Source: a virus | IMG/VR virus record: IMGVR_UViG_3300037508_000364 | Location: 1 to 38,236 of that record | DNA: 38,236 bases | Direction: 5' to 3' (one strand) | In this document: positions 1 to 38,236 of the stretch, one piece after another | Position numbering within the stretch: the first letter of the stretch is position 1 | Layout: every line of letters begins with the position of its first letter | The notes under the pieces: model-generated | Seen by the model: only the letters and a program-made list of their open reading frames with translations | Database searches by the model: none | What the model was told of the DNA's origin: nothing | Position numbers and translations under genes: made by a program

Positions 1-171
1 TTGGGCAAGTTGGATGTAATTTTTCCACGTGAACTTAATTTTATTTCCCTCCATGTAAATGTTTATCTCACCTGCTAACTGGGCAAAATTAAGAGAATAA
101 CAAGCCACGTCACCAAGTGGCGATTTTAATGTGTCAGCTGATTTTAAAGCCTCTTTTAAATTAGTCTCCAT
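1..171 (-). CDS. Partial duplicate of the small lysis-region protein (cut by contig start)
   Basis: This is the first 57 codons of the 97-aa protein that is complete at 37893-38186. Here it runs off the left edge of the contig. It begins at an ATG whose complement is at 169-171, ten bases after the holin stop. The copy carries Leu where the complete copy has Ser (residue 15), because of the A/G mismatch. It is the same gene seen twice through the end overlap, not a second gene. Function is not recognised. Confidence 0.85.
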   Translation of the reverse strand, partial: METNLKEALKSADTLKSPLGDVACYSLNFAQLAGEINIYMEGNKIKFTWKNYIQLAQ

Positions 172-221
172 ATTATTTGTTTTAACGATTAAAAAAACGT
201 GTGATTAAAACGCCAAGATTT
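1..221. repeat. Terminal redundancy, left copy
   Basis: Bases 1-221 match 38016-38236 in the same orientation with a single mismatch (A at 128, G at 38143). This is expected when a circular or circularly permuted genome is assembled with overlapping ends, and gives a unit length of 38,015 bp. A true direct terminal repeat is the alternative. The mismatch falls in a coding region and changes Leu to Ser in the small protein encoded there. Confidence 0.95.
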
Positions 222-586
222 ACCCCTGTGATGCGTTTTATATTTTCCGAAATAGAATAAAGCTCCACCGTCGCAATTAAAAAAGCAGTCATGTACGTTA
301 TATTGAATGGAATAGAAAAAGTATTTCTTGCACCCTCGAATATGAGGATACCACAGAAATAAACGACTATCTTTTCCATGGTCCGATAAAGCCCCTTGCT
401 GTTTATCTTTTGCCCTTCCTTCTTTGCCGCGATGATACCAGTAGCCATGTCACCAAAAACCACAAATACTGTAAAAATTAAAAATCCCTTTATTGGTATG
501 AAAAATGAAAAAATATAGCCACAGCAAATCGCGTATGTTATTTTCTCCCATCCAAGGTGCAAAAGGTTGATTAAGGTTGTTTTCAT
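182..586 (-). CDS. Holin, phage_holin_4 (Cph1/toxin-secretion) type
   Basis: A 134-aa membrane protein with hydrophobic stretches near residues 16-45, 70-90 and 95-110. The loop after the second segment carries the family signature DMATGIIAAKKEGQKI followed by SKGLYRTMEKI, which I recognise from phage holins of the phage_holin_4 family. Such proteins form inner-membrane lesions that time lysis and release endolysin. The start ATG overlaps the stop of the upstream gene by one base (TAATG), implying coupled translation. Across the circle join the next minus-strand genes are a small protein and the amidase, so this is the lysis cassette at the end of the late operon. Confidence 0.85.
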   Translation of the reverse strand: MKTTLINLLHLGWEKITYAICCGYIFSFFIPIKGFLIFTVFVVFGDMATGIIAAKKEGQKINSKGLYRTMEKIVVYFCGILIFEGARNTFSIPFNITYMTAFLIATVELYSISENIKRITGVNLGVLITRFFNR

Positions 587-1188
587 TATTCCTTTTTTAC
601 GAGCCTAACATCATTCTCCACCGTTGCAAATTTACCATTAGCAAATTTATACAAGTCGTATTTTACACCATTGAATGAAAAGGTAATTTGATTTGTAAAT
701 GTCGAGAGTAATAGGTTTGTTGAAATTGTATATACTTTGCCGTTATCAGGATTAAAAATAAATCTGTTGGCATTGTTTATCTGAATCTCTCCCAGGATAT
801 TTTCCCCGTTGAATACCAATGTCCAATCGCCCAAAAAAGCAGTTGTGTCCCTAAGTGCCGTTGAGGTGTAAACAGGCTTACCACTTATTTGAAGGTGCAA
901 ATTATTGTAGTAATTAATCCGCTTCACCGCTTTGCCTTTTAAAATCAATGGCTTCGCATGGATGGCAATAGTGTTGCTTTGCCTTTCAGCATCGGTTACA
1001 AGCGCGTTAATGGCTGTTAAGCTATCACCAAGTATTTGTTTATTCCCTGTCACCGTGCTATCGCTGAACGTGGTCATAGTAACAATGTAATAAATATCGC
1101 CTTGCTTTTGGATGTAAACTGTGTCGGTAACAACGTCTTGCGATAAGGCAAGGAAAGGAATGAGTAAAAAGAAAAGTATGTTTTTCAT
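586..1188 (-). CDS. Putative secreted tail-region protein of unknown function
   Basis: A 200-aa protein that starts with a clear Sec-type signal sequence: MKN, then a hydrophobic core, then a likely signal peptidase I site after ALS (about residue 16-17). The mature part looks beta-rich, with no family I recognise. The segment VTGNKQILG (about residues 47-55) resembles GNKQRLG in the large fibre protein at 2332-5997 and may be a remnant of the same module. It lies between the S74-type fibre gene and the holin, and overlaps the holin start by one base. It could be a fibre accessory protein, or a secreted or envelope protein made late in infection. Confidence 0.7.
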   Translation of the reverse strand: MKNILFFLLIPFLALSQDVVTDTVYIQKQGDIYYIVTMTTFSDSTVTGNKQILGDSLTAINALVTDAERQSNTIAIHAKPLILKGKAVKRINYYNNLHLQISGKPVYTSTALRDTTAFLGDWTLVFNGENILGEIQINNANRFIFNPDNGKVYTISTNLLLSTFTNQITFSFNGVKYDLYKFANGKFATVENDVRLVKKE

Positions 1189-1189
1189 G

Positions 1190-2314
1190 TTATTTGTTTT
1201 CGAGGATTAAAATTCTTTGTTCAAGGGCTTTGATTAGAAGGTTTTGTTCTTGTATGGCTTTGGTTAAAAGTGGGATAAATGAACTATAAGCCATACTTAA
1301 AGTATCGCCATCACTTTTAACTATTGCATTAGAAAATTCTGTATTTGATAAAACATTATAAACATCTTGAGCAATAAAACCAATTTGTTTTGATTCATCT
1401 TTATTATATTCTTCTTTATAATTATACATGACTGGAGCTAATAAATTTATTAAATATAATGAACTATCTAAATTTTGAATATTATCTTTAATATTTAAAT
1501 CAGAACCATTAACATAATCACCAGCACCCCAAACACCCGTTCCATTTACTTGTAAATTATAAGCACCTCTGTCTGTTGTTCCAGCTATCCAAACTTCGCC
1601 ACTTGTATTTACTCTAATTCTTTCAGTGTTATTTGTAAAAATGGCAAATGGGTGATTTGTAACAGTTCTAAAAGCTACTGAAGGCGTTCCTAATGTTCCA
1701 AGACCATCTGCTAAAATATCACCAATTACTATATTATCGCCAATATTAGCACTTACTTTTATGGCTGCAAAACTGAAGCCAGATGTCGATGTATTTTCAA
1801 CTGCAATATTTGGAAATGTTGTAAATTGAGTTCCATTTGAATTTTTACGCAAAATTAAAGCATTATTGTCAAATGTAAGATTTTCACTTGTTGTTAACTG
1901 TGTTGCTGAAGATGAATATGGAACTCTATTTGCGGAAGTAAATGTAGTTAAATTCGTTCCCCCATTTGCCACCGCCAATGTTCCTGCTAATGTTACCGCG
2001 CCAGTTGTTGCAGTTGATGGAGTTAAGCCTGTTGTTCCCGCGCTAAATGAGGACACCGATACACCGCCACCTGCAAGGCTCCAATATGTCGTTGTTCTGT
2101 TGTAATGGTAAAATTTACTGTTTACCGTATCAAGAATGATATACGCACTTGTATCGCTGAATGGAGTAATGACATTCGTATCGTTTGCCACGCCTCGGAA
2201 CACCAGCCCATCGGCAGTCGTCTGTTCTCCAAGGCTTATCTTTTGATTACCGTTGGCAGGGTACTGTGCCAAAGCAAGGCAAGGGAAAAGGAGGAGGAAA
2301 AGGAGTTGTTTCAT
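1190..2314 (-). CDS. Tail fibre/spike protein with C-terminal S74 peptidase chaperone
   Basis: I start this at the ATG at 2314 (374 aa), 17 bases after the upstream stop. The longer frame adds 17 residues that hide the signal sequence. Residues 1-17 form a Sec-like signal ending in ALA. Residues ~20-83 match the N-terminal module of the 1221-aa neighbour (SLGEQTTADGLVFRG versus RLGWQTSGNGLVYRG). The middle is Ser/Thr/Gly/Asn-rich fibre sequence (GTLAVANGGTNLTTF). The C-terminus is an intramolecular chaperone of the peptidase S74 family: SDLNIKDNI with the Ser/Lys pair at residues 271 and 276, then APVMYNY, KQIGFIAQDV, and a final coiled coil. Such domains trimerise the fibre and then cut themselves off. 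Probably host-receptor binding. Confidence 0.85.
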   Translation of the reverse strand: MKQLLFLLLFPCLALAQYPANGNQKISLGEQTTADGLVFRGVANDTNVITPFSDTSAYIILDTVNSKFYHYNRTTTYWSLAGGGVSVSSFSAGTTGLTPSTATTGAVTLAGTLAVANGGTNLTTFTSANRVPYSSSATQLTTSENLTFDNNALILRKNSNGTQFTTFPNIAVENTSTSGFSFAAIKVSANIGDNIVIGDILADGLGTLGTPSVAFRTVTNHPFAIFTNNTERIRVNTSGEVWIAGTTDRGAYNLQVNGTGVWGAGDYVNGSDLNIKDNIQNLDSSLYLINLLAPVMYNYKEEYNKDESKQIGFIAQDVYNVLSNTEFSNAIVKSDGDTLSMAYSSFIPLLTKAIQEQNLLIKALEQRILILENK

Positions 2315-2331
2315 TTTATGTTTTTTAGTTT

Positions 2332-5300
2332 TTAATACATAGGAGCGTATGATAAAATATACCATTTTGTTCCGTCACTTTGAATAGTAGTACAATAACC
2401 ACCAACAATATCAACATTTGAACTTTCCCCATCAGTTCTTACAAATAAATTTGATGAAGGAGTAACTAAAGTTAATGCCTCATTCCCTTCTGGAATATCA
2501 AAAATAGATATAATGTACTTTATCCCATTTGCGTCAGATGCATTAGGAATTGTCAATGTTTTGTCAGCCGTTAATACCGTATAAATAATTGTGTGGTTAG
2601 CAGTCGTAGCAGTATAATCCGCATTACTTATTTTGACAATAGGTAATCCCATATTTTTTTTAAACAAAACATTTCCTTCAAACCTTGCAGAATCATTTAA
2701 TATTGCTTTGCCAGAAATTGTGCCACCTGTGCTATTATACTTTGCGTCAATGCGGCTTGATAAAGATGCCGTGTCTAAGTTTGTTAAAACATTGTTTCCA
2801 GCCTCGGTGATGTTGCCTGTGACCGCCAAGGTTGAACCAAGTGTTGTTGCGCCTGTGGCGTTGAGTGTTCCGTTGACGTCTAATTTGAAAGAAGGTGTAT
2901 CGTCGTTAATTCCCACGTTACCATCAAAATCAATAAATAATCTATTTGTATTTTGCGAACCAATACCCGATGTATAAAAAGCAAGTGAATTTCTCCTTGT
3001 GTCACCGCCTTGTTTTGCATAATTTCTCATACCACTTCCCATTGCGGAAGATTCCACGCCTTGAACACTTGAATTTGCAAGAAAAATATTTGCCGAACTT
3101 CCAACTAAATTAGAATCAGGAAAAACCATGACCGTACCACCTCTTAAAGTTGTTCCAACATTAAAAATACTTTGTTCGCCTATTCCTGCATTAAAAGGAA
3201 TATAAGTTGTTTTGGCAAATGTATTTAAATACTTTGCGTATAAATCACCAGTTAACGTTCCACCAGTTAAAGGCAGATAAGTCGATGCCGCCACGCCTGA
3301 CCTAAGATAATTTGTAAGCATGGAAGCGGTATCCGATAAATTTAATTTAGCTGCGAATCTGGAAGTTAAATTTAATAATGATGTGTCGGCTCTCCTTAAA
3401 TAAGGCGTTAGCATAGAAGCCGTATCGCTTATATTTACCTTTAAATTCAACGCTGTTTGTGTTGCCGTTGATACGGGTTTATTTGCATCCGAGGTATTGT
3501 CCACATTACTCAATCCAACCGCAAATTTGTCTAAAGTTTGAAATGTTTTGTCCCCTCTATAATATTGTCCTGTAGTTCCAGGTGTAATGTTATTTTGTTT
3601 GCCATTAAACGTAGTCCAATCAGTAGATGATAAATACCCATTTACACTACCAGTTGCCGCTGCCATGCTTATTTCTGGTGTTGTAGTATTGTTTTGTATG
3701 GATAAAGGTGTTCCACTTGCTATATTTACGCTTGTTACAGTACCTGCACCAATATCACTCCTAAAGTTAGCCGCAGTCCTTCCTGTCACTGTGTTATCAG
3801 CATTAAAGCGAGGAAAGGTAATGGCGGAAGGATTGGTTAAAGTGAACATTGATTGTCCTATCGTTGTGCCTCCTAAACTTGTTCGCCCTGTCGATGGCGT
3901 TAATCCTGTAGAACCACCATCCCATTTTAATCTATCTGTATAGGCTGTGTTCCAATTTGTACTATTATTTGTAATACTTGTTGTCCAAGTTGTGCCAGTG
4001 CTTAAAGCTATGCCTGCCTCTGGATAAACTGGATTGCCTGTTTGAGAAATACTAGCAGAACCAATTCCGGAGACTGTGACTAAAGTATAATTTTCACCTA
4101 ACTTGTAAGATGAAGTTGCTACTTTTATTTTATTTGTGTCAATGATAGAGAATTGGTCATTGATTAATAATTGTCCATTTCTAAAAAGTAAAATGTAAGA
4201 CCGTAATTGTATAGGAAATTTAACCGTAGTTGTCCATACTAATGTGTCGCTCGTAACATTGTTATATTCTTGCTTTAGTATTTTGATAGTATCATTCCCA
4301 ATTCTAACTTTTACAATGCTATCCCTAACATAATTATAAACCGTGTTCGAATCAACTCTTAAAGTTCCTGTTGTGGTAATCGTGCCACCTGTTAAGCCGT
4401 AGGCAGTCGCTACACTTGTAACCGTGCCTGTGCCTTTTAAATCTATTCTTGATGATAATGAAGCCGTATCAGTTGTATTTAATTTACTTGCAAATCTGGA
4501 AGTAAGATTTAATAAAGTAGTATCTGTCAACTCCATTAATACAGATAAATCTGCTGAAACTACTCCGGTTGTTGTTATTGGATTAGGGCTAACTGTTATC
4601 CCTGTACCTGCTGAAATAGATGTAAGGCTTCCCGATCCTCCACCACTTCCTGCACCTCCACCACGCGGAAAAATAACCGTGTAATTATCATTTACTTTGA
4701 ATGAGGTTGCTGCGATAACTACGCTTGTTGACGTTGGAATAGTGTATTGAGATGGTAATAAAATTTGTCCGTTGCGATATACTTGAACAACGGTAACGCC
4801 CCCAGGTATCAAAGTGTCACTTTGTGTCCATGTCAATGTTGAAGACGTTACTCCCGTTGTATAATCTTGCCTTGCATATAACCTTCCAGTTGTATCTGCA
4901 TATTCTTTGGTAGCGTAATTGGCTAACATTGCAGCCGTGTCACTTACTAAAAGAGTAGCCGTTGTATCGCGCCATAATCCATTAGAATAATACAAAGAAG
5001 CCTTGTCAACAGGTGATGAAATAGCAACATCATGAAGCTCACTTAACTTATATCCTGATGCCACGCGTATGGCTATTGTTCCATTGTTTGACGATGAATT
5101 GATACAAAAGCCTATTGGCATATCAATGTTAGGCGCAATAGGTTCAACGTCTGTCCAAACACCTGCCACAGTTGGCGAAGGGTAAAGGATTGCCCCAGCC
5201 GCAAAGGTATCAGTGTTAACTTGTCTTATTTTGCCAAATGATATAACGTATCCATCTTCACCGTTACTTAAATCGTGTGCCGTTATTCCTAATAAATACT

Positions 5301-5997
5301 TTGCATCTATTGAGCCGTTGGCGATAAACTTTGCAACCGTTATCCGGCCACTTGCCCCAACCGTGCCATTAGCATAAACAATGCTTCCTTTGGTAATGGT
5401 AGAGCCTGTTTGATTCTTAACCAACCAAAAGTTTTTGAATCCAAGTTCGTTTGGTACATTGTCATTTAATCCAAGTACCACCGTACCTAAATCAGAATCC
5501 CAACGCATCTTTGCCGTTTCTACATTGTTTGTCGGAACGCTTGTATCAAAAAATAAGCTATCAATAGGCTGTGCAAAAGAACCACCACCAACTAAAATAC
5601 TATCCCAATATGTCTGCCGCCAAACAAATATTGTACCTTTAACAGAATCTAAAAGTAAATAAGCTTTAACATTCTTATCTACATAACTTGAAGGCTTTGT
5701 AATGGTATCGTTTGAACGACCTCTGTAAACAAGCCCGTTTCCGCTAGTTTGCCAGCCTAATCTTTGTTTATTACCTGTCACTGGATAGGGAATAGAATCA
5801 ATAGAGGCATAAGATATTCCTGCCACCAATAGAAAAACAATAACAAGACCTTGCCGTTTGTTGCCTACTTTGTCAATAGCTTTGCCAATAAACTTTCGAG
5901 CAATTCCCATGACTAATTCATTCGCTAAAACTTTGGCAATATTCCCAACGGCTTTTAAAAACTTTCTTTCTTTTTTTGGTGCTTTTATTTCTTCCAT
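2332..5997 (-). CDS. Large tail fibre protein (1221 aa)
   Basis: Residues 1-48 are basic and amphipathic, and about 49-66 form a hydrophobic segment ending SYA, like a late signal sequence or membrane anchor. Next comes the ~70-aa module shared with the S74 fibre (GNKQRLGWQTSGNGLVYRG to the TYW...VGGG segment). Further on are two copies of a ~65-aa domain, one with LTWTQSDTLIPGG, VYRNGQILLPSQY and NDNYTVIF, the other with LVWTTTVKF, LFRNGQLLINDQF and GENYTLV. These are followed by fibre repeats (DTSLLNLTSRFA, TASLSSRID, VGLSNVDNTSDANKPVSTA, LPLTGGTLTGDL). The length, composition and repeats are typical of phage fibres. It starts in a TAATG overlap with the upstream gene. Cell attachment is the likely role; the export-like N-terminus is odd for a virion protein. 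Confidence 0.82.
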   Translation of the reverse strand: MEEIKAPKKERKFLKAVGNIAKVLANELVMGIARKFIGKAIDKVGNKRQGLVIVFLLVAGISYASIDSIPYPVTGNKQRLGWQTSGNGLVYRGRSNDTITKPSSYVDKNVKAYLLLDSVKGTIFVWRQTYWDSILVGGGSFAQPIDSLFFDTSVPTNNVETAKMRWDSDLGTVVLGLNDNVPNELGFKNFWLVKNQTGSTITKGSIVYANGTVGASGRITVAKFIANGSIDAKYLLGITAHDLSNGEDGYVISFGKIRQVNTDTFAAGAILYPSPTVAGVWTDVEPIAPNIDMPIGFCINSSSNNGTIAIRVASGYKLSELHDVAISSPVDKASLYYSNGLWRDTTATLLVSDTAAMLANYATKEYADTTGRLYARQDYTTGVTSSTLTWTQSDTLIPGGVTVVQVYRNGQILLPSQYTIPTSTSVVIAATSFKVNDNYTVIFPRGGGAGSGGGSGSLTSISAGTGITVSPNPITTTGVVSADLSVLMELTDTTLLNLTSRFASKLNTTDTASLSSRIDLKGTGTVTSVATAYGLTGGTITTTGTLRVDSNTVYNYVRDSIVKVRIGNDTIKILKQEYNNVTSDTLVWTTTVKFPIQLRSYILLFRNGQLLINDQFSIIDTNKIKVATSSYKLGENYTLVTVSGIGSASISQTGNPVYPEAGIALSTGTTWTTSITNNSTNWNTAYTDRLKWDGGSTGLTPSTGRTSLGGTTIGQSMFTLTNPSAITFPRFNADNTVTGRTAANFRSDIGAGTVTSVNIASGTPLSIQNNTTTPEISMAAATGSVNGYLSSTDWTTFNGKQNNITPGTTGQYYRGDKTFQTLDKFAVGLSNVDNTSDANKPVSTATQTALNLKVNISDTASMLTPYLRRADTSLLNLTSRFAAKLNLSDTASMLTNYLRSGVAASTYLPLTGGTLTGDLYAKYLNTFAKTTYIPFNAGIGEQSIFNVGTTLRGGTVMVFPDSNLVGSSANIFLANSSVQGVESSAMGSGMRNYAKQGGDTRRNSLAFYTSGIGSQNTNRLFIDFDGNVGINDDTPSFKLDVNGTLNATGATTLGSTLAVTGNITEAGNNVLTNLDTASLSSRIDAKYNSTGGTISGKAILNDSARFEGNVLFKKNMGLPIVKISNADYTATTANHTIIYTVLTADKTLTIPNASDANGIKYIISIFDIPEGNEALTLVTPSSNLFVRTDGESSNVDIVGGYCTTIQSDGTKWYILSYAPMY

Positions 5998-6368
5998 TAG
6001 TTTATGTTTATGGCAAATACAATGTAATTACTTCCATCGTAATGTGTGTTAGCATCTATTGTAATAGTGGCAGGTGCCGTTATTACATATTGACTTTCTA
6101 TTAATTTCTGTCCATTCTGGTACACATGAATAGAAGCATTTAAGTTAGTAACTGGCAATGTTCCATTGTTCTGTGTCCATGTTAAAACATTGGATGATGC
6201 TGCAAGAAATTCTTGATTAAAAATAGAAACGGCAGAGCCATTAACTGTCACATTATTTATAGTTTCCGTGACGTTATTATTTACCACTCCACCACTTCCG
6301 GCATTGTTTGCCACCTGGTTAAAGTCACGAGGTTTGGATAATACGGTTCTTTCTGTATAGTTAGGCAT
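5997..6368 (-). CDS. Small tail-tip/fibre adaptor with the same beta domain as the large fibre
   Basis: A 123-aa protein. The first ~45 residues are polar and Asn/Val-rich (MPNYTERTVL, then SGGVVNNNVTETINNVTVNG), typical of fibre shafts. Residues ~55-120 hold LTWTQNNGTLPV, VYQNGQKLIESQY and DGSNYIVFAI, the same domain found twice in the 1221-aa fibre. The start overlaps the end of the tail-tip gene by 8 bases, and the stop overlaps the fibre start by one base. It may be the part that joins fibre to tail tip. I do not recognise a named family. Confidence 0.72.
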   Translation of the reverse strand: MPNYTERTVLSKPRDFNQVANNAGSGGVVNNNVTETINNVTVNGSAVSIFNQEFLAASSNVLTWTQNNGTLPVTNLNASIHVYQNGQKLIESQYVITAPATITIDANTHYDGSNYIVFAININ

Positions 6369-8583
6369 CTAATTCTATTTTAAAGTAATCACCTTGCCAA
6401 ATTTCTGTTTTTAAATCAAGACTGCCTCTTTCAAAAACGTAATATCCGGATGAATATTCTATAACTTTATGAGGCAAATAAGGATTATCAACTGATAGAT
6501 TTTGAAACGGCATATCTACCATGCGTAGCTTTGGAGTAAGTTGACCGCGTATTACTTCGTTTACTAATAGCTGTGTGACGTTGTTAAAGCCCGATCCGTT
6601 GCCAACATCCCAACTACTACTATTTTCATACGTACCAGATTCAAGAACCTTTAATCCTCCATCAGTTGTCTTGCTGGGCCCGTCACCAATGTAGGTATCA
6701 AGGCTAAAAACTGTGGAAGATTTATCGTCGTTATCAGAGCCGTATTCAAGAATATCGCTTTGCCCAGAAACTGCACCTGTTGGTAGAAATTCAAGATAGT
6801 TATTGCTAAGTAAATACGATACATTAAAGTTAGAAATGATACTACTTCCTGCCTCGTTTCTCATTTCTTTTAATCTCATTTCCCATACATATTCCGCACT
6901 TTCGGGAATATCTAATGTATCAAATGTGATAGTTTTGTAAGCAACAAAAGCAGCATCAGCCGTTATTGTTTCTGTGTTAAATTCATATTCGTAAAAGCTA
7001 TTCTCCCACGTTGCAGGCTCCAATTGAAAATTAAATCCATTAGTGTAAGTCACACCTCTTTTTAAATACTTGTTTTCTTGCTTTACCTGTAATGACTTTA
7101 TTTTACCGGTAAAGCCTGGTGATGATACACTATCTAATTTTAATGTGTCTGTATTAGTTGATAAAAGAACATAATCGTAATCACCACTTTCTGTAATTGT
7201 TTTCGTTACTCCTCCTAAACGCAATCTAAGACTACCACTATTTTCTATATCAACTTTTATTTTAACATAATATTTCCTTCCGGATGTAACTGTAAATGTA
7301 GTATAAAATGCTTCCGTAGCTATTAAAGTACCTTCAAGTATTTTGTTATCAATTATCCATCCGCTGCCTAATGTCCAGTTAGCTGATTCAAAACCTTGTA
7401 AAGGAAAGCTATTAATAATAGATGCTACCTTAACGGCAAACACAAATTGATAAGGCTCAAAATTAGCAGGATTTAAAGCCTGGGCATAAAATCCAAGTAT
7501 GCCAGTATAACTTAATCGAGCATCAGGATTAGAGGCATCTAATGTGGGAGTAGTTGTAATTATTGGAGTATCATTTGTAGCATAATTATATTCCACACCT
7601 GCTAATAAGTTTTGTTTAGCAAAGTGATTATAACGTATAACTACATTTTTTAAAGCAGGATAATAAGTCCATTTACCACCACTCAATCTCATTAGGTCGC
7701 TTCCTGGAAGATTAGTTTGAATATTAGATAGCGTTAAATCTTCGGTAAATGTACCTGATTGCTGAATGCCAAAAGCATTGTATTTAAAGTATCTTTTAGT
7801 AGTTGGAGTTCTCGAATATTCATTTACTTGAATAAACCAATATTGATTCCCACTAAATATTAATCTTGCTCCAAAAGTTTGGCAAATCTTTTTTAGAACT
7901 TCGTAGCAACTTTGATACACATAATTACTTTTTGTGTCTTTGTGGTAAAATGCCCGATGTTGTATGACTGTCAATAAAGAGTAATCAGAGGAAGCATTGT
8001 AGGCTATTGTGTTCTCATGCCAATTAAAAATAGTGTGTAATACCGGCAAACTATTTGCCACCAAGTTCTCCTGCACAAAATCCAACTGATTAAGGCAATT
8101 TAAAATATGTTGTACTACTGTATCCTGCCCATTGTAGGGCCCAACCGCACTTTTGTAGTCCAATGTCTTTAACCAACCTAATCCATCTATTGCAGATATT
8201 TGAGCCTGATAACCTATTACTAATGGCACGTCTTCAAACTCTACTAAATCTGTAACTATATAGCCATACCACTTAAACGATACAGTTGTGTTATCATCTT
8301 CGTAGGCTGTGAGCTCCATTGTAAACCTTCCTTCCACTGCCAAGCCAATGTCAAGAAGCAAGGTTTCAAGATCACTATTATTAATTAATAAAGACAATGA
8401 ACAACGTGAGCCAATGATAGGTGTAAATCTTTCTTGCCCCTGCTGACTTTCACTGTCATATTGCAGCTGTAAACCAATAGTATCAAAATCATAAGTCATA
8501 CCGGAAAAGACCTTGTCTTTAATAGCAACTACTATCTTCCTGCCTTTCTCGTTATAAACTGTCGTTTGAAACCTTGCTGCCAT
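6361..8583 (-). CDS. Tail-tip/baseplate protein (putative distal tail or hub protein)
   Basis: A 740-aa protein directly after the tape measure gene, where siphoviruses encode distal tail and hub proteins. It opens with MAARFQTTVYNEKGRKIVV and a beta-rich region typical of tail-tip proteins found in Bacteroidota phages and prophages. About residues 395-500 look like an inserted beta-sandwich of carbohydrate-binding type (GWIIDNKILEG, FTVTSGRKYYVKIKV, GSLRLRLGGVTKTI). The C-terminal part (LRMVDMPFQNL, ILEYGSDNDDKS) is not recognised. Translational coupling by TAATG with the tape measure gene and by an 8-base overlap with the next. The role is inferred mainly from gene order. Confidence 0.7.
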   Translation of the reverse strand: MAARFQTTVYNEKGRKIVVAIKDKVFSGMTYDFDTIGLQLQYDSESQQGQERFTPIIGSRCSLSLLINNSDLETLLLDIGLAVEGRFTMELTAYEDDNTTVSFKWYGYIVTDLVEFEDVPLVIGYQAQISAIDGLGWLKTLDYKSAVGPYNGQDTVVQHILNCLNQLDFVQENLVANSLPVLHTIFNWHENTIAYNASSDYSLLTVIQHRAFYHKDTKSNYVYQSCYEVLKKICQTFGARLIFSGNQYWFIQVNEYSRTPTTKRYFKYNAFGIQQSGTFTEDLTLSNIQTNLPGSDLMRLSGGKWTYYPALKNVVIRYNHFAKQNLLAGVEYNYATNDTPIITTTPTLDASNPDARLSYTGILGFYAQALNPANFEPYQFVFAVKVASIINSFPLQGFESANWTLGSGWIIDNKILEGTLIATEAFYTTFTVTSGRKYYVKIKVDIENSGSLRLRLGGVTKTITESGDYDYVLLSTNTDTLKLDSVSSPGFTGKIKSLQVKQENKYLKRGVTYTNGFNFQLEPATWENSFYEYEFNTETITADAAFVAYKTITFDTLDIPESAEYVWEMRLKEMRNEAGSSIISNFNVSYLLSNNYLEFLPTGAVSGQSDILEYGSDNDDKSSTVFSLDTYIGDGPSKTTDGGLKVLESGTYENSSSWDVGNGSGFNNVTQLLVNEVIRGQLTPKLRMVDMPFQNLSVDNPYLPHKVIEYSSGYYVFERGSLDLKTEIWQGDYFKIELDA

Positions 8584-10709
8584 TACTGTACTCGATTAAG
8601 TCCCTTCTGACTTCTGTTTAACAATATAATTAAATCATTTCCGCTTATCCTTGTTTCCAAGGTGCCACCTACACCCATATCTCCCATCATTGATTTAAGT
8701 TTAGATAAAGGTGCTATTACCTCCGGATCTACTCGTGCGTTTCGGTTATCTCCCACAGTTGCCATGGTAGGGCCGTATGCTAAACCTCCTTCGGCTAATT
8801 TTGGAGCAGATAAACTATTTTTTACCAATGTACCTAAAGCTACTAAAGCAATACCTCCAGCAATAGCGATAGCAGGATTCAAAGATTTTAATGCAGTCTT
8901 AATACCTAAAGCGGCTATACCTACCTGTATAGCTAATTTACCAAAACTAATAACCGCTTCGGCTACTGGCAATAAAAAAGACTTTATATTAAATCCTGCA
9001 CCAGACAAAGCATTACCTAACTGTTCACCTAATGCTACAGATAAATCAGTTAATGTACCTTCAATAATATTTTTAAAACCTGTATTTAAATCCTCTATTC
9101 CTTTTTTTAATCTAGTTATATTATCGTCCGTAACTTGTATTGCTTTACCTGCAGCATCTTGAGCCTTTGCAAAAGCATCTGTTTCTTCTTTTGCTCTTTG
9201 CGTTTCAGCCGTTACGCTTCTTAATTGGTCAGGTAATTTACCTATAGTGGGTAATAAATTTGTTGTTGGCATTAATTCATTTACAGGCTGTGATTTTACT
9301 CCGCCACCTTTAACGCCTCCTCCTGTTCCTCCTCCTGTCGGTGCGCCACCACTTCCAAATACTAAATCACCTGTACTTGTTTCGCCTCCTCCATTACCTG
9401 TTTTCGGAATAGGGGTAGCCATAAATAGGCTTTTAAACTTACCTTTAAGGCTATCTACTGTTTCTCCTATTGTTTTAAACTCCGCTGCAACTACCTTTTG
9501 TTCTTCCTGGTACTTTGTCATGCCACTAACATCAAATAATTGGTAGCCCATTGCTTTTTGAAGCTTATCAATAGCCATCATAAAATCAGCTACTCCTTTG
9601 TTAGCACTGTTTTTTATGTTTATCCAAATGTTTGTAAACCTATCGCTAAAAGCTTTCCAGTTATCGTAAACATATAAGGCAATAGCACCCACCGCAGCAA
9701 TGGCTAATGTAACTCCAAGAATAACAGGATTAGCAAGTATTTTTGCGAAGGCACCGGATATTACCGTAGATAATTTTTTGACTGTAGTCATTATCAATCG
9801 AGTAGTACCTATTAATGCACCAAATGTAGTAATCAATTTACCTACTATAAATATTGCAGGGCCCAATGCTGCGACTAATAAACCAGCCTTTACAATAAAG
9901 CCTTGCGTCTCTGGATTAAGTGACTTAAAACCATCTACTAATCTTTGTAATCCTGCGCTCAATGCTGCGGCAACTGCTTCTAAATTTAGTGTTTCATTTA
10001 TTGCTTTACCTAACTCTGCTAATGAGGCACTAACATTATCTTTTAAATTATCAAATGTATTAGCTAATCCTCCGTTAGCCCTTTCTAAATTACCTAAAGC
10101 ACCTACAGACCTTTTTATAAATTCTTCGCTACTTATTCCGAGTTCTCTAATACCTTCGGCCGTTACTACACCAAACTCTTCTTTCATTACCCTGGCAAAC
10201 TCTGGAAGCCTTTCTTTTATCTGATTAAGATCTTCCTGTGTTACCTTACCAACTGCGCTTATCTGTGATAGTGCTAATACTACACCATCAAACTGTTCTG
10301 CACCACCACCTGCACGCGCTACAGCATTACCAAATTGTGTGATAGTTTCCCTTGCAGCATCGGCATTCATGCCTACACTTTGCAAAGAGGCAGAGGCCTT
10401 CACAACTTCGGGAAGGGCAAGGCCAGGATTCTCGGCAACCTTTCGGAGCTTTTCCATTTCTATACCTGCCTCCTCGCTACTACCCATAATAGCAATTAAA
10501 CCATTTTGTAGCTTTTCAATGTCGGCAAATGATTTTAATGAGGCAGCACCAAGTCCAATGATAGGTAAAGTTAATGACTGGGTTAATGTAGAACCGATGT
10601 TCTGCATATTACTACCAAACCTCGACATACTACGCTCAACCTTTCCAAGCTCTTTATCAAGATTGGAAACATCTACACCAAGTTTTAAATTAAGTTTACC
10701 TATTGCCAT
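8583..10709 (-). CDS. Tail tape measure protein
   Basis: A 708-aa protein. Residues ~1-60 are helical (LDKELGKVERSMSRFGSNMQ), followed by the conserved tape measure domain (residues ~75-205, with the segments LPEVVKASASLQSVGMNA, AVARAGGGAEQFDGVVLAL and TQEDLNQIKERLPEFARVM). Hydrophobic segments lie near 268-300, 325-347 and 590-630, and a Gly/Thr-rich linker lies near 440-475. The family sets tail length, and the hydrophobic parts are thought to act in the host membrane during DNA entry. At roughly 0.15 nm per residue this predicts a tail near 100 nm (inference). It follows the tail chaperone frame directly, with starts one base past its stop. Confidence 0.93.
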   Translation of the reverse strand: MAIGKLNLKLGVDVSNLDKELGKVERSMSRFGSNMQNIGSTLTQSLTLPIIGLGAASLKSFADIEKLQNGLIAIMGSSEEAGIEMEKLRKVAENPGLALPEVVKASASLQSVGMNADAARETITQFGNAVARAGGGAEQFDGVVLALSQISAVGKVTQEDLNQIKERLPEFARVMKEEFGVVTAEGIRELGISSEEFIKRSVGALGNLERANGGLANTFDNLKDNVSASLAELGKAINETLNLEAVAAALSAGLQRLVDGFKSLNPETQGFIVKAGLLVAALGPAIFIVGKLITTFGALIGTTRLIMTTVKKLSTVISGAFAKILANPVILGVTLAIAAVGAIALYVYDNWKAFSDRFTNIWINIKNSANKGVADFMMAIDKLQKAMGYQLFDVSGMTKYQEEQKVVAAEFKTIGETVDSLKGKFKSLFMATPIPKTGNGGGETSTGDLVFGSGGAPTGGGTGGGVKGGGVKSQPVNELMPTTNLLPTIGKLPDQLRSVTAETQRAKEETDAFAKAQDAAGKAIQVTDDNITRLKKGIEDLNTGFKNIIEGTLTDLSVALGEQLGNALSGAGFNIKSFLLPVAEAVISFGKLAIQVGIAALGIKTALKSLNPAIAIAGGIALVALGTLVKNSLSAPKLAEGGLAYGPTMATVGDNRNARVDPEVIAPLSKLKSMMGDMGVGGTLETRISGNDLIILLNRSQKGLNRVQ

Positions 10710-11356
10710 TTATAATTCTTTATCCCATTTGACAAATATTGACTTGTCAGTATTTGTCAAACTTCTGTTAGTTTCTTTTTTTGTAGGATTCTCCCAAGGA
10801 AATTCAATCAAATCTTTAGGCTTTAAACTTTTGCCTTTTGCCGTATGGACATTTAGTAAAAGCGTTGTTTGCCATCTAATTCGTTCCCATTCTGTTTGCT
10901 CCTGTTGTTCAAATTGATTGTTATAACCTTGCATAGATATAACAACTTCTTTGAAACTCATGTCGTAATATTGCGAAGGAGGAAATCTTAAAACTCCGAA
11001 ACAAAAGCGTTCGATGTGTTCAAGTGTGAGTTCTCCGCCTTCGCCACTACGTTTTTTTGGCTCTCATCTTCTGGAGGTGAAATCTCATTTGAAATCATTT
11101 CCATAATGCGAGTTATTCCTCCCATGTCTGTATCTACCAAGTCGCAGAATGATTGTAAAGTATAAGGGCATTTCTCCCCCTTCGCTTTGTAACCATGTTC
11201 AACACCGGTAAAGGCAAGTTCAAGGGCTAATAAGAGATCTTCTCCTAAAAGGGAAAGGTCACTTAATTTAAGTTTCCTCTCCCTTAGAAATGTACCTAAC
11301 ACATACATACCAAATTTAATCGGTATGGAAGTGTTGGCTATTGCAATTGTTTTCAT
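10710..11356 (-). CDS. Tail assembly chaperone, frameshifted G-T-type fusion
   Basis: A -1 shift at A AAA AAC (11051-11057) joins the first 102 codons to a frame that stays open from 11051 to 10710, giving a fusion of about 215 residues. The bridging part, not reachable from any ATG of its own, reads RSGEGGELTLEHIERFCF and then GVLRFPPSQYYD before the ATG at 10961. It is protein-like and continuous with the 83-aa downstream frame (YNNQFEQQEQTEWERIRWQT). This matches the lambda gpG/gpGT and HK97-type arrangement, in which the T part recruits tail tube subunits. The separate 83-aa reading from 10961 is therefore probably not an independent gene. The frameshift itself is inferred from sequence. 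Confidence 0.82.
10988..11356 (-). CDS. Tail assembly chaperone, short (zero-frame) product
   Basis: A 122-aa protein between tail tube and tape measure, the usual place for tail chaperones of the gpG class. The N-terminal ~90 residues are helical (KFGMYVLGTFLRERKL, LLALELAFTGVEHGY). Near codon 101 the mRNA contains A AAA AAC in the zero frame (11051-11057), a classical -1 slippery heptamer. Normal reading continues 20 codons and stops at 10988. A minority of ribosomes would shift into the downstream frame. The zero-frame protein is expected to coat the tape measure during tail assembly. Confidence 0.85.
   Translation of the reverse strand: MKTIAIANTSIPIKFGMYVLGTFLRERKLKLSDLSLLGEDLLLALELAFTGVEHGYKAKGEKCPYTLQSFCDLVDTDMGGITRIMEMISNEISPPEDESQKNVVAKAENSHLNTSNAFVSEF
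11051..11057 (-). promoter_or_regulatory. Programmed -1 ribosomal frameshift site (A AAA AAC)
   Basis: On the minus strand the codons read CAA AAA AAC, so the heptamer A AAA AAC sits exactly in the X XXY YYZ register needed for simultaneous -1 slippage of both tRNAs. The seven As lie at 11052-11058. It lies in the tail chaperone gene, where phages commonly use such a shift, and the -1 frame is open for 113 codons after it. I do not see a convincing downstream pseudoknot by eye. Confidence 0.8.
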
Positions 11357-11372
11357 GTGTTAGGATTTAAAA

Positions 11373-11801
11373 TTATGCTTTAACTGTCTTTGTAATAGCA
11401 CCAGTAACCTCGAAGGATGCTGAATAGCTTGTATTTTCTTCAACACCAGCGTTCAAGTCTAATGATGTACAAATAGCACTCATTGTAAAGACATTGTCAC
11501 CTTGTACGTCTGTGGTAAATTTGATAGTCAATGCTGTACCAGATATTAAATCGGTAAAGAGATCATCAAATAGGTAATTGGTAGAAGAATCGCCAGGCCC
11601 TGCATACAATGCCTCGGTGGACAATGTGCCGGATAGCTGACCTTTCTTTACCTCTCTCCATCCTCCAGCTGCGGAATCCTTTGTCAAGATTTCACGCATG
11701 GCTGCGGAGATGTTCATTTGGCAGGATGTTGCGTAACCTATCGCAGTTGAATCTTTGTATAGGCGCATCAACGTACCATTAATAATGCCAGTAGTTGCCA
11801 T
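11373..11801 (-). CDS. Major tail tube protein
   Basis: A 142-aa protein resembling TP901-1/HK97-type tail tube proteins. It starts MATTGIINGTLMRLYKDSTA, continues with GYATSCQMNISAAMREILTK and GWREVKKGQLSGTLSTEALY, and ends in a beta strand region (SYSASFEVTGAITKTVKA). These match the single tail-tube-fold domain in which strands alternate around a central loop. Copies stack as hexamers to form the tail tube. It sits immediately before the frameshifting tail chaperone and tape measure genes, the conserved siphovirus order. Confidence 0.88.
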   Translation of the reverse strand: MATTGIINGTLMRLYKDSTAIGYATSCQMNISAAMREILTKDSAAGGWREVKKGQLSGTLSTEALYAGPGDSSTNYLFDDLFTDLISGTALTIKFTTDVQGDNVFTMSAICTSLDLNAGVEENTSYSASFEVTGAITKTVKA

Positions 11802-11803
11802 GT

Positions 11804-12058
11804 TTATTTATTTTTTTTCGGTTTAATAATTTTTTCTTCATCTGCCTCGTCACTAAAATATGAGTTAGGCACTGGTATAGGAATATAGATTGGGTCTTGC
11901 TGAACTTGCTCTTTTTGTGGCATTTCTTCAACAACAAAAGATTCGTCAAGTAATTCTGCAATACCATCTTTTATCATTTGTTCTCCATATTCAGAAAGAA
12001 ATACACCTACTTTACCAGGTGCCTTTCCATTCCATTCTTTCAATAATCTTAATTTCAT
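11804..12058 (-). CDS. Small conserved head-tail region protein
   Basis: An 84-aa protein starting at the ATG at 12058, which overlaps the upstream stop as ATGA. The longer frame back to 12094 would overlap the previous gene by 40 bases. The N-terminal half (MKLRLLKEWNGKAPGKVGVF, then YGEQMIKDGIAELLD) looks like a small folded domain, and the C-terminal half is Glu/Pro/Lys-rich and probably disordered (KKIIKPKKNK-like tail). I do not know the family. Placement between tail terminator and tail tube suggests a minor tail or scaffold role. Confidence 0.65.
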   Translation of the reverse strand: MKLRLLKEWNGKAPGKVGVFLSEYGEQMIKDGIAELLDESFVVEEMPQKEQVQQDPIYIPIPVPNSYFSDEADEEKIIKPKKNK

Positions 12059-12444
12059 CGTTTCATTTTTGCCATAAAATCCATGCTCATCCAATATACA
12101 TTTAAATCAGCATTATAAACTTGACTATCACTGCTCATGTATTTTATTGTTTGTACCGAAATACTATTTACTGTGCCTACAAATCTATCTAACCTATTGC
12201 GCACATTGTTTGCAAGTGTTTGAGTAGTTTCGTAATTGTTCGTATATACATCAATTTGTAATGTTATTTCCTCCAGATTACTTTGCCCATCTTTAAAATC
12301 AACAGGCAAGCTATTTATAATAGTATATACCATAAAGGGATATTGCACATTTTGTGGAGCAATGTCCGGAAAGATATTCAATCCACAAATACCAGTAATT
12401 GCCGCATCAGTCGTTAATCTTCCGTATATTACTTTTCCTATCAT
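12055..12444 (-). CDS. Tail completion/terminator protein (DUF3168-like)
   Basis: A 129-aa protein with the layout of DUF3168: an N-terminal helix (IGKVIYGRLTTDAAIT), a PFMVYTIINS strand with the Pro-Phe-Met-Val-Tyr signature, then an EITLQIDVYTNNYETTQTLA segment and a terminal strand pair (LNVYWMSMDFMAKMK). The family includes tail terminator proteins that cap the tail tube and join it to the head. Both ends overlap neighbours as ATGA. The identification rests on motif pattern and synteny. Confidence 0.8.
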   Translation of the reverse strand: MIGKVIYGRLTTDAAITGICGLNIFPDIAPQNVQYPFMVYTIINSLPVDFKDGQSNLEEITLQIDVYTNNYETTQTLANNVRNRLDRFVGTVNSISVQTIKYMSSDSQVYNADLNVYWMSMDFMAKMKR

Positions 12445-13058
12445 AATACTTGCCAGAATTTTTTAGGTCTTTCCTGCATAATAAAAATACATTCATCACG
12501 CATGGTTTTAATTACTTTCTCCCTACTTAAATTCCTTGCTTTTACCACTATCTTATTATACCATGCCCTTGTACTTCCATAGACCATGTGAGCGTAAAAG
12601 CCATTTGTTCCTTCACTGCTATTTACACCTCTATTCATTGTATTTCTTTTATACAATGGCCCTATTGCTCCAACTGCTCTTTTGTAGGATACAAGGTTTT
12701 TAGATAAGTCAATAATAGATTTTCTTAAATTACCTGGTTGCACTATCATAGATGCACGATTGTTTTCTCCCCAACCTTGCATCTTTTTATTTTTGAAAGG
12801 ATTAGTTGAAATACGGTGTGCTTTACTACTTACTGGTACTAATGATTTATATACTTCTAATGCAATGGGAGTAGCAGAATCAATTACTCTACTTCTTTCA
12901 GTTACTGTACATTGTTCCATTAAGTCTGCAAATTCAATGACAGAATCTGCTAAACCTACTACACGCAAGCTCATACCTTGAAAACTTCTTCTACCTGCGT
13001 AATTAGATTTTTGAAGGTTTTTAAGGTGATTTATTTGTTTCGCTGATAAATATCCCAT
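12441..13058 (-). CDS. HK97 gp10-like minor tail component (putative)
   Basis: I take the ATG at 13058 (205 aa), which shares one base with the preceding stop (TAATG). A frame extension of nine residues to 13085 lies inside the upstream gene. The protein is basic and contains RGVNSSEGTNGFYAHMVYGS, and ends near KVIKTMRDECIFIMQ. The position between head closure and tail terminator proteins and the basic composition fit the HK97 gp10-like family, though it is longer than many members. The middle part (PFKNKKMQGWGENNRASMIV) is unusual for that family. Confidence 0.7.
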   Translation of the reverse strand: MGYLSAKQINHLKNLQKSNYAGRRSFQGMSLRVVGLADSVIEFADLMEQCTVTERSRVIDSATPIALEVYKSLVPVSSKAHRISTNPFKNKKMQGWGENNRASMIVQPGNLRKSIIDLSKNLVSYKRAVGAIGPLYKRNTMNRGVNSSEGTNGFYAHMVYGSTRAWYNKIVVKARNLSREKVIKTMRDECIFIMQERPKKFWQVL

Positions 13059-13402
13059 TACACATAGTTTTGAGCAAATGAACAAAATAGGTGTAAATAC
13101 AAATTATCTTCGCTTATCTGGACATTCTCTATTTGATAATATTTATCCATCCAGATTATTCTTTGTTGCTCGTTTATATCTGTCCTATAACGACAGGTAA
13201 CCCTCACTTGGCTTAATGCTGTTATCTTGCCTCCTTCTACCTCCTCCTTATTAACTCCTTTATAATCCACCACTGCCCATACCTCCGCTAAATTACTCCA
13301 TGTCTCTGTGCCAAATCCACTTGTAGTTACAGAACGACTAACGTTCTGCACTATTATTCTTTCTCTTAATTTACCAATTTCTTCTTTCTTGTTGTATCTC
13401 AT
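13058..13402 (-). CDS. Head-tail adaptor (head closure protein)
   Basis: A 114-aa protein matching the Phage_H_T_join/head closure pattern: LRERIIVQNVSRSVTTSGFG, then WSNLAEVWAVVDYKG, VRVTCRYRTDINEQQRIIW and a YYQIENVQISEDN strand. Members form a ring under the connector that seals DNA in the head and joins the tail. It overlaps both neighbours by one base (TAATG). Confidence 0.88.
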   Translation of the reverse strand: MRYNKKEEIGKLRERIIVQNVSRSVTTSGFGTETWSNLAEVWAVVDYKGVNKEEVEGGKITALSQVRVTCRYRTDINEQQRIIWMDKYYQIENVQISEDNLYLHLFCSFAQNYV

Positions 13403-13962
13403 TAGAATAGTTGTACACGATATTGATCAAGTAAATACTCTGATGCCGTAGGTAATTTCTTAATATAGTCCTCTCTATTATCATAGCCATCTGCCACCAT
13501 CATTAAAACTGCTTGTCTTATCTGCATTGGCACACCGGATGGCTCTGTGCTATATCCAGCTGTGTAAGTAATTGTAACATCATTTATATTTCCGTAAAGT
13601 GTAGGCCATGTCTTTCCATAGGCAAGAGATAGCCTTGCTGGTTTATCAAATGTATCTACTACATAATTTGCAGCATCATAAGTTTGCGTAGTATTTTGAC
13701 TGTCGGCATATTGAAAAGAAGATACTGCAATAACTGGAGATACAGATAAGTAAATAGTAGGATTGTTAAGCCTATCTAACTTCTCTGTAATAGTTTGCGT
13801 GATTAATGCCTGGTTAAGGTAACGCTCTGCAACTTCACGAGCTGACTGCAACAAAGTAGTAATTAAAGTATCATCGGCAGATGTATCTACTTTAAGATAA
13901 TTCTTAACTTCGCTTAATGTCCAAACTTCTTTAGCAGGTGCCGTTGTTACTTTCCAAGCCAT
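13402..13962 (-). CDS. Head-tail connector (gp6-like)
   Basis: A 186-aa protein of the HK97 gp6-like connector family. It contains TLSEVKNYLKVDTSADDTLI and LLQSAREVAERYLNQAL at the N-terminus, the typical four-helix start, followed by beta elements ending in DVTITYTAGY and a final helix (MQIRQAVLMMVADGYDNRED). It should form the ring below the portal. It follows the capsid gene after a 58-base gap that contains a strong hairpin. Confidence 0.9.
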   Translation of the reverse strand: MAWKVTTAPAKEVWTLSEVKNYLKVDTSADDTLITTLLQSAREVAERYLNQALITQTITEKLDRLNNPTIYLSVSPVIAVSSFQYADSQNTTQTYDAANYVVDTFDKPARLSLAYGKTWPTLYGNINDVTITYTAGYSTEPSGVPMQIRQAVLMMVADGYDNREDYIKKLPTASEYLLDQYRVQLF

Positions 13963-13977
13963 TTGTATATTTTTAAT

Positions 13978-14005
13978 AAGGGATAGAGATTCCTCCCTAT
14001 CCCTT
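13978..14005 (-). other. Intercistronic hairpin after the major capsid gene
   Basis: AAGGGATAG (13978-13986) pairs perfectly with CTATCCCTT (13997-14005), with a 10-nt loop. On the minus strand it follows the capsid stop and is followed by ATTAAAAATA, not a T-run, so it is a poor intrinsic terminator. A further GGGATAG copy on the minus strand lies just upstream of the hairpin (14008-14014). It may mark an mRNA processing or stability element that raises capsid output over the connector. A hairpin in a similar setting precedes the amidase gene (37835-37862). Confidence 0.6.
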
Positions 14006-14020
14006 CACTATCCCTATTGA

Positions 14021-15247
14021 TTAAAGATTTTTCAAGTGTTTGATTGCAGCAGTCTGAATCAACTTGCCATCAAATCTTGTATACATCAAGAATCCTAATT
14101 CCATCTCATCCATAAACCTTTCACGCAATGGCACAAGGACATTGTTAGCTACTTGGCGAATGATGTACTTAGACCAATCTCCAAAGAAAATAATCTTTGC
14201 ATCGGCAGCCTGTGCAGATGGAAGATCATTATTAATGAAGAAATTATAACCTAATAATCTATCTGGAGTTCCCTCTCTAAGAGATGGTTGAAACAAAGTA
14301 GTATTATTAGTATCTAAGTTTAACTTTCTAACCGCACTTAAAATCTGGTCATGCATCATGAATGCAGCAGATGGTGAATTTCTATAAGCAATGTCAACAG
14401 AGTGAACAAGGTCAACTAAGTTAGCAGCTGTAAATGCACCAGTAGAAGCAGATTCAACACCGGAAGGTGCTACATCTCTAAATCCAGTAGGTTTACCAGA
14501 ACCATCACCAGTTGTAAATGCAGTGTTCAAGCCACGACCTAAACGCTCACCTAACATAATTGGTAATTCTGTGTTTAATAAACCAAACTCGTCATTTGCC
14601 CATTCTACAGATACTTTTACAAGTGTATTTAAAACGTGTGCAGAGAAAGTTTCTCTTGTAAAGGTCATATCCTGTACAGTCACTGCTCCGCCTTCAGTAT
14701 GCCATGTTCCTGCCGTTGCAGTATCATTTACTTTTGGCCAGTACAAAGTACCTGCCTGTGGAGTAGTGATAATACGGCTAACATTAAGCATTGGGCCATA
14801 ATATGCCATTGTCTTTTCCAACTCGTTAGAGAATTGGTAAGGAATAACGTAACCACCAGCAAGACCAGACTCCGCAGTCGTAATCGTTGCAGTTCCACGC
14901 ATCTCTCTAAGCATTGATTGCTCGTTACTTGTTAAGTCACGCTTTGCAAGAGCTTTCATAAATGCTGTATGATACTCTGGTGATTTTACAATCTCCCTTG
15001 CATCTCTTGGTAAAGCATTTATGCTCTGCTCAACAGGATTAACACCTCTTTCTTCAGCATTAATCTCACTCCATCTTTCAAGACGTGAAATTTGGTCTGT
15101 ATAATTTTTAAAGTTTGCATCTGCGGCATCCCATTGTGCCAATTCCTCGGCATTCATTAGACGACCTTCGCCAGCTGCTCTCTTCTGCAAGTCTTCCATT
15201 ATAGCATAATCGGAAGCCCGCTTTTCTCTCAATAATTTAGAGTTCAT
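14021..15247 (-). CDS. Major capsid protein, HK97 fold
   Basis: A 408-aa protein. Residues ~1-110 are a helical delta-domain (LREKRASDYAIMEDLQKRAA, LERWSEINAEERG) of the kind removed by the prohead protease. The rest carries family features: GGYVIPYQFSNELEKTM, SRIITTPQAGTLYWPKV, FTTGDGSGKPTGF, AAFMMHDQILSAVRKL, then GYNFFINNDLPS and FGDWSKYIIRQ. It overlaps the protease stop by one base. The cleavage site cannot be fixed by eye, but a mature protein of roughly 300 residues is expected. Confidence 0.95.
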   Translation of the reverse strand: MNSKLLREKRASDYAIMEDLQKRAAGEGRLMNAEELAQWDAADANFKNYTDQISRLERWSEINAEERGVNPVEQSINALPRDAREIVKSPEYHTAFMKALAKRDLTSNEQSMLREMRGTATITTAESGLAGGYVIPYQFSNELEKTMAYYGPMLNVSRIITTPQAGTLYWPKVNDTATAGTWHTEGGAVTVQDMTFTRETFSAHVLNTLVKVSVEWANDEFGLLNTELPIMLGERLGRGLNTAFTTGDGSGKPTGFRDVAPSGVESASTGAFTAANLVDLVHSVDIAYRNSPSAAFMMHDQILSAVRKLNLDTNNTTLFQPSLREGTPDRLLGYNFFINNDLPSAQAADAKIIFFGDWSKYIIRQVANNVLVPLRERFMDEMELGFLMYTRFDGKLIQTAAIKHLKNL

Positions 15248-15846
15248 TATTTTGTTTTTAAATTTAATAAATGCAGGGCATTCCTGCGTAGCTCGTTCTG
15301 TATATTAATTTCTGACCTAACAGATATATCAATTATTGTTTGCAAATCTTCATCTATTTGCTTTGTAGCCTCATAACTTCTTTTCGCTACCATTGTATCT
15401 GGATTAGCAGGATAAGTTACCGGAGAAACATCATACACTTTTTTAATTGAGCGTATAACTCTTTTAGGTTTCATACCTTTTCTTTCCTGCCAGTCTTCAG
15501 CCTCTACGGTAAAGGCAAAGCTACTTTGGTACACATCACCACGCTTTACCATCTCCAATAAATCATTACCTAATGTAGTGTTTGGTGCTTCAAATTCATA
15601 TTCCATTGAATTACCGGTAACATTTAGCTTTAAAGTACCAGATGATGTTCTTGCAAGTACCATATTTTGATCATGGTTAAACAATGCTACAACATCATTC
15701 ATATCTGCCTGACTTAATGATTCAGGAGACATCTCTTCATCATACCATCCCATATCATAGGCAGAGTTAAAAACTGTGGCAGTACCAAAGATAGTACGGC
15801 TTTCAGGTTTAGCCCTTAGTTCAAAATTTATGCTTCTCTTTTCCAT
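15247..15846 (-). CDS. Prohead protease, HK97 family (S78)
   Basis: A 199-aa protein with the expected order: FELRAKPESRTIFGTATVF, then DDVVALFNHDQ-like region with the catalytic His at residue 58, then GDVYQSSFAF with the catalytic Ser at 108 or 109, and a following acidic segment (TVEAEDWQ). It cuts the delta domain off the capsid protein during maturation. It lies between portal and capsid genes, as in HK97. Confidence 0.93.
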   Translation of the reverse strand: MEKRSINFELRAKPESRTIFGTATVFNSAYDMGWYDEEMSPESLSQADMNDVVALFNHDQNMVLARTSSGTLKLNVTGNSMEYEFEAPNTTLGNDLLEMVKRGDVYQSSFAFTVEAEDWQERKGMKPKRVIRSIKKVYDVSPVTYPANPDTMVAKRSYEATKQIDEDLQTIIDISVRSEINIQNELRRNALHLLNLKTK

Positions 15847-15851
15847 ATATT

Positions 15852-17135
15852 TTAATCGTTAGTATCGTTACTATCGTCGTTTATGTCAATCCCTTCTTCT
15901 TCTTTTTCATGTGCCATTCCTTCTTTCGATGGCTCTATCTTAATATTAGATGCTAAAGGCAATTCATAAGAATCTCCACCATCATAAGGATTCATATTCT
16001 CCTTAATCCTAATTTCGTTTGGAGACATTGCCAATACATTACGCATGGTTGTATAATAAGAAGATCTTGCAGCTATATCACCACGAAGTAAACCATCAAG
16101 ATTAAAACGAGTAGTATATTTATCCTTCTCTGCCTCAAAAAATATCTTCTTATTAAATTCTGCCTCTATTGTTTCGCACAATGGCATAATAGTATAATTG
16201 ACAAACATTTGGCTTAACTGTTCCATATTGCCAAAAGTTGCTTTATCCATATCTTCTAAAAGAACACCAGGAACACCGGTAATCCTTGCAATATCTGAAA
16301 TAGTAGCTTTCTTTGTTTCGTTAAAAGCAGCATCGGAAGGATTTAAACCTACTTTTTGGAAATCCATTCCTTCTTCTAAGATAGCAGTGCCTCCAGCGTT
16401 TTGACTTCCACCAAAAGCACGATTAAAGCTACTTTTTAGTCTATCATACGCCTCATTAGTTAGTCTTCCTGGATGCTTTAAAACACCGTTTAAGTGCGCA
16501 CCATTTTTATAAAAGTTAGCACCGTAATTTCTGTTGGCTAATGCTAACCCAAAATTGTCACGGTGAACGTCTGGCACTAACAAAGCCTTAACACCATCCC
16601 ATGCAAGATTGGGAATGTAGATAATATTTTCCCCTCTGTATGTTTTATTATTTTCTTTGTTTTTAAATACAAGTTCATTCCTACTATTATATCCTATCTC
16701 CATTTTGGTAGGATTTAAAATAGTAAGGCTATTTATTCTTGTAGTTATGCTATTCCTGTTTATAGCTGCGTAAAATGCACCATGCGCCAAATAGTGTAAC
16801 ACCATTGTTTTGTAAAACGTGTGCGAAGTGTATAAATCTGAAGGCTCTCTTGATACTACTTTGTAGTTAGGATGATCCTTTGCTATTCTTATCCCTCCAT
16901 TATCTTGTTTCTCAATAATATCAAAAGGAATAGAAGCAATAACACCACCAAGTATTTGAGTAGCTCTGTAAAAAGCAGGAAGCCCTATAATTGCGTATTC
17001 ATCCACCGCTACACCAGCAGCACTACCACGCTGAAATAATGCACCTAACGTGTCACCGTTAATAGGTGTTGAAGGATTTTCTATGCTACTTTTTCGCGTA
17101 GAAAAAAAAGACCGCATGGAGTTAAGTATAGCCAT
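15852..17135 (-). CDS. Portal protein, HK97 type
   Basis: A 427-aa protein of the Phage_portal family. It contains ALFQRGSAAGVAVDEYAIIG, RATQILGGVIASIPFDII, the conserved LHYLAHGAFYAAINRN region, FYKNGAHLNGVLKHPG, and MDKATFGNMEQLSQMFVNYT near residues 275-295. The C-terminus is acidic and Asp-rich. It forms the dodecameric ring through which DNA is packaged and ejected. A 51-base gap separates it from the small gene upstream. Confidence 0.94.
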   Translation of the reverse strand: MAILNSMRSFFSTRKSSIENPSTPINGDTLGALFQRGSAAGVAVDEYAIIGLPAFYRATQILGGVIASIPFDIIEKQDNGGIRIAKDHPNYKVVSREPSDLYTSHTFYKTMVLHYLAHGAFYAAINRNSITTRINSLTILNPTKMEIGYNSRNELVFKNKENNKTYRGENIIYIPNLAWDGVKALLVPDVHRDNFGLALANRNYGANFYKNGAHLNGVLKHPGRLTNEAYDRLKSSFNRAFGGSQNAGGTAILEEGMDFQKVGLNPSDAAFNETKKATISDIARITGVPGVLLEDMDKATFGNMEQLSQMFVNYTIMPLCETIEAEFNKKIFFEAEKDKYTTRFNLDGLLRGDIAARSSYYTTMRNVLAMSPNEIRIKENMNPYDGGDSYELPLASNIKIEPSKEGMAHEKEEEGIDINDDSNDTND

Positions 17136-17186
17136 GCGGTAAAAATAAACAAAATCAGTATGAAATCAACAACTTACAGTAACACG

Positions 17187-17450
17187 TTAAACAAACCTAA
17201 CATCCATATATGTTTTCTTTGCCTTTCTAAAGGAATTATAGGTACTATATTTTTCATTTAGTCCTAACTCTTCCCTTTCCTCTTCTAATTTCCTCCACGC
17301 ATCCTCATGCCTGGGACAATCGCTAACAAGTTCGTAAAATCTGTGAAAATAACCACTGGTGCAATTAATCTGCCTGACTTGTTGTGCATACTCATGTTTC
17401 TTCATTAATATCTCCATAATTGACATTTTTAGATTTTCAATTAGGTACAT
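17187..17450 (-). CDS. Small protein between large terminase and portal
   Basis: An 87-aa protein, rich in charged residues (HEDAWRKLEEEREELGL), likely helical, with no family I recognise. The ATG at 17450 shares a base with the terminase stop (TAATG), which supports this start. Internal Met at residues 9, 12 and 16 are alternatives, and MKKHEYAQQVRQINCTSG would make a compact 72-aa version. Possibly a packaging or portal accessory. Confidence 0.6.
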   Translation of the reverse strand: MYLIENLKMSIMEILMKKHEYAQQVRQINCTSGYFHRFYELVSDCPRHEDAWRKLEEEREELGLNEKYSTYNSFRKAKKTYMDVRFV

Positions 17451-19117
17451 TACAACATTAATAATCCTTGTTCGCGTTCTCCAGATGTGTAGATAGTAGG
17501 TCTATCCTCTACCATGATTTGAGCGTAAGCCATTATCATTGCCACAGGACCATCTACTTTTTCTGTTGATTTCGCTTTATCTATCTTTATGTTTCCTGCC
17601 GGATCAAATCTAAGCATTACATTTGTCATCATCCATTCCATTACTGGATTGCCATCATGAGTAATTTCATTCGATAGAAACATCTTTTCTATTTCTTTTG
17701 TTGGTGCAGACATTGAAATAAAACCCTGTCCAAATGGTTTCATATTTGCACCATCATTTGTAAGCTGTATAACCAATTGTGAAGCGTTCCACCGGTCAAA
17801 AGCAATACACTCTATTTTATACTTTGCCGTTAACTCAATTACTTTAGCCTTTATAAAGTCATAGTCAGTAACGTTGCCTTCTGTCATTATAATATCACCA
17901 TCCTGTGCCCACTGGACATAAGGAACGCCATCTGAAAGAGACCTTTCCCTAACGTTATCCTCTGGACAAAAAAAGAAGGATTTTATATGTGGTTTATCAA
18001 GTCCTGCTTGCACAGGGAAACAAAGCACTAAGGCTGCAATATCACGCGTAGAGGCAAGGTCTAATCCAGCGAAGCATTTTTTATTATAAAGTAAATCATC
18101 ATCTGCTTTTAGCCTTGTTTGCTCGATGTAATTATTAGAAATCCAAACGCTGGATGTAGTTGTCCATACGTTTAGGTTTTTAGTCATGAATTGTATTTGT
18201 TTAGCGGCCCCTTCGTTTAATGCCTTTTGGAATTGGTCATCCATGTAACTAATGTAAGGAGTAACTCCCAGGTTAGGATTGCTTTTAGTCCAATTCTTTT
18301 TATCCTGCCAATCATCGCCTTCATCAAGGCAAAAGAGCAAAGGAAATACGCTGTTATCCACTTTTCTTTTCTCCAAAATATCTACCATTACCTTCCGGAA
18401 CATATAGCAAGGTGATTCACGATTAAAACCAGCAGTAGTAGTGATAAGAAGTAAAGGTTGAAATCTTGAACCCATACCCGTTTCCATTACTTGTTCCACG
18501 TCACTTGTTTTATGCGAATGGTATTCATCAATGCCTGCATAATGCGGATTCAAACCATCCAATGTATCTGCCTCCGATGCAACGGCTTCAAATTTACTAT
18601 TTGTAGATGGTACGTTACAATTATACTTTAAAACATTCACTAATTTATTAAAAGTACGGGAATCTGCCTTTAATGATTTAAGCATCACTTTTGCCGTATC
18701 AAATGCAATGCGAGCCTGATCGCGAGTAGTTGCAGCTGTGTAAACTTCCGCTCCAGTTTCATTGTCACATAGAAAACAATACACAGCAATGGCAGCCGCT
18801 AACTCTGTTTTGCCATTCTTTCTTGCTATTTCAAGATATGCCTTTCGAAATCTTCTGCCTCCTTCTTTTCGTTGCCAGCCAAACAGGACTTTAATAAAAA
18901 ACTCTTGAAATGGTTGGATATTAAAACGTTGCCCAGCAAATTCGCCTTTAGTGTGTCGTAGAGCAGAAATAAAGCCAAAAGCCCTATTTGCGTGAGCTTC
19001 GGAATAAACATATTCCCATTTCTTATTTTTTAAATCATTCAGATGCCGTTCAACTGCTAGCCTCGCATAACTACCTATTAATAAATTCCCCGAAACAACA
19101 TCCTCAATAAATTTCAT
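17450..19117 (-). CDS. terL: Terminase large subunit
   Basis: A 555-aa Terminase_1-type protein. The ATPase part shows a Walker A-like segment ARKNGKTELAA (about residues 98-108), the Walker B AGIDEYHSH (about 194-202) and motif III LLITTTAG (223-230). The C-terminal RNase H-like nuclease starts with CFAGLDLASTRDIAAL (Asp353) and has a second conserved region ECIAFDRWNASQLV. It drives DNA packaging at the portal and cuts concatemers. This class, combined with a P27 small subunit and an HNH protein nearby, usually goes with cos packaging. It starts 42 bases after the gene at 19160-19366. Confidence 0.95.
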   Translation of the reverse strand: MKFIEDVVSGNLLIGSYARLAVERHLNDLKNKKWEYVYSEAHANRAFGFISALRHTKGEFAGQRFNIQPFQEFFIKVLFGWQRKEGGRRFRKAYLEIARKNGKTELAAAIAVYCFLCDNETGAEVYTAATTRDQARIAFDTAKVMLKSLKADSRTFNKLVNVLKYNCNVPSTNSKFEAVASEADTLDGLNPHYAGIDEYHSHKTSDVEQVMETGMGSRFQPLLLITTTAGFNRESPCYMFRKVMVDILEKRKVDNSVFPLLFCLDEGDDWQDKKNWTKSNPNLGVTPYISYMDDQFQKALNEGAAKQIQFMTKNLNVWTTTSSVWISNNYIEQTRLKADDDLLYNKKCFAGLDLASTRDIAALVLCFPVQAGLDKPHIKSFFFCPEDNVRERSLSDGVPYVQWAQDGDIIMTEGNVTDYDFIKAKVIELTAKYKIECIAFDRWNASQLVIQLTNDGANMKPFGQGFISMSAPTKEIEKMFLSNEITHDGNPVMEWMMTNVMLRFDPAGNIKIDKAKSTEKVDGPVAMIMAYAQIMVEDRPTIYTSGEREQGLLML

Positions 19118-19159
19118 TTATCTTTTTTACTTTTTACAGTTAGACTAAAAATCTTAAAA

Positions 19160-19366
19160 TTAATTATTGTGAACAAAATCATGGATATTTTTACTATTGA
19201 TTAGTTCAATAATTTCATCTAAAGTACCTTTTACCTCCCAGTAAGTGTCATCATTAAAAAGAATAACAATGCATTTATTTGTAGTGTTTTGAAATATCTT
19301 TTTAACAAAGCTAGTCCAAAAAGCGGCTGGTTCATTATCTATTAAAATCACTTTTACAAATGGCAT
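19160..19366 (-). CDS. Small hypothetical protein between terminase subunits
   Basis: A 68-aa protein (MPFVKVILIDNEPAAFWTSF and a DDTYWEVKGTLDEIIELIN segment). It has a compact alpha/beta look with alternating strands and helices. I do not recognise it. It lies in the same orientation as its neighbours with short gaps, so it is probably co-transcribed with the terminase genes. Confidence 0.55.
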   Translation of the reverse strand: MPFVKVILIDNEPAAFWTSFVKKIFQNTTNKCIVILFNDDTYWEVKGTLDEIIELINSKNIHDFVHNN

Positions 19367-19373
19367 AATTTAT

Positions 19374-19589
19374 TCATTTATCTTTTTTAGATTTTACGGT
19401 AAGTCCAAAAATACTATTTAGCAAAACTGCAAATGCCATTAAGCCCCATGCCTCGACATAATCAATGTATGGCAGATTAAAAATATTTGGTATCAGCCAA
19501 TTCCACATTATGTACACCGGAACAGATATAAATGCCAGTGCAAAGGCAGAGGCAAGGATGGAGATGGCAATTTCTTTAATTTCTTCCAT
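19374..19589 (-). CDS. Small membrane protein between terminase subunits
   Basis: A 71-aa protein with two hydrophobic segments (about residues 8-32 and 45-63) and a Lys-rich C-terminus. The short linker NIFNLPYIDYVEAW separates them. The family is unknown. A membrane protein placed among packaging genes is unusual and could be a superinfection-exclusion or lysis-related protein, but nothing in the sequence decides this. It starts three bases after the small terminase stop. Confidence 0.6.
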   Translation of the reverse strand: MEEIKEIAISILASAFALAFISVPVYIMWNWLIPNIFNLPYIDYVEAWGLMAFAVLLNSIFGLTVKSKKDK

Positions 19590-19592
19590 GAT

Positions 19593-20042
19593 TTAGTTCA
19601 TTTTAAGAAGTTTGGCTATTTCATCTTCCTCATCACCACTACCATCCTGGAAATACTCCAAGGTAAGTCTGGATTTAGGATCTAAACCTAAAGTTTTTGA
19701 TAATTCAAGAAATAACTCAAATCCTTGCTTAAATGCAGTCCATTCGGCACTTACCTGCCTTGCACCGTTAGGATGCACCATAACTGCGCCATCTTTGCTC
19801 AATATCTCGGCATTGTGCAATAAATGACCTATGGCACGCGCTGCAATTGAAAGGTAAATCTCATCTACTTGCTTTCCAGCCTTGTGAAGATGGAGGTGTT
19901 CACGGATTCTGTTGTATATTCTTTGCTCACCTGCGTCAAGGTTGAACATAGGCTCACCAATTTCACCGGGAGTGAATGTCTTAACGCGTGATTTCTCCAA
20001 GGTGCCTTGGAGTAGTTTTGTCTTTATGCTTTTTTGTGCCAT
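19593..20042 (-). CDS. terS: Terminase small subunit, P27 type
   Basis: A 149-aa protein. It has the N-terminal basic segment, the helical core LDAGEQRIYNRIREHLHLHK, VDEIYLSIAARAIGHLLHNA, and the conserved end VHPNGARQVSAEWTAFKQGF, followed by LGLDPKSRLTLEYFQ, all matching phage terminase small subunits of the P27/Terminase_4 family. It recognises the packaging site and recruits the large subunit. It lies 91 bases downstream of the HNH gene; the short gap and the GC-rich HNH 3' end could contain the packaging site. Confidence 0.9.
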   Translation of the reverse strand: MAQKSIKTKLLQGTLEKSRVKTFTPGEIGEPMFNLDAGEQRIYNRIREHLHLHKAGKQVDEIYLSIAARAIGHLLHNAEILSKDGAVMVHPNGARQVSAEWTAFKQGFELFLELSKTLGLDPKSRLTLEYFQDGSGDEEDEIAKLLKMN

Positions 20043-20133
20043 GTTGTTTATGGTTTATGATTTTGAATTGAACCCCCTTTTAGAGGCTGCGTTGATGTGC
20101 TCTGAGTTGCACAGTACGATGTTTTGGTTTTTC

Positions 20134-20613
20134 CTAAAAATTTTTTCCCTCCCCCGTCTCGACCGACCTCGACCCTGTTCGGGAGGCTTCGCCCTCGACC
20201 TCGACCCTCTTCCGCACCTTGTCCGCTAACCATGCCACTACTTGTGCCTTATTCGCAGGTACATACTTGCCATCGCTATCCATGTGCAAGGTAACAGGAG
20301 CTATAGATGTCTTCTCATTGACTGACTTAGTATCATGACATGACTTACACAATGCTAATAGATTGTTTAAGTTATACATTGAACCACCACGAGTGATAGG
20401 TATCATGTGATCCACACAACCTTTATAATCACCTGGTGTTATGTCTGTCATAATACCTAATACTATACAGCATTCACATAGAGGATTAGCGCGACGATAA
20501 GCCTTAGACATCTTATGCCATGCGTTGTTATAGCTACCTTGCTCACCGCTTGGTGTGCGCTGCATCTTAGCTTTGTGTATAGTACTACCTATTCCCTTGC
20601 TTATGTATGGCAT
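20134..20613 (-). CDS. HNH endonuclease, packaging-associated type
   Basis: A 159-aa protein with a zinc-bound HNH core: Cys46, Cys48/49 (NPLCECC), the CVDHMIPITRGG motif with His69, then NNLLALCKSCHDTKS with Cys89 and Cys92. An HNH protein next to TerS and TerL is common in HK97-like phages, where it assists cos cutting. The last ~25 residues (about 135-159) come from a GC-rich repeated stretch and may be a recent addition or non-conserved tail. It starts one base after the glycosyltransferase stop. Confidence 0.88.
   Translation of the reverse strand: MPYISKGIGSTIHKAKMQRTPSGEQGSYNNAWHKMSKAYRRANPLCECCIVLGIMTDITPGDYKGCVDHMIPITRGGSMYNLNNLLALCKSCHDTKSVNEKTSIAPVTLHMDSDGKYVPANKAQVVAWLADKVRKRVEVEGEASRTGSRSVETGEGKNF
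20148..20226. repeat. GC-rich block with four CTCGACC repeats
   Basis: This stretch is strongly GC-rich in an AT-rich genome. The heptamer CTCGACC starts at 20158, 20168, 20194 and 20200, and a 14-base unit occurs at 20167-20180 and 20199-20212 with one difference. It overlaps the 3' end of the HNH gene and lies next to TerS, so it is a candidate for terminase binding or cos sequence. It could equally be a local slippage expansion. Confidence 0.6.
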
Positions 20614-20614
20614 A

Positions 20615-21604
20615 CTATATACCTTTTAATATCTCCCATCTTTTCTTGTTTAGTAAGTCTATGTGTAAGACCTCTTTAACATAGTTTCTACCACTCTTAA
20701 CGGCTGCTACCTTATCAATGTTGCCATTAACTATATTAATCACTAACTCTATAAACTCATTAGGATTGCTATAAGGAATAACACCAGGCATATTAAACTC
20801 TGGAAAATAACTGTCTGCTAACACTGGCATACCATTGGCTATACACTCTATGGCAAAGATATTGCTTTTAGATAAGTTAAAATCATTACGAACTAATGGA
20901 TAGAATCCAAAATCACCTTCTATACGCTGCATGAATGTAAAATAGACAAACATAGAAGACCAGTCAACATTGATAGCCTTCTTATTTAAGTCGTACATCA
21001 TGAACTTATTTAAGCCAAAAAAGGTAACTTCAGTATCCATATCTATCATCTGATTAATTTCAACCTTGATAGTATGTAAATCTGCAAAGTGAGTAGATCC
21101 TCCACGCCAAACAAACCTTGTTGGAGTATGCCTTTCCTTTACTTCGAACATTGGTAGGTCAGTAGGATTCCATCCATTAGGTATCACAAACATAGGTATC
21201 TTTCCCTGACACATTGGATAGTAAATTTCATATAGCTTTTTTGTAGATACTATGACAGCATCGGCAAATAGGAAAGTATCTTGTATTTGCTTTTGTACTT
21301 GTGGATTAGCAAAATAATGATTAGCCGGATTATCCTCTGGCACGTCTAAAAGGTGATCATCAAAGTCAATAATAACTTTCTTTCCCATCCTCTTTGCATC
21401 TGCCATTATTCCCAGTGATGCCGTAGAGTTAGGTCGTTGTATTAATACAATGTCAGTGTTATAAATATCATACCACTGCGCTCTTTCTTGTTGGCAGATA
21501 ACGTGTTCAAACTTCTTTTGTAAAGCTAACCTTGTAAATGGGCCTATGGAACGGTAATAATCAGTAGCCTGACTTTTACTTAATGTAAATGTGGTTAACT
21601 TCAT
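20615..21604 (-). CDS. Glycosyltransferase, GT4-like (GT-B fold)
   Basis: A 329-aa protein. The N-terminal Rossmann half includes IVLIQRPNSTASLGIM, KKVIIDFDDHLLDVP and ADAVIVSTKKLYEIYYP, followed by FVIPNGWNP, the usual linker to the second domain. The C-terminal half holds RFVWRGGSTHFADL and the nucleotide-sugar site NLSKSNIFAIECIANGMPVL. This is the family pattern of group 1 glycosyltransferases, here short and without an obvious partner cassette. It could modify virion proteins, phage DNA or host surface sugars. It overlaps the upstream RHH-like gene by ATGA, so it is the second gene of the late operon. Confidence 0.85.
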   Translation of the reverse strand: MKLTTFTLSKSQATDYYRSIGPFTRLALQKKFEHVICQQERAQWYDIYNTDIVLIQRPNSTASLGIMADAKRMGKKVIIDFDDHLLDVPEDNPANHYFANPQVQKQIQDTFLFADAVIVSTKKLYEIYYPMCQGKIPMFVIPNGWNPTDLPMFEVKERHTPTRFVWRGGSTHFADLHTIKVEINQMIDMDTEVTFFGLNKFMMYDLNKKAINVDWSSMFVYFTFMQRIEGDFGFYPLVRNDFNLSKSNIFAIECIANGMPVLADSYFPEFNMPGVIPYSNPNEFIELVINIVNGNIDKVAAVKSGRNYVKEVLHIDLLNKKRWEILKGI

Positions 21605-21759
21605 TTCTTGTAATTATCTAAAACGTGTTCAATAGTTTTTTCTAATGAAATCCTTTTGCCAGTCTTAAAAGAAATATCAATCTGAATCTTTAGTAATTTC
21701 TCATGAATATCATCATTCAATAATACTCCCTTCTTTTTAGCCAACATAATTTTTTCCAT
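21601..21759 (-). CDS. Tiny ribbon-helix-helix-like putative regulator
   Basis: A 52-aa protein starting at the ATG at 21759 and ending in an ATGA overlap with the glycosyltransferase. After a short basic start (MEKIMLAKKK) comes GVLLNDDIHEKLLKIQID, a likely strand then helix, and KRISLEKTIEHVLDNYKK, a second helix after a turn. This is the usual strand-helix-helix order of Arc/MetJ/CopG proteins. It is the first gene of the leftward operon, with about 14 bases of leader from the putative promoter. A DNA-binding role at the divergent promoters is inferred from place and pattern only. Confidence 0.68.
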   Translation of the reverse strand: MEKIMLAKKKGVLLNDDIHEKLLKIQIDISFKTGKRISLEKTIEHVLDNYKK

Positions 21760-21776
21760 ATTTATTTGTTTTAATG

Positions 21777-21806
21777 TTGCAAATATATAATAAATATATA
21801 ACTTTG
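21777..21806 (+). promoter_or_regulatory. Rightward promoter for the early operon (Bacteroidota type)
   Basis: TTG at 21777-21779, a 19-base spacer and TAACTTTG at 21799-21806 match the Bacteroidota housekeeping consensus (TTG-N19-TAnnTTTG). The SSB ATG follows at 21823, so the leader would be about 10 bases. The same DNA holds the leftward promoter. Confidence 0.75.
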
Positions 21807-21809
21807 CAA
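21780..21809 (-). promoter_or_regulatory. Leftward promoter for the late operon, overlapping the rightward one
   Basis: On the minus strand TTG (21809-21807), a 19-base spacer and TATATTTG (21787-21780) match the same consensus. The heptamers TTGCAAA (21777-21783) and TTTGCAA (21803-21809) are reverse complements, so each serves as -33 box in one direction and as end of the -7 box in the other. Both promoters cannot be occupied together. Confidence 0.72.
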
Positions 21810-21822
21810 AAAATAAATTTAT

Positions 21823-22215
21823 ATGATAAAATTAATTGTTTCCGGAAGAGTAGGTCAAGATGCTGAATTAAAAAGCGTTGGTGATACTATGGTATGTAGT
21901 TTTTCTGTTGCTCACACAGAGAAAGTTTACGGCCCTAATCCATCAGAGAAAACAGTATGGGTAAGTTGCAATGTCTGGGGAGAAAGAGGAGAAAAGCTAA
22001 AGCCATTCATTACCAAAGGCACCTACATTGTAGTGGAAGGTAGTGGTGGAGTAAATGCCTACACTCAAAAGAATGGAGAACCAGCTGCCGTTATTAACTG
22101 CCGCGTTACTTCCCTTGAATTTGGAGGAAAGCCTACCGCAGAACCTACACCTCACACCGCTCCTCCTACTGGCAAGGTGACATTTGAAGGAGTAGATGGT
22201 GATTTACCATTTTAA
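21823..22215 (+). CDS. ssb: Single-stranded DNA-binding protein
   Basis: A 130-aa protein with an OB fold of the SSB family: LIVSGRVGQDAELKSVGDTM, then CSFSVAHTEK, VWVSCNVWGERGEKLKPFI and KGTYIVVEGSG. After a Pro/Thr-rich linker it ends in GDLPF, the acidic tip used to bind partner proteins. It coats single-stranded DNA during replication and recombination. It is the first gene of the early operon, directly behind the divergent promoter. Confidence 0.94.
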   Translation: MIKLIVSGRVGQDAELKSVGDTMVCSFSVAHTEKVYGPNPSEKTVWVSCNVWGERGEKLKPFITKGTYIVVEGSGGVNAYTQKNGEPAAVINCRVTSLEFGGKPTAEPTPHTAPPTGKVTFEGVDGDLPF

Positions 22216-22238
22216 TAAACCATTTTAAACAAATCAGT

Positions 22239-23039
22239 ATGAAAAACAACACATTTGAATGGGAAACCATTACACCCATCACACCTACAAAAATAAAGAT
22301 TAAAAGCTACCTGCTTTTATTTCTAATCATCTCCTCCCTTTACATCTCCCTTGTAGGTCAAGGCTACAAATCTAACAAGGTATCAGCCCCAAACCCTGCA
22401 AAGGAATATCCACAGGATAATTTGCAAACGATAGACATGAAGAATCTGCCAGGTACGCAAATTAAAAACATGGATACGGAGGAGTTAAGAGAATTTTTAG
22501 AGGACCAAGGATTTAAAAGATTAAAGAATAAAAGTCTGGTAGATTTAAGAAGGATTTGGTTAGGTTTTATGTACGAAGATTTCTTTTATACTATGCACAA
22601 AAAGACTAATCTGCCAATCTCTGTTATCTACGCCTTCTTCATCATTGAAGCTACCAATGCCGGAATAGAAAGTAAGTTGATGGCTAAAGCGTTAAACCCT
22701 GGTGGAATAAAATACAGAGGCACCGGTAAGAAGATGAAAGCGATGGATGATTGCTATAAGAATGGGAAGAAGATACCTTGCGACTTCCAGGCTTTCTCTT
22801 CCTACAATGCCATGGTGCAAGGTTGGGCAGATGTGTTAAACTTGCCAAGGTATAAGAATTGTAAGAGGTATATGTTAGCAAAGTACAATAGAGGCATGAG
22901 TGCGAAGGAAATAGTAGATGCTACTTGTAAATGCTTTTATAAATCTGGCTACCATACAAGTAATCTTTGGAAAGTAAGATCCAATTTATCAACAGAATAC
23001 TGGACAGTAAAAGCCAGTTTTCCTGAAATGGAATATTAA
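22239..23039 (+). CDS. Membrane-anchored glucosaminidase-like lysozyme
   Basis: A 266-aa protein. Residues 22-40 form one transmembrane segment, with a short N-terminal tail. The C-terminal part resembles the glucosaminidase (GH73-like) family: LPISVIYAFFIIEATNAGIE with Glu137 in the usual catalytic-Glu position, SKLMAKALNPGGIKYRG, CDFQAFSSYNAMVQGWADVL and LPRYKNCK. The family cuts the glycan strands of peptidoglycan. A single-pass signal anchor would place the enzyme in the periplasm. It is odd that it lies in the early operon, right after SSB, and not with the holin and amidase. Distant similarity, so the enzyme class is likely but not certain. Confidence 0.78.
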   Translation: MKNNTFEWETITPITPTKIKIKSYLLLFLIISSLYISLVGQGYKSNKVSAPNPAKEYPQDNLQTIDMKNLPGTQIKNMDTEELREFLEDQGFKRLKNKSLVDLRRIWLGFMYEDFFYTMHKKTNLPISVIYAFFIIEATNAGIESKLMAKALNPGGIKYRGTGKKMKAMDDCYKNGKKIPCDFQAFSSYNAMVQGWADVLNLPRYKNCKRYMLAKYNRGMSAKEIVDATCKCFYKSGYHTSNLWKVRSNLSTEYWTVKASFPEMEY

Positions 23040-23040
23040 T

Positions 23041-23757
23041 ATGAAATGGATAGATGAATTATCGCACAAATACTATGATAGCTGTTTGTTAATAGGCAGC
23101 GGAGCATCATTAGATTATTTACCTTATGAAGATATATGTAATAGTTTTTGGAAAGATGACTTAATTATTTGTGTAAATGATATGTGGAAAGATGAAGGAA
23201 TAAAATACGATTATTGCATTAACCACCATACAGTGAAAGATTTACCAGAAGGATATTTAAATTTTTGGCAGGAGGATATTTATAAGAATCCTTACAAACA
23301 CATACTCCCAGAATTTGATTGCAACGATGAAAGGAGAGGTGTAACACAAATGGATGGAGAATTTTATAAGTATAAAGGTATGCCAGTTTGCGAATCTACC
23401 AAAGTATATGTTAAGCCTATTGTAGAAAAAATACCTAATACTTTGTTTGTAGGAGGTACTATATTGTTTGATGCTATTGGACTTGGTTTACATTTAGGTA
23501 TTAAAAAATTCTATTTAATGGGATTTGATGGAGGACAATTTGAAGGGCATTCTTATTATTCTAAGTATCGGGAATCATGGAAAGAAGATCCTTATTTTGT
23601 TACTGGACATTCTATCCGAACGATGAACAGTTTTAAATCTTTGCAGGAATTTTTAAAACCAAGGGGAATTTCCTTCGTACATATTTCAGCAAGGTATGGC
23701 TCAAGTGACCTAACACATACAAATTATGAAGGACTTGATTATTCTATTGTTTTATAA
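23041..23757 (+). CDS. Sialyltransferase/DUF115-fold-like protein
   Basis: A 238-aa protein. LLIGSGASLDYLP (residues 17-28) resembles the GxGPSL nucleotide-binding loop, VNDMW (45-49) fits the next strand, VGGTILFDAIGLGLHLGIKK (137-156) and FYLMGFDGG (157-165) fit the central helix and strand, and VTGHSIRTM (187-195) offers a His in the place used in CMP-sialyltransferases such as Cst-II. The same fold is shared by DUF115/MptE-like proteins. It may transfer a sugar or a phosphate-linked group. The fold call is mine by pattern only. It lies two bases after the lysozyme gene. Confidence 0.6.
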   Translation: MKWIDELSHKYYDSCLLIGSGASLDYLPYEDICNSFWKDDLIICVNDMWKDEGIKYDYCINHHTVKDLPEGYLNFWQEDIYKNPYKHILPEFDCNDERRGVTQMDGEFYKYKGMPVCESTKVYVKPIVEKIPNTLFVGGTILFDAIGLGLHLGIKKFYLMGFDGGQFEGHSYYSKYRESWKEDPYFVTGHSIRTMNSFKSLQEFLKPRGISFVHISARYGSSDLTHTNYEGLDYSIVL

Positions 23758-23766
23758 TTATTAATC

Positions 23767-24405
23767 ATGGCAAAAGAAAGTAAAAAGCTACCTTACACTG
23801 AAGAAGAGTTGTTGATAATTACAAAGTTGTATGCAACTACACCGGCTAAAGTTATCGCTACTTGGATGCCTCATTCATCTATCTCTATTAGCAAAAAAGC
23901 GAATGATATGGGATTAAGGAAAGATAAAAAGTATTTAGGTGAACACGCAAGAAAGATAGCTTTAGCACAATGGCAAAATGAAAAAACAAGTAGCATAGCC
24001 AGAAAGACTTGTTTTATTAAAGGGCATATACCATGGAACAAAGGACAAAAATTGTCAAATGAACACATAGCAAAATTAACTGGAGTTTACGTAAAGGGTC
24101 ATTCACCGCACAATGAGTTACCTATTGGAACCATCAGGAATATTAACGGCTACAATGAAATTAAATACGCAAATCATAAATGGAAATCACTATCTCGTTA
24201 TAACTGGGAACAAGTGCATGGGCCGGTGCCAGGTGATATGTGTGTATTTAAACTGGATGGTGATAGGTATAATGATGACATTAGTAACCTCTGCCTTGTA
24301 TCCAGGAAGGACTTAGCGATGCTTAACCGCAACCATGCTAAGTTAACACCAGAGTTAAAGGAAGTGCAAATATTAATAAACCAGATTAAACAAAAAGTAA
24401 AATGA
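23767..24405 (+). CDS. HNH endonuclease with N-terminal helix-turn-helix
   Basis: A 212-aa protein. Residues ~10-55 look like a DNA-binding helix-turn-helix (YTEEELLIITKLYATTPAKV). GHIPWNKGQKLSNEHIAKL is NUMOD-like. Residues ~124-190 hold the HNH_3-type nuclease: HKWKSLSRYNWEQVHGPVP, VFKLDGDRYNDDISNLCLVS. This is a free-standing homing-type endonuclease or a phage HNH used in genome competition. The ATG of the next gene overlaps its stop (ATGA). Confidence 0.85.
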   Translation: MAKESKKLPYTEEELLIITKLYATTPAKVIATWMPHSSISISKKANDMGLRKDKKYLGEHARKIALAQWQNEKTSSIARKTCFIKGHIPWNKGQKLSNEHIAKLTGVYVKGHSPHNELPIGTIRNINGYNEIKYANHKWKSLSRYNWEQVHGPVPGDMCVFKLDGDRYNDDISNLCLVSRKDLAMLNRNHAKLTPELKEVQILINQIKQKVK

Positions 24406-24629
24406 GACTAACAAAAGATGAAGCTCGAATATTAGCTCAATCATTGAATGAGTATAAGTATAATGTAGTTAATGAATTTAAAGACTTTAAAGAGTTAGGT
24501 GTGTTTAACAAATTACACGATTTACAATATAAATTAGAAACGTTTGGCGATGATAAGCGAAGGTATGGCAGAACATCAGAAGATAGTTTATATGATTGTT
24601 TTAAAAGATTTGTAAACCAAAATAAATAA
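24402..24629 (+). CDS. Small hypothetical early protein
   Basis: A 75-aa protein, mostly helical and charged (LTKDEARILAQSLNEYKYNV, then FKELGVFNKLHDLQYKLETF). It overlaps the HNH gene stop as ATGA. I recognise no domain. The composition and place fit small early phage proteins that act on the host. Confidence 0.6.
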   Translation: MRLTKDEARILAQSLNEYKYNVVNEFKDFKELGVFNKLHDLQYKLETFGDDKRRYGRTSEDSLYDCFKRFVNQNK

Positions 24630-24636
24630 TAATCAG

Positions 24637-24948
24637 ATGAGAAACTTAAATGATCCTTATGTAAATCCAGAATTAGGTAATTTAAACATAGAATCAACTT
24701 ATGGTTTAGATACAGATGAACCAGCAAGTGTTGGCCAAATAAAATTTATACCTAAAAATATGTGTGATGAAAGCCCATTTTACAAAGAAATTACTGATAG
24801 AAAGAATAATATGTCTGATGAAGATATAGAACAACAAAGGAGATTTAATGCACAAGCAGCAGAAGCAAGACGACAAAGACGTATAGAGGATAATCTTGAA
24901 AAGAAGATTTACAAGAAAATAATTAAAAGCCTACTAAAAAAATTATAA
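24637..24948 (+). CDS. Small hypothetical early protein
   Basis: A 103-aa protein. The N-terminal half is acidic and Asn/Pro-rich, the C-terminal half is basic and helical with a likely coiled coil (QAAEARRQRRIEDNLEKKIY). No domain is recognised. Its last base is shared with the start of the next gene (TAATG). Confidence 0.55.
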   Translation: MRNLNDPYVNPELGNLNIESTYGLDTDEPASVGQIKFIPKNMCDESPFYKEITDRKNNMSDEDIEQQRRFNAQAAEARRQRRIEDNLEKKIYKKIIKSLLKKL

Positions 24949-25187
24949 TGAAAAACAAAATCAGCGACCTCCGCAACCACCTTTTCGTTGTTCTTGAAGA
25001 ACTAAGCGATCCAGACTCCAAGTATGACCTTGAAAAAGCAAAGGTCATTGCCAATGTTGCACAGACTATTATTAACTCTGCCAGTGTGGAGAATCAGTAT
25101 TTAAAGATAGTGGGAGGAAGCCAGGGCAGTGGATTCATAGAGGAAAAGGGAAATGACAATATTAAAACTTTAAACGAGAAAAACTGA
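24948..25187 (+). CDS. Small hypothetical early protein
   Basis: A 79-aa protein: MKNKISDLRNHLFVVLEEL, DPDSKYDLEKAKVIANVAQT and IINSASVENQYLKIVG. The pattern (two helices with an ANVAQTIINSAKVE-like segment) occurs in many small phage proteins of the Bacteroidota and their relatives, function unknown. TAATG overlap at the start and a one-base overlap (TGATG) with the next small gene. Confidence 0.62.
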   Translation: MKNKISDLRNHLFVVLEELSDPDSKYDLEKAKVIANVAQTIINSASVENQYLKIVGGSQGSGFIEEKGNDNIKTLNEKN

Positions 25188-25360
25188 TGGCAAATTTTTT
25201 AAAAGCAGCCTTAGACAAGGTTTTCACAGAGGGAAATGAATTTCCGTCTGTGACATACGAAACGCCGCCAGCCGTTGTAAAACACATGGAAATGCAGAGC
25301 GCAATAGGGAATCCGCCTTGGAAAATAAAGGGGAAAAGAATTAGAAAATATAAAAAATAG
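25187..25360 (+). CDS. Very small hypothetical protein (57 aa)
   Basis: An ATG at 25187 shares its first base with the preceding stop (TGATG), and the frame runs 57 codons to TAG at 25358-25360. The protein starts MANFLKAALDKVFTEGNEFP, has VTYETPPAVVKHMEMQ, and ends basic (KGKRIRKYKK). The tight coupling and the pattern suggest it is real. It closes the first early transcription unit; the structured RNA follows directly. Confidence 0.6.
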   Translation: MANFLKAALDKVFTEGNEFPSVTYETPPAVVKHMEMQSAIGNPPWKIKGKRIRKYKK

Positions 25361-25370
25361 TATATCTTTA
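25341..25370 (+). promoter_or_regulatory. Putative promoter of the structured RNA
   Basis: TTA (25341-25343), a 19-base spacer and TATCTTTA (25363-25370) match TTG-N19-TAnnTTTG with one mismatch in each box. It would start RNA at about 25376, exactly where the first hairpin begins. It overlaps the 3' end of the preceding small gene. Confidence 0.5.
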
Positions 25371-25373
25371 CAT

Positions 25374-25467
25374 TGCCTTTTGCAGGAAGCACTACCCAGC
25401 AAAAGGTATTTGAGGAAATCGTTTACCTCATAAGCCCGTAAAGAGTAGTGCCTTTATGGGCTTTTTT
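25374..25467 (+). ncRNA. Structured RNA or leader with three hairpins and a possible kissing loop
   Basis: Hairpin I: CCTTTTGC (25376-25383) with GCAAAAGG (25399-25406), extendable by two pairs, loop of 15 nt. Hairpin II: TGAGG (25411-25415) with CCTCA (25426-25430), plus AAA/TTT with one bulge. Hairpin III: the terminator, a 12-bp stem (25432-25443 with 25452-25463, one G-U) and U-run. The loop of I contains GCACTAC (25389-25395), which is exactly complementary to GTAGTGC (25445-25451) in the loop of III, so a 7-bp loop-loop contact is possible. It ends 14 bases before the next ATG. It may be an independent small RNA or a transcription attenuator for the HNH gene. I know of no named family that fits. 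Confidence 0.62.
25432..25467 (+). terminator. Intrinsic terminator (hairpin III of the structured RNA)
   Basis: A 12-bp stem with one G-U pair, loop of 8 nt and six Ts at 25462-25467. It would end transcripts from the first early unit and the structured RNA. The next gene starts at 25481, so read-through must supply the following genes unless another promoter exists. Confidence 0.8.
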
Positions 25468-25480
25468 AATTTTATAAACT

Positions 25481-25963
25481 ATGAAAGAAATTCAGTTAAC
25501 ACAAGGCAAAGTCGCTTTGGTAGATGATGAGGACTTTGAGTATTTGAACCAATGGAAGTGGTATGTAAATAATTTATGTGGTAAATTTTATGCAGTTAGA
25601 AATCATTGGGAAAATAAAAAATTTGTTGGACAATTATTAATGCATAGATTTATTATGAATCCATCAAAAGGATTAGTTGTTGACCATTTAAACGGCAACA
25701 CTTTAGATAATAGAAAATGTAATCTAAGAGTATGTACATATTCGCAAAACAGAATGAATAGCATTAAAACAATTTACAATAAATCTGGATACAAAGGAGT
25801 TCATTGGCATAAATTAGGTAAAAAATGGGTTGCTGCAATTGAATTAAATAAAACAAAGCATTATTTAGGTTTATTTTATGATATAAAAGAAGCAGCAAAA
25901 GCCTATAACGATGCTGCAATTAAATTTTATGGTGAATTTGCTAACCTAAATAAAATCGATTAA
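25481..25963 (+). CDS. HNH homing-type endonuclease with C-terminal AP2 domain
   Basis: A 160-aa protein. Residues ~55-85 carry the HNH core: LLMHRFIMNP (His55), VVDHLNGNTLDNRKCNLRV (His69, Asn77). Residues ~103-155 form an AP2-type DNA-binding domain (GYKGVHWHKLGKKWVAAIEL, YLGLFYDIKEAAKAYNDAA). This HNH-AP2 pair is typical of free-standing phage homing endonucleases. The gene is more AT-rich than its upstream neighbours. It sits just after the structured RNA and one base before the replication-type gene, and may have entered together with that gene's AT-rich first half. Confidence 0.92.
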   Translation: MKEIQLTQGKVALVDDEDFEYLNQWKWYVNNLCGKFYAVRNHWENKKFVGQLLMHRFIMNPSKGLVVDHLNGNTLDNRKCNLRVCTYSQNRMNSIKTIYNKSGYKGVHWHKLGKKWVAAIELNKTKHYLGLFYDIKEAAKAYNDAAIKFYGEFANLNKID

Positions 25964-25964
25964 A

Positions 25965-26873
25965 ATGGAAAATAAAGAAAGGGATTTTAAAGGTGTTTGG
26001 ATAAAAAAAGAAATTTGGTTAAATACAAATTTAACCTTAATTGAAAAGGTTTTAATTGTAGAAATTGATTCTCTTGATAATTCTGAAAGAGGTTGTTTTG
26101 CTTCTAATGAATACTTAGCAAAATTTGTTAATTTATCAGAAGGTAGAGTAGCTAATATTATAAGTGATTTAAAGAAAAGGGAATTTATAATTCAACTTTT
26201 TTTTGATGGAAGAAATAGAGGATTAAGAACAAATAAATTAAAATGTGAAAGCAGCTTTAACGAAAACGTGAAAGCAGAATACACAAAAACGGGAAAGCAG
26301 AATACACAAAAACGTGAATATAATAATACAGAGAATAAAACAAGTAATAATACAATAGATAAAGGTTGTGAATTTGATAATTCACTGCCAAAAACAGATA
26401 TTAATAATCCTTTTAAAAGGCAGTCAATTCTTGACGATATTTCTTATGAGCAAAAAATAAAAGAAAGAAAAATTGTTGCGGAGCAAAAAGAAAGAAAAGA
26501 GCGAGAACCCTCCGAAACCTACCTCTGCTTCTCCGCCTTCGCCTCTACCTATGAACGCTTAGCCGGTGTTACATATCCCTCTGATAAGGGCAATTACATT
26601 ATGACAGCTAAAGATGGTGCTAACTGTAAAAAGTTAGTAACATGGTTAAAGAAGGTAAGTGCCAGTGAGCAAGCCCCGGAGGACATGGTGCAAATGTTTA
26701 CCACGGCAGCATGGCAGATAAGTGATAAGTGGCTAAAGGCTAACTTTACTATTAGTAATATTTACTCGCAGGCTAATAACATTTATACGAAATTCTTATA
26801 TGCCAGTCCACTGGCAAAGGAAAAGAAAAGGCAGGAGGAAATTGATAAACTTGTAAATGAATTTACGGCATGA
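25965..26873 (+). CDS. Winged-helix replication-type protein
   Basis: A 302-aa protein. Residues ~10-95 look like the helix-turn-helix domain common in Bacteroidota replication-type proteins: GVWIKKEIWLNTNLTLIEKV, SNEYLAKFVNLSEGRVANI and DLKKREFIIQL. A charged linker (about 95-175) follows. Residues ~185-300 include ERLAGVTYPSDKGNYIMTA, KKLVTWLKKVS and WLKANFTISNIYSQ, a replication-initiator-like C-terminal part. It probably binds the origin or loads helicase. The DNA shifts from very AT-rich to more GC-rich near 26490, at the linker end, suggesting the two halves have different histories. It overlaps the next gene by ATGA. Confidence 0.72.
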   Translation: MENKERDFKGVWIKKEIWLNTNLTLIEKVLIVEIDSLDNSERGCFASNEYLAKFVNLSEGRVANIISDLKKREFIIQLFFDGRNRGLRTNKLKCESSFNENVKAEYTKTGKQNTQKREYNNTENKTSNNTIDKGCEFDNSLPKTDINNPFKRQSILDDISYEQKIKERKIVAEQKERKEREPSETYLCFSAFASTYERLAGVTYPSDKGNYIMTAKDGANCKKLVTWLKKVSASEQAPEDMVQMFTTAAWQISDKWLKANFTISNIYSQANNIYTKFLYASPLAKEKKRQEEIDKLVNEFTA

Positions 26874-27082
26874 CACCAAAAGAAAAAGCAAATCAATTAG
26901 TAGATAATTATTGGTTAATGGATAAAATAAATCCATCTTTATCTAAAGAACAAGCCAAACAATGCGCGTTGATTGCCGTGGATGAGTTAATAAAAATCCA
27001 TTATCTACTAACCACTACACACGACACATCTCCTTCTATTAATTATTGGAAAGAAGTAAAAAAAGAAATAGAAAACCTATGA
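26870..27082 (+). CDS. Small TPKEKA-family protein, copy 1
   Basis: A 70-aa member of a family with five copies here. The pattern is MTPKEKANQLVDNY, a variable loop, EQAKQCALIAVDELIK, a second loop, and YWKEVKKEIENL. The Cys-Ala-Leu core helix and the Tyr-Trp helix are shared. Function is unknown; such proteins occur in many Bacteroidota phages. ATGA overlaps at both ends indicate coupled translation with the replication-type protein and copy 2. Confidence 0.75.
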   Translation: MTPKEKANQLVDNYWLMDKINPSLSKEQAKQCALIAVDELIKIHYLLTTTHDTSPSINYWKEVKKEIENL

Positions 27083-27306
27083 CACCAAAAGAAAAAGCAA
27101 AGGAATTATTCACCCATTACCACAACCTTATCCAGGACATTGGCGGAGAACTTGGGCAGGAGATCCTTGTATCTATCCTGGCAAAACAATGTGCTCTGTT
27201 TGCAGCAAGGGAAGTGTTAAAAGAAAATATTGGAATACCACTACACCCTGATACTTATTATTACTGGGAAGAAGTAGTACACGAAATAGAGAGCTATGAA
27301 GAGTAG
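27079..27306 (+). CDS. Small TPKEKA-family protein, copy 2
   Basis: A 75-aa protein. I start it at the ATG at 27079 because it overlaps the stop of copy 1 (ATGA) and gives the family start MTPKEKAKELFTHYH; a longer frame adds 11 residues inside copy 1. It continues with LAKQCALFAAREVLKENI and ends YYYWEEVVHEIESYEE. Same family as the copies at 26870, 33624, 33851 and 34099. Confidence 0.75.
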   Translation: MTPKEKAKELFTHYHNLIQDIGGELGQEILVSILAKQCALFAAREVLKENIGIPLHPDTYYYWEEVVHEIESYEE

Positions 27307-27514
27307 AGAAGAATATAACGCATACATGAAAGCGTATCAGCAAAATAAGCGCAATGAAATGACATACGAGGAATGGAGAGCATTTAGAGACAAAAATAAC
27401 GCTTACAAAAGAAAGAAATACGCTGAACGCACACCAGAGCAGATTGAAAAACACAAGGAATATCAGCGAAATAAACAAAAATTGTATTACTTTTTAAAAA
27501 AGCAAGGCAGATGA
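27296..27514 (+). CDS. Basic Tyr/Lys-rich repeat protein, short
   Basis: A 72-aa, very basic, helical protein with YxxYxxxxKR units: YNAYMKAYQQNKRNEMTYEE, NNAYKRKKYAERTPEQIEKH and KEYQRNKQKLYYFLKKQG. It overlaps both neighbours (11 bases with copy 2, 4 bases with the next gene). It looks like a shorter relative of the next gene. Nucleic-acid binding is suggested by composition only. Confidence 0.65.
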   Translation: MKSREEYNAYMKAYQQNKRNEMTYEEWRAFRDKNNAYKRKKYAERTPEQIEKHKEYQRNKQKLYYFLKKQGR

Positions 27515-28023
27515 AATACACAGAACTACCGGAAGAAAAAAGAGAAAAGTTAAAGCAGTATCAAAGAGATTATCAAAAGAATAAACGCGCAAACATGACA
27601 GAGGAAGAAAGGCAAAAGAAGCGCGAATATCTGCAAAAGTACAGAGAGGTTAATAGGCAAAAGATTAATGAATATGCTTTAAATTGGAAATACAATCAAT
27701 CAAAGGAAGGTGCAGAGAAAAGAAAGCAATGGCAAAGAGAATATTATCAAAAGAACAAAGCAGTGATAATAGATAAAATAAAAGGGAAATGGGCAGCCAT
27801 GACACAGGAGGAAAAGGATAAGTATAATGAGAAGAAAAGGCAGAGGTATAAGATTTGGTATTTTCTTCTTGATGATGATAAAAAGCGTAAATTGATTGAT
27901 GTAAGTAGAAGGTGGATTGACAACAACAAAGAACTTCACGCAGAAATGAACAAACAATATTACCAACAAAACAAAAAAAAGAAAGATGAATCTGGCAAAG
28001 TACCAACCACACAACCAGGATGA
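27511..28023 (+). CDS. Basic Tyr/Lys-rich repeat protein, long
   Basis: A 170-aa protein made of repeated helical units: LKQYQRDYQKNKRANMTEEE, KKREYLQKYREVNRQKINEY, KRKQWQREYYQKNKAVI, KYNEKKRQRYKIWYF and MNKQYYQQNKKKK. The spacing YQxxYQxNKR is shared with the gene before it. Its extreme charge suggests binding to DNA or RNA along a long helix. I recognise no named family. It overlaps the next gene by 38 bases. Confidence 0.65.
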   Translation: MKYTELPEEKREKLKQYQRDYQKNKRANMTEEERQKKREYLQKYREVNRQKINEYALNWKYNQSKEGAEKRKQWQREYYQKNKAVIIDKIKGKWAAMTQEEKDKYNEKKRQRYKIWYFLLDDDKKRKLIDVSRRWIDNNKELHAEMNKQYYQQNKKKKDESGKVPTTQPG

Positions 28024-28711
28024 GCAATCCATTATTGAATCAAGGCCTAACAGGATAGCTAATATTGAACCTAAAGATGCTTTTAGAAATGTACTCAATG
28101 TTATTAGCAGTCTCTTCCCTGTTTATGGCATTGATGGTGATCTCACATTTTATTCGACAGTTACTAAAGAAATCGTTAAAACATTTGGGCAGATAGCTGC
28201 CAATGAAATTGAAATTGCTTTTCGCCTCTTCGCTGCCCAGTCGCTTGACTTGGATGATGATGTAAAATTCTACGGCAAAGCAAATATGCACACCATCGGC
28301 AAAATACTAAATGCCTACCTTGTTTACCGGAGGAAGATAATTGCAGCTCACGACAATGAAGTCGCTGCTCTCCGGCACAATGCCAACATGGAAGAGAAAG
28401 CAAGGAAAGCAAGGGAAGAACTATACGCTAATTTTCCAACTATGCTAAAGGAGTTTAAAGGCAAAGATTATACCACAGTGCCATTATATTGGTACGATAT
28501 GTGCGTACAGTTCGGCATGATAGAATACGAGGAAGGAGAGAAAAGAGCATTGTGGGAGGAAGCGCAGGATCTGGCATTGAAAGAGCCACCGGAGAGCATG
28601 GATCTTATGACTATCAGAAGTCATGCAAAGAAGATAGAACAAGGTAATACAAGAAGAGCCGCTGTTATTGCCCAGCAACTGGCAGTGTGGCGAAAGGTGC
28701 TAAAGAAATAA
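27986..28711 (+). CDS. Replication-associated hypothetical protein
   Basis: A 241-aa protein with no clear named domain. Visible parts are VLNVISSLFPVYGIDGDLTF, VKTFGQIAANEIEIAFRLFA, KFYGKANMHTIGKILNAYLV and a long helical section (AHDNEVAALRHNANMEEKAR) before LYWYDMCVQFGMIEYEEGE. There is no Walker motif. Similar proteins accompany phage replication initiators, so a helicase-loader-like role is possible (inference). It ends the second early unit, followed by an intrinsic terminator. Confidence 0.6.
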   Translation: MNLAKYQPHNQDEQSIIESRPNRIANIEPKDAFRNVLNVISSLFPVYGIDGDLTFYSTVTKEIVKTFGQIAANEIEIAFRLFAAQSLDLDDDVKFYGKANMHTIGKILNAYLVYRRKIIAAHDNEVAALRHNANMEEKARKAREELYANFPTMLKEFKGKDYTTVPLYWYDMCVQFGMIEYEEGEKRALWEEAQDLALKEPPESMDLMTIRSHAKKIEQGNTRRAAVIAQQLAVWRKVLKK

Positions 28712-28737
28712 GTAACTGGTTTAAAATGTGTTGCAAG

Positions 28738-28767
28738 GTGTGGGGAGTTGACCTCACACTTTTTTTT
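28738..28767 (+). terminator. Intrinsic terminator
   Basis: GTGTGGGG (28738-28745) pairs with CCTCACAC (28752-28759) with one G-U pair, loop AGTTGA, followed by eight Ts. It closes the transcription unit ending at 28711. Confidence 0.88.
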
Positions 28768-28800
28768 AATTATTTTTATATTTTTATATAATTTATATAC

Positions 28801-28827
28801 TTTGTATTTATTTTATTTGTATCTTTG
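28801..28827 (+). promoter_or_regulatory. Putative promoter for the 28.9 kb unit
   Basis: TATCTTTG at 28820-28827 is a perfect Bacteroidota -7 box, in very AT-rich DNA just after a terminator. The nearest TTTG (28801-28804) is 15 bases upstream, closer than the usual 19, so the -33 element is doubtful. An A/C-rich leader (28828-28874) follows, part of which recurs before the gene at 35322. Confidence 0.6.
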
Positions 28828-28874
28828 AAAGGTCAACAGGACAAAAGCATTCATCATCACTAAACACACACATT

Positions 28875-29366
28875 ATGACAACTTTAGAACTAATCGAGCA
28901 AAAAATGGAAATAGCATTACAAGCTATTAATTCTATTTTACCAGAAGGATATTTTGTAGGTCAGGCACTTTCATCTACTGATTTTGGTAATAGTGGCTAT
29001 CTTATAATTAAAAAAGAATGTCCAGTTGAATATTTAATCAATGTATGTAAAGTAAGAATTAGTGATCATTCTGCTACAAATAGTGTTAGACAAGCTACTG
29101 AAATAATGATTGATTTAGTAAGATTTAATCTTGACGATTTAATTTTAAGAGTTGAAAGAGCAGTTTATCCAGAAAGATTTGAGCAAGTTCAAATCAGAAC
29201 ATTAACAGGGGATGTTTTAACCTCTAACTTTCAAGTAGGTGGAAAGCCATACACTACATTAACAGAGCCTACATTCTTAGGTGAAGTTATTGGCAAAAAA
29301 GGTAATTTATTACACAGATATACTTGGATGAAAGAAGATGTTAGATTTGAATGGAGAAAGAAATAA
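28875..29366 (+). CDS. Hypothetical protein
   Basis: A 163-aa protein, alpha/beta in appearance: MTTLELIEQKMEIALQAINS, FGNSGYLIIKKECPVEYLIN, VRISDHSATNSVRQATEIMI and PERFEQVQIRTLTGDVLTSN. The first gene after the 28.8 kb promoter. It does not match a family I know. It is AT-rich with an A/C-rich leader and no Shine-Dalgarno site. Confidence 0.62.
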   Translation: MTTLELIEQKMEIALQAINSILPEGYFVGQALSSTDFGNSGYLIIKKECPVEYLINVCKVRISDHSATNSVRQATEIMIDLVRFNLDDLILRVERAVYPERFEQVQIRTLTGDVLTSNFQVGGKPYTTLTEPTFLGEVIGKKGNLLHRYTWMKEDVRFEWRKK

Positions 29367-29391
29367 TCATTAATCACTATAAACAATCATC

Positions 29392-29643
29392 ATGACACCA
29401 GAAGAAAGAGACGAAAAAATTGTAGGCATACTTACAAAGATTTGTATTAACCTACTTGTGAAAAATCTGTTTGATAAAAATGGAGTACGAGTTTACGAGG
29501 ATGTACTACATGAACTTAATCAACTACCGGTAAACGAAAAGGACTATACTCGCTGTAACCATGCCCATGCTTTTTTACACAAAACAGCCGTGGAGTATCT
29601 ACAAAAAACAATAGTATTTAACGAAGAACACAGAACAAAATGA
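29392..29643 (+). CDS. Small hypothetical protein
   Basis: An 83-aa, mostly helical, charged protein (EERDEKIVGILTKICINLLV, RCNHAHAFLHKTAVEYLQKT). No domain recognised. Its leader (TCACTATAAACAATCATC before the ATG) has the A/C-rich form seen elsewhere in this arm. The next gene overlaps by ATGA. Confidence 0.55.
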   Translation: MTPEERDEKIVGILTKICINLLVKNLFDKNGVRVYEDVLHELNQLPVNEKDYTRCNHAHAFLHKTAVEYLQKTIVFNEEHRTK

Positions 29644-29906
29644 ATCAGGCAAGCCAAGACGTTTTAGACTACATTGTAGATAATCACCTTGCCCTTCGCG
29701 ACATCACCGACGAAGGCATAAGCAAGGCCATTGATGCACTGTTTAATTTTAACGATTTATTACCGAAAGAACAAGTGCTATTTAATAGCATCATGGCACA
29801 GGCAATAGACTTTGAATGGATTGCCCAACAGTTGGAGAACTGGCAGGAGGAAGAGGAGTTAAAAAGATTAGATGCTCAAAGAGAAGACTATTATGATAAT
29901 CACTAA
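29640..29906 (+). CDS. Small acidic hypothetical protein
   Basis: An 88-aa acidic helical protein (ASQDVLDYIVDNHLALRDIT, LENWQEEEELKRLDAQRED). It overlaps the genes on both sides, by ATGA at the start and 14 bases at the end. No family recognised. Confidence 0.58.
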   Translation: MNQASQDVLDYIVDNHLALRDITDEGISKAIDALFNFNDLLPKEQVLFNSIMAQAIDFEWIAQQLENWQEEEELKRLDAQREDYYDNH

Positions 29907-30315
29907 GGCAAAAGTTAAATATAGTGCAGGCGCACCGAGAGAAGGGCAGTATGGCCCATCTATAAACATTCTGGTGGTATTTGCCGATGGCAAGGAAGCA
30001 AGGATATATGGAAAGCCTGGCGATCCTATACAGAGTTTAAAGCAAGGAGAAGTTATTGACGTTATAGATGATAAAGGCAAATTAAAATATGTAGAATCTG
30101 CACCAGCAGCACCTACCGCAGTACCAGTGATAGAGCAGGAGAAAGCAGAGGCAGAGAAGCCTGACCTTGCAGCGATAGCTTTTGAAATATCCTCTATTTA
30201 CACACAGGCATACATTGACATCTACAACAAGCTAATTGAGGCAGAGATACCACATGAAAATGCAACTGCCGCAACTTCTACTATCTTTATACAGGTGTTT
30301 CAAAAATTGAGATGA
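29893..30315 (+). CDS. Putative OB-fold-like protein
   Basis: A 140-aa protein taken from the ATG at 29893; an earlier ATG at 29872 would enlarge the overlap. The N-terminal ~60 residues are a strand-rich unit (MIITKAKVKYSAGAPREGQY, SINILVVFADGKEARIYG, LKQGEVIDVIDDKGKLKYV) of OB-fold type. An Ala/Pro/Glu linker follows, then a helical end (IAFEISSIYTQAYIDIYNKL). It lies two genes before the nuclease at 30631 and could be its single-strand partner (inference). An intrinsic terminator follows. Confidence 0.62.
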   Translation: MIITKAKVKYSAGAPREGQYGPSINILVVFADGKEARIYGKPGDPIQSLKQGEVIDVIDDKGKLKYVESAPAAPTAVPVIEQEKAEAEKPDLAAIAFEISSIYTQAYIDIYNKLIEAEIPHENATAATSTIFIQVFQKLR

Positions 30316-30327
30316 ATGACTCTATAC

Positions 30328-30355
30328 GTGCCAGTATCTGCGCTGGCACTTTTTT
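30328..30355 (+). terminator. Intrinsic terminator
   Basis: GTGCCAG (30328-30334) pairs perfectly with CTGGCAC (30343-30349) over an 8-nt loop, followed by six Ts. The next gene starts only 20 bases further, too close for a separate promoter, so it may work as a partial stop that lowers downstream expression. Confidence 0.85.
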
Positions 30356-30375
30356 AAAAACTAAAACAACTTACC

Positions 30376-30612
30376 ATGACTATAGAAGAAGCTAAAAAAG
30401 CATCTGAAATTTTACAGAAAATAGATAAAAATAATGAAATAATAAATAATTTAAAATTTAAAAAAACACATGACGTACGATTTGGTAAAGGAAATAATGA
30501 AAGTACTTTTATTGTTCTTGATAAAGAACTTGTAGATACTATTGTAAAACATTGTCTTCATGTTTTAACAGAAGAAATATGGGAATTGGAACAAGAACTT
30601 AAATTATTATAG
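30376..30612 (+). CDS. Small hypothetical protein
   Basis: A 78-aa charged, helical protein (TIEEAKKASEILQKIDKNNE, ESTFIVLDKELVDTIVKHCL, EEIWELEQELKLL). The segment with alternating charges suggests a coiled coil. Small proteins of this form are common in Bacteroidota phages. No function is evident. Confidence 0.58.
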   Translation: MTIEEAKKASEILQKIDKNNEIINNLKFKKTHDVRFGKGNNESTFIVLDKELVDTIVKHCLHVLTEEIWELEQELKLL

Positions 30613-30630
30613 CTTTAAAACAAAGTAACC

Positions 30631-31533
30631 ATGCTTAAATTACCAAAAGAACATTTATCTGTATCACAGATTAACCTATGGGAGAGCGATCCTATTGCCT
30701 ACCAAAAGAAATACTTTATCGGCATTCCCGATCCTCCTTCGCCTTTCCTTGAATTTGGCAAACAATTTGCAAAGGACATAGAAGACTATGCTGCCGGTGT
30801 TCAAAGAGATTTTAACTTTCCAGAAGGCTTTTTAGACATTACTTTAATTTATCCTTATGTAGAATATAAATTAGAACATGATTTTGGAGATTTTAAGATG
30901 CTTGGCTATATTGATAATATGAGTAAAGATTATGAGCTGGTAGTTGATTTTAAAACAGGCACCGCGCCATGGTCAACACAGCGACTGCAGGAATCTTTGC
31001 AAATGCAAACATACTCATTAATACTTTGGTATCAATTTGGAGTTATTCCGACTTCTATTATATCATACTGGAAAACAAAACTTCGAGGCAAAACATTGTC
31101 CTGGGCCGGTGAACATGAAAGTTTTATGTATGTGTTTAATACAGAGGAATTAACTGCCACAGAGGCAAGAATAAGGAAAGCAGCGAAAGAGATAAGCGAG
31201 GCATACGAAAGATACCAGGATAGCTACATTGGTGAGTTGATGGCAAGGTATGCGGAGATTACAAAAGAGTTAAAGGATTTGGAATATAGAAGAGATAAAA
31301 ATAAAGATCAGTTGACACTTTTACTAAAGGATAATAAAATGGCTATGGATGTACATGGTTGTTTAGTATCTTATTCTACTTATAAAAGAAAGTCATACAC
31401 CTTTTCTAATAATATAATAGATAAGGAATATGAGATTGAGCAAATGAAAAGAGAGGAGATAAACACTGGTATAGCGGAGGAGAAAACAAAAACAGTCACA
31501 CTTATACTAGTCAAAGATGAAGGAGTGGAATAG
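30631..31533 (+). CDS. PD-(D/E)XK exonuclease, RecB/Cas4-like
   Basis: A 300-aa protein. It begins with LPKEHLSVSQINLWESDPIA, the typical first helix of the PDDEXK_1 group, then FLEFGKQFAKDIE (Glu41), GYIDNMS (Asp95), LVVDFKTGT with Asp106 and Lys108, and LQMQTYSLILW as the Gln-containing helix. These are the catalytic elements of RecB-type nucleases. The C-terminal third (residues 190-300) is helical. It is likely a phage exonuclease for recombination or host DNA breakdown. No annealing partner of known type is evident nearby. Confidence 0.88.
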   Translation: MLKLPKEHLSVSQINLWESDPIAYQKKYFIGIPDPPSPFLEFGKQFAKDIEDYAAGVQRDFNFPEGFLDITLIYPYVEYKLEHDFGDFKMLGYIDNMSKDYELVVDFKTGTAPWSTQRLQESLQMQTYSLILWYQFGVIPTSIISYWKTKLRGKTLSWAGEHESFMYVFNTEELTATEARIRKAAKEISEAYERYQDSYIGELMARYAEITKELKDLEYRRDKNKDQLTLLLKDNKMAMDVHGCLVSYSTYKRKSYTFSNNIIDKEYEIEQMKREEINTGIAEEKTKTVTLILVKDEGVE

Positions 31534-31927
31534 TAAGATGCTGGAGATACAGGCATTCTGTGAAGAAGTAAATGCCTGGATAACTACTGCGCCATCGGCA
31601 GAGATGTTGGATGAGTGCGACGAGTACCTCCGGCAGTTATCTGCCTACTATTCAAGGTACACAGTAATAAGCGGAATGAATGAAAGTATATTTGCCCAGA
31701 TGATGATGATTTGCATTAGAGATATGCCAGAGGAGGAGTATAAAAGAATAAAGCACTCTTCTACTTTGACTGACTACTATGTAAAAGGTAAGTATCCTAA
31801 AGCTACTGCCATCTTTGAGCAATGTAGAGCAGTGCAAAAGTTATTATTAGTAACGTCTGATAATTACAGGACATTGTTAAGTAGCTTTAGACAAGAGAGA
31901 ATATTAGTAGGCCACATGGCTACATAA
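31517..31927 (+). CDS. Hypothetical protein after the exonuclease
   Basis: A 136-aa helical protein (MLEIQAFCEEVNAWITTAPS, EMLDECDEYLRQLSAYYSRY, ATAIFEQCRAVQKLLLV). It starts at 31517 with a 17-base overlap, or at 31538 just after the exonuclease stop. Gene order suggests a partner of the exonuclease, but no known annealing-protein motif is visible. It ends at the 359-nt gap. Confidence 0.6.
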   Translation: MKEWNSKMLEIQAFCEEVNAWITTAPSAEMLDECDEYLRQLSAYYSRYTVISGMNESIFAQMMMICIRDMPEEEYKRIKHSSTLTDYYVKGKYPKATAIFEQCRAVQKLLLVTSDNYRTLLSSFRQERILVGHMAT

Positions 31928-32286
31928 GACATTTGCAGACCTCGGAGTCAAGTGAAGTGTATGAGCGGATTAAACATTTCTTTCGGCTTGATTGCGTCAG
32001 AGGATGAATTGGCAGCCTGGAACAGACAGGTAATTAGCAAGGTGGCGAAAGGTATCGCCAGGGCTAACCGTGTACGCAAGCTACCCAACGTTGAGCGGTG
32101 CACAAGCAGGTTCGATTCCTGCCCTTGCTGCCCTACAAAAGGCAGACGTTAAACCAGAGTGAAATAGATGGTGGTAATATTTCTAAAGTCTGTATTGTAC
32201 CACTACTTACTACCCGAAGGTTGAGCAATGCTGGCACCGTGCGTTGATAAAGGGATGGAACGGTGTAAATTTTAAACCTCTCTTAA
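31928..32286 (+). other. 359-nt gap with several hairpins and a tRNA-like element
   Basis: No convincing gene fills this gap. A GTG-started 66-codon frame (31952-32152) covers part of it, but its last third is a read-through of the tRNA-like T arm. Besides the tRNA-like element, GTGGTA (32171-32176) pairs with TACCAC (32198-32203), and GCACCGT (32234-32240) pairs with ACGGTGT (32260-32266). There is no U-run, so these are not terminators. The block is less AT-rich than the flanking genes. It may be one larger structured RNA. Confidence 0.5.
32036..32130 (+). tRNA. tRNA-like element without a recognisable anticodon arm
   Basis: A perfect 7-bp acceptor stem (AGCAAGG 32036-32042 with CCTTGCT 32123-32129), then T8-G9, a D arm GCGA-AAGGTA-TCGC (32045-32058) with the conserved A14, G18-G19 and A21 equivalents, and a T arm GCAGG-TTCGATT-CCTGC (32106-32122). 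The discriminator is G, and CCA is not encoded. The 47 nt between D and T arms contain no 5-7-5 anticodon arm in any register I tried. An alternative stem joins 32070-32077 to 32095-32103 with one bulge. It may be a tRNA relic, a tRNA mimic, or a class II-like tRNA with an insertion. Confidence 0.5.
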
Positions 32287-32943
32287 ATGTCTAATAAAAT
32301 GAAAGTAGAACTTTTAGAAATATTTGGAAACGATGACATGGTAGCTAATGCCGCCCGCGTTTCGTATGGCAAGGAAGCCAGCAATTACACTGTGGAGCAA
32401 AATGAGAAGCTGATAAAATACCTTGCAGAACATAATCACACCTCTCCATTTCGCCATCCACAGTTACAATACCGGATAACTTGCCCTATTTATGTAGAAA
32501 GGCAGTTGTTTAAACACCAGGTAGGTTTAACTGCTAATTCAATATCTGGTAGATATGTAGATTTTAAAGATAACTATTACAAAATAGAAGATTTTAGGAT
32601 ACAGAGTAAAAGTAGTAAGCAAGGTAGCGGAGGACATTTAGATGAAGTAGATAATGTTATAGCGTTAAAAATGCAAGATGCTGTAATAAGTTATTGCGCC
32701 ACTGCCTACCATGAGCTCTTGCAATTGGGAGTGGCAAAGGAACAAGCTCGCACTATTTTACCTTTAAATTTGGAAACTACTTTTATATGGACAGGTAGTT
32801 TATTAGCTTATATAAATTTTTGGAAGCTAAGAATTACAAGAGATACACAATTTGAAACTATGCAAATAGCACAGGAAATGTTACATGAGTTAAAATTGCG
32901 GACTAATATGTTTGAACATTCACTAAAAGCATTTTATTTATGA
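32287..32943 (+). CDS. thyX: Flavin-dependent thymidylate synthase (ThyX)
   Basis: A 218-aa protein of the ThyX family, making dTMP from dUMP with FAD and methylene-folate. Seen are VANAARVSYGKEA, LAEHNHTSPFRHPQLQYRIT, the substrate/FAD loop RQLFKHQVGLTANSISGRYV (residues 72-91) and QARTILPLNLETTFIWTGSL. The signature usually written RHR-x7-S reads KHQ-x8-S here. Both outer Arg are replaced and the spacing is one longer, a divergent form. It overlaps the next gene by ATGA, forming a nucleotide-metabolism group. MKVELLEIFG at 32299 is an alternative start. Confidence 0.92.
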   Translation: MSNKMKVELLEIFGNDDMVANAARVSYGKEASNYTVEQNEKLIKYLAEHNHTSPFRHPQLQYRITCPIYVERQLFKHQVGLTANSISGRYVDFKDNYYKIEDFRIQSKSSKQGSGGHLDEVDNVIALKMQDAVISYCATAYHELLQLGVAKEQARTILPLNLETTFIWTGSLLAYINFWKLRITRDTQFETMQIAQEMLHELKLRTNMFEHSLKAFYL

Positions 32944-33341
32944 CAGATAACTTAGAGAATGAACTAAAAAGAATTATGAAAACACCTAAAATTACCGTCG
33001 ATGATTTAATGAATGCTTCTGGTAGGGCTGTAAGACATAATTCTGATAAAATCCGATACGATCTTATTCCACCATTAGCCAATAAAGAATATGCCAAAGT
33101 ATGGACTGTAGGTGCTGCTAAATATGAACCTAGAAACTGGGAGAAAGGTATGCCTTATACAGAAGTTATAGCTTCAGCAATGAGACATCTTGAAGCCATT
33201 CGTCTTGGTGAAGACATAGACCCTGAAGATGGATTACTTCATGCAGCACATTTAATGTGTAATGCAGCTATGTTAACTGAATTTCATTATACACATCCTG
33301 AATTTGATGACAGGGTTAAATATGATAAAAATGGAAAATGA
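32940..33341 (+). CDS. dATP/dGTP diphosphohydrolase-like protein (DUF5664)
   Basis: A 133-aa protein matching the DUF5664/dATP-dGTP diphosphohydrolase N-terminal family: DKIRYDLIPPLANKEYAKVW (residues 36-55), VGAAKYEPRNWEKGMPY, AMRHLEAIRLGEDIDPEDGL (about 80-99) and HAAHLMCNAAMLTEF. The Glu/Asp/His residues near 85-104 would bind metal as in MazG-type enzymes. In phages it probably adjusts the purine dNTP pool. It overlaps thyX by ATGA and the next gene by 11 bases. Confidence 0.85.
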   Translation: MTDNLENELKRIMKTPKITVDDLMNASGRAVRHNSDKIRYDLIPPLANKEYAKVWTVGAAKYEPRNWEKGMPYTEVIASAMRHLEAIRLGEDIDPEDGLLHAAHLMCNAAMLTEFHYTHPEFDDRVKYDKNGK

Positions 33342-33627
33342 ATTAGAAAAAGCTGCTGAAGTTTATGCAAACAAAAAAGGAGATATTGCAACTACAAAAT
33401 TAGAAGATGCTATATTTAAACAAGGATTTATTGATGGTGTTAAATGGCAACAAGAACAAGATAGAGAAATGGAAAAGGAGAAAATAATGGATTCTTATGT
33501 AAGTGGGCTTATTGATCCTTTAATAATGAAAAATTACAAAGGGCTTTCCGTTGATGAAATTAGAATAGAGTTAAAAAAACAAGCAGCAAAATATTACAAC
33601 GAAACTTATAAAAACGAAGCAAAATGA
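33331..33627 (+). CDS. Small hypothetical protein
   Basis: A 98-aa helical, charged protein, started at the ATG at 33331 (MENELEKAAEVYANKKGDIA). It contains AIFKQGFIDGVKWQQEQD, a pattern common in small phage and plasmid proteins of unknown role. Upstream ATGs at 33304, 33307 and 33322 are alternatives but extend the overlap. The next gene overlaps by ATGA. Confidence 0.6.
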   Translation: MENELEKAAEVYANKKGDIATTKLEDAIFKQGFIDGVKWQQEQDREMEKEKIMDSYVSGLIDPLIMKNYKGLSVDEIRIELKKQAAKYYNETYKNEAK

Positions 33628-33845
33628 TTTTAGCGCCAAAATTAAAAGCAAAAAAATTAATTAAACATTACGAAACATTAATTCAAGTAATTGTTAATGA
33701 TGAATTTCTTTTAATTATTTGCGCTAAAAAATGCGCAGAAAGTACAGTTGTTGAAATTTTAAATGTAATATCTAGAGGAACTGATATTGATTTATTTAAT
33801 TACTGGAAGGAAGTTGAAAGAGAAATACAAAACTTTAAAATATAA
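33624..33845 (+). CDS. Small TPKEKA-family protein, copy 3
   Basis: A 73-aa protein: MILAPKLKAKKLIKHYETLI, ICAKKCAESTVVEILNVISR, FNYWKEVEREIQNFK. The layout matches copies 1 and 2: basic start, Cys-Ala core helix, terminal Tyr-Trp helix. ILNVIS and GTD are shared with copy 5 (ILNVISTGTDF), so 3 and 5 are the closest pair. Confidence 0.72.
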   Translation: MILAPKLKAKKLIKHYETLIQVIVNDEFLLIICAKKCAESTVVEILNVISRGTDIDLFNYWKEVEREIQNFKI

Positions 33846-33850
33846 ACAAA

Positions 33851-34102
33851 ATGATTTTAACACCGAAAGAAGAAGCAAAAGAATTAGTTGGAACATTCTG
33901 TCAAACAACATATAATATGAGTTATGTTCATGAGCCTTTAGGAGAATTTGCAGAAACTATTTCGGCTTGGAAACAAGCTAAACAATGCGCTTTGATTGCA
34001 GTTGATAAAATATTATTAATACTTGAATTTAATCTTGATTTTAAAATGGAAAAGTCTATTGGATATTATTTAGAAGTTAAAGAAGAGATAAAGAAATTAT
34101 GA
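33851..34102 (+). CDS. Small TPKEKA-family protein, copy 4
   Basis: An 83-aa protein: MILTPKEEAKELVGTFCQTT, WKQAKQCALIAVDKILLILE, GYYLEVKEEIKKL. The loop between the first and core helices is longer than in other copies. The core KQAKQCALIAVDKI is nearly the same as in copy 1. The Trp of the last helix is replaced by Tyr (YYLEV versus YWKEV). Confidence 0.72.
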   Translation: MILTPKEEAKELVGTFCQTTYNMSYVHEPLGEFAETISAWKQAKQCALIAVDKILLILEFNLDFKMEKSIGYYLEVKEEIKKL

Positions 34103-34326
34103 GACAAACAGCAAAACAAAAAGCAGAAGAATTGTTTATTAAAATGGATATGATAATTTACACCGACCAAGACAACGGAGATAGTCAATGCATTAGATGT
34201 GCGTTAGTTGCAGTTGTTGAAATACTAAATGTAATATCAACGGGAACTGATTTTGATGAATATGAATATGATTTTTGGCAAGAAGTTAAACAAGAACTTG
34301 AAAAACTTAAAAGCAAAATAAAATGA
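34099..34326 (+). CDS. Small TPKEKA-family protein, copy 5
   Basis: A 75-aa protein: MRQTAKQKAEELFIKMDMII, QCIRCALVAVVEILNVISTG, YDFWQEVKQELEKLKSKIK. Same family as copies 1-4, with RCALVAVVEI in the core helix. It overlaps copy 4 and the dCTP deaminase by ATGA, so copies 4, 5 and the enzyme are translated together. Confidence 0.72.
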   Translation: MRQTAKQKAEELFIKMDMIIYTDQDNGDSQCIRCALVAVVEILNVISTGTDFDEYEYDFWQEVKQELEKLKSKIK

Positions 34327-34856
34327 TTTTAACCGACAAAACTATTATCGACGAAATTAGCGAAGGAAACATCGTTATTGAGCCGTTTAACCCTTATAAT
34401 TTAGGAACTAATAGCTACGACCTAACTTTGTCAAATACTTTAATACTTTACACTGAAAGTGTATTAGATGCAAAGAAGAAAAACCTAAGCGCACCAATGA
34501 TTATTCCTCCAGAAGGATTAATATTGCAGCCTAATGTTATTTACCTTGCCTCTACTGTCGAATATACGGAGACACTTCGCCATGTGCCAGTGATACAAGG
34601 AAAGTCAAGCCTCGGAAGATTAGGATTATTTGTCCACGTCACTGCTGGCTTTGGCGATGTTGGCTTTAAAGGTCATTGGACACTGGAGCTCATTGCAGTG
34701 CAAAGAATTAAGATTTATCCTGGCATGAAGATAGCCCAAATTGTTTATCATGAAATAAGCGAGATGCCTAAAGTTACTTATGATAAAAAAGAAGATGCTA
34801 AATATTCTAACCAAGGAAGTGAGCCAGTAGCAAGTAAAAATTATTTAAATAAATAA
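34323..34856 (+). CDS. dcd: dCTP deaminase / dUTPase-like
   Basis: A 177-aa trimeric-type protein of the dCTP deaminase/dUTPase superfamily. It contains NLGTNSYDLTLSNTLILY, the key loop GKSSLGRLGLFVHVTAGFGD (residues 93-112) and VGFKGHWTLELIAV with Glu122 in the catalytic position of dCTP deaminases; Asp112 fits the dUTPase site. PGMKIAQIVYHE follows. It would supply dUMP for ThyX. A bifunctional deaminase-dUTPase cannot be excluded. It overlaps copy 5 of the small family. Confidence 0.88.
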   Translation: MILTDKTIIDEISEGNIVIEPFNPYNLGTNSYDLTLSNTLILYTESVLDAKKKNLSAPMIIPPEGLILQPNVIYLASTVEYTETLRHVPVIQGKSSLGRLGLFVHVTAGFGDVGFKGHWTLELIAVQRIKIYPGMKIAQIVYHEISEMPKVTYDKKEDAKYSNQGSEPVASKNYLNK

Positions 34857-34858
34857 TT

Positions 34859-34987
34859 ATGTTGACTCAAAACGAAAAAGAAAAACTAATAAAAGATGCT
34901 GCAAACATGTTTGTAGCCGTTGGAGGTTTAATAACATTAGCCTTTGCTGTTTACTTTATTATTGATTACATTAAAAAATGGCACTAA
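34859..34987 (+). CDS. Very small membrane protein (42 aa)
   Basis: An ATG at 34859 opens a 42-codon frame ending at TAA 34985-34987. After MLTQNEKEKLIKDAA, residues ~17-36 form one transmembrane segment, ending in a basic tail (DYIKKWH). The last base is shared with the next ATG (TAATG). Small single-pass proteins of this kind can alter host membranes; no specific role is visible. Confidence 0.6.
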   Translation: MLTQNEKEKLIKDAANMFVAVGGLITLAFAVYFIIDYIKKWH

Positions 34988-35169
34988 TGGAAGTCGAAAT
35001 GAATAAATACGTCATCAAATATGAGGATGGCAGAAGCGTGACAGTCACTGCAAGAAATTTGGAAGATGCTTTAGAGGAATTTAAACTACTGCGAATTGAA
35101 ACAGCTACAAAAGAGATAAGAGTAATGACTGCCTGGGAGAGATACAATAAACACAAAACAAAGGAATAG
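34987..35169 (+). CDS. Small hypothetical protein
   Basis: A 60-aa protein started at the TAATG at 34987 (a start at 34978 would overlap by nine bases more). It reads MEVEMNKYVIKYEDGRSVTV, ARNLEDALEEFKLLRI, and ends basic. The strand-helix layout with NLEDALEEF resembles small regulators or ubiquitin-like units, but nothing is certain. An intrinsic terminator follows. Confidence 0.6.
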   Translation: MEVEMNKYVIKYEDGRSVTVTARNLEDALEEFKLLRIETATKEIRVMTAWERYNKHKTKE

Positions 35170-35203
35170 TAATCGTTTTTTGGTAAATTTAAGTTGTTTT
35201 CAG

Positions 35204-35233
35204 AGTGCGGAGATTTGTCTTCGCACTTTTTTT
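35204..35233 (+). terminator. Intrinsic terminator
   Basis: AGTGCGGAGA (35204-35213) pairs with TCTTCGCACT (35218-35227) with one G-U pair and a TTTG loop, followed by Ts to 35233. It ends the nucleotide-metabolism unit. Confidence 0.9.
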
Positions 35234-35276
35234 ATAATTATTTTACATAAATATATACAACTTATTTATTTTATAT

Positions 35277-35284
35277 TACTTTTG
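35277..35284 (+). promoter_or_regulatory. Putative -7 box for the last early unit
   Basis: TACTTTTG matches TAnnTTTG, in AT-rich DNA after a terminator and before the gene at 35322. No TTG lies at the expected distance, so the promoter is incomplete or depends on an activator. The leader contains TCACTAAACACCAC, close to TCACTAAACACACAC in the leader before 28875. Confidence 0.5.
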
Positions 35285-35321
35285 TAAAGTCATTATGACA
35301 ATCACTAAACACCACAACAAA

Positions 35322-36266
35322 ATGAAAAAGAATTTTAACAATCAAACTTTTGAATGGCTATTTAATGACATCGCTTCATCCATGCCAAAGATTATTTTTG
35401 TAGGTATTATTTTAACTTACCTTATCACAGCTGCACTAAATGTGTACTTCCTTCCCCTTCCTCTGCTGCTCTCTATCCCTGCCTCTCTCATGTTGCAGTT
35501 TGGCAGATTTGCCATTGTCTTTATTGACTTTTTAAATCCAAGTGAAAAGAGATCTCCCTACCCTGCCAAGGTTGCTGCAGGTGCTACCGTAGTATCATTG
35601 TTAGAATTGTATTTCTCTATCCAAGGGCAAAGCACTGGTGCAGAATTTTACGCAATGTTTATTTTTATAGGTACTGTTATTTGCTTTGGATATTTCTTAG
35701 AAATTCAATTTATCGAGAAAGGCATAGAAGCCTATGGTATTGGCATTAAAGCACCAAGGAAGCGCAATACAACTAAGAAAGAAAAAGAACCCGTTAAAAT
35801 GAATACTACAGTGCGTAGCGTACAACTATCATTGGCAATCATGTTAGTACTGGCAGTGACTACTGTAAATGGGCAGAATAATCACTTCATGGCATACAAC
35901 ACTATGAGCCTTGAAAAAATAGGAGATAAGACGCTGGAAAGATGCTATTATAGTGAAGCTGATGATAGCTACACAGTAGATACTATTCACTATGATATGT
36001 TAGATGGCATAAACTTGTGGGATGGTTATAGTAGGACTACTTATGATAACTGCCTATTCATGACTTTTGGAACAGTTAATTTAGAATATTTTCCTTTGAT
36101 GGGATTATGGAAACTTAATGACAAATATTATGAGTATCATGGTTTGCTTAAATTTGTAAGTAAGTATGTTAAACGTAACTTCTTAAATAAAAAGATAAAT
36201 TATGATGAAATTCGTAGGGATAGATCCAGCCATAAGGCTAAATGGTTTGGCAGTATGCGTGATTGA
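35322..36266 (+). CDS. Membrane protein with an internal signal-like segment
   Basis: I use the ATG at 35322 (314 aa). The ATG at 35295 lies in sequence that matches a non-coding leader at 28854-28868. Three or more membrane segments (about residues 20-75, 85-105, 110-135) fill the first half. After a Lys-rich loop (KRNTTKKEKEPVK), residues ~160-184 (MNTTVRSVQLSLAIMLVLAV...) look like a complete signal sequence ending in NGQ, followed by ~130 residues that would be periplasmic (ERCYYSEADDSYTVDTIHYD). An internal start at 35799 could make this part alone. The 3' end overlaps the resolvase gene by 65 bases. Function unknown. Confidence 0.62.
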   Translation: MKKNFNNQTFEWLFNDIASSMPKIIFVGIILTYLITAALNVYFLPLPLLLSIPASLMLQFGRFAIVFIDFLNPSEKRSPYPAKVAAGATVVSLLELYFSIQGQSTGAEFYAMFIFIGTVICFGYFLEIQFIEKGIEAYGIGIKAPRKRNTTKKEKEPVKMNTTVRSVQLSLAIMLVLAVTTVNGQNNHFMAYNTMSLEKIGDKTLERCYYSEADDSYTVDTIHYDMLDGINLWDGYSRTTYDNCLFMTFGTVNLEYFPLMGLWKLNDKYYEYHGLLKFVSKYVKRNFLNKKINYDEIRRDRSSHKAKWFGSMRD

Positions 36267-36741
36267 TGATAAAAAAGTTTATTTTGGAAGGTACAAGAAT
36301 CTGGCTGCATGGATAATGGATAGCTTAACATGGGAGAGAGATTGTGCTATTTGTGTAGAAGATTCTTCCCTCCAAAATATTACTTTTCGTAAACACGCAA
36401 ATGTAAAAGCCAGTAACAAGATTAGCCGAAACGTAGGCATGAATCAAGGAGCATCCAGGACTATCATTGACTTATTAGAATTAAATGGCCATAAAGTAAA
36501 AGGTATTTCTCCGCAGCACAAAGGCAGCAAATGGACTATTGATTACTGTATGTCAGTCATAAAGGCTATGAAGTTAGAGGTGCATGGAAATAAAAAACTA
36601 TCTCAAGACGAAATAGACGCTTTTCAAATAGCGTTAATTTCTAAAACTTATTACGAAAATGATGCAAGAGTTGGTTATAAAAAAGAAACTCCACCGGTTG
36701 AACCTGGCATACATGGAAGAGACGATGAGAAGGAAAATTAA
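36202..36741 (+). CDS. RuvC-like Holliday junction resolvase
   Basis: A 179-aa RNase H-fold protein. FVGIDPAIRLNGLAVCVID gives the first catalytic Asp (residue 8), AICVEDSSLQNI the Glu (53), and LSQDEIDAFQIALI the last acidic residues (136/139). The layout matches RuvC-type and phage resolvases that cut branched DNA before packaging. It may begin at the first or second Met (36202 or 36205). The first 65 bases lie in another frame inside the membrane protein gene. Confidence 0.86.
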   Translation: MMKFVGIDPAIRLNGLAVCVIDDKKVYFGRYKNLAAWIMDSLTWERDCAICVEDSSLQNITFRKHANVKASNKISRNVGMNQGASRTIIDLLELNGHKVKGISPQHKGSKWTIDYCMSVIKAMKLEVHGNKKLSQDEIDAFQIALISKTYYENDARVGYKKETPPVEPGIHGRDDEKEN

Positions 36742-36832
36742 TTATTTTTATGTTGACTACTTAGCCAGTAGGATAAGACAAGAAGAAACTAAACTAACAC
36801 TTTTAAAAATAAACAGTAATGGAAATAACTAA
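36725..36832 (+). CDS. Possible 35-aa basic protein
   Basis: A short frame from ATG 36725 to TAA 36830-36832 bridges an otherwise 77-base gap and overlaps both flanking genes by 17 and 14 bases. The product starts MRRKINYFYVDYLASRIRQE and is basic. Coupling to neighbours is in favour; the tiny size is against it. Confidence 0.3.
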   Translation: MRRKINYFYVDYLASRIRQEETKLTLLKINSNGNN

Positions 36833-37097
36833 ATTTTTAAAACCTAATGAAATTAAACAAGGTTTAATAATGGTTGAAAAATACCCTAAACCTATAAATA
36901 AGAATAATGTTGTAAATACAAATAGTGGTATATTACAATTTTACTCTGGTAACGATGGCTCAGGAAGGAAGTTTTTAGAGTACATGAATCCAGAAAGAAT
37001 GTTAGCTATATTATTTATGATTATAAATAATACGAGTGAAAAAGATGAAGTAAAAGCCAAAGCATCTACAATGTTTAAAAGGATATTAAAGGAATAG
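36819..37097 (+). CDS. Hypothetical protein at the end of the early arm
   Basis: A 92-aa protein (KFLKPNEIKQGLIMVEKYPK, FYSGNDGSGRKFLEYMNPER, LAILFMIINNTSEKDEVKAK). No family recognised. It is AT-rich and the last plus-strand gene before the terminator and the convergent amidase. Confidence 0.58.
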   Translation: MEITKFLKPNEIKQGLIMVEKYPKPINKNNVVNTNSGILQFYSGNDGSGRKFLEYMNPERMLAILFMIINNTSEKDEVKAKASTMFKRILKE

Positions 37098-37126
37098 GTT
37101 AGTGGTGAGTAATAGTGTTTTGTTTG

Positions 37127-37155
37127 GCCGCAGGTGTTTTATCCTGCGGCTTTTT
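37127..37155 (+). terminator. Terminator between convergent early and late arms
   Basis: GCCGCAGG (37127-37134) pairs perfectly with CCTGCGGC (37143-37150), loop of 8 nt, followed by five Ts. On the minus strand the hairpin is followed by CAAACAAAAC, so it serves plus-strand transcripts only. Confidence 0.9.
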
Positions 37156-37156
37156 A

Positions 37157-37816
37157 TTACCACTCCACACCTTGTGCTATGGCATACTCAAGGATGCCCT
37201 TTGCGTGAGCTTTGGCTATTGCCTCCTGCCATTCTCTATCAATCATTAATACTGCATCGTTATAATTGGTAAAGAATCCATTCTCTGTTAACACTGCTGG
37301 CACCTTTGTAGCCGTAAGCATTTGAAACCTTGCTTCTCTGTCAAGGTCACCATCACTGTAATCATGCCGATGCACCCAGCCTGGTGTTGCATCTTTTACT
37401 TCCTCTCCTATCATGGTAGCAAGGAGATCCGATTTTGTTTCACCTGGAGAGGTAAACACTTCCCATCCTCTGGCAGTTGTTGAAGCTGCCGCATTGCCGT
37501 GAATGGAAACAAGTATAGTTGCTTTGCCTAAAGTAGAATAGCTATTTACCAGTTGGCATCTTCTATTTAATGATGTATCGTTAATAGTCTCATACACAGG
37601 CTTAACTTGGAAGCCGTAGTCAAAGAGAAACTGCTCAAGGAAGTTGGCAACAGAGCGATTAAAAACACCCTCAAAAAACCATCCATAGGAATGGAATTTA
37701 CCATGTTTATGTTGGAAACATTTTGATGGATAGGTAACATATTTATCCGGACCTATTCCTTTTCTTAACCCACCATGGCCAGCATCCACGCATACTACAA
37801 AATCATTTGCTTTCAT
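37157..37816 (-). CDS. N-acetylmuramoyl-L-alanine amidase (endolysin, Amidase_3)
   Basis: A 219-aa Amidase_3 enzyme, cutting the bond between MurNAc and L-Ala of peptidoglycan. Zinc and catalytic residues are visible: VDAGHGG (His14), FFEGVFNR (Glu49), VSIHGNA (His106) and LTENGFF (Glu178). No signal peptide or wall-binding domain is present, so release by the holin is expected. It is the last gene of the late operon once the circle is closed. Confidence 0.95.
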   Translation of the reverse strand: MKANDFVVCVDAGHGGLRKGIGPDKYVTYPSKCFQHKHGKFHSYGWFFEGVFNRSVANFLEQFLFDYGFQVKPVYETINDTSLNRRCQLVNSYSTLGKATILVSIHGNAAASTTARGWEVFTSPGETKSDLLATMIGEEVKDATPGWVHRHDYSDGDLDREARFQMLTATKVPAVLTENGFFTNYNDAVLMIDREWQEAIAKAHAKGILEYAIAQGVEW

Positions 37817-37834
37817 ATTTTTTATTATTTTTAA

Positions 37835-37862
37835 GGGGAATAGAAATTAATCTACTCCCCTC
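37835..37862 (-). other. Hairpin in front of the amidase gene
   Basis: AGGGGA (37835-37840) pairs with TCCCCT (37857-37862), and TAGA (37842-37845) with TCTA (37852-37855), with one mismatch between. On the minus strand it precedes the amidase ATG by 18 bases and is followed by an A-rich stretch, not a T-run. Same setting as the hairpin after the capsid gene. Confidence 0.55.
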
Positions 37863-37892
37863 GGCTGCCTAAGGTAGCGAATCCTGCTGCGC

Positions 37893-38186
37893 CTATAACT
37901 TAAATCCGATAAGGCTAAAAGCCATACCTACGATTGATAACTTAGGAGGTAAACTCACTGAAATCTCCTTTCCGGCACATTCTTTCGATGTCTCCTTAAT
38001 CTTATCCCAAATTATTTGGGCAAGTTGGATGTAATTTTTCCACGTGAACTTAATTTTATTTCCCTCCATGTAAATGTTTATCTCACCTGCTAACTGGGCA
38101 AAATTAAGAGAATAACAAGCCACGTCACCAAGTGGCGATTTTGATGTGTCAGCTGATTTTAAAGCCTCTTTTAAATTAGTCTCCAT
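37893..38186 (-). CDS. Small lysis-region protein of unknown function
   Basis: A 97-aa protein with METNLKEALKSADTSKSPLG, FAQLAGEINIYMEGNKIKFT, and a hydrophobic C-terminal end (SLPPKLSIVGMAFSLIGFKL). It lies between holin and amidase on the closed circle. The hydrophobic end suggests membrane contact; it could be a holin partner or a spanin-like accessory, but I recognise no family. The left-end copy differs by one residue. Confidence 0.68.
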   Translation of the reverse strand: METNLKEALKSADTSKSPLGDVACYSLNFAQLAGEINIYMEGNKIKFTWKNYIQLAQIIWDKIKETSKECAGKEISVSLPPKLSIVGMAFSLIGFKL

Positions 38187-38236
38187 ATTATTTGTTTTAA
38201 CGATTAAAAAAACGTGTGATTAAAACGCCAAGATTT
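38016..38236. repeat. Terminal redundancy, right copy
   Basis: Second copy of the 221-base end overlap. It holds the 5' part of the 97-aa gene at 37893-38186 and the 3' end of the holin frame. It differs from the left copy only at 38143. When the genome is treated as a circle, one copy should be removed. Confidence 0.95.

Follow-up and report, generated by a model that had tools for sequence, protein, structure and literature searches.

What is a tRNA-like gene for when the part that would read a codon is missing? One locus in the window, by which we mean the whole stretch of 38,236 nucleotides analysed, raises this question. The window, a contig of 38.2 kb, comes from a tailed phage, with genes for terminase, portal, major head protein and tape measure at its left. 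In the gap between a 136-aa open reading frame (ORF; 31517-31927) and thyX (32287-32943; Pfam Thy1) lies a tRNA-like element (TLE) on the plus strand, 94 nt long (32036-32129), with G at 32130 as the discriminator. The acceptor stem pairs AGCAAGG (32036-32042) with CCTTGCT (32123-32129) through 7/7 Watson-Crick pairs, and the two strands are paired across the family. U8 and G9 follow at 32043-32044. The D arm GCGA-AAGGTA-TCGC (32045-32058; stem 32045-32048 with 32055-32058, loop AAGGUA) carries A14, G18G19 and A21, and the T arm GCAGG-TTCGATT-CCTGC (32106-32122) is perfect, with 32106-32110 paired to 32118-32122 around the loop UUCGAUU. The 3′ acceptor strand runs on into G73 and C74 (32123-32131); CCA is not encoded, and positions 15-48 are A-A. 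Thus the 7-bp acceptor, D arm, T arm and conserved loop bases of a canonical tRNA are all present, but the anticodon arm is absent. No anticodon hairpin of 5 bp and 7 nt can be drawn in the 47 nt from the D arm to the T arm, ARAGORN found zero tRNA in the window, and Rfam gave no match over the gathering score. Covariance models run with relaxed settings likewise produced no normal anticodon arm; the best relaxed Rfam match, tRNA-Sec (RF01852; E=0.005 in 401 nt), was rejected at 25.8 bits against a gathering cut-off of 47. The sequence-only reading had described just such an element, with canonical acceptor, D and T arms and no anticodon hairpin, and was correct with every part where it had placed it; the element proves to belong to a widespread family.

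The minimum-energy fold of the TLE (-38.7 kcal/mol, z=-2.35) includes the bulged stem that had been suggested for its middle. In this helix (S2, 32070-32103), positions 32070-32077 pair with 32095-32096 and 32098-32103 around a bulge at 32097, and the helix stops 2 nt short of the T stem; one of its pairs, U-G, is U-A in relatives. S2 is crossed by a possible helix S1 (32061-32086), in which GGG at 32061-32063 faces CCC at 32084-32086, giving a pseudoknot layout; S1 is weak, with 3 bp only, and shows one G-U variant (L115). A scan for acceptor, D and T arms together returned a single match in the window with a score of 16.8, while 150 dinucleotide shuffles of the whole window, searched on both strands, gave a top score of 14.0 and none of 14.5 or more. 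A 66-aa ORF (31952-32152) runs through the TLE. A protein-coding reading of it was rejected, as the frame is lost in near-identical relatives: it stops after 30-43 codons in L004, L006, L013 and L014, and a homologous start is missing from six other relatives that were examined. Pfam gave no match to the ORF.

Other structured modules surround the TLE. Directly behind the 136-aa ORF, an element at 31928-32030 is conserved in 70/81 regions (window counted); its hairpins change on both sides, between TCAAG/CTTGA and TAGGATG/CATCCTA and between GCCTG/CAGGC and ATCTG/CAGAT, and it has no Rfam match. Behind the TLE lie two modules (32130-32203 and 32210-32265), each potentially an H-type pseudoknot, with crossing helices AGAC/GTCT and GTGGTA/TACCAC in one and CCC/GGG and CACCGT/ACGGTG in the other; both recur among relatives in differing order. 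A guanosine-rich hairpin (GACAGC..GGAAAGAC..GC) stands just 5′ of the window TLE, likewise just 5′ of the TLE of Bacteroides phage BS-TP2 (L369:2460-2490) and near that of a Sphingobacterium prophage (L183); it was rejected as a general 5′ partner, preceding only a minority of TLEs. An attachment site was also rejected: the neighbouring proteins scanned include no integrase, and the TLE is located between operon genes.

The 136-aa ORF, used as bait, recovered 80 relatives, giving 81 regions with the window. Many of these regions carry behind the ORF a TLE with the same acceptor and a very different middle, the offset from acceptor to T stem ranging from 46 to 136 nt. Three relatives (L004, L005 and L007) have flanks almost identical to the window and no TLE at that place, so that the TLE is a dispensable module. 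In three others (L029, L053 and L068) the ORF is followed by AGCAAGG...CCTTGCT ends enclosing a long internal hairpin, without a D or T arm. Pattern scans over viral contigs were then made for the acceptors AGCAAGG/CCTTGCT and AGTCAGG/CCTGACT, which yielded, respectively, about 80 distinct TLEs lacking the anticodon arm, grouped into 38 insert families, and at least 141 distinct ones of the same kind; both acceptor sequences were our own choice, so their conservation is no evidence. Across the family TLEs measure 68-190 nt, and several from relatives pass the Rfam tRNA cut-off despite the absent anticodon arm. TLEs of the AGTCAGG class are also found among canonical phage tRNAs. Larger phages carry canonical tRNAs beside their TLEs, with 16 to 35 tRNA-model matches in 10 of the 12 contigs searched. 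Named carriers are a Sphingobacterium cellulitidis prophage, a Saprospiraceae MAG, phage BS-TP2, which infects Bacteroides salyersiae and whose TLE lies at an unannotated place, 19550-19656 of PQ571275, and Tenacibaculum phage pT24, in which two TLEs are annotated 'tRNA-Undet'. In pT24 (L371, 190743-193768) tRNA-Sup and tRNA-Undet genes are adjacent, and both Undet genes have an enlarged anticodon region. In crAssphage cr4_1 (L370:430-681) a group I intron over the Rfam cut-off lies near an unannotated tRNA-like element. Against deposited phages, a 361-nt query matched only through a 25-nt T-arm fragment in two records, and the 136-aa ORF gave zero matches.

Constraint on the tRNA body was scored at positions outside the search patterns. 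T-stem pairs 49-51 occur in several paired types across the family. A14 is kept in 81/82 TLEs of the AGCAAGG class and, among the matches listed, in 134/141 of the AGTCAGG class. Positions 15 and 48 covary, with A:U 58, G:C 8, A:C 0 and G:U 0 in the former class and A:U 113, G:C 5, A:C 7 and G:U 1 among the matches listed for the latter. The 3′ end of the AGTCAGG class, again among the matches listed, shows A73 in 132/141 and C74 in 137/141, C75 not being conserved; canonical tRNAs of these loci have the same N73-C74 end (C74 in 139/141). The T-stem compensation, the 15-48 covariation and the N73-C74 end indicate that the tRNA body is under tRNA-like constraint. A subset of TLEs departs from the usual elbow: an 8-nt T loop is associated with a D loop lacking GG (odds ratio 31, p=3e-6; with each insert family entered a single time, odds ratio 7, p=0.03), with p-values that are optimistic since the sequences are related. 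It looks as if the elbow contact had been lost on both sides together. TLEs with the 8-nt T loop (TATCRA), mostly also without GG in the D loop, occur in L031, L049, L057, L059, L064, L069, L113 and others. Two reverse-strand TLEs (L173 and L182) have structured D-loop insertions besides the middle insert.

The inserts are conserved and paired in their own right. The window's insert recurs almost unchanged in 12 further contigs, beside a T stem that reads GCAGG/CCTGC, TCGGG/CCCGA, TTGGG/CCCGA or GCGGG/CCCGC; one variant has a mismatch, and TCGGG/CCCGA and GCGGG/CCCGC are compensatory. In the seven distinct sequences of this insert family, 98.4% of pair cells are paired, compared with 37-52% when the partners are slid. 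Both-side changes occur in only two pairs, both in the T stem. Insert covariation had been named as a check; the window's own insert varies too little for a strong test, but other inserts do covary. Compensatory changes among them include GGTGGA/TCCACC to GATAGA/TCTATC together with GTCGCGAC to GTTGCAAC, ATC/GAT to AGC/GCT, and CGCA/TGCG to CGCT/AGCG or, in L064, to CGCG/CGCG. Helix and pseudoknot layouts were counted in inserts of at least 36 nt and compared with 60 shuffles, mononucleotide only. A helix whose end lies no more than 5 nt from the T stem was present in 26/31 families of the AGCAAGG class (shuffles: mean 13.1, maximum 21) and a pseudoknot layout in 23/31 (mean 10.2, maximum 16). 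Among the matches listed for the AGTCAGG class the counts were 60/99 (mean 35.5, maximum 48) and 47/99 (mean 25.4, maximum 37). By these predicted folds, an H-type pseudoknot with its last helix set against the T arm is possible in many inserts. Inserts are also exchanged. In five insert families one insert sits on different scaffold states, and the window's insert precedes three different genes (thyX, a methyltransferase-like ORF recognised by eye and a third ORF), and is hence not tied to one neighbour. Some inserts (in L020, L115, L128, L043 and L045) contain a second T-arm-like hairpin, for example AACGG-TTCGAGT-CCGTT, a sign that they may have grown as tRNA pieces were nested or fused. 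A long antisense guide was rejected for the Sphingobacterium prophage insert, which has no long match elsewhere in the host genome. The sequence-only reading had also considered a decayed tRNA, and this origin did not hold up: the acceptor and T stems of relatives show no random decay, the T stem shifts by compensation beside an insert almost invariant over 13 contigs, and other insert families have compensatory pairs of their own.

Within TLEs only tRNA models of Rfam respond, and assignment to another known RNA family was therefore rejected. Among known RNAs, class II tRNAs (tRNA-Leu/Ser type; RF00005) resemble TLEs in the acceptor, T arm, 15-48 pair and encoded N73-C74 end and in the D arm, many TLE D arms being GCGGAATTGGTAGACGC and Leu/Ser-like. 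TLEs differ from them in having no anticodon arm and, in its place, an exchangeable structured insert of 20-110 nt; they are unable to read codons, and their function must lie elsewhere. The tRNA-like domain of tmRNA also lacks an anticodon arm and is joined to pseudoknots, as in TLEs, but TLEs have a paired D stem and reach only 68-190 nt. The anticodon of tmRNA is described as missing in PMC2481249. Neither ARAGORN nor Rfam called a tmRNA (RF00023) in the window or the TLE-bearing loci, the only traces being two 15-nt scraps far under the cut-off. Engineers have built a similar layout: in the tRNA scaffold used in E. coli, foreign RNA replaces the anticodon arm and the tRNA body stabilises it. 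TLEs differ from it in being natural and evolving. The scaffold serves to make recombinant RNA in E. coli (PMC3753655). RNA viruses have tRNA-like structures, viral folds that imitate tRNA and are in some cases joined to pseudoknots (PMC5723415); those are parts of RNA genomes or mRNAs, whereas TLEs are genes of DNA phages and have a full acceptor/D/T set with many different inserts. The structured noncoding phage RNAs GOLLD and ROOL (PMC12286853) are much larger, and TLEs have no Rfam match to them. A description of the TLE family was not found in Rfam or in the open-licence literature and may exist elsewhere. As far as found, the tRNA body is known, and what is new is that a library of structured, exchangeable inserts stands in for the decoding arm.

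By comparison of their sequences, TLEs keep the acceptor, D arm, T arm, 15-48 pair and N73-C74 end as in true tRNAs and bear exchangeable, structured domains in place of the anticodon arm. The explanation that we tentatively favour, giving it a little less than an even chance, is that the TLE is a small phage RNA released by the host's tRNA-maturation enzymes, its tRNA body presenting a payload that acts in trans and is plausibly a decoy. The TLE would be transcribed inside the operon leader and handled as a pre-tRNA by host RNase P, RNase Z and CCA-adding enzyme to give a stable RNA of ~95 nt. The tRNA body would protect and present the inserted domain, and that domain, rather than decoding, would be the function. 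Maturation by tRNA enzymes is suggested by the constraint on the scaffold, and that the insert is what is selected is suggested by the conservation, diversity and exchange of inserts; their diversity also suggests an arms race. The target would most likely be a host protein, which the insert would decoy or inhibit, because inserts are diverse, swap between phages and are independent of the neighbouring gene. Several observations count against a payload acting in trans. In the AGCAAGG class C74 is weaker (54/82) and the 1-72 pair is mismatched in 22/81. In the window itself the insert shows little variation, the pseudoknot helix comprises only 3 bp, and positions 15 and 48 are both A.

The genomic setting of the AGCAAGG class gives the main rival, a cis role, its strength. 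Here the TLE would be a leader or 'tRNA punctuation', either an RNase P and RNase Z cleavage site between co-transcribed genes or a structured 5′ element that both protects the mRNA downstream and defines where it starts, and the inserts would provide stability and have no target of their own. The next downstream gene is co-directional in 76/77 cases with a downstream ORF, even where the upstream neighbour is divergent, a regularity explained as well or better by a cis role than by one in trans. A good number of these TLEs stand 15-18 nt ahead of a start codon or 6-17 nt past a stop, and the same leaders hold further structured modules. Left unexplained, however, are the conservation, diversity and exchange of the inserts and the TLEs that lie among canonical tRNAs, and near-identical phages do without a TLE at the same place. 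On this balance we consider a purely cis role somewhat unlikely, if still a serious contender.

The scaffold itself might instead be the active part, titrating or blocking a host protein that reads the elbow or acceptor, such as a tRNA-targeting toxin, a synthetase or a modification enzyme, and being armless so that anticodon nucleases cannot cut it. The conserved elbow, acceptor, 15-48 pair and 3′ end, together with the absent anticodon arm, fit such a decoy. Nuclease evasion has been proposed for phage tRNAs whose anticodon loops are altered (PMC10264068), though those keep the anticodon arm and TLEs do not. A pure decoy of the tRNA body has no need of conserved structured inserts, however, and a subset of TLEs has lost the usual elbow, which makes this explanation quite unlikely. 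Real decoding tRNAs with an unusual or interrupted anticodon arm, functional for example after removal of the insert, are very unlikely. Some relatives do have near-canonical arms (GTGACAA in a 5-bp stem in L128; a 6-nt loop in the 50-type), but most TLEs are without any 5-bp/7-nt arm, one acceptor is common to different TLEs in one genome, and a group I intron would not fit in many of the inserts; in the window and the TLE-bearing loci searched, no Intron_gpI match falls inside a TLE insert, the sole one (L370) being outside any TLE. That the locus is a decaying tRNA, or folds this way by chance within coding or intergenic DNA, is hardly credible. In favour of such a reading, nothing interrupts the 66-aa frame in the window, and L116 and L147 likewise have long ORFs running across the element; but that frame is broken in relatives, the family as a whole keeps its pairing and tertiary constraints, and 0/150 shuffles come close.

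For an insert acting in trans, a phage RNA offers a published model. Escape mutants of phage PhiTE use a pseudo-ToxI RNA to suppress the defence toxin ToxN (PMC5449768). A pseudoknot RNA made by a phage and directed against a host toxin is what we propose, by analogy only, for the inserts; pseudo-ToxI and type III RNA antitoxins differ from TLEs in that the tRNA body is absent there, and no Rfam antitoxin RNA family matched the window or the TLE-bearing loci. By analogy, Bacteroidota phages at least may possess natural arsenals of tRNA-scaffolded RNAs, made by the host's tRNA-maturation machinery, in which every exchangeable pseudoknot insert counters a host target of its own, for instance RNA-guarded defence toxins, as pseudo-ToxI blocks ToxN. 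We put this forward as a speculative extension that is, taken whole, unlikely. If the explanation favoured above is right, a large class of phage RNAs now annotated 'tRNA-Undet' or left unannotated would be no defective tRNAs but a modular system of RNAs whose different inserts number well over a hundred. This would bear on why phages carry non-decoding tRNA-like genes, and TLEs would be a natural counterpart of the engineers' tRNA scaffold and candidate RNA counter-defence factors.
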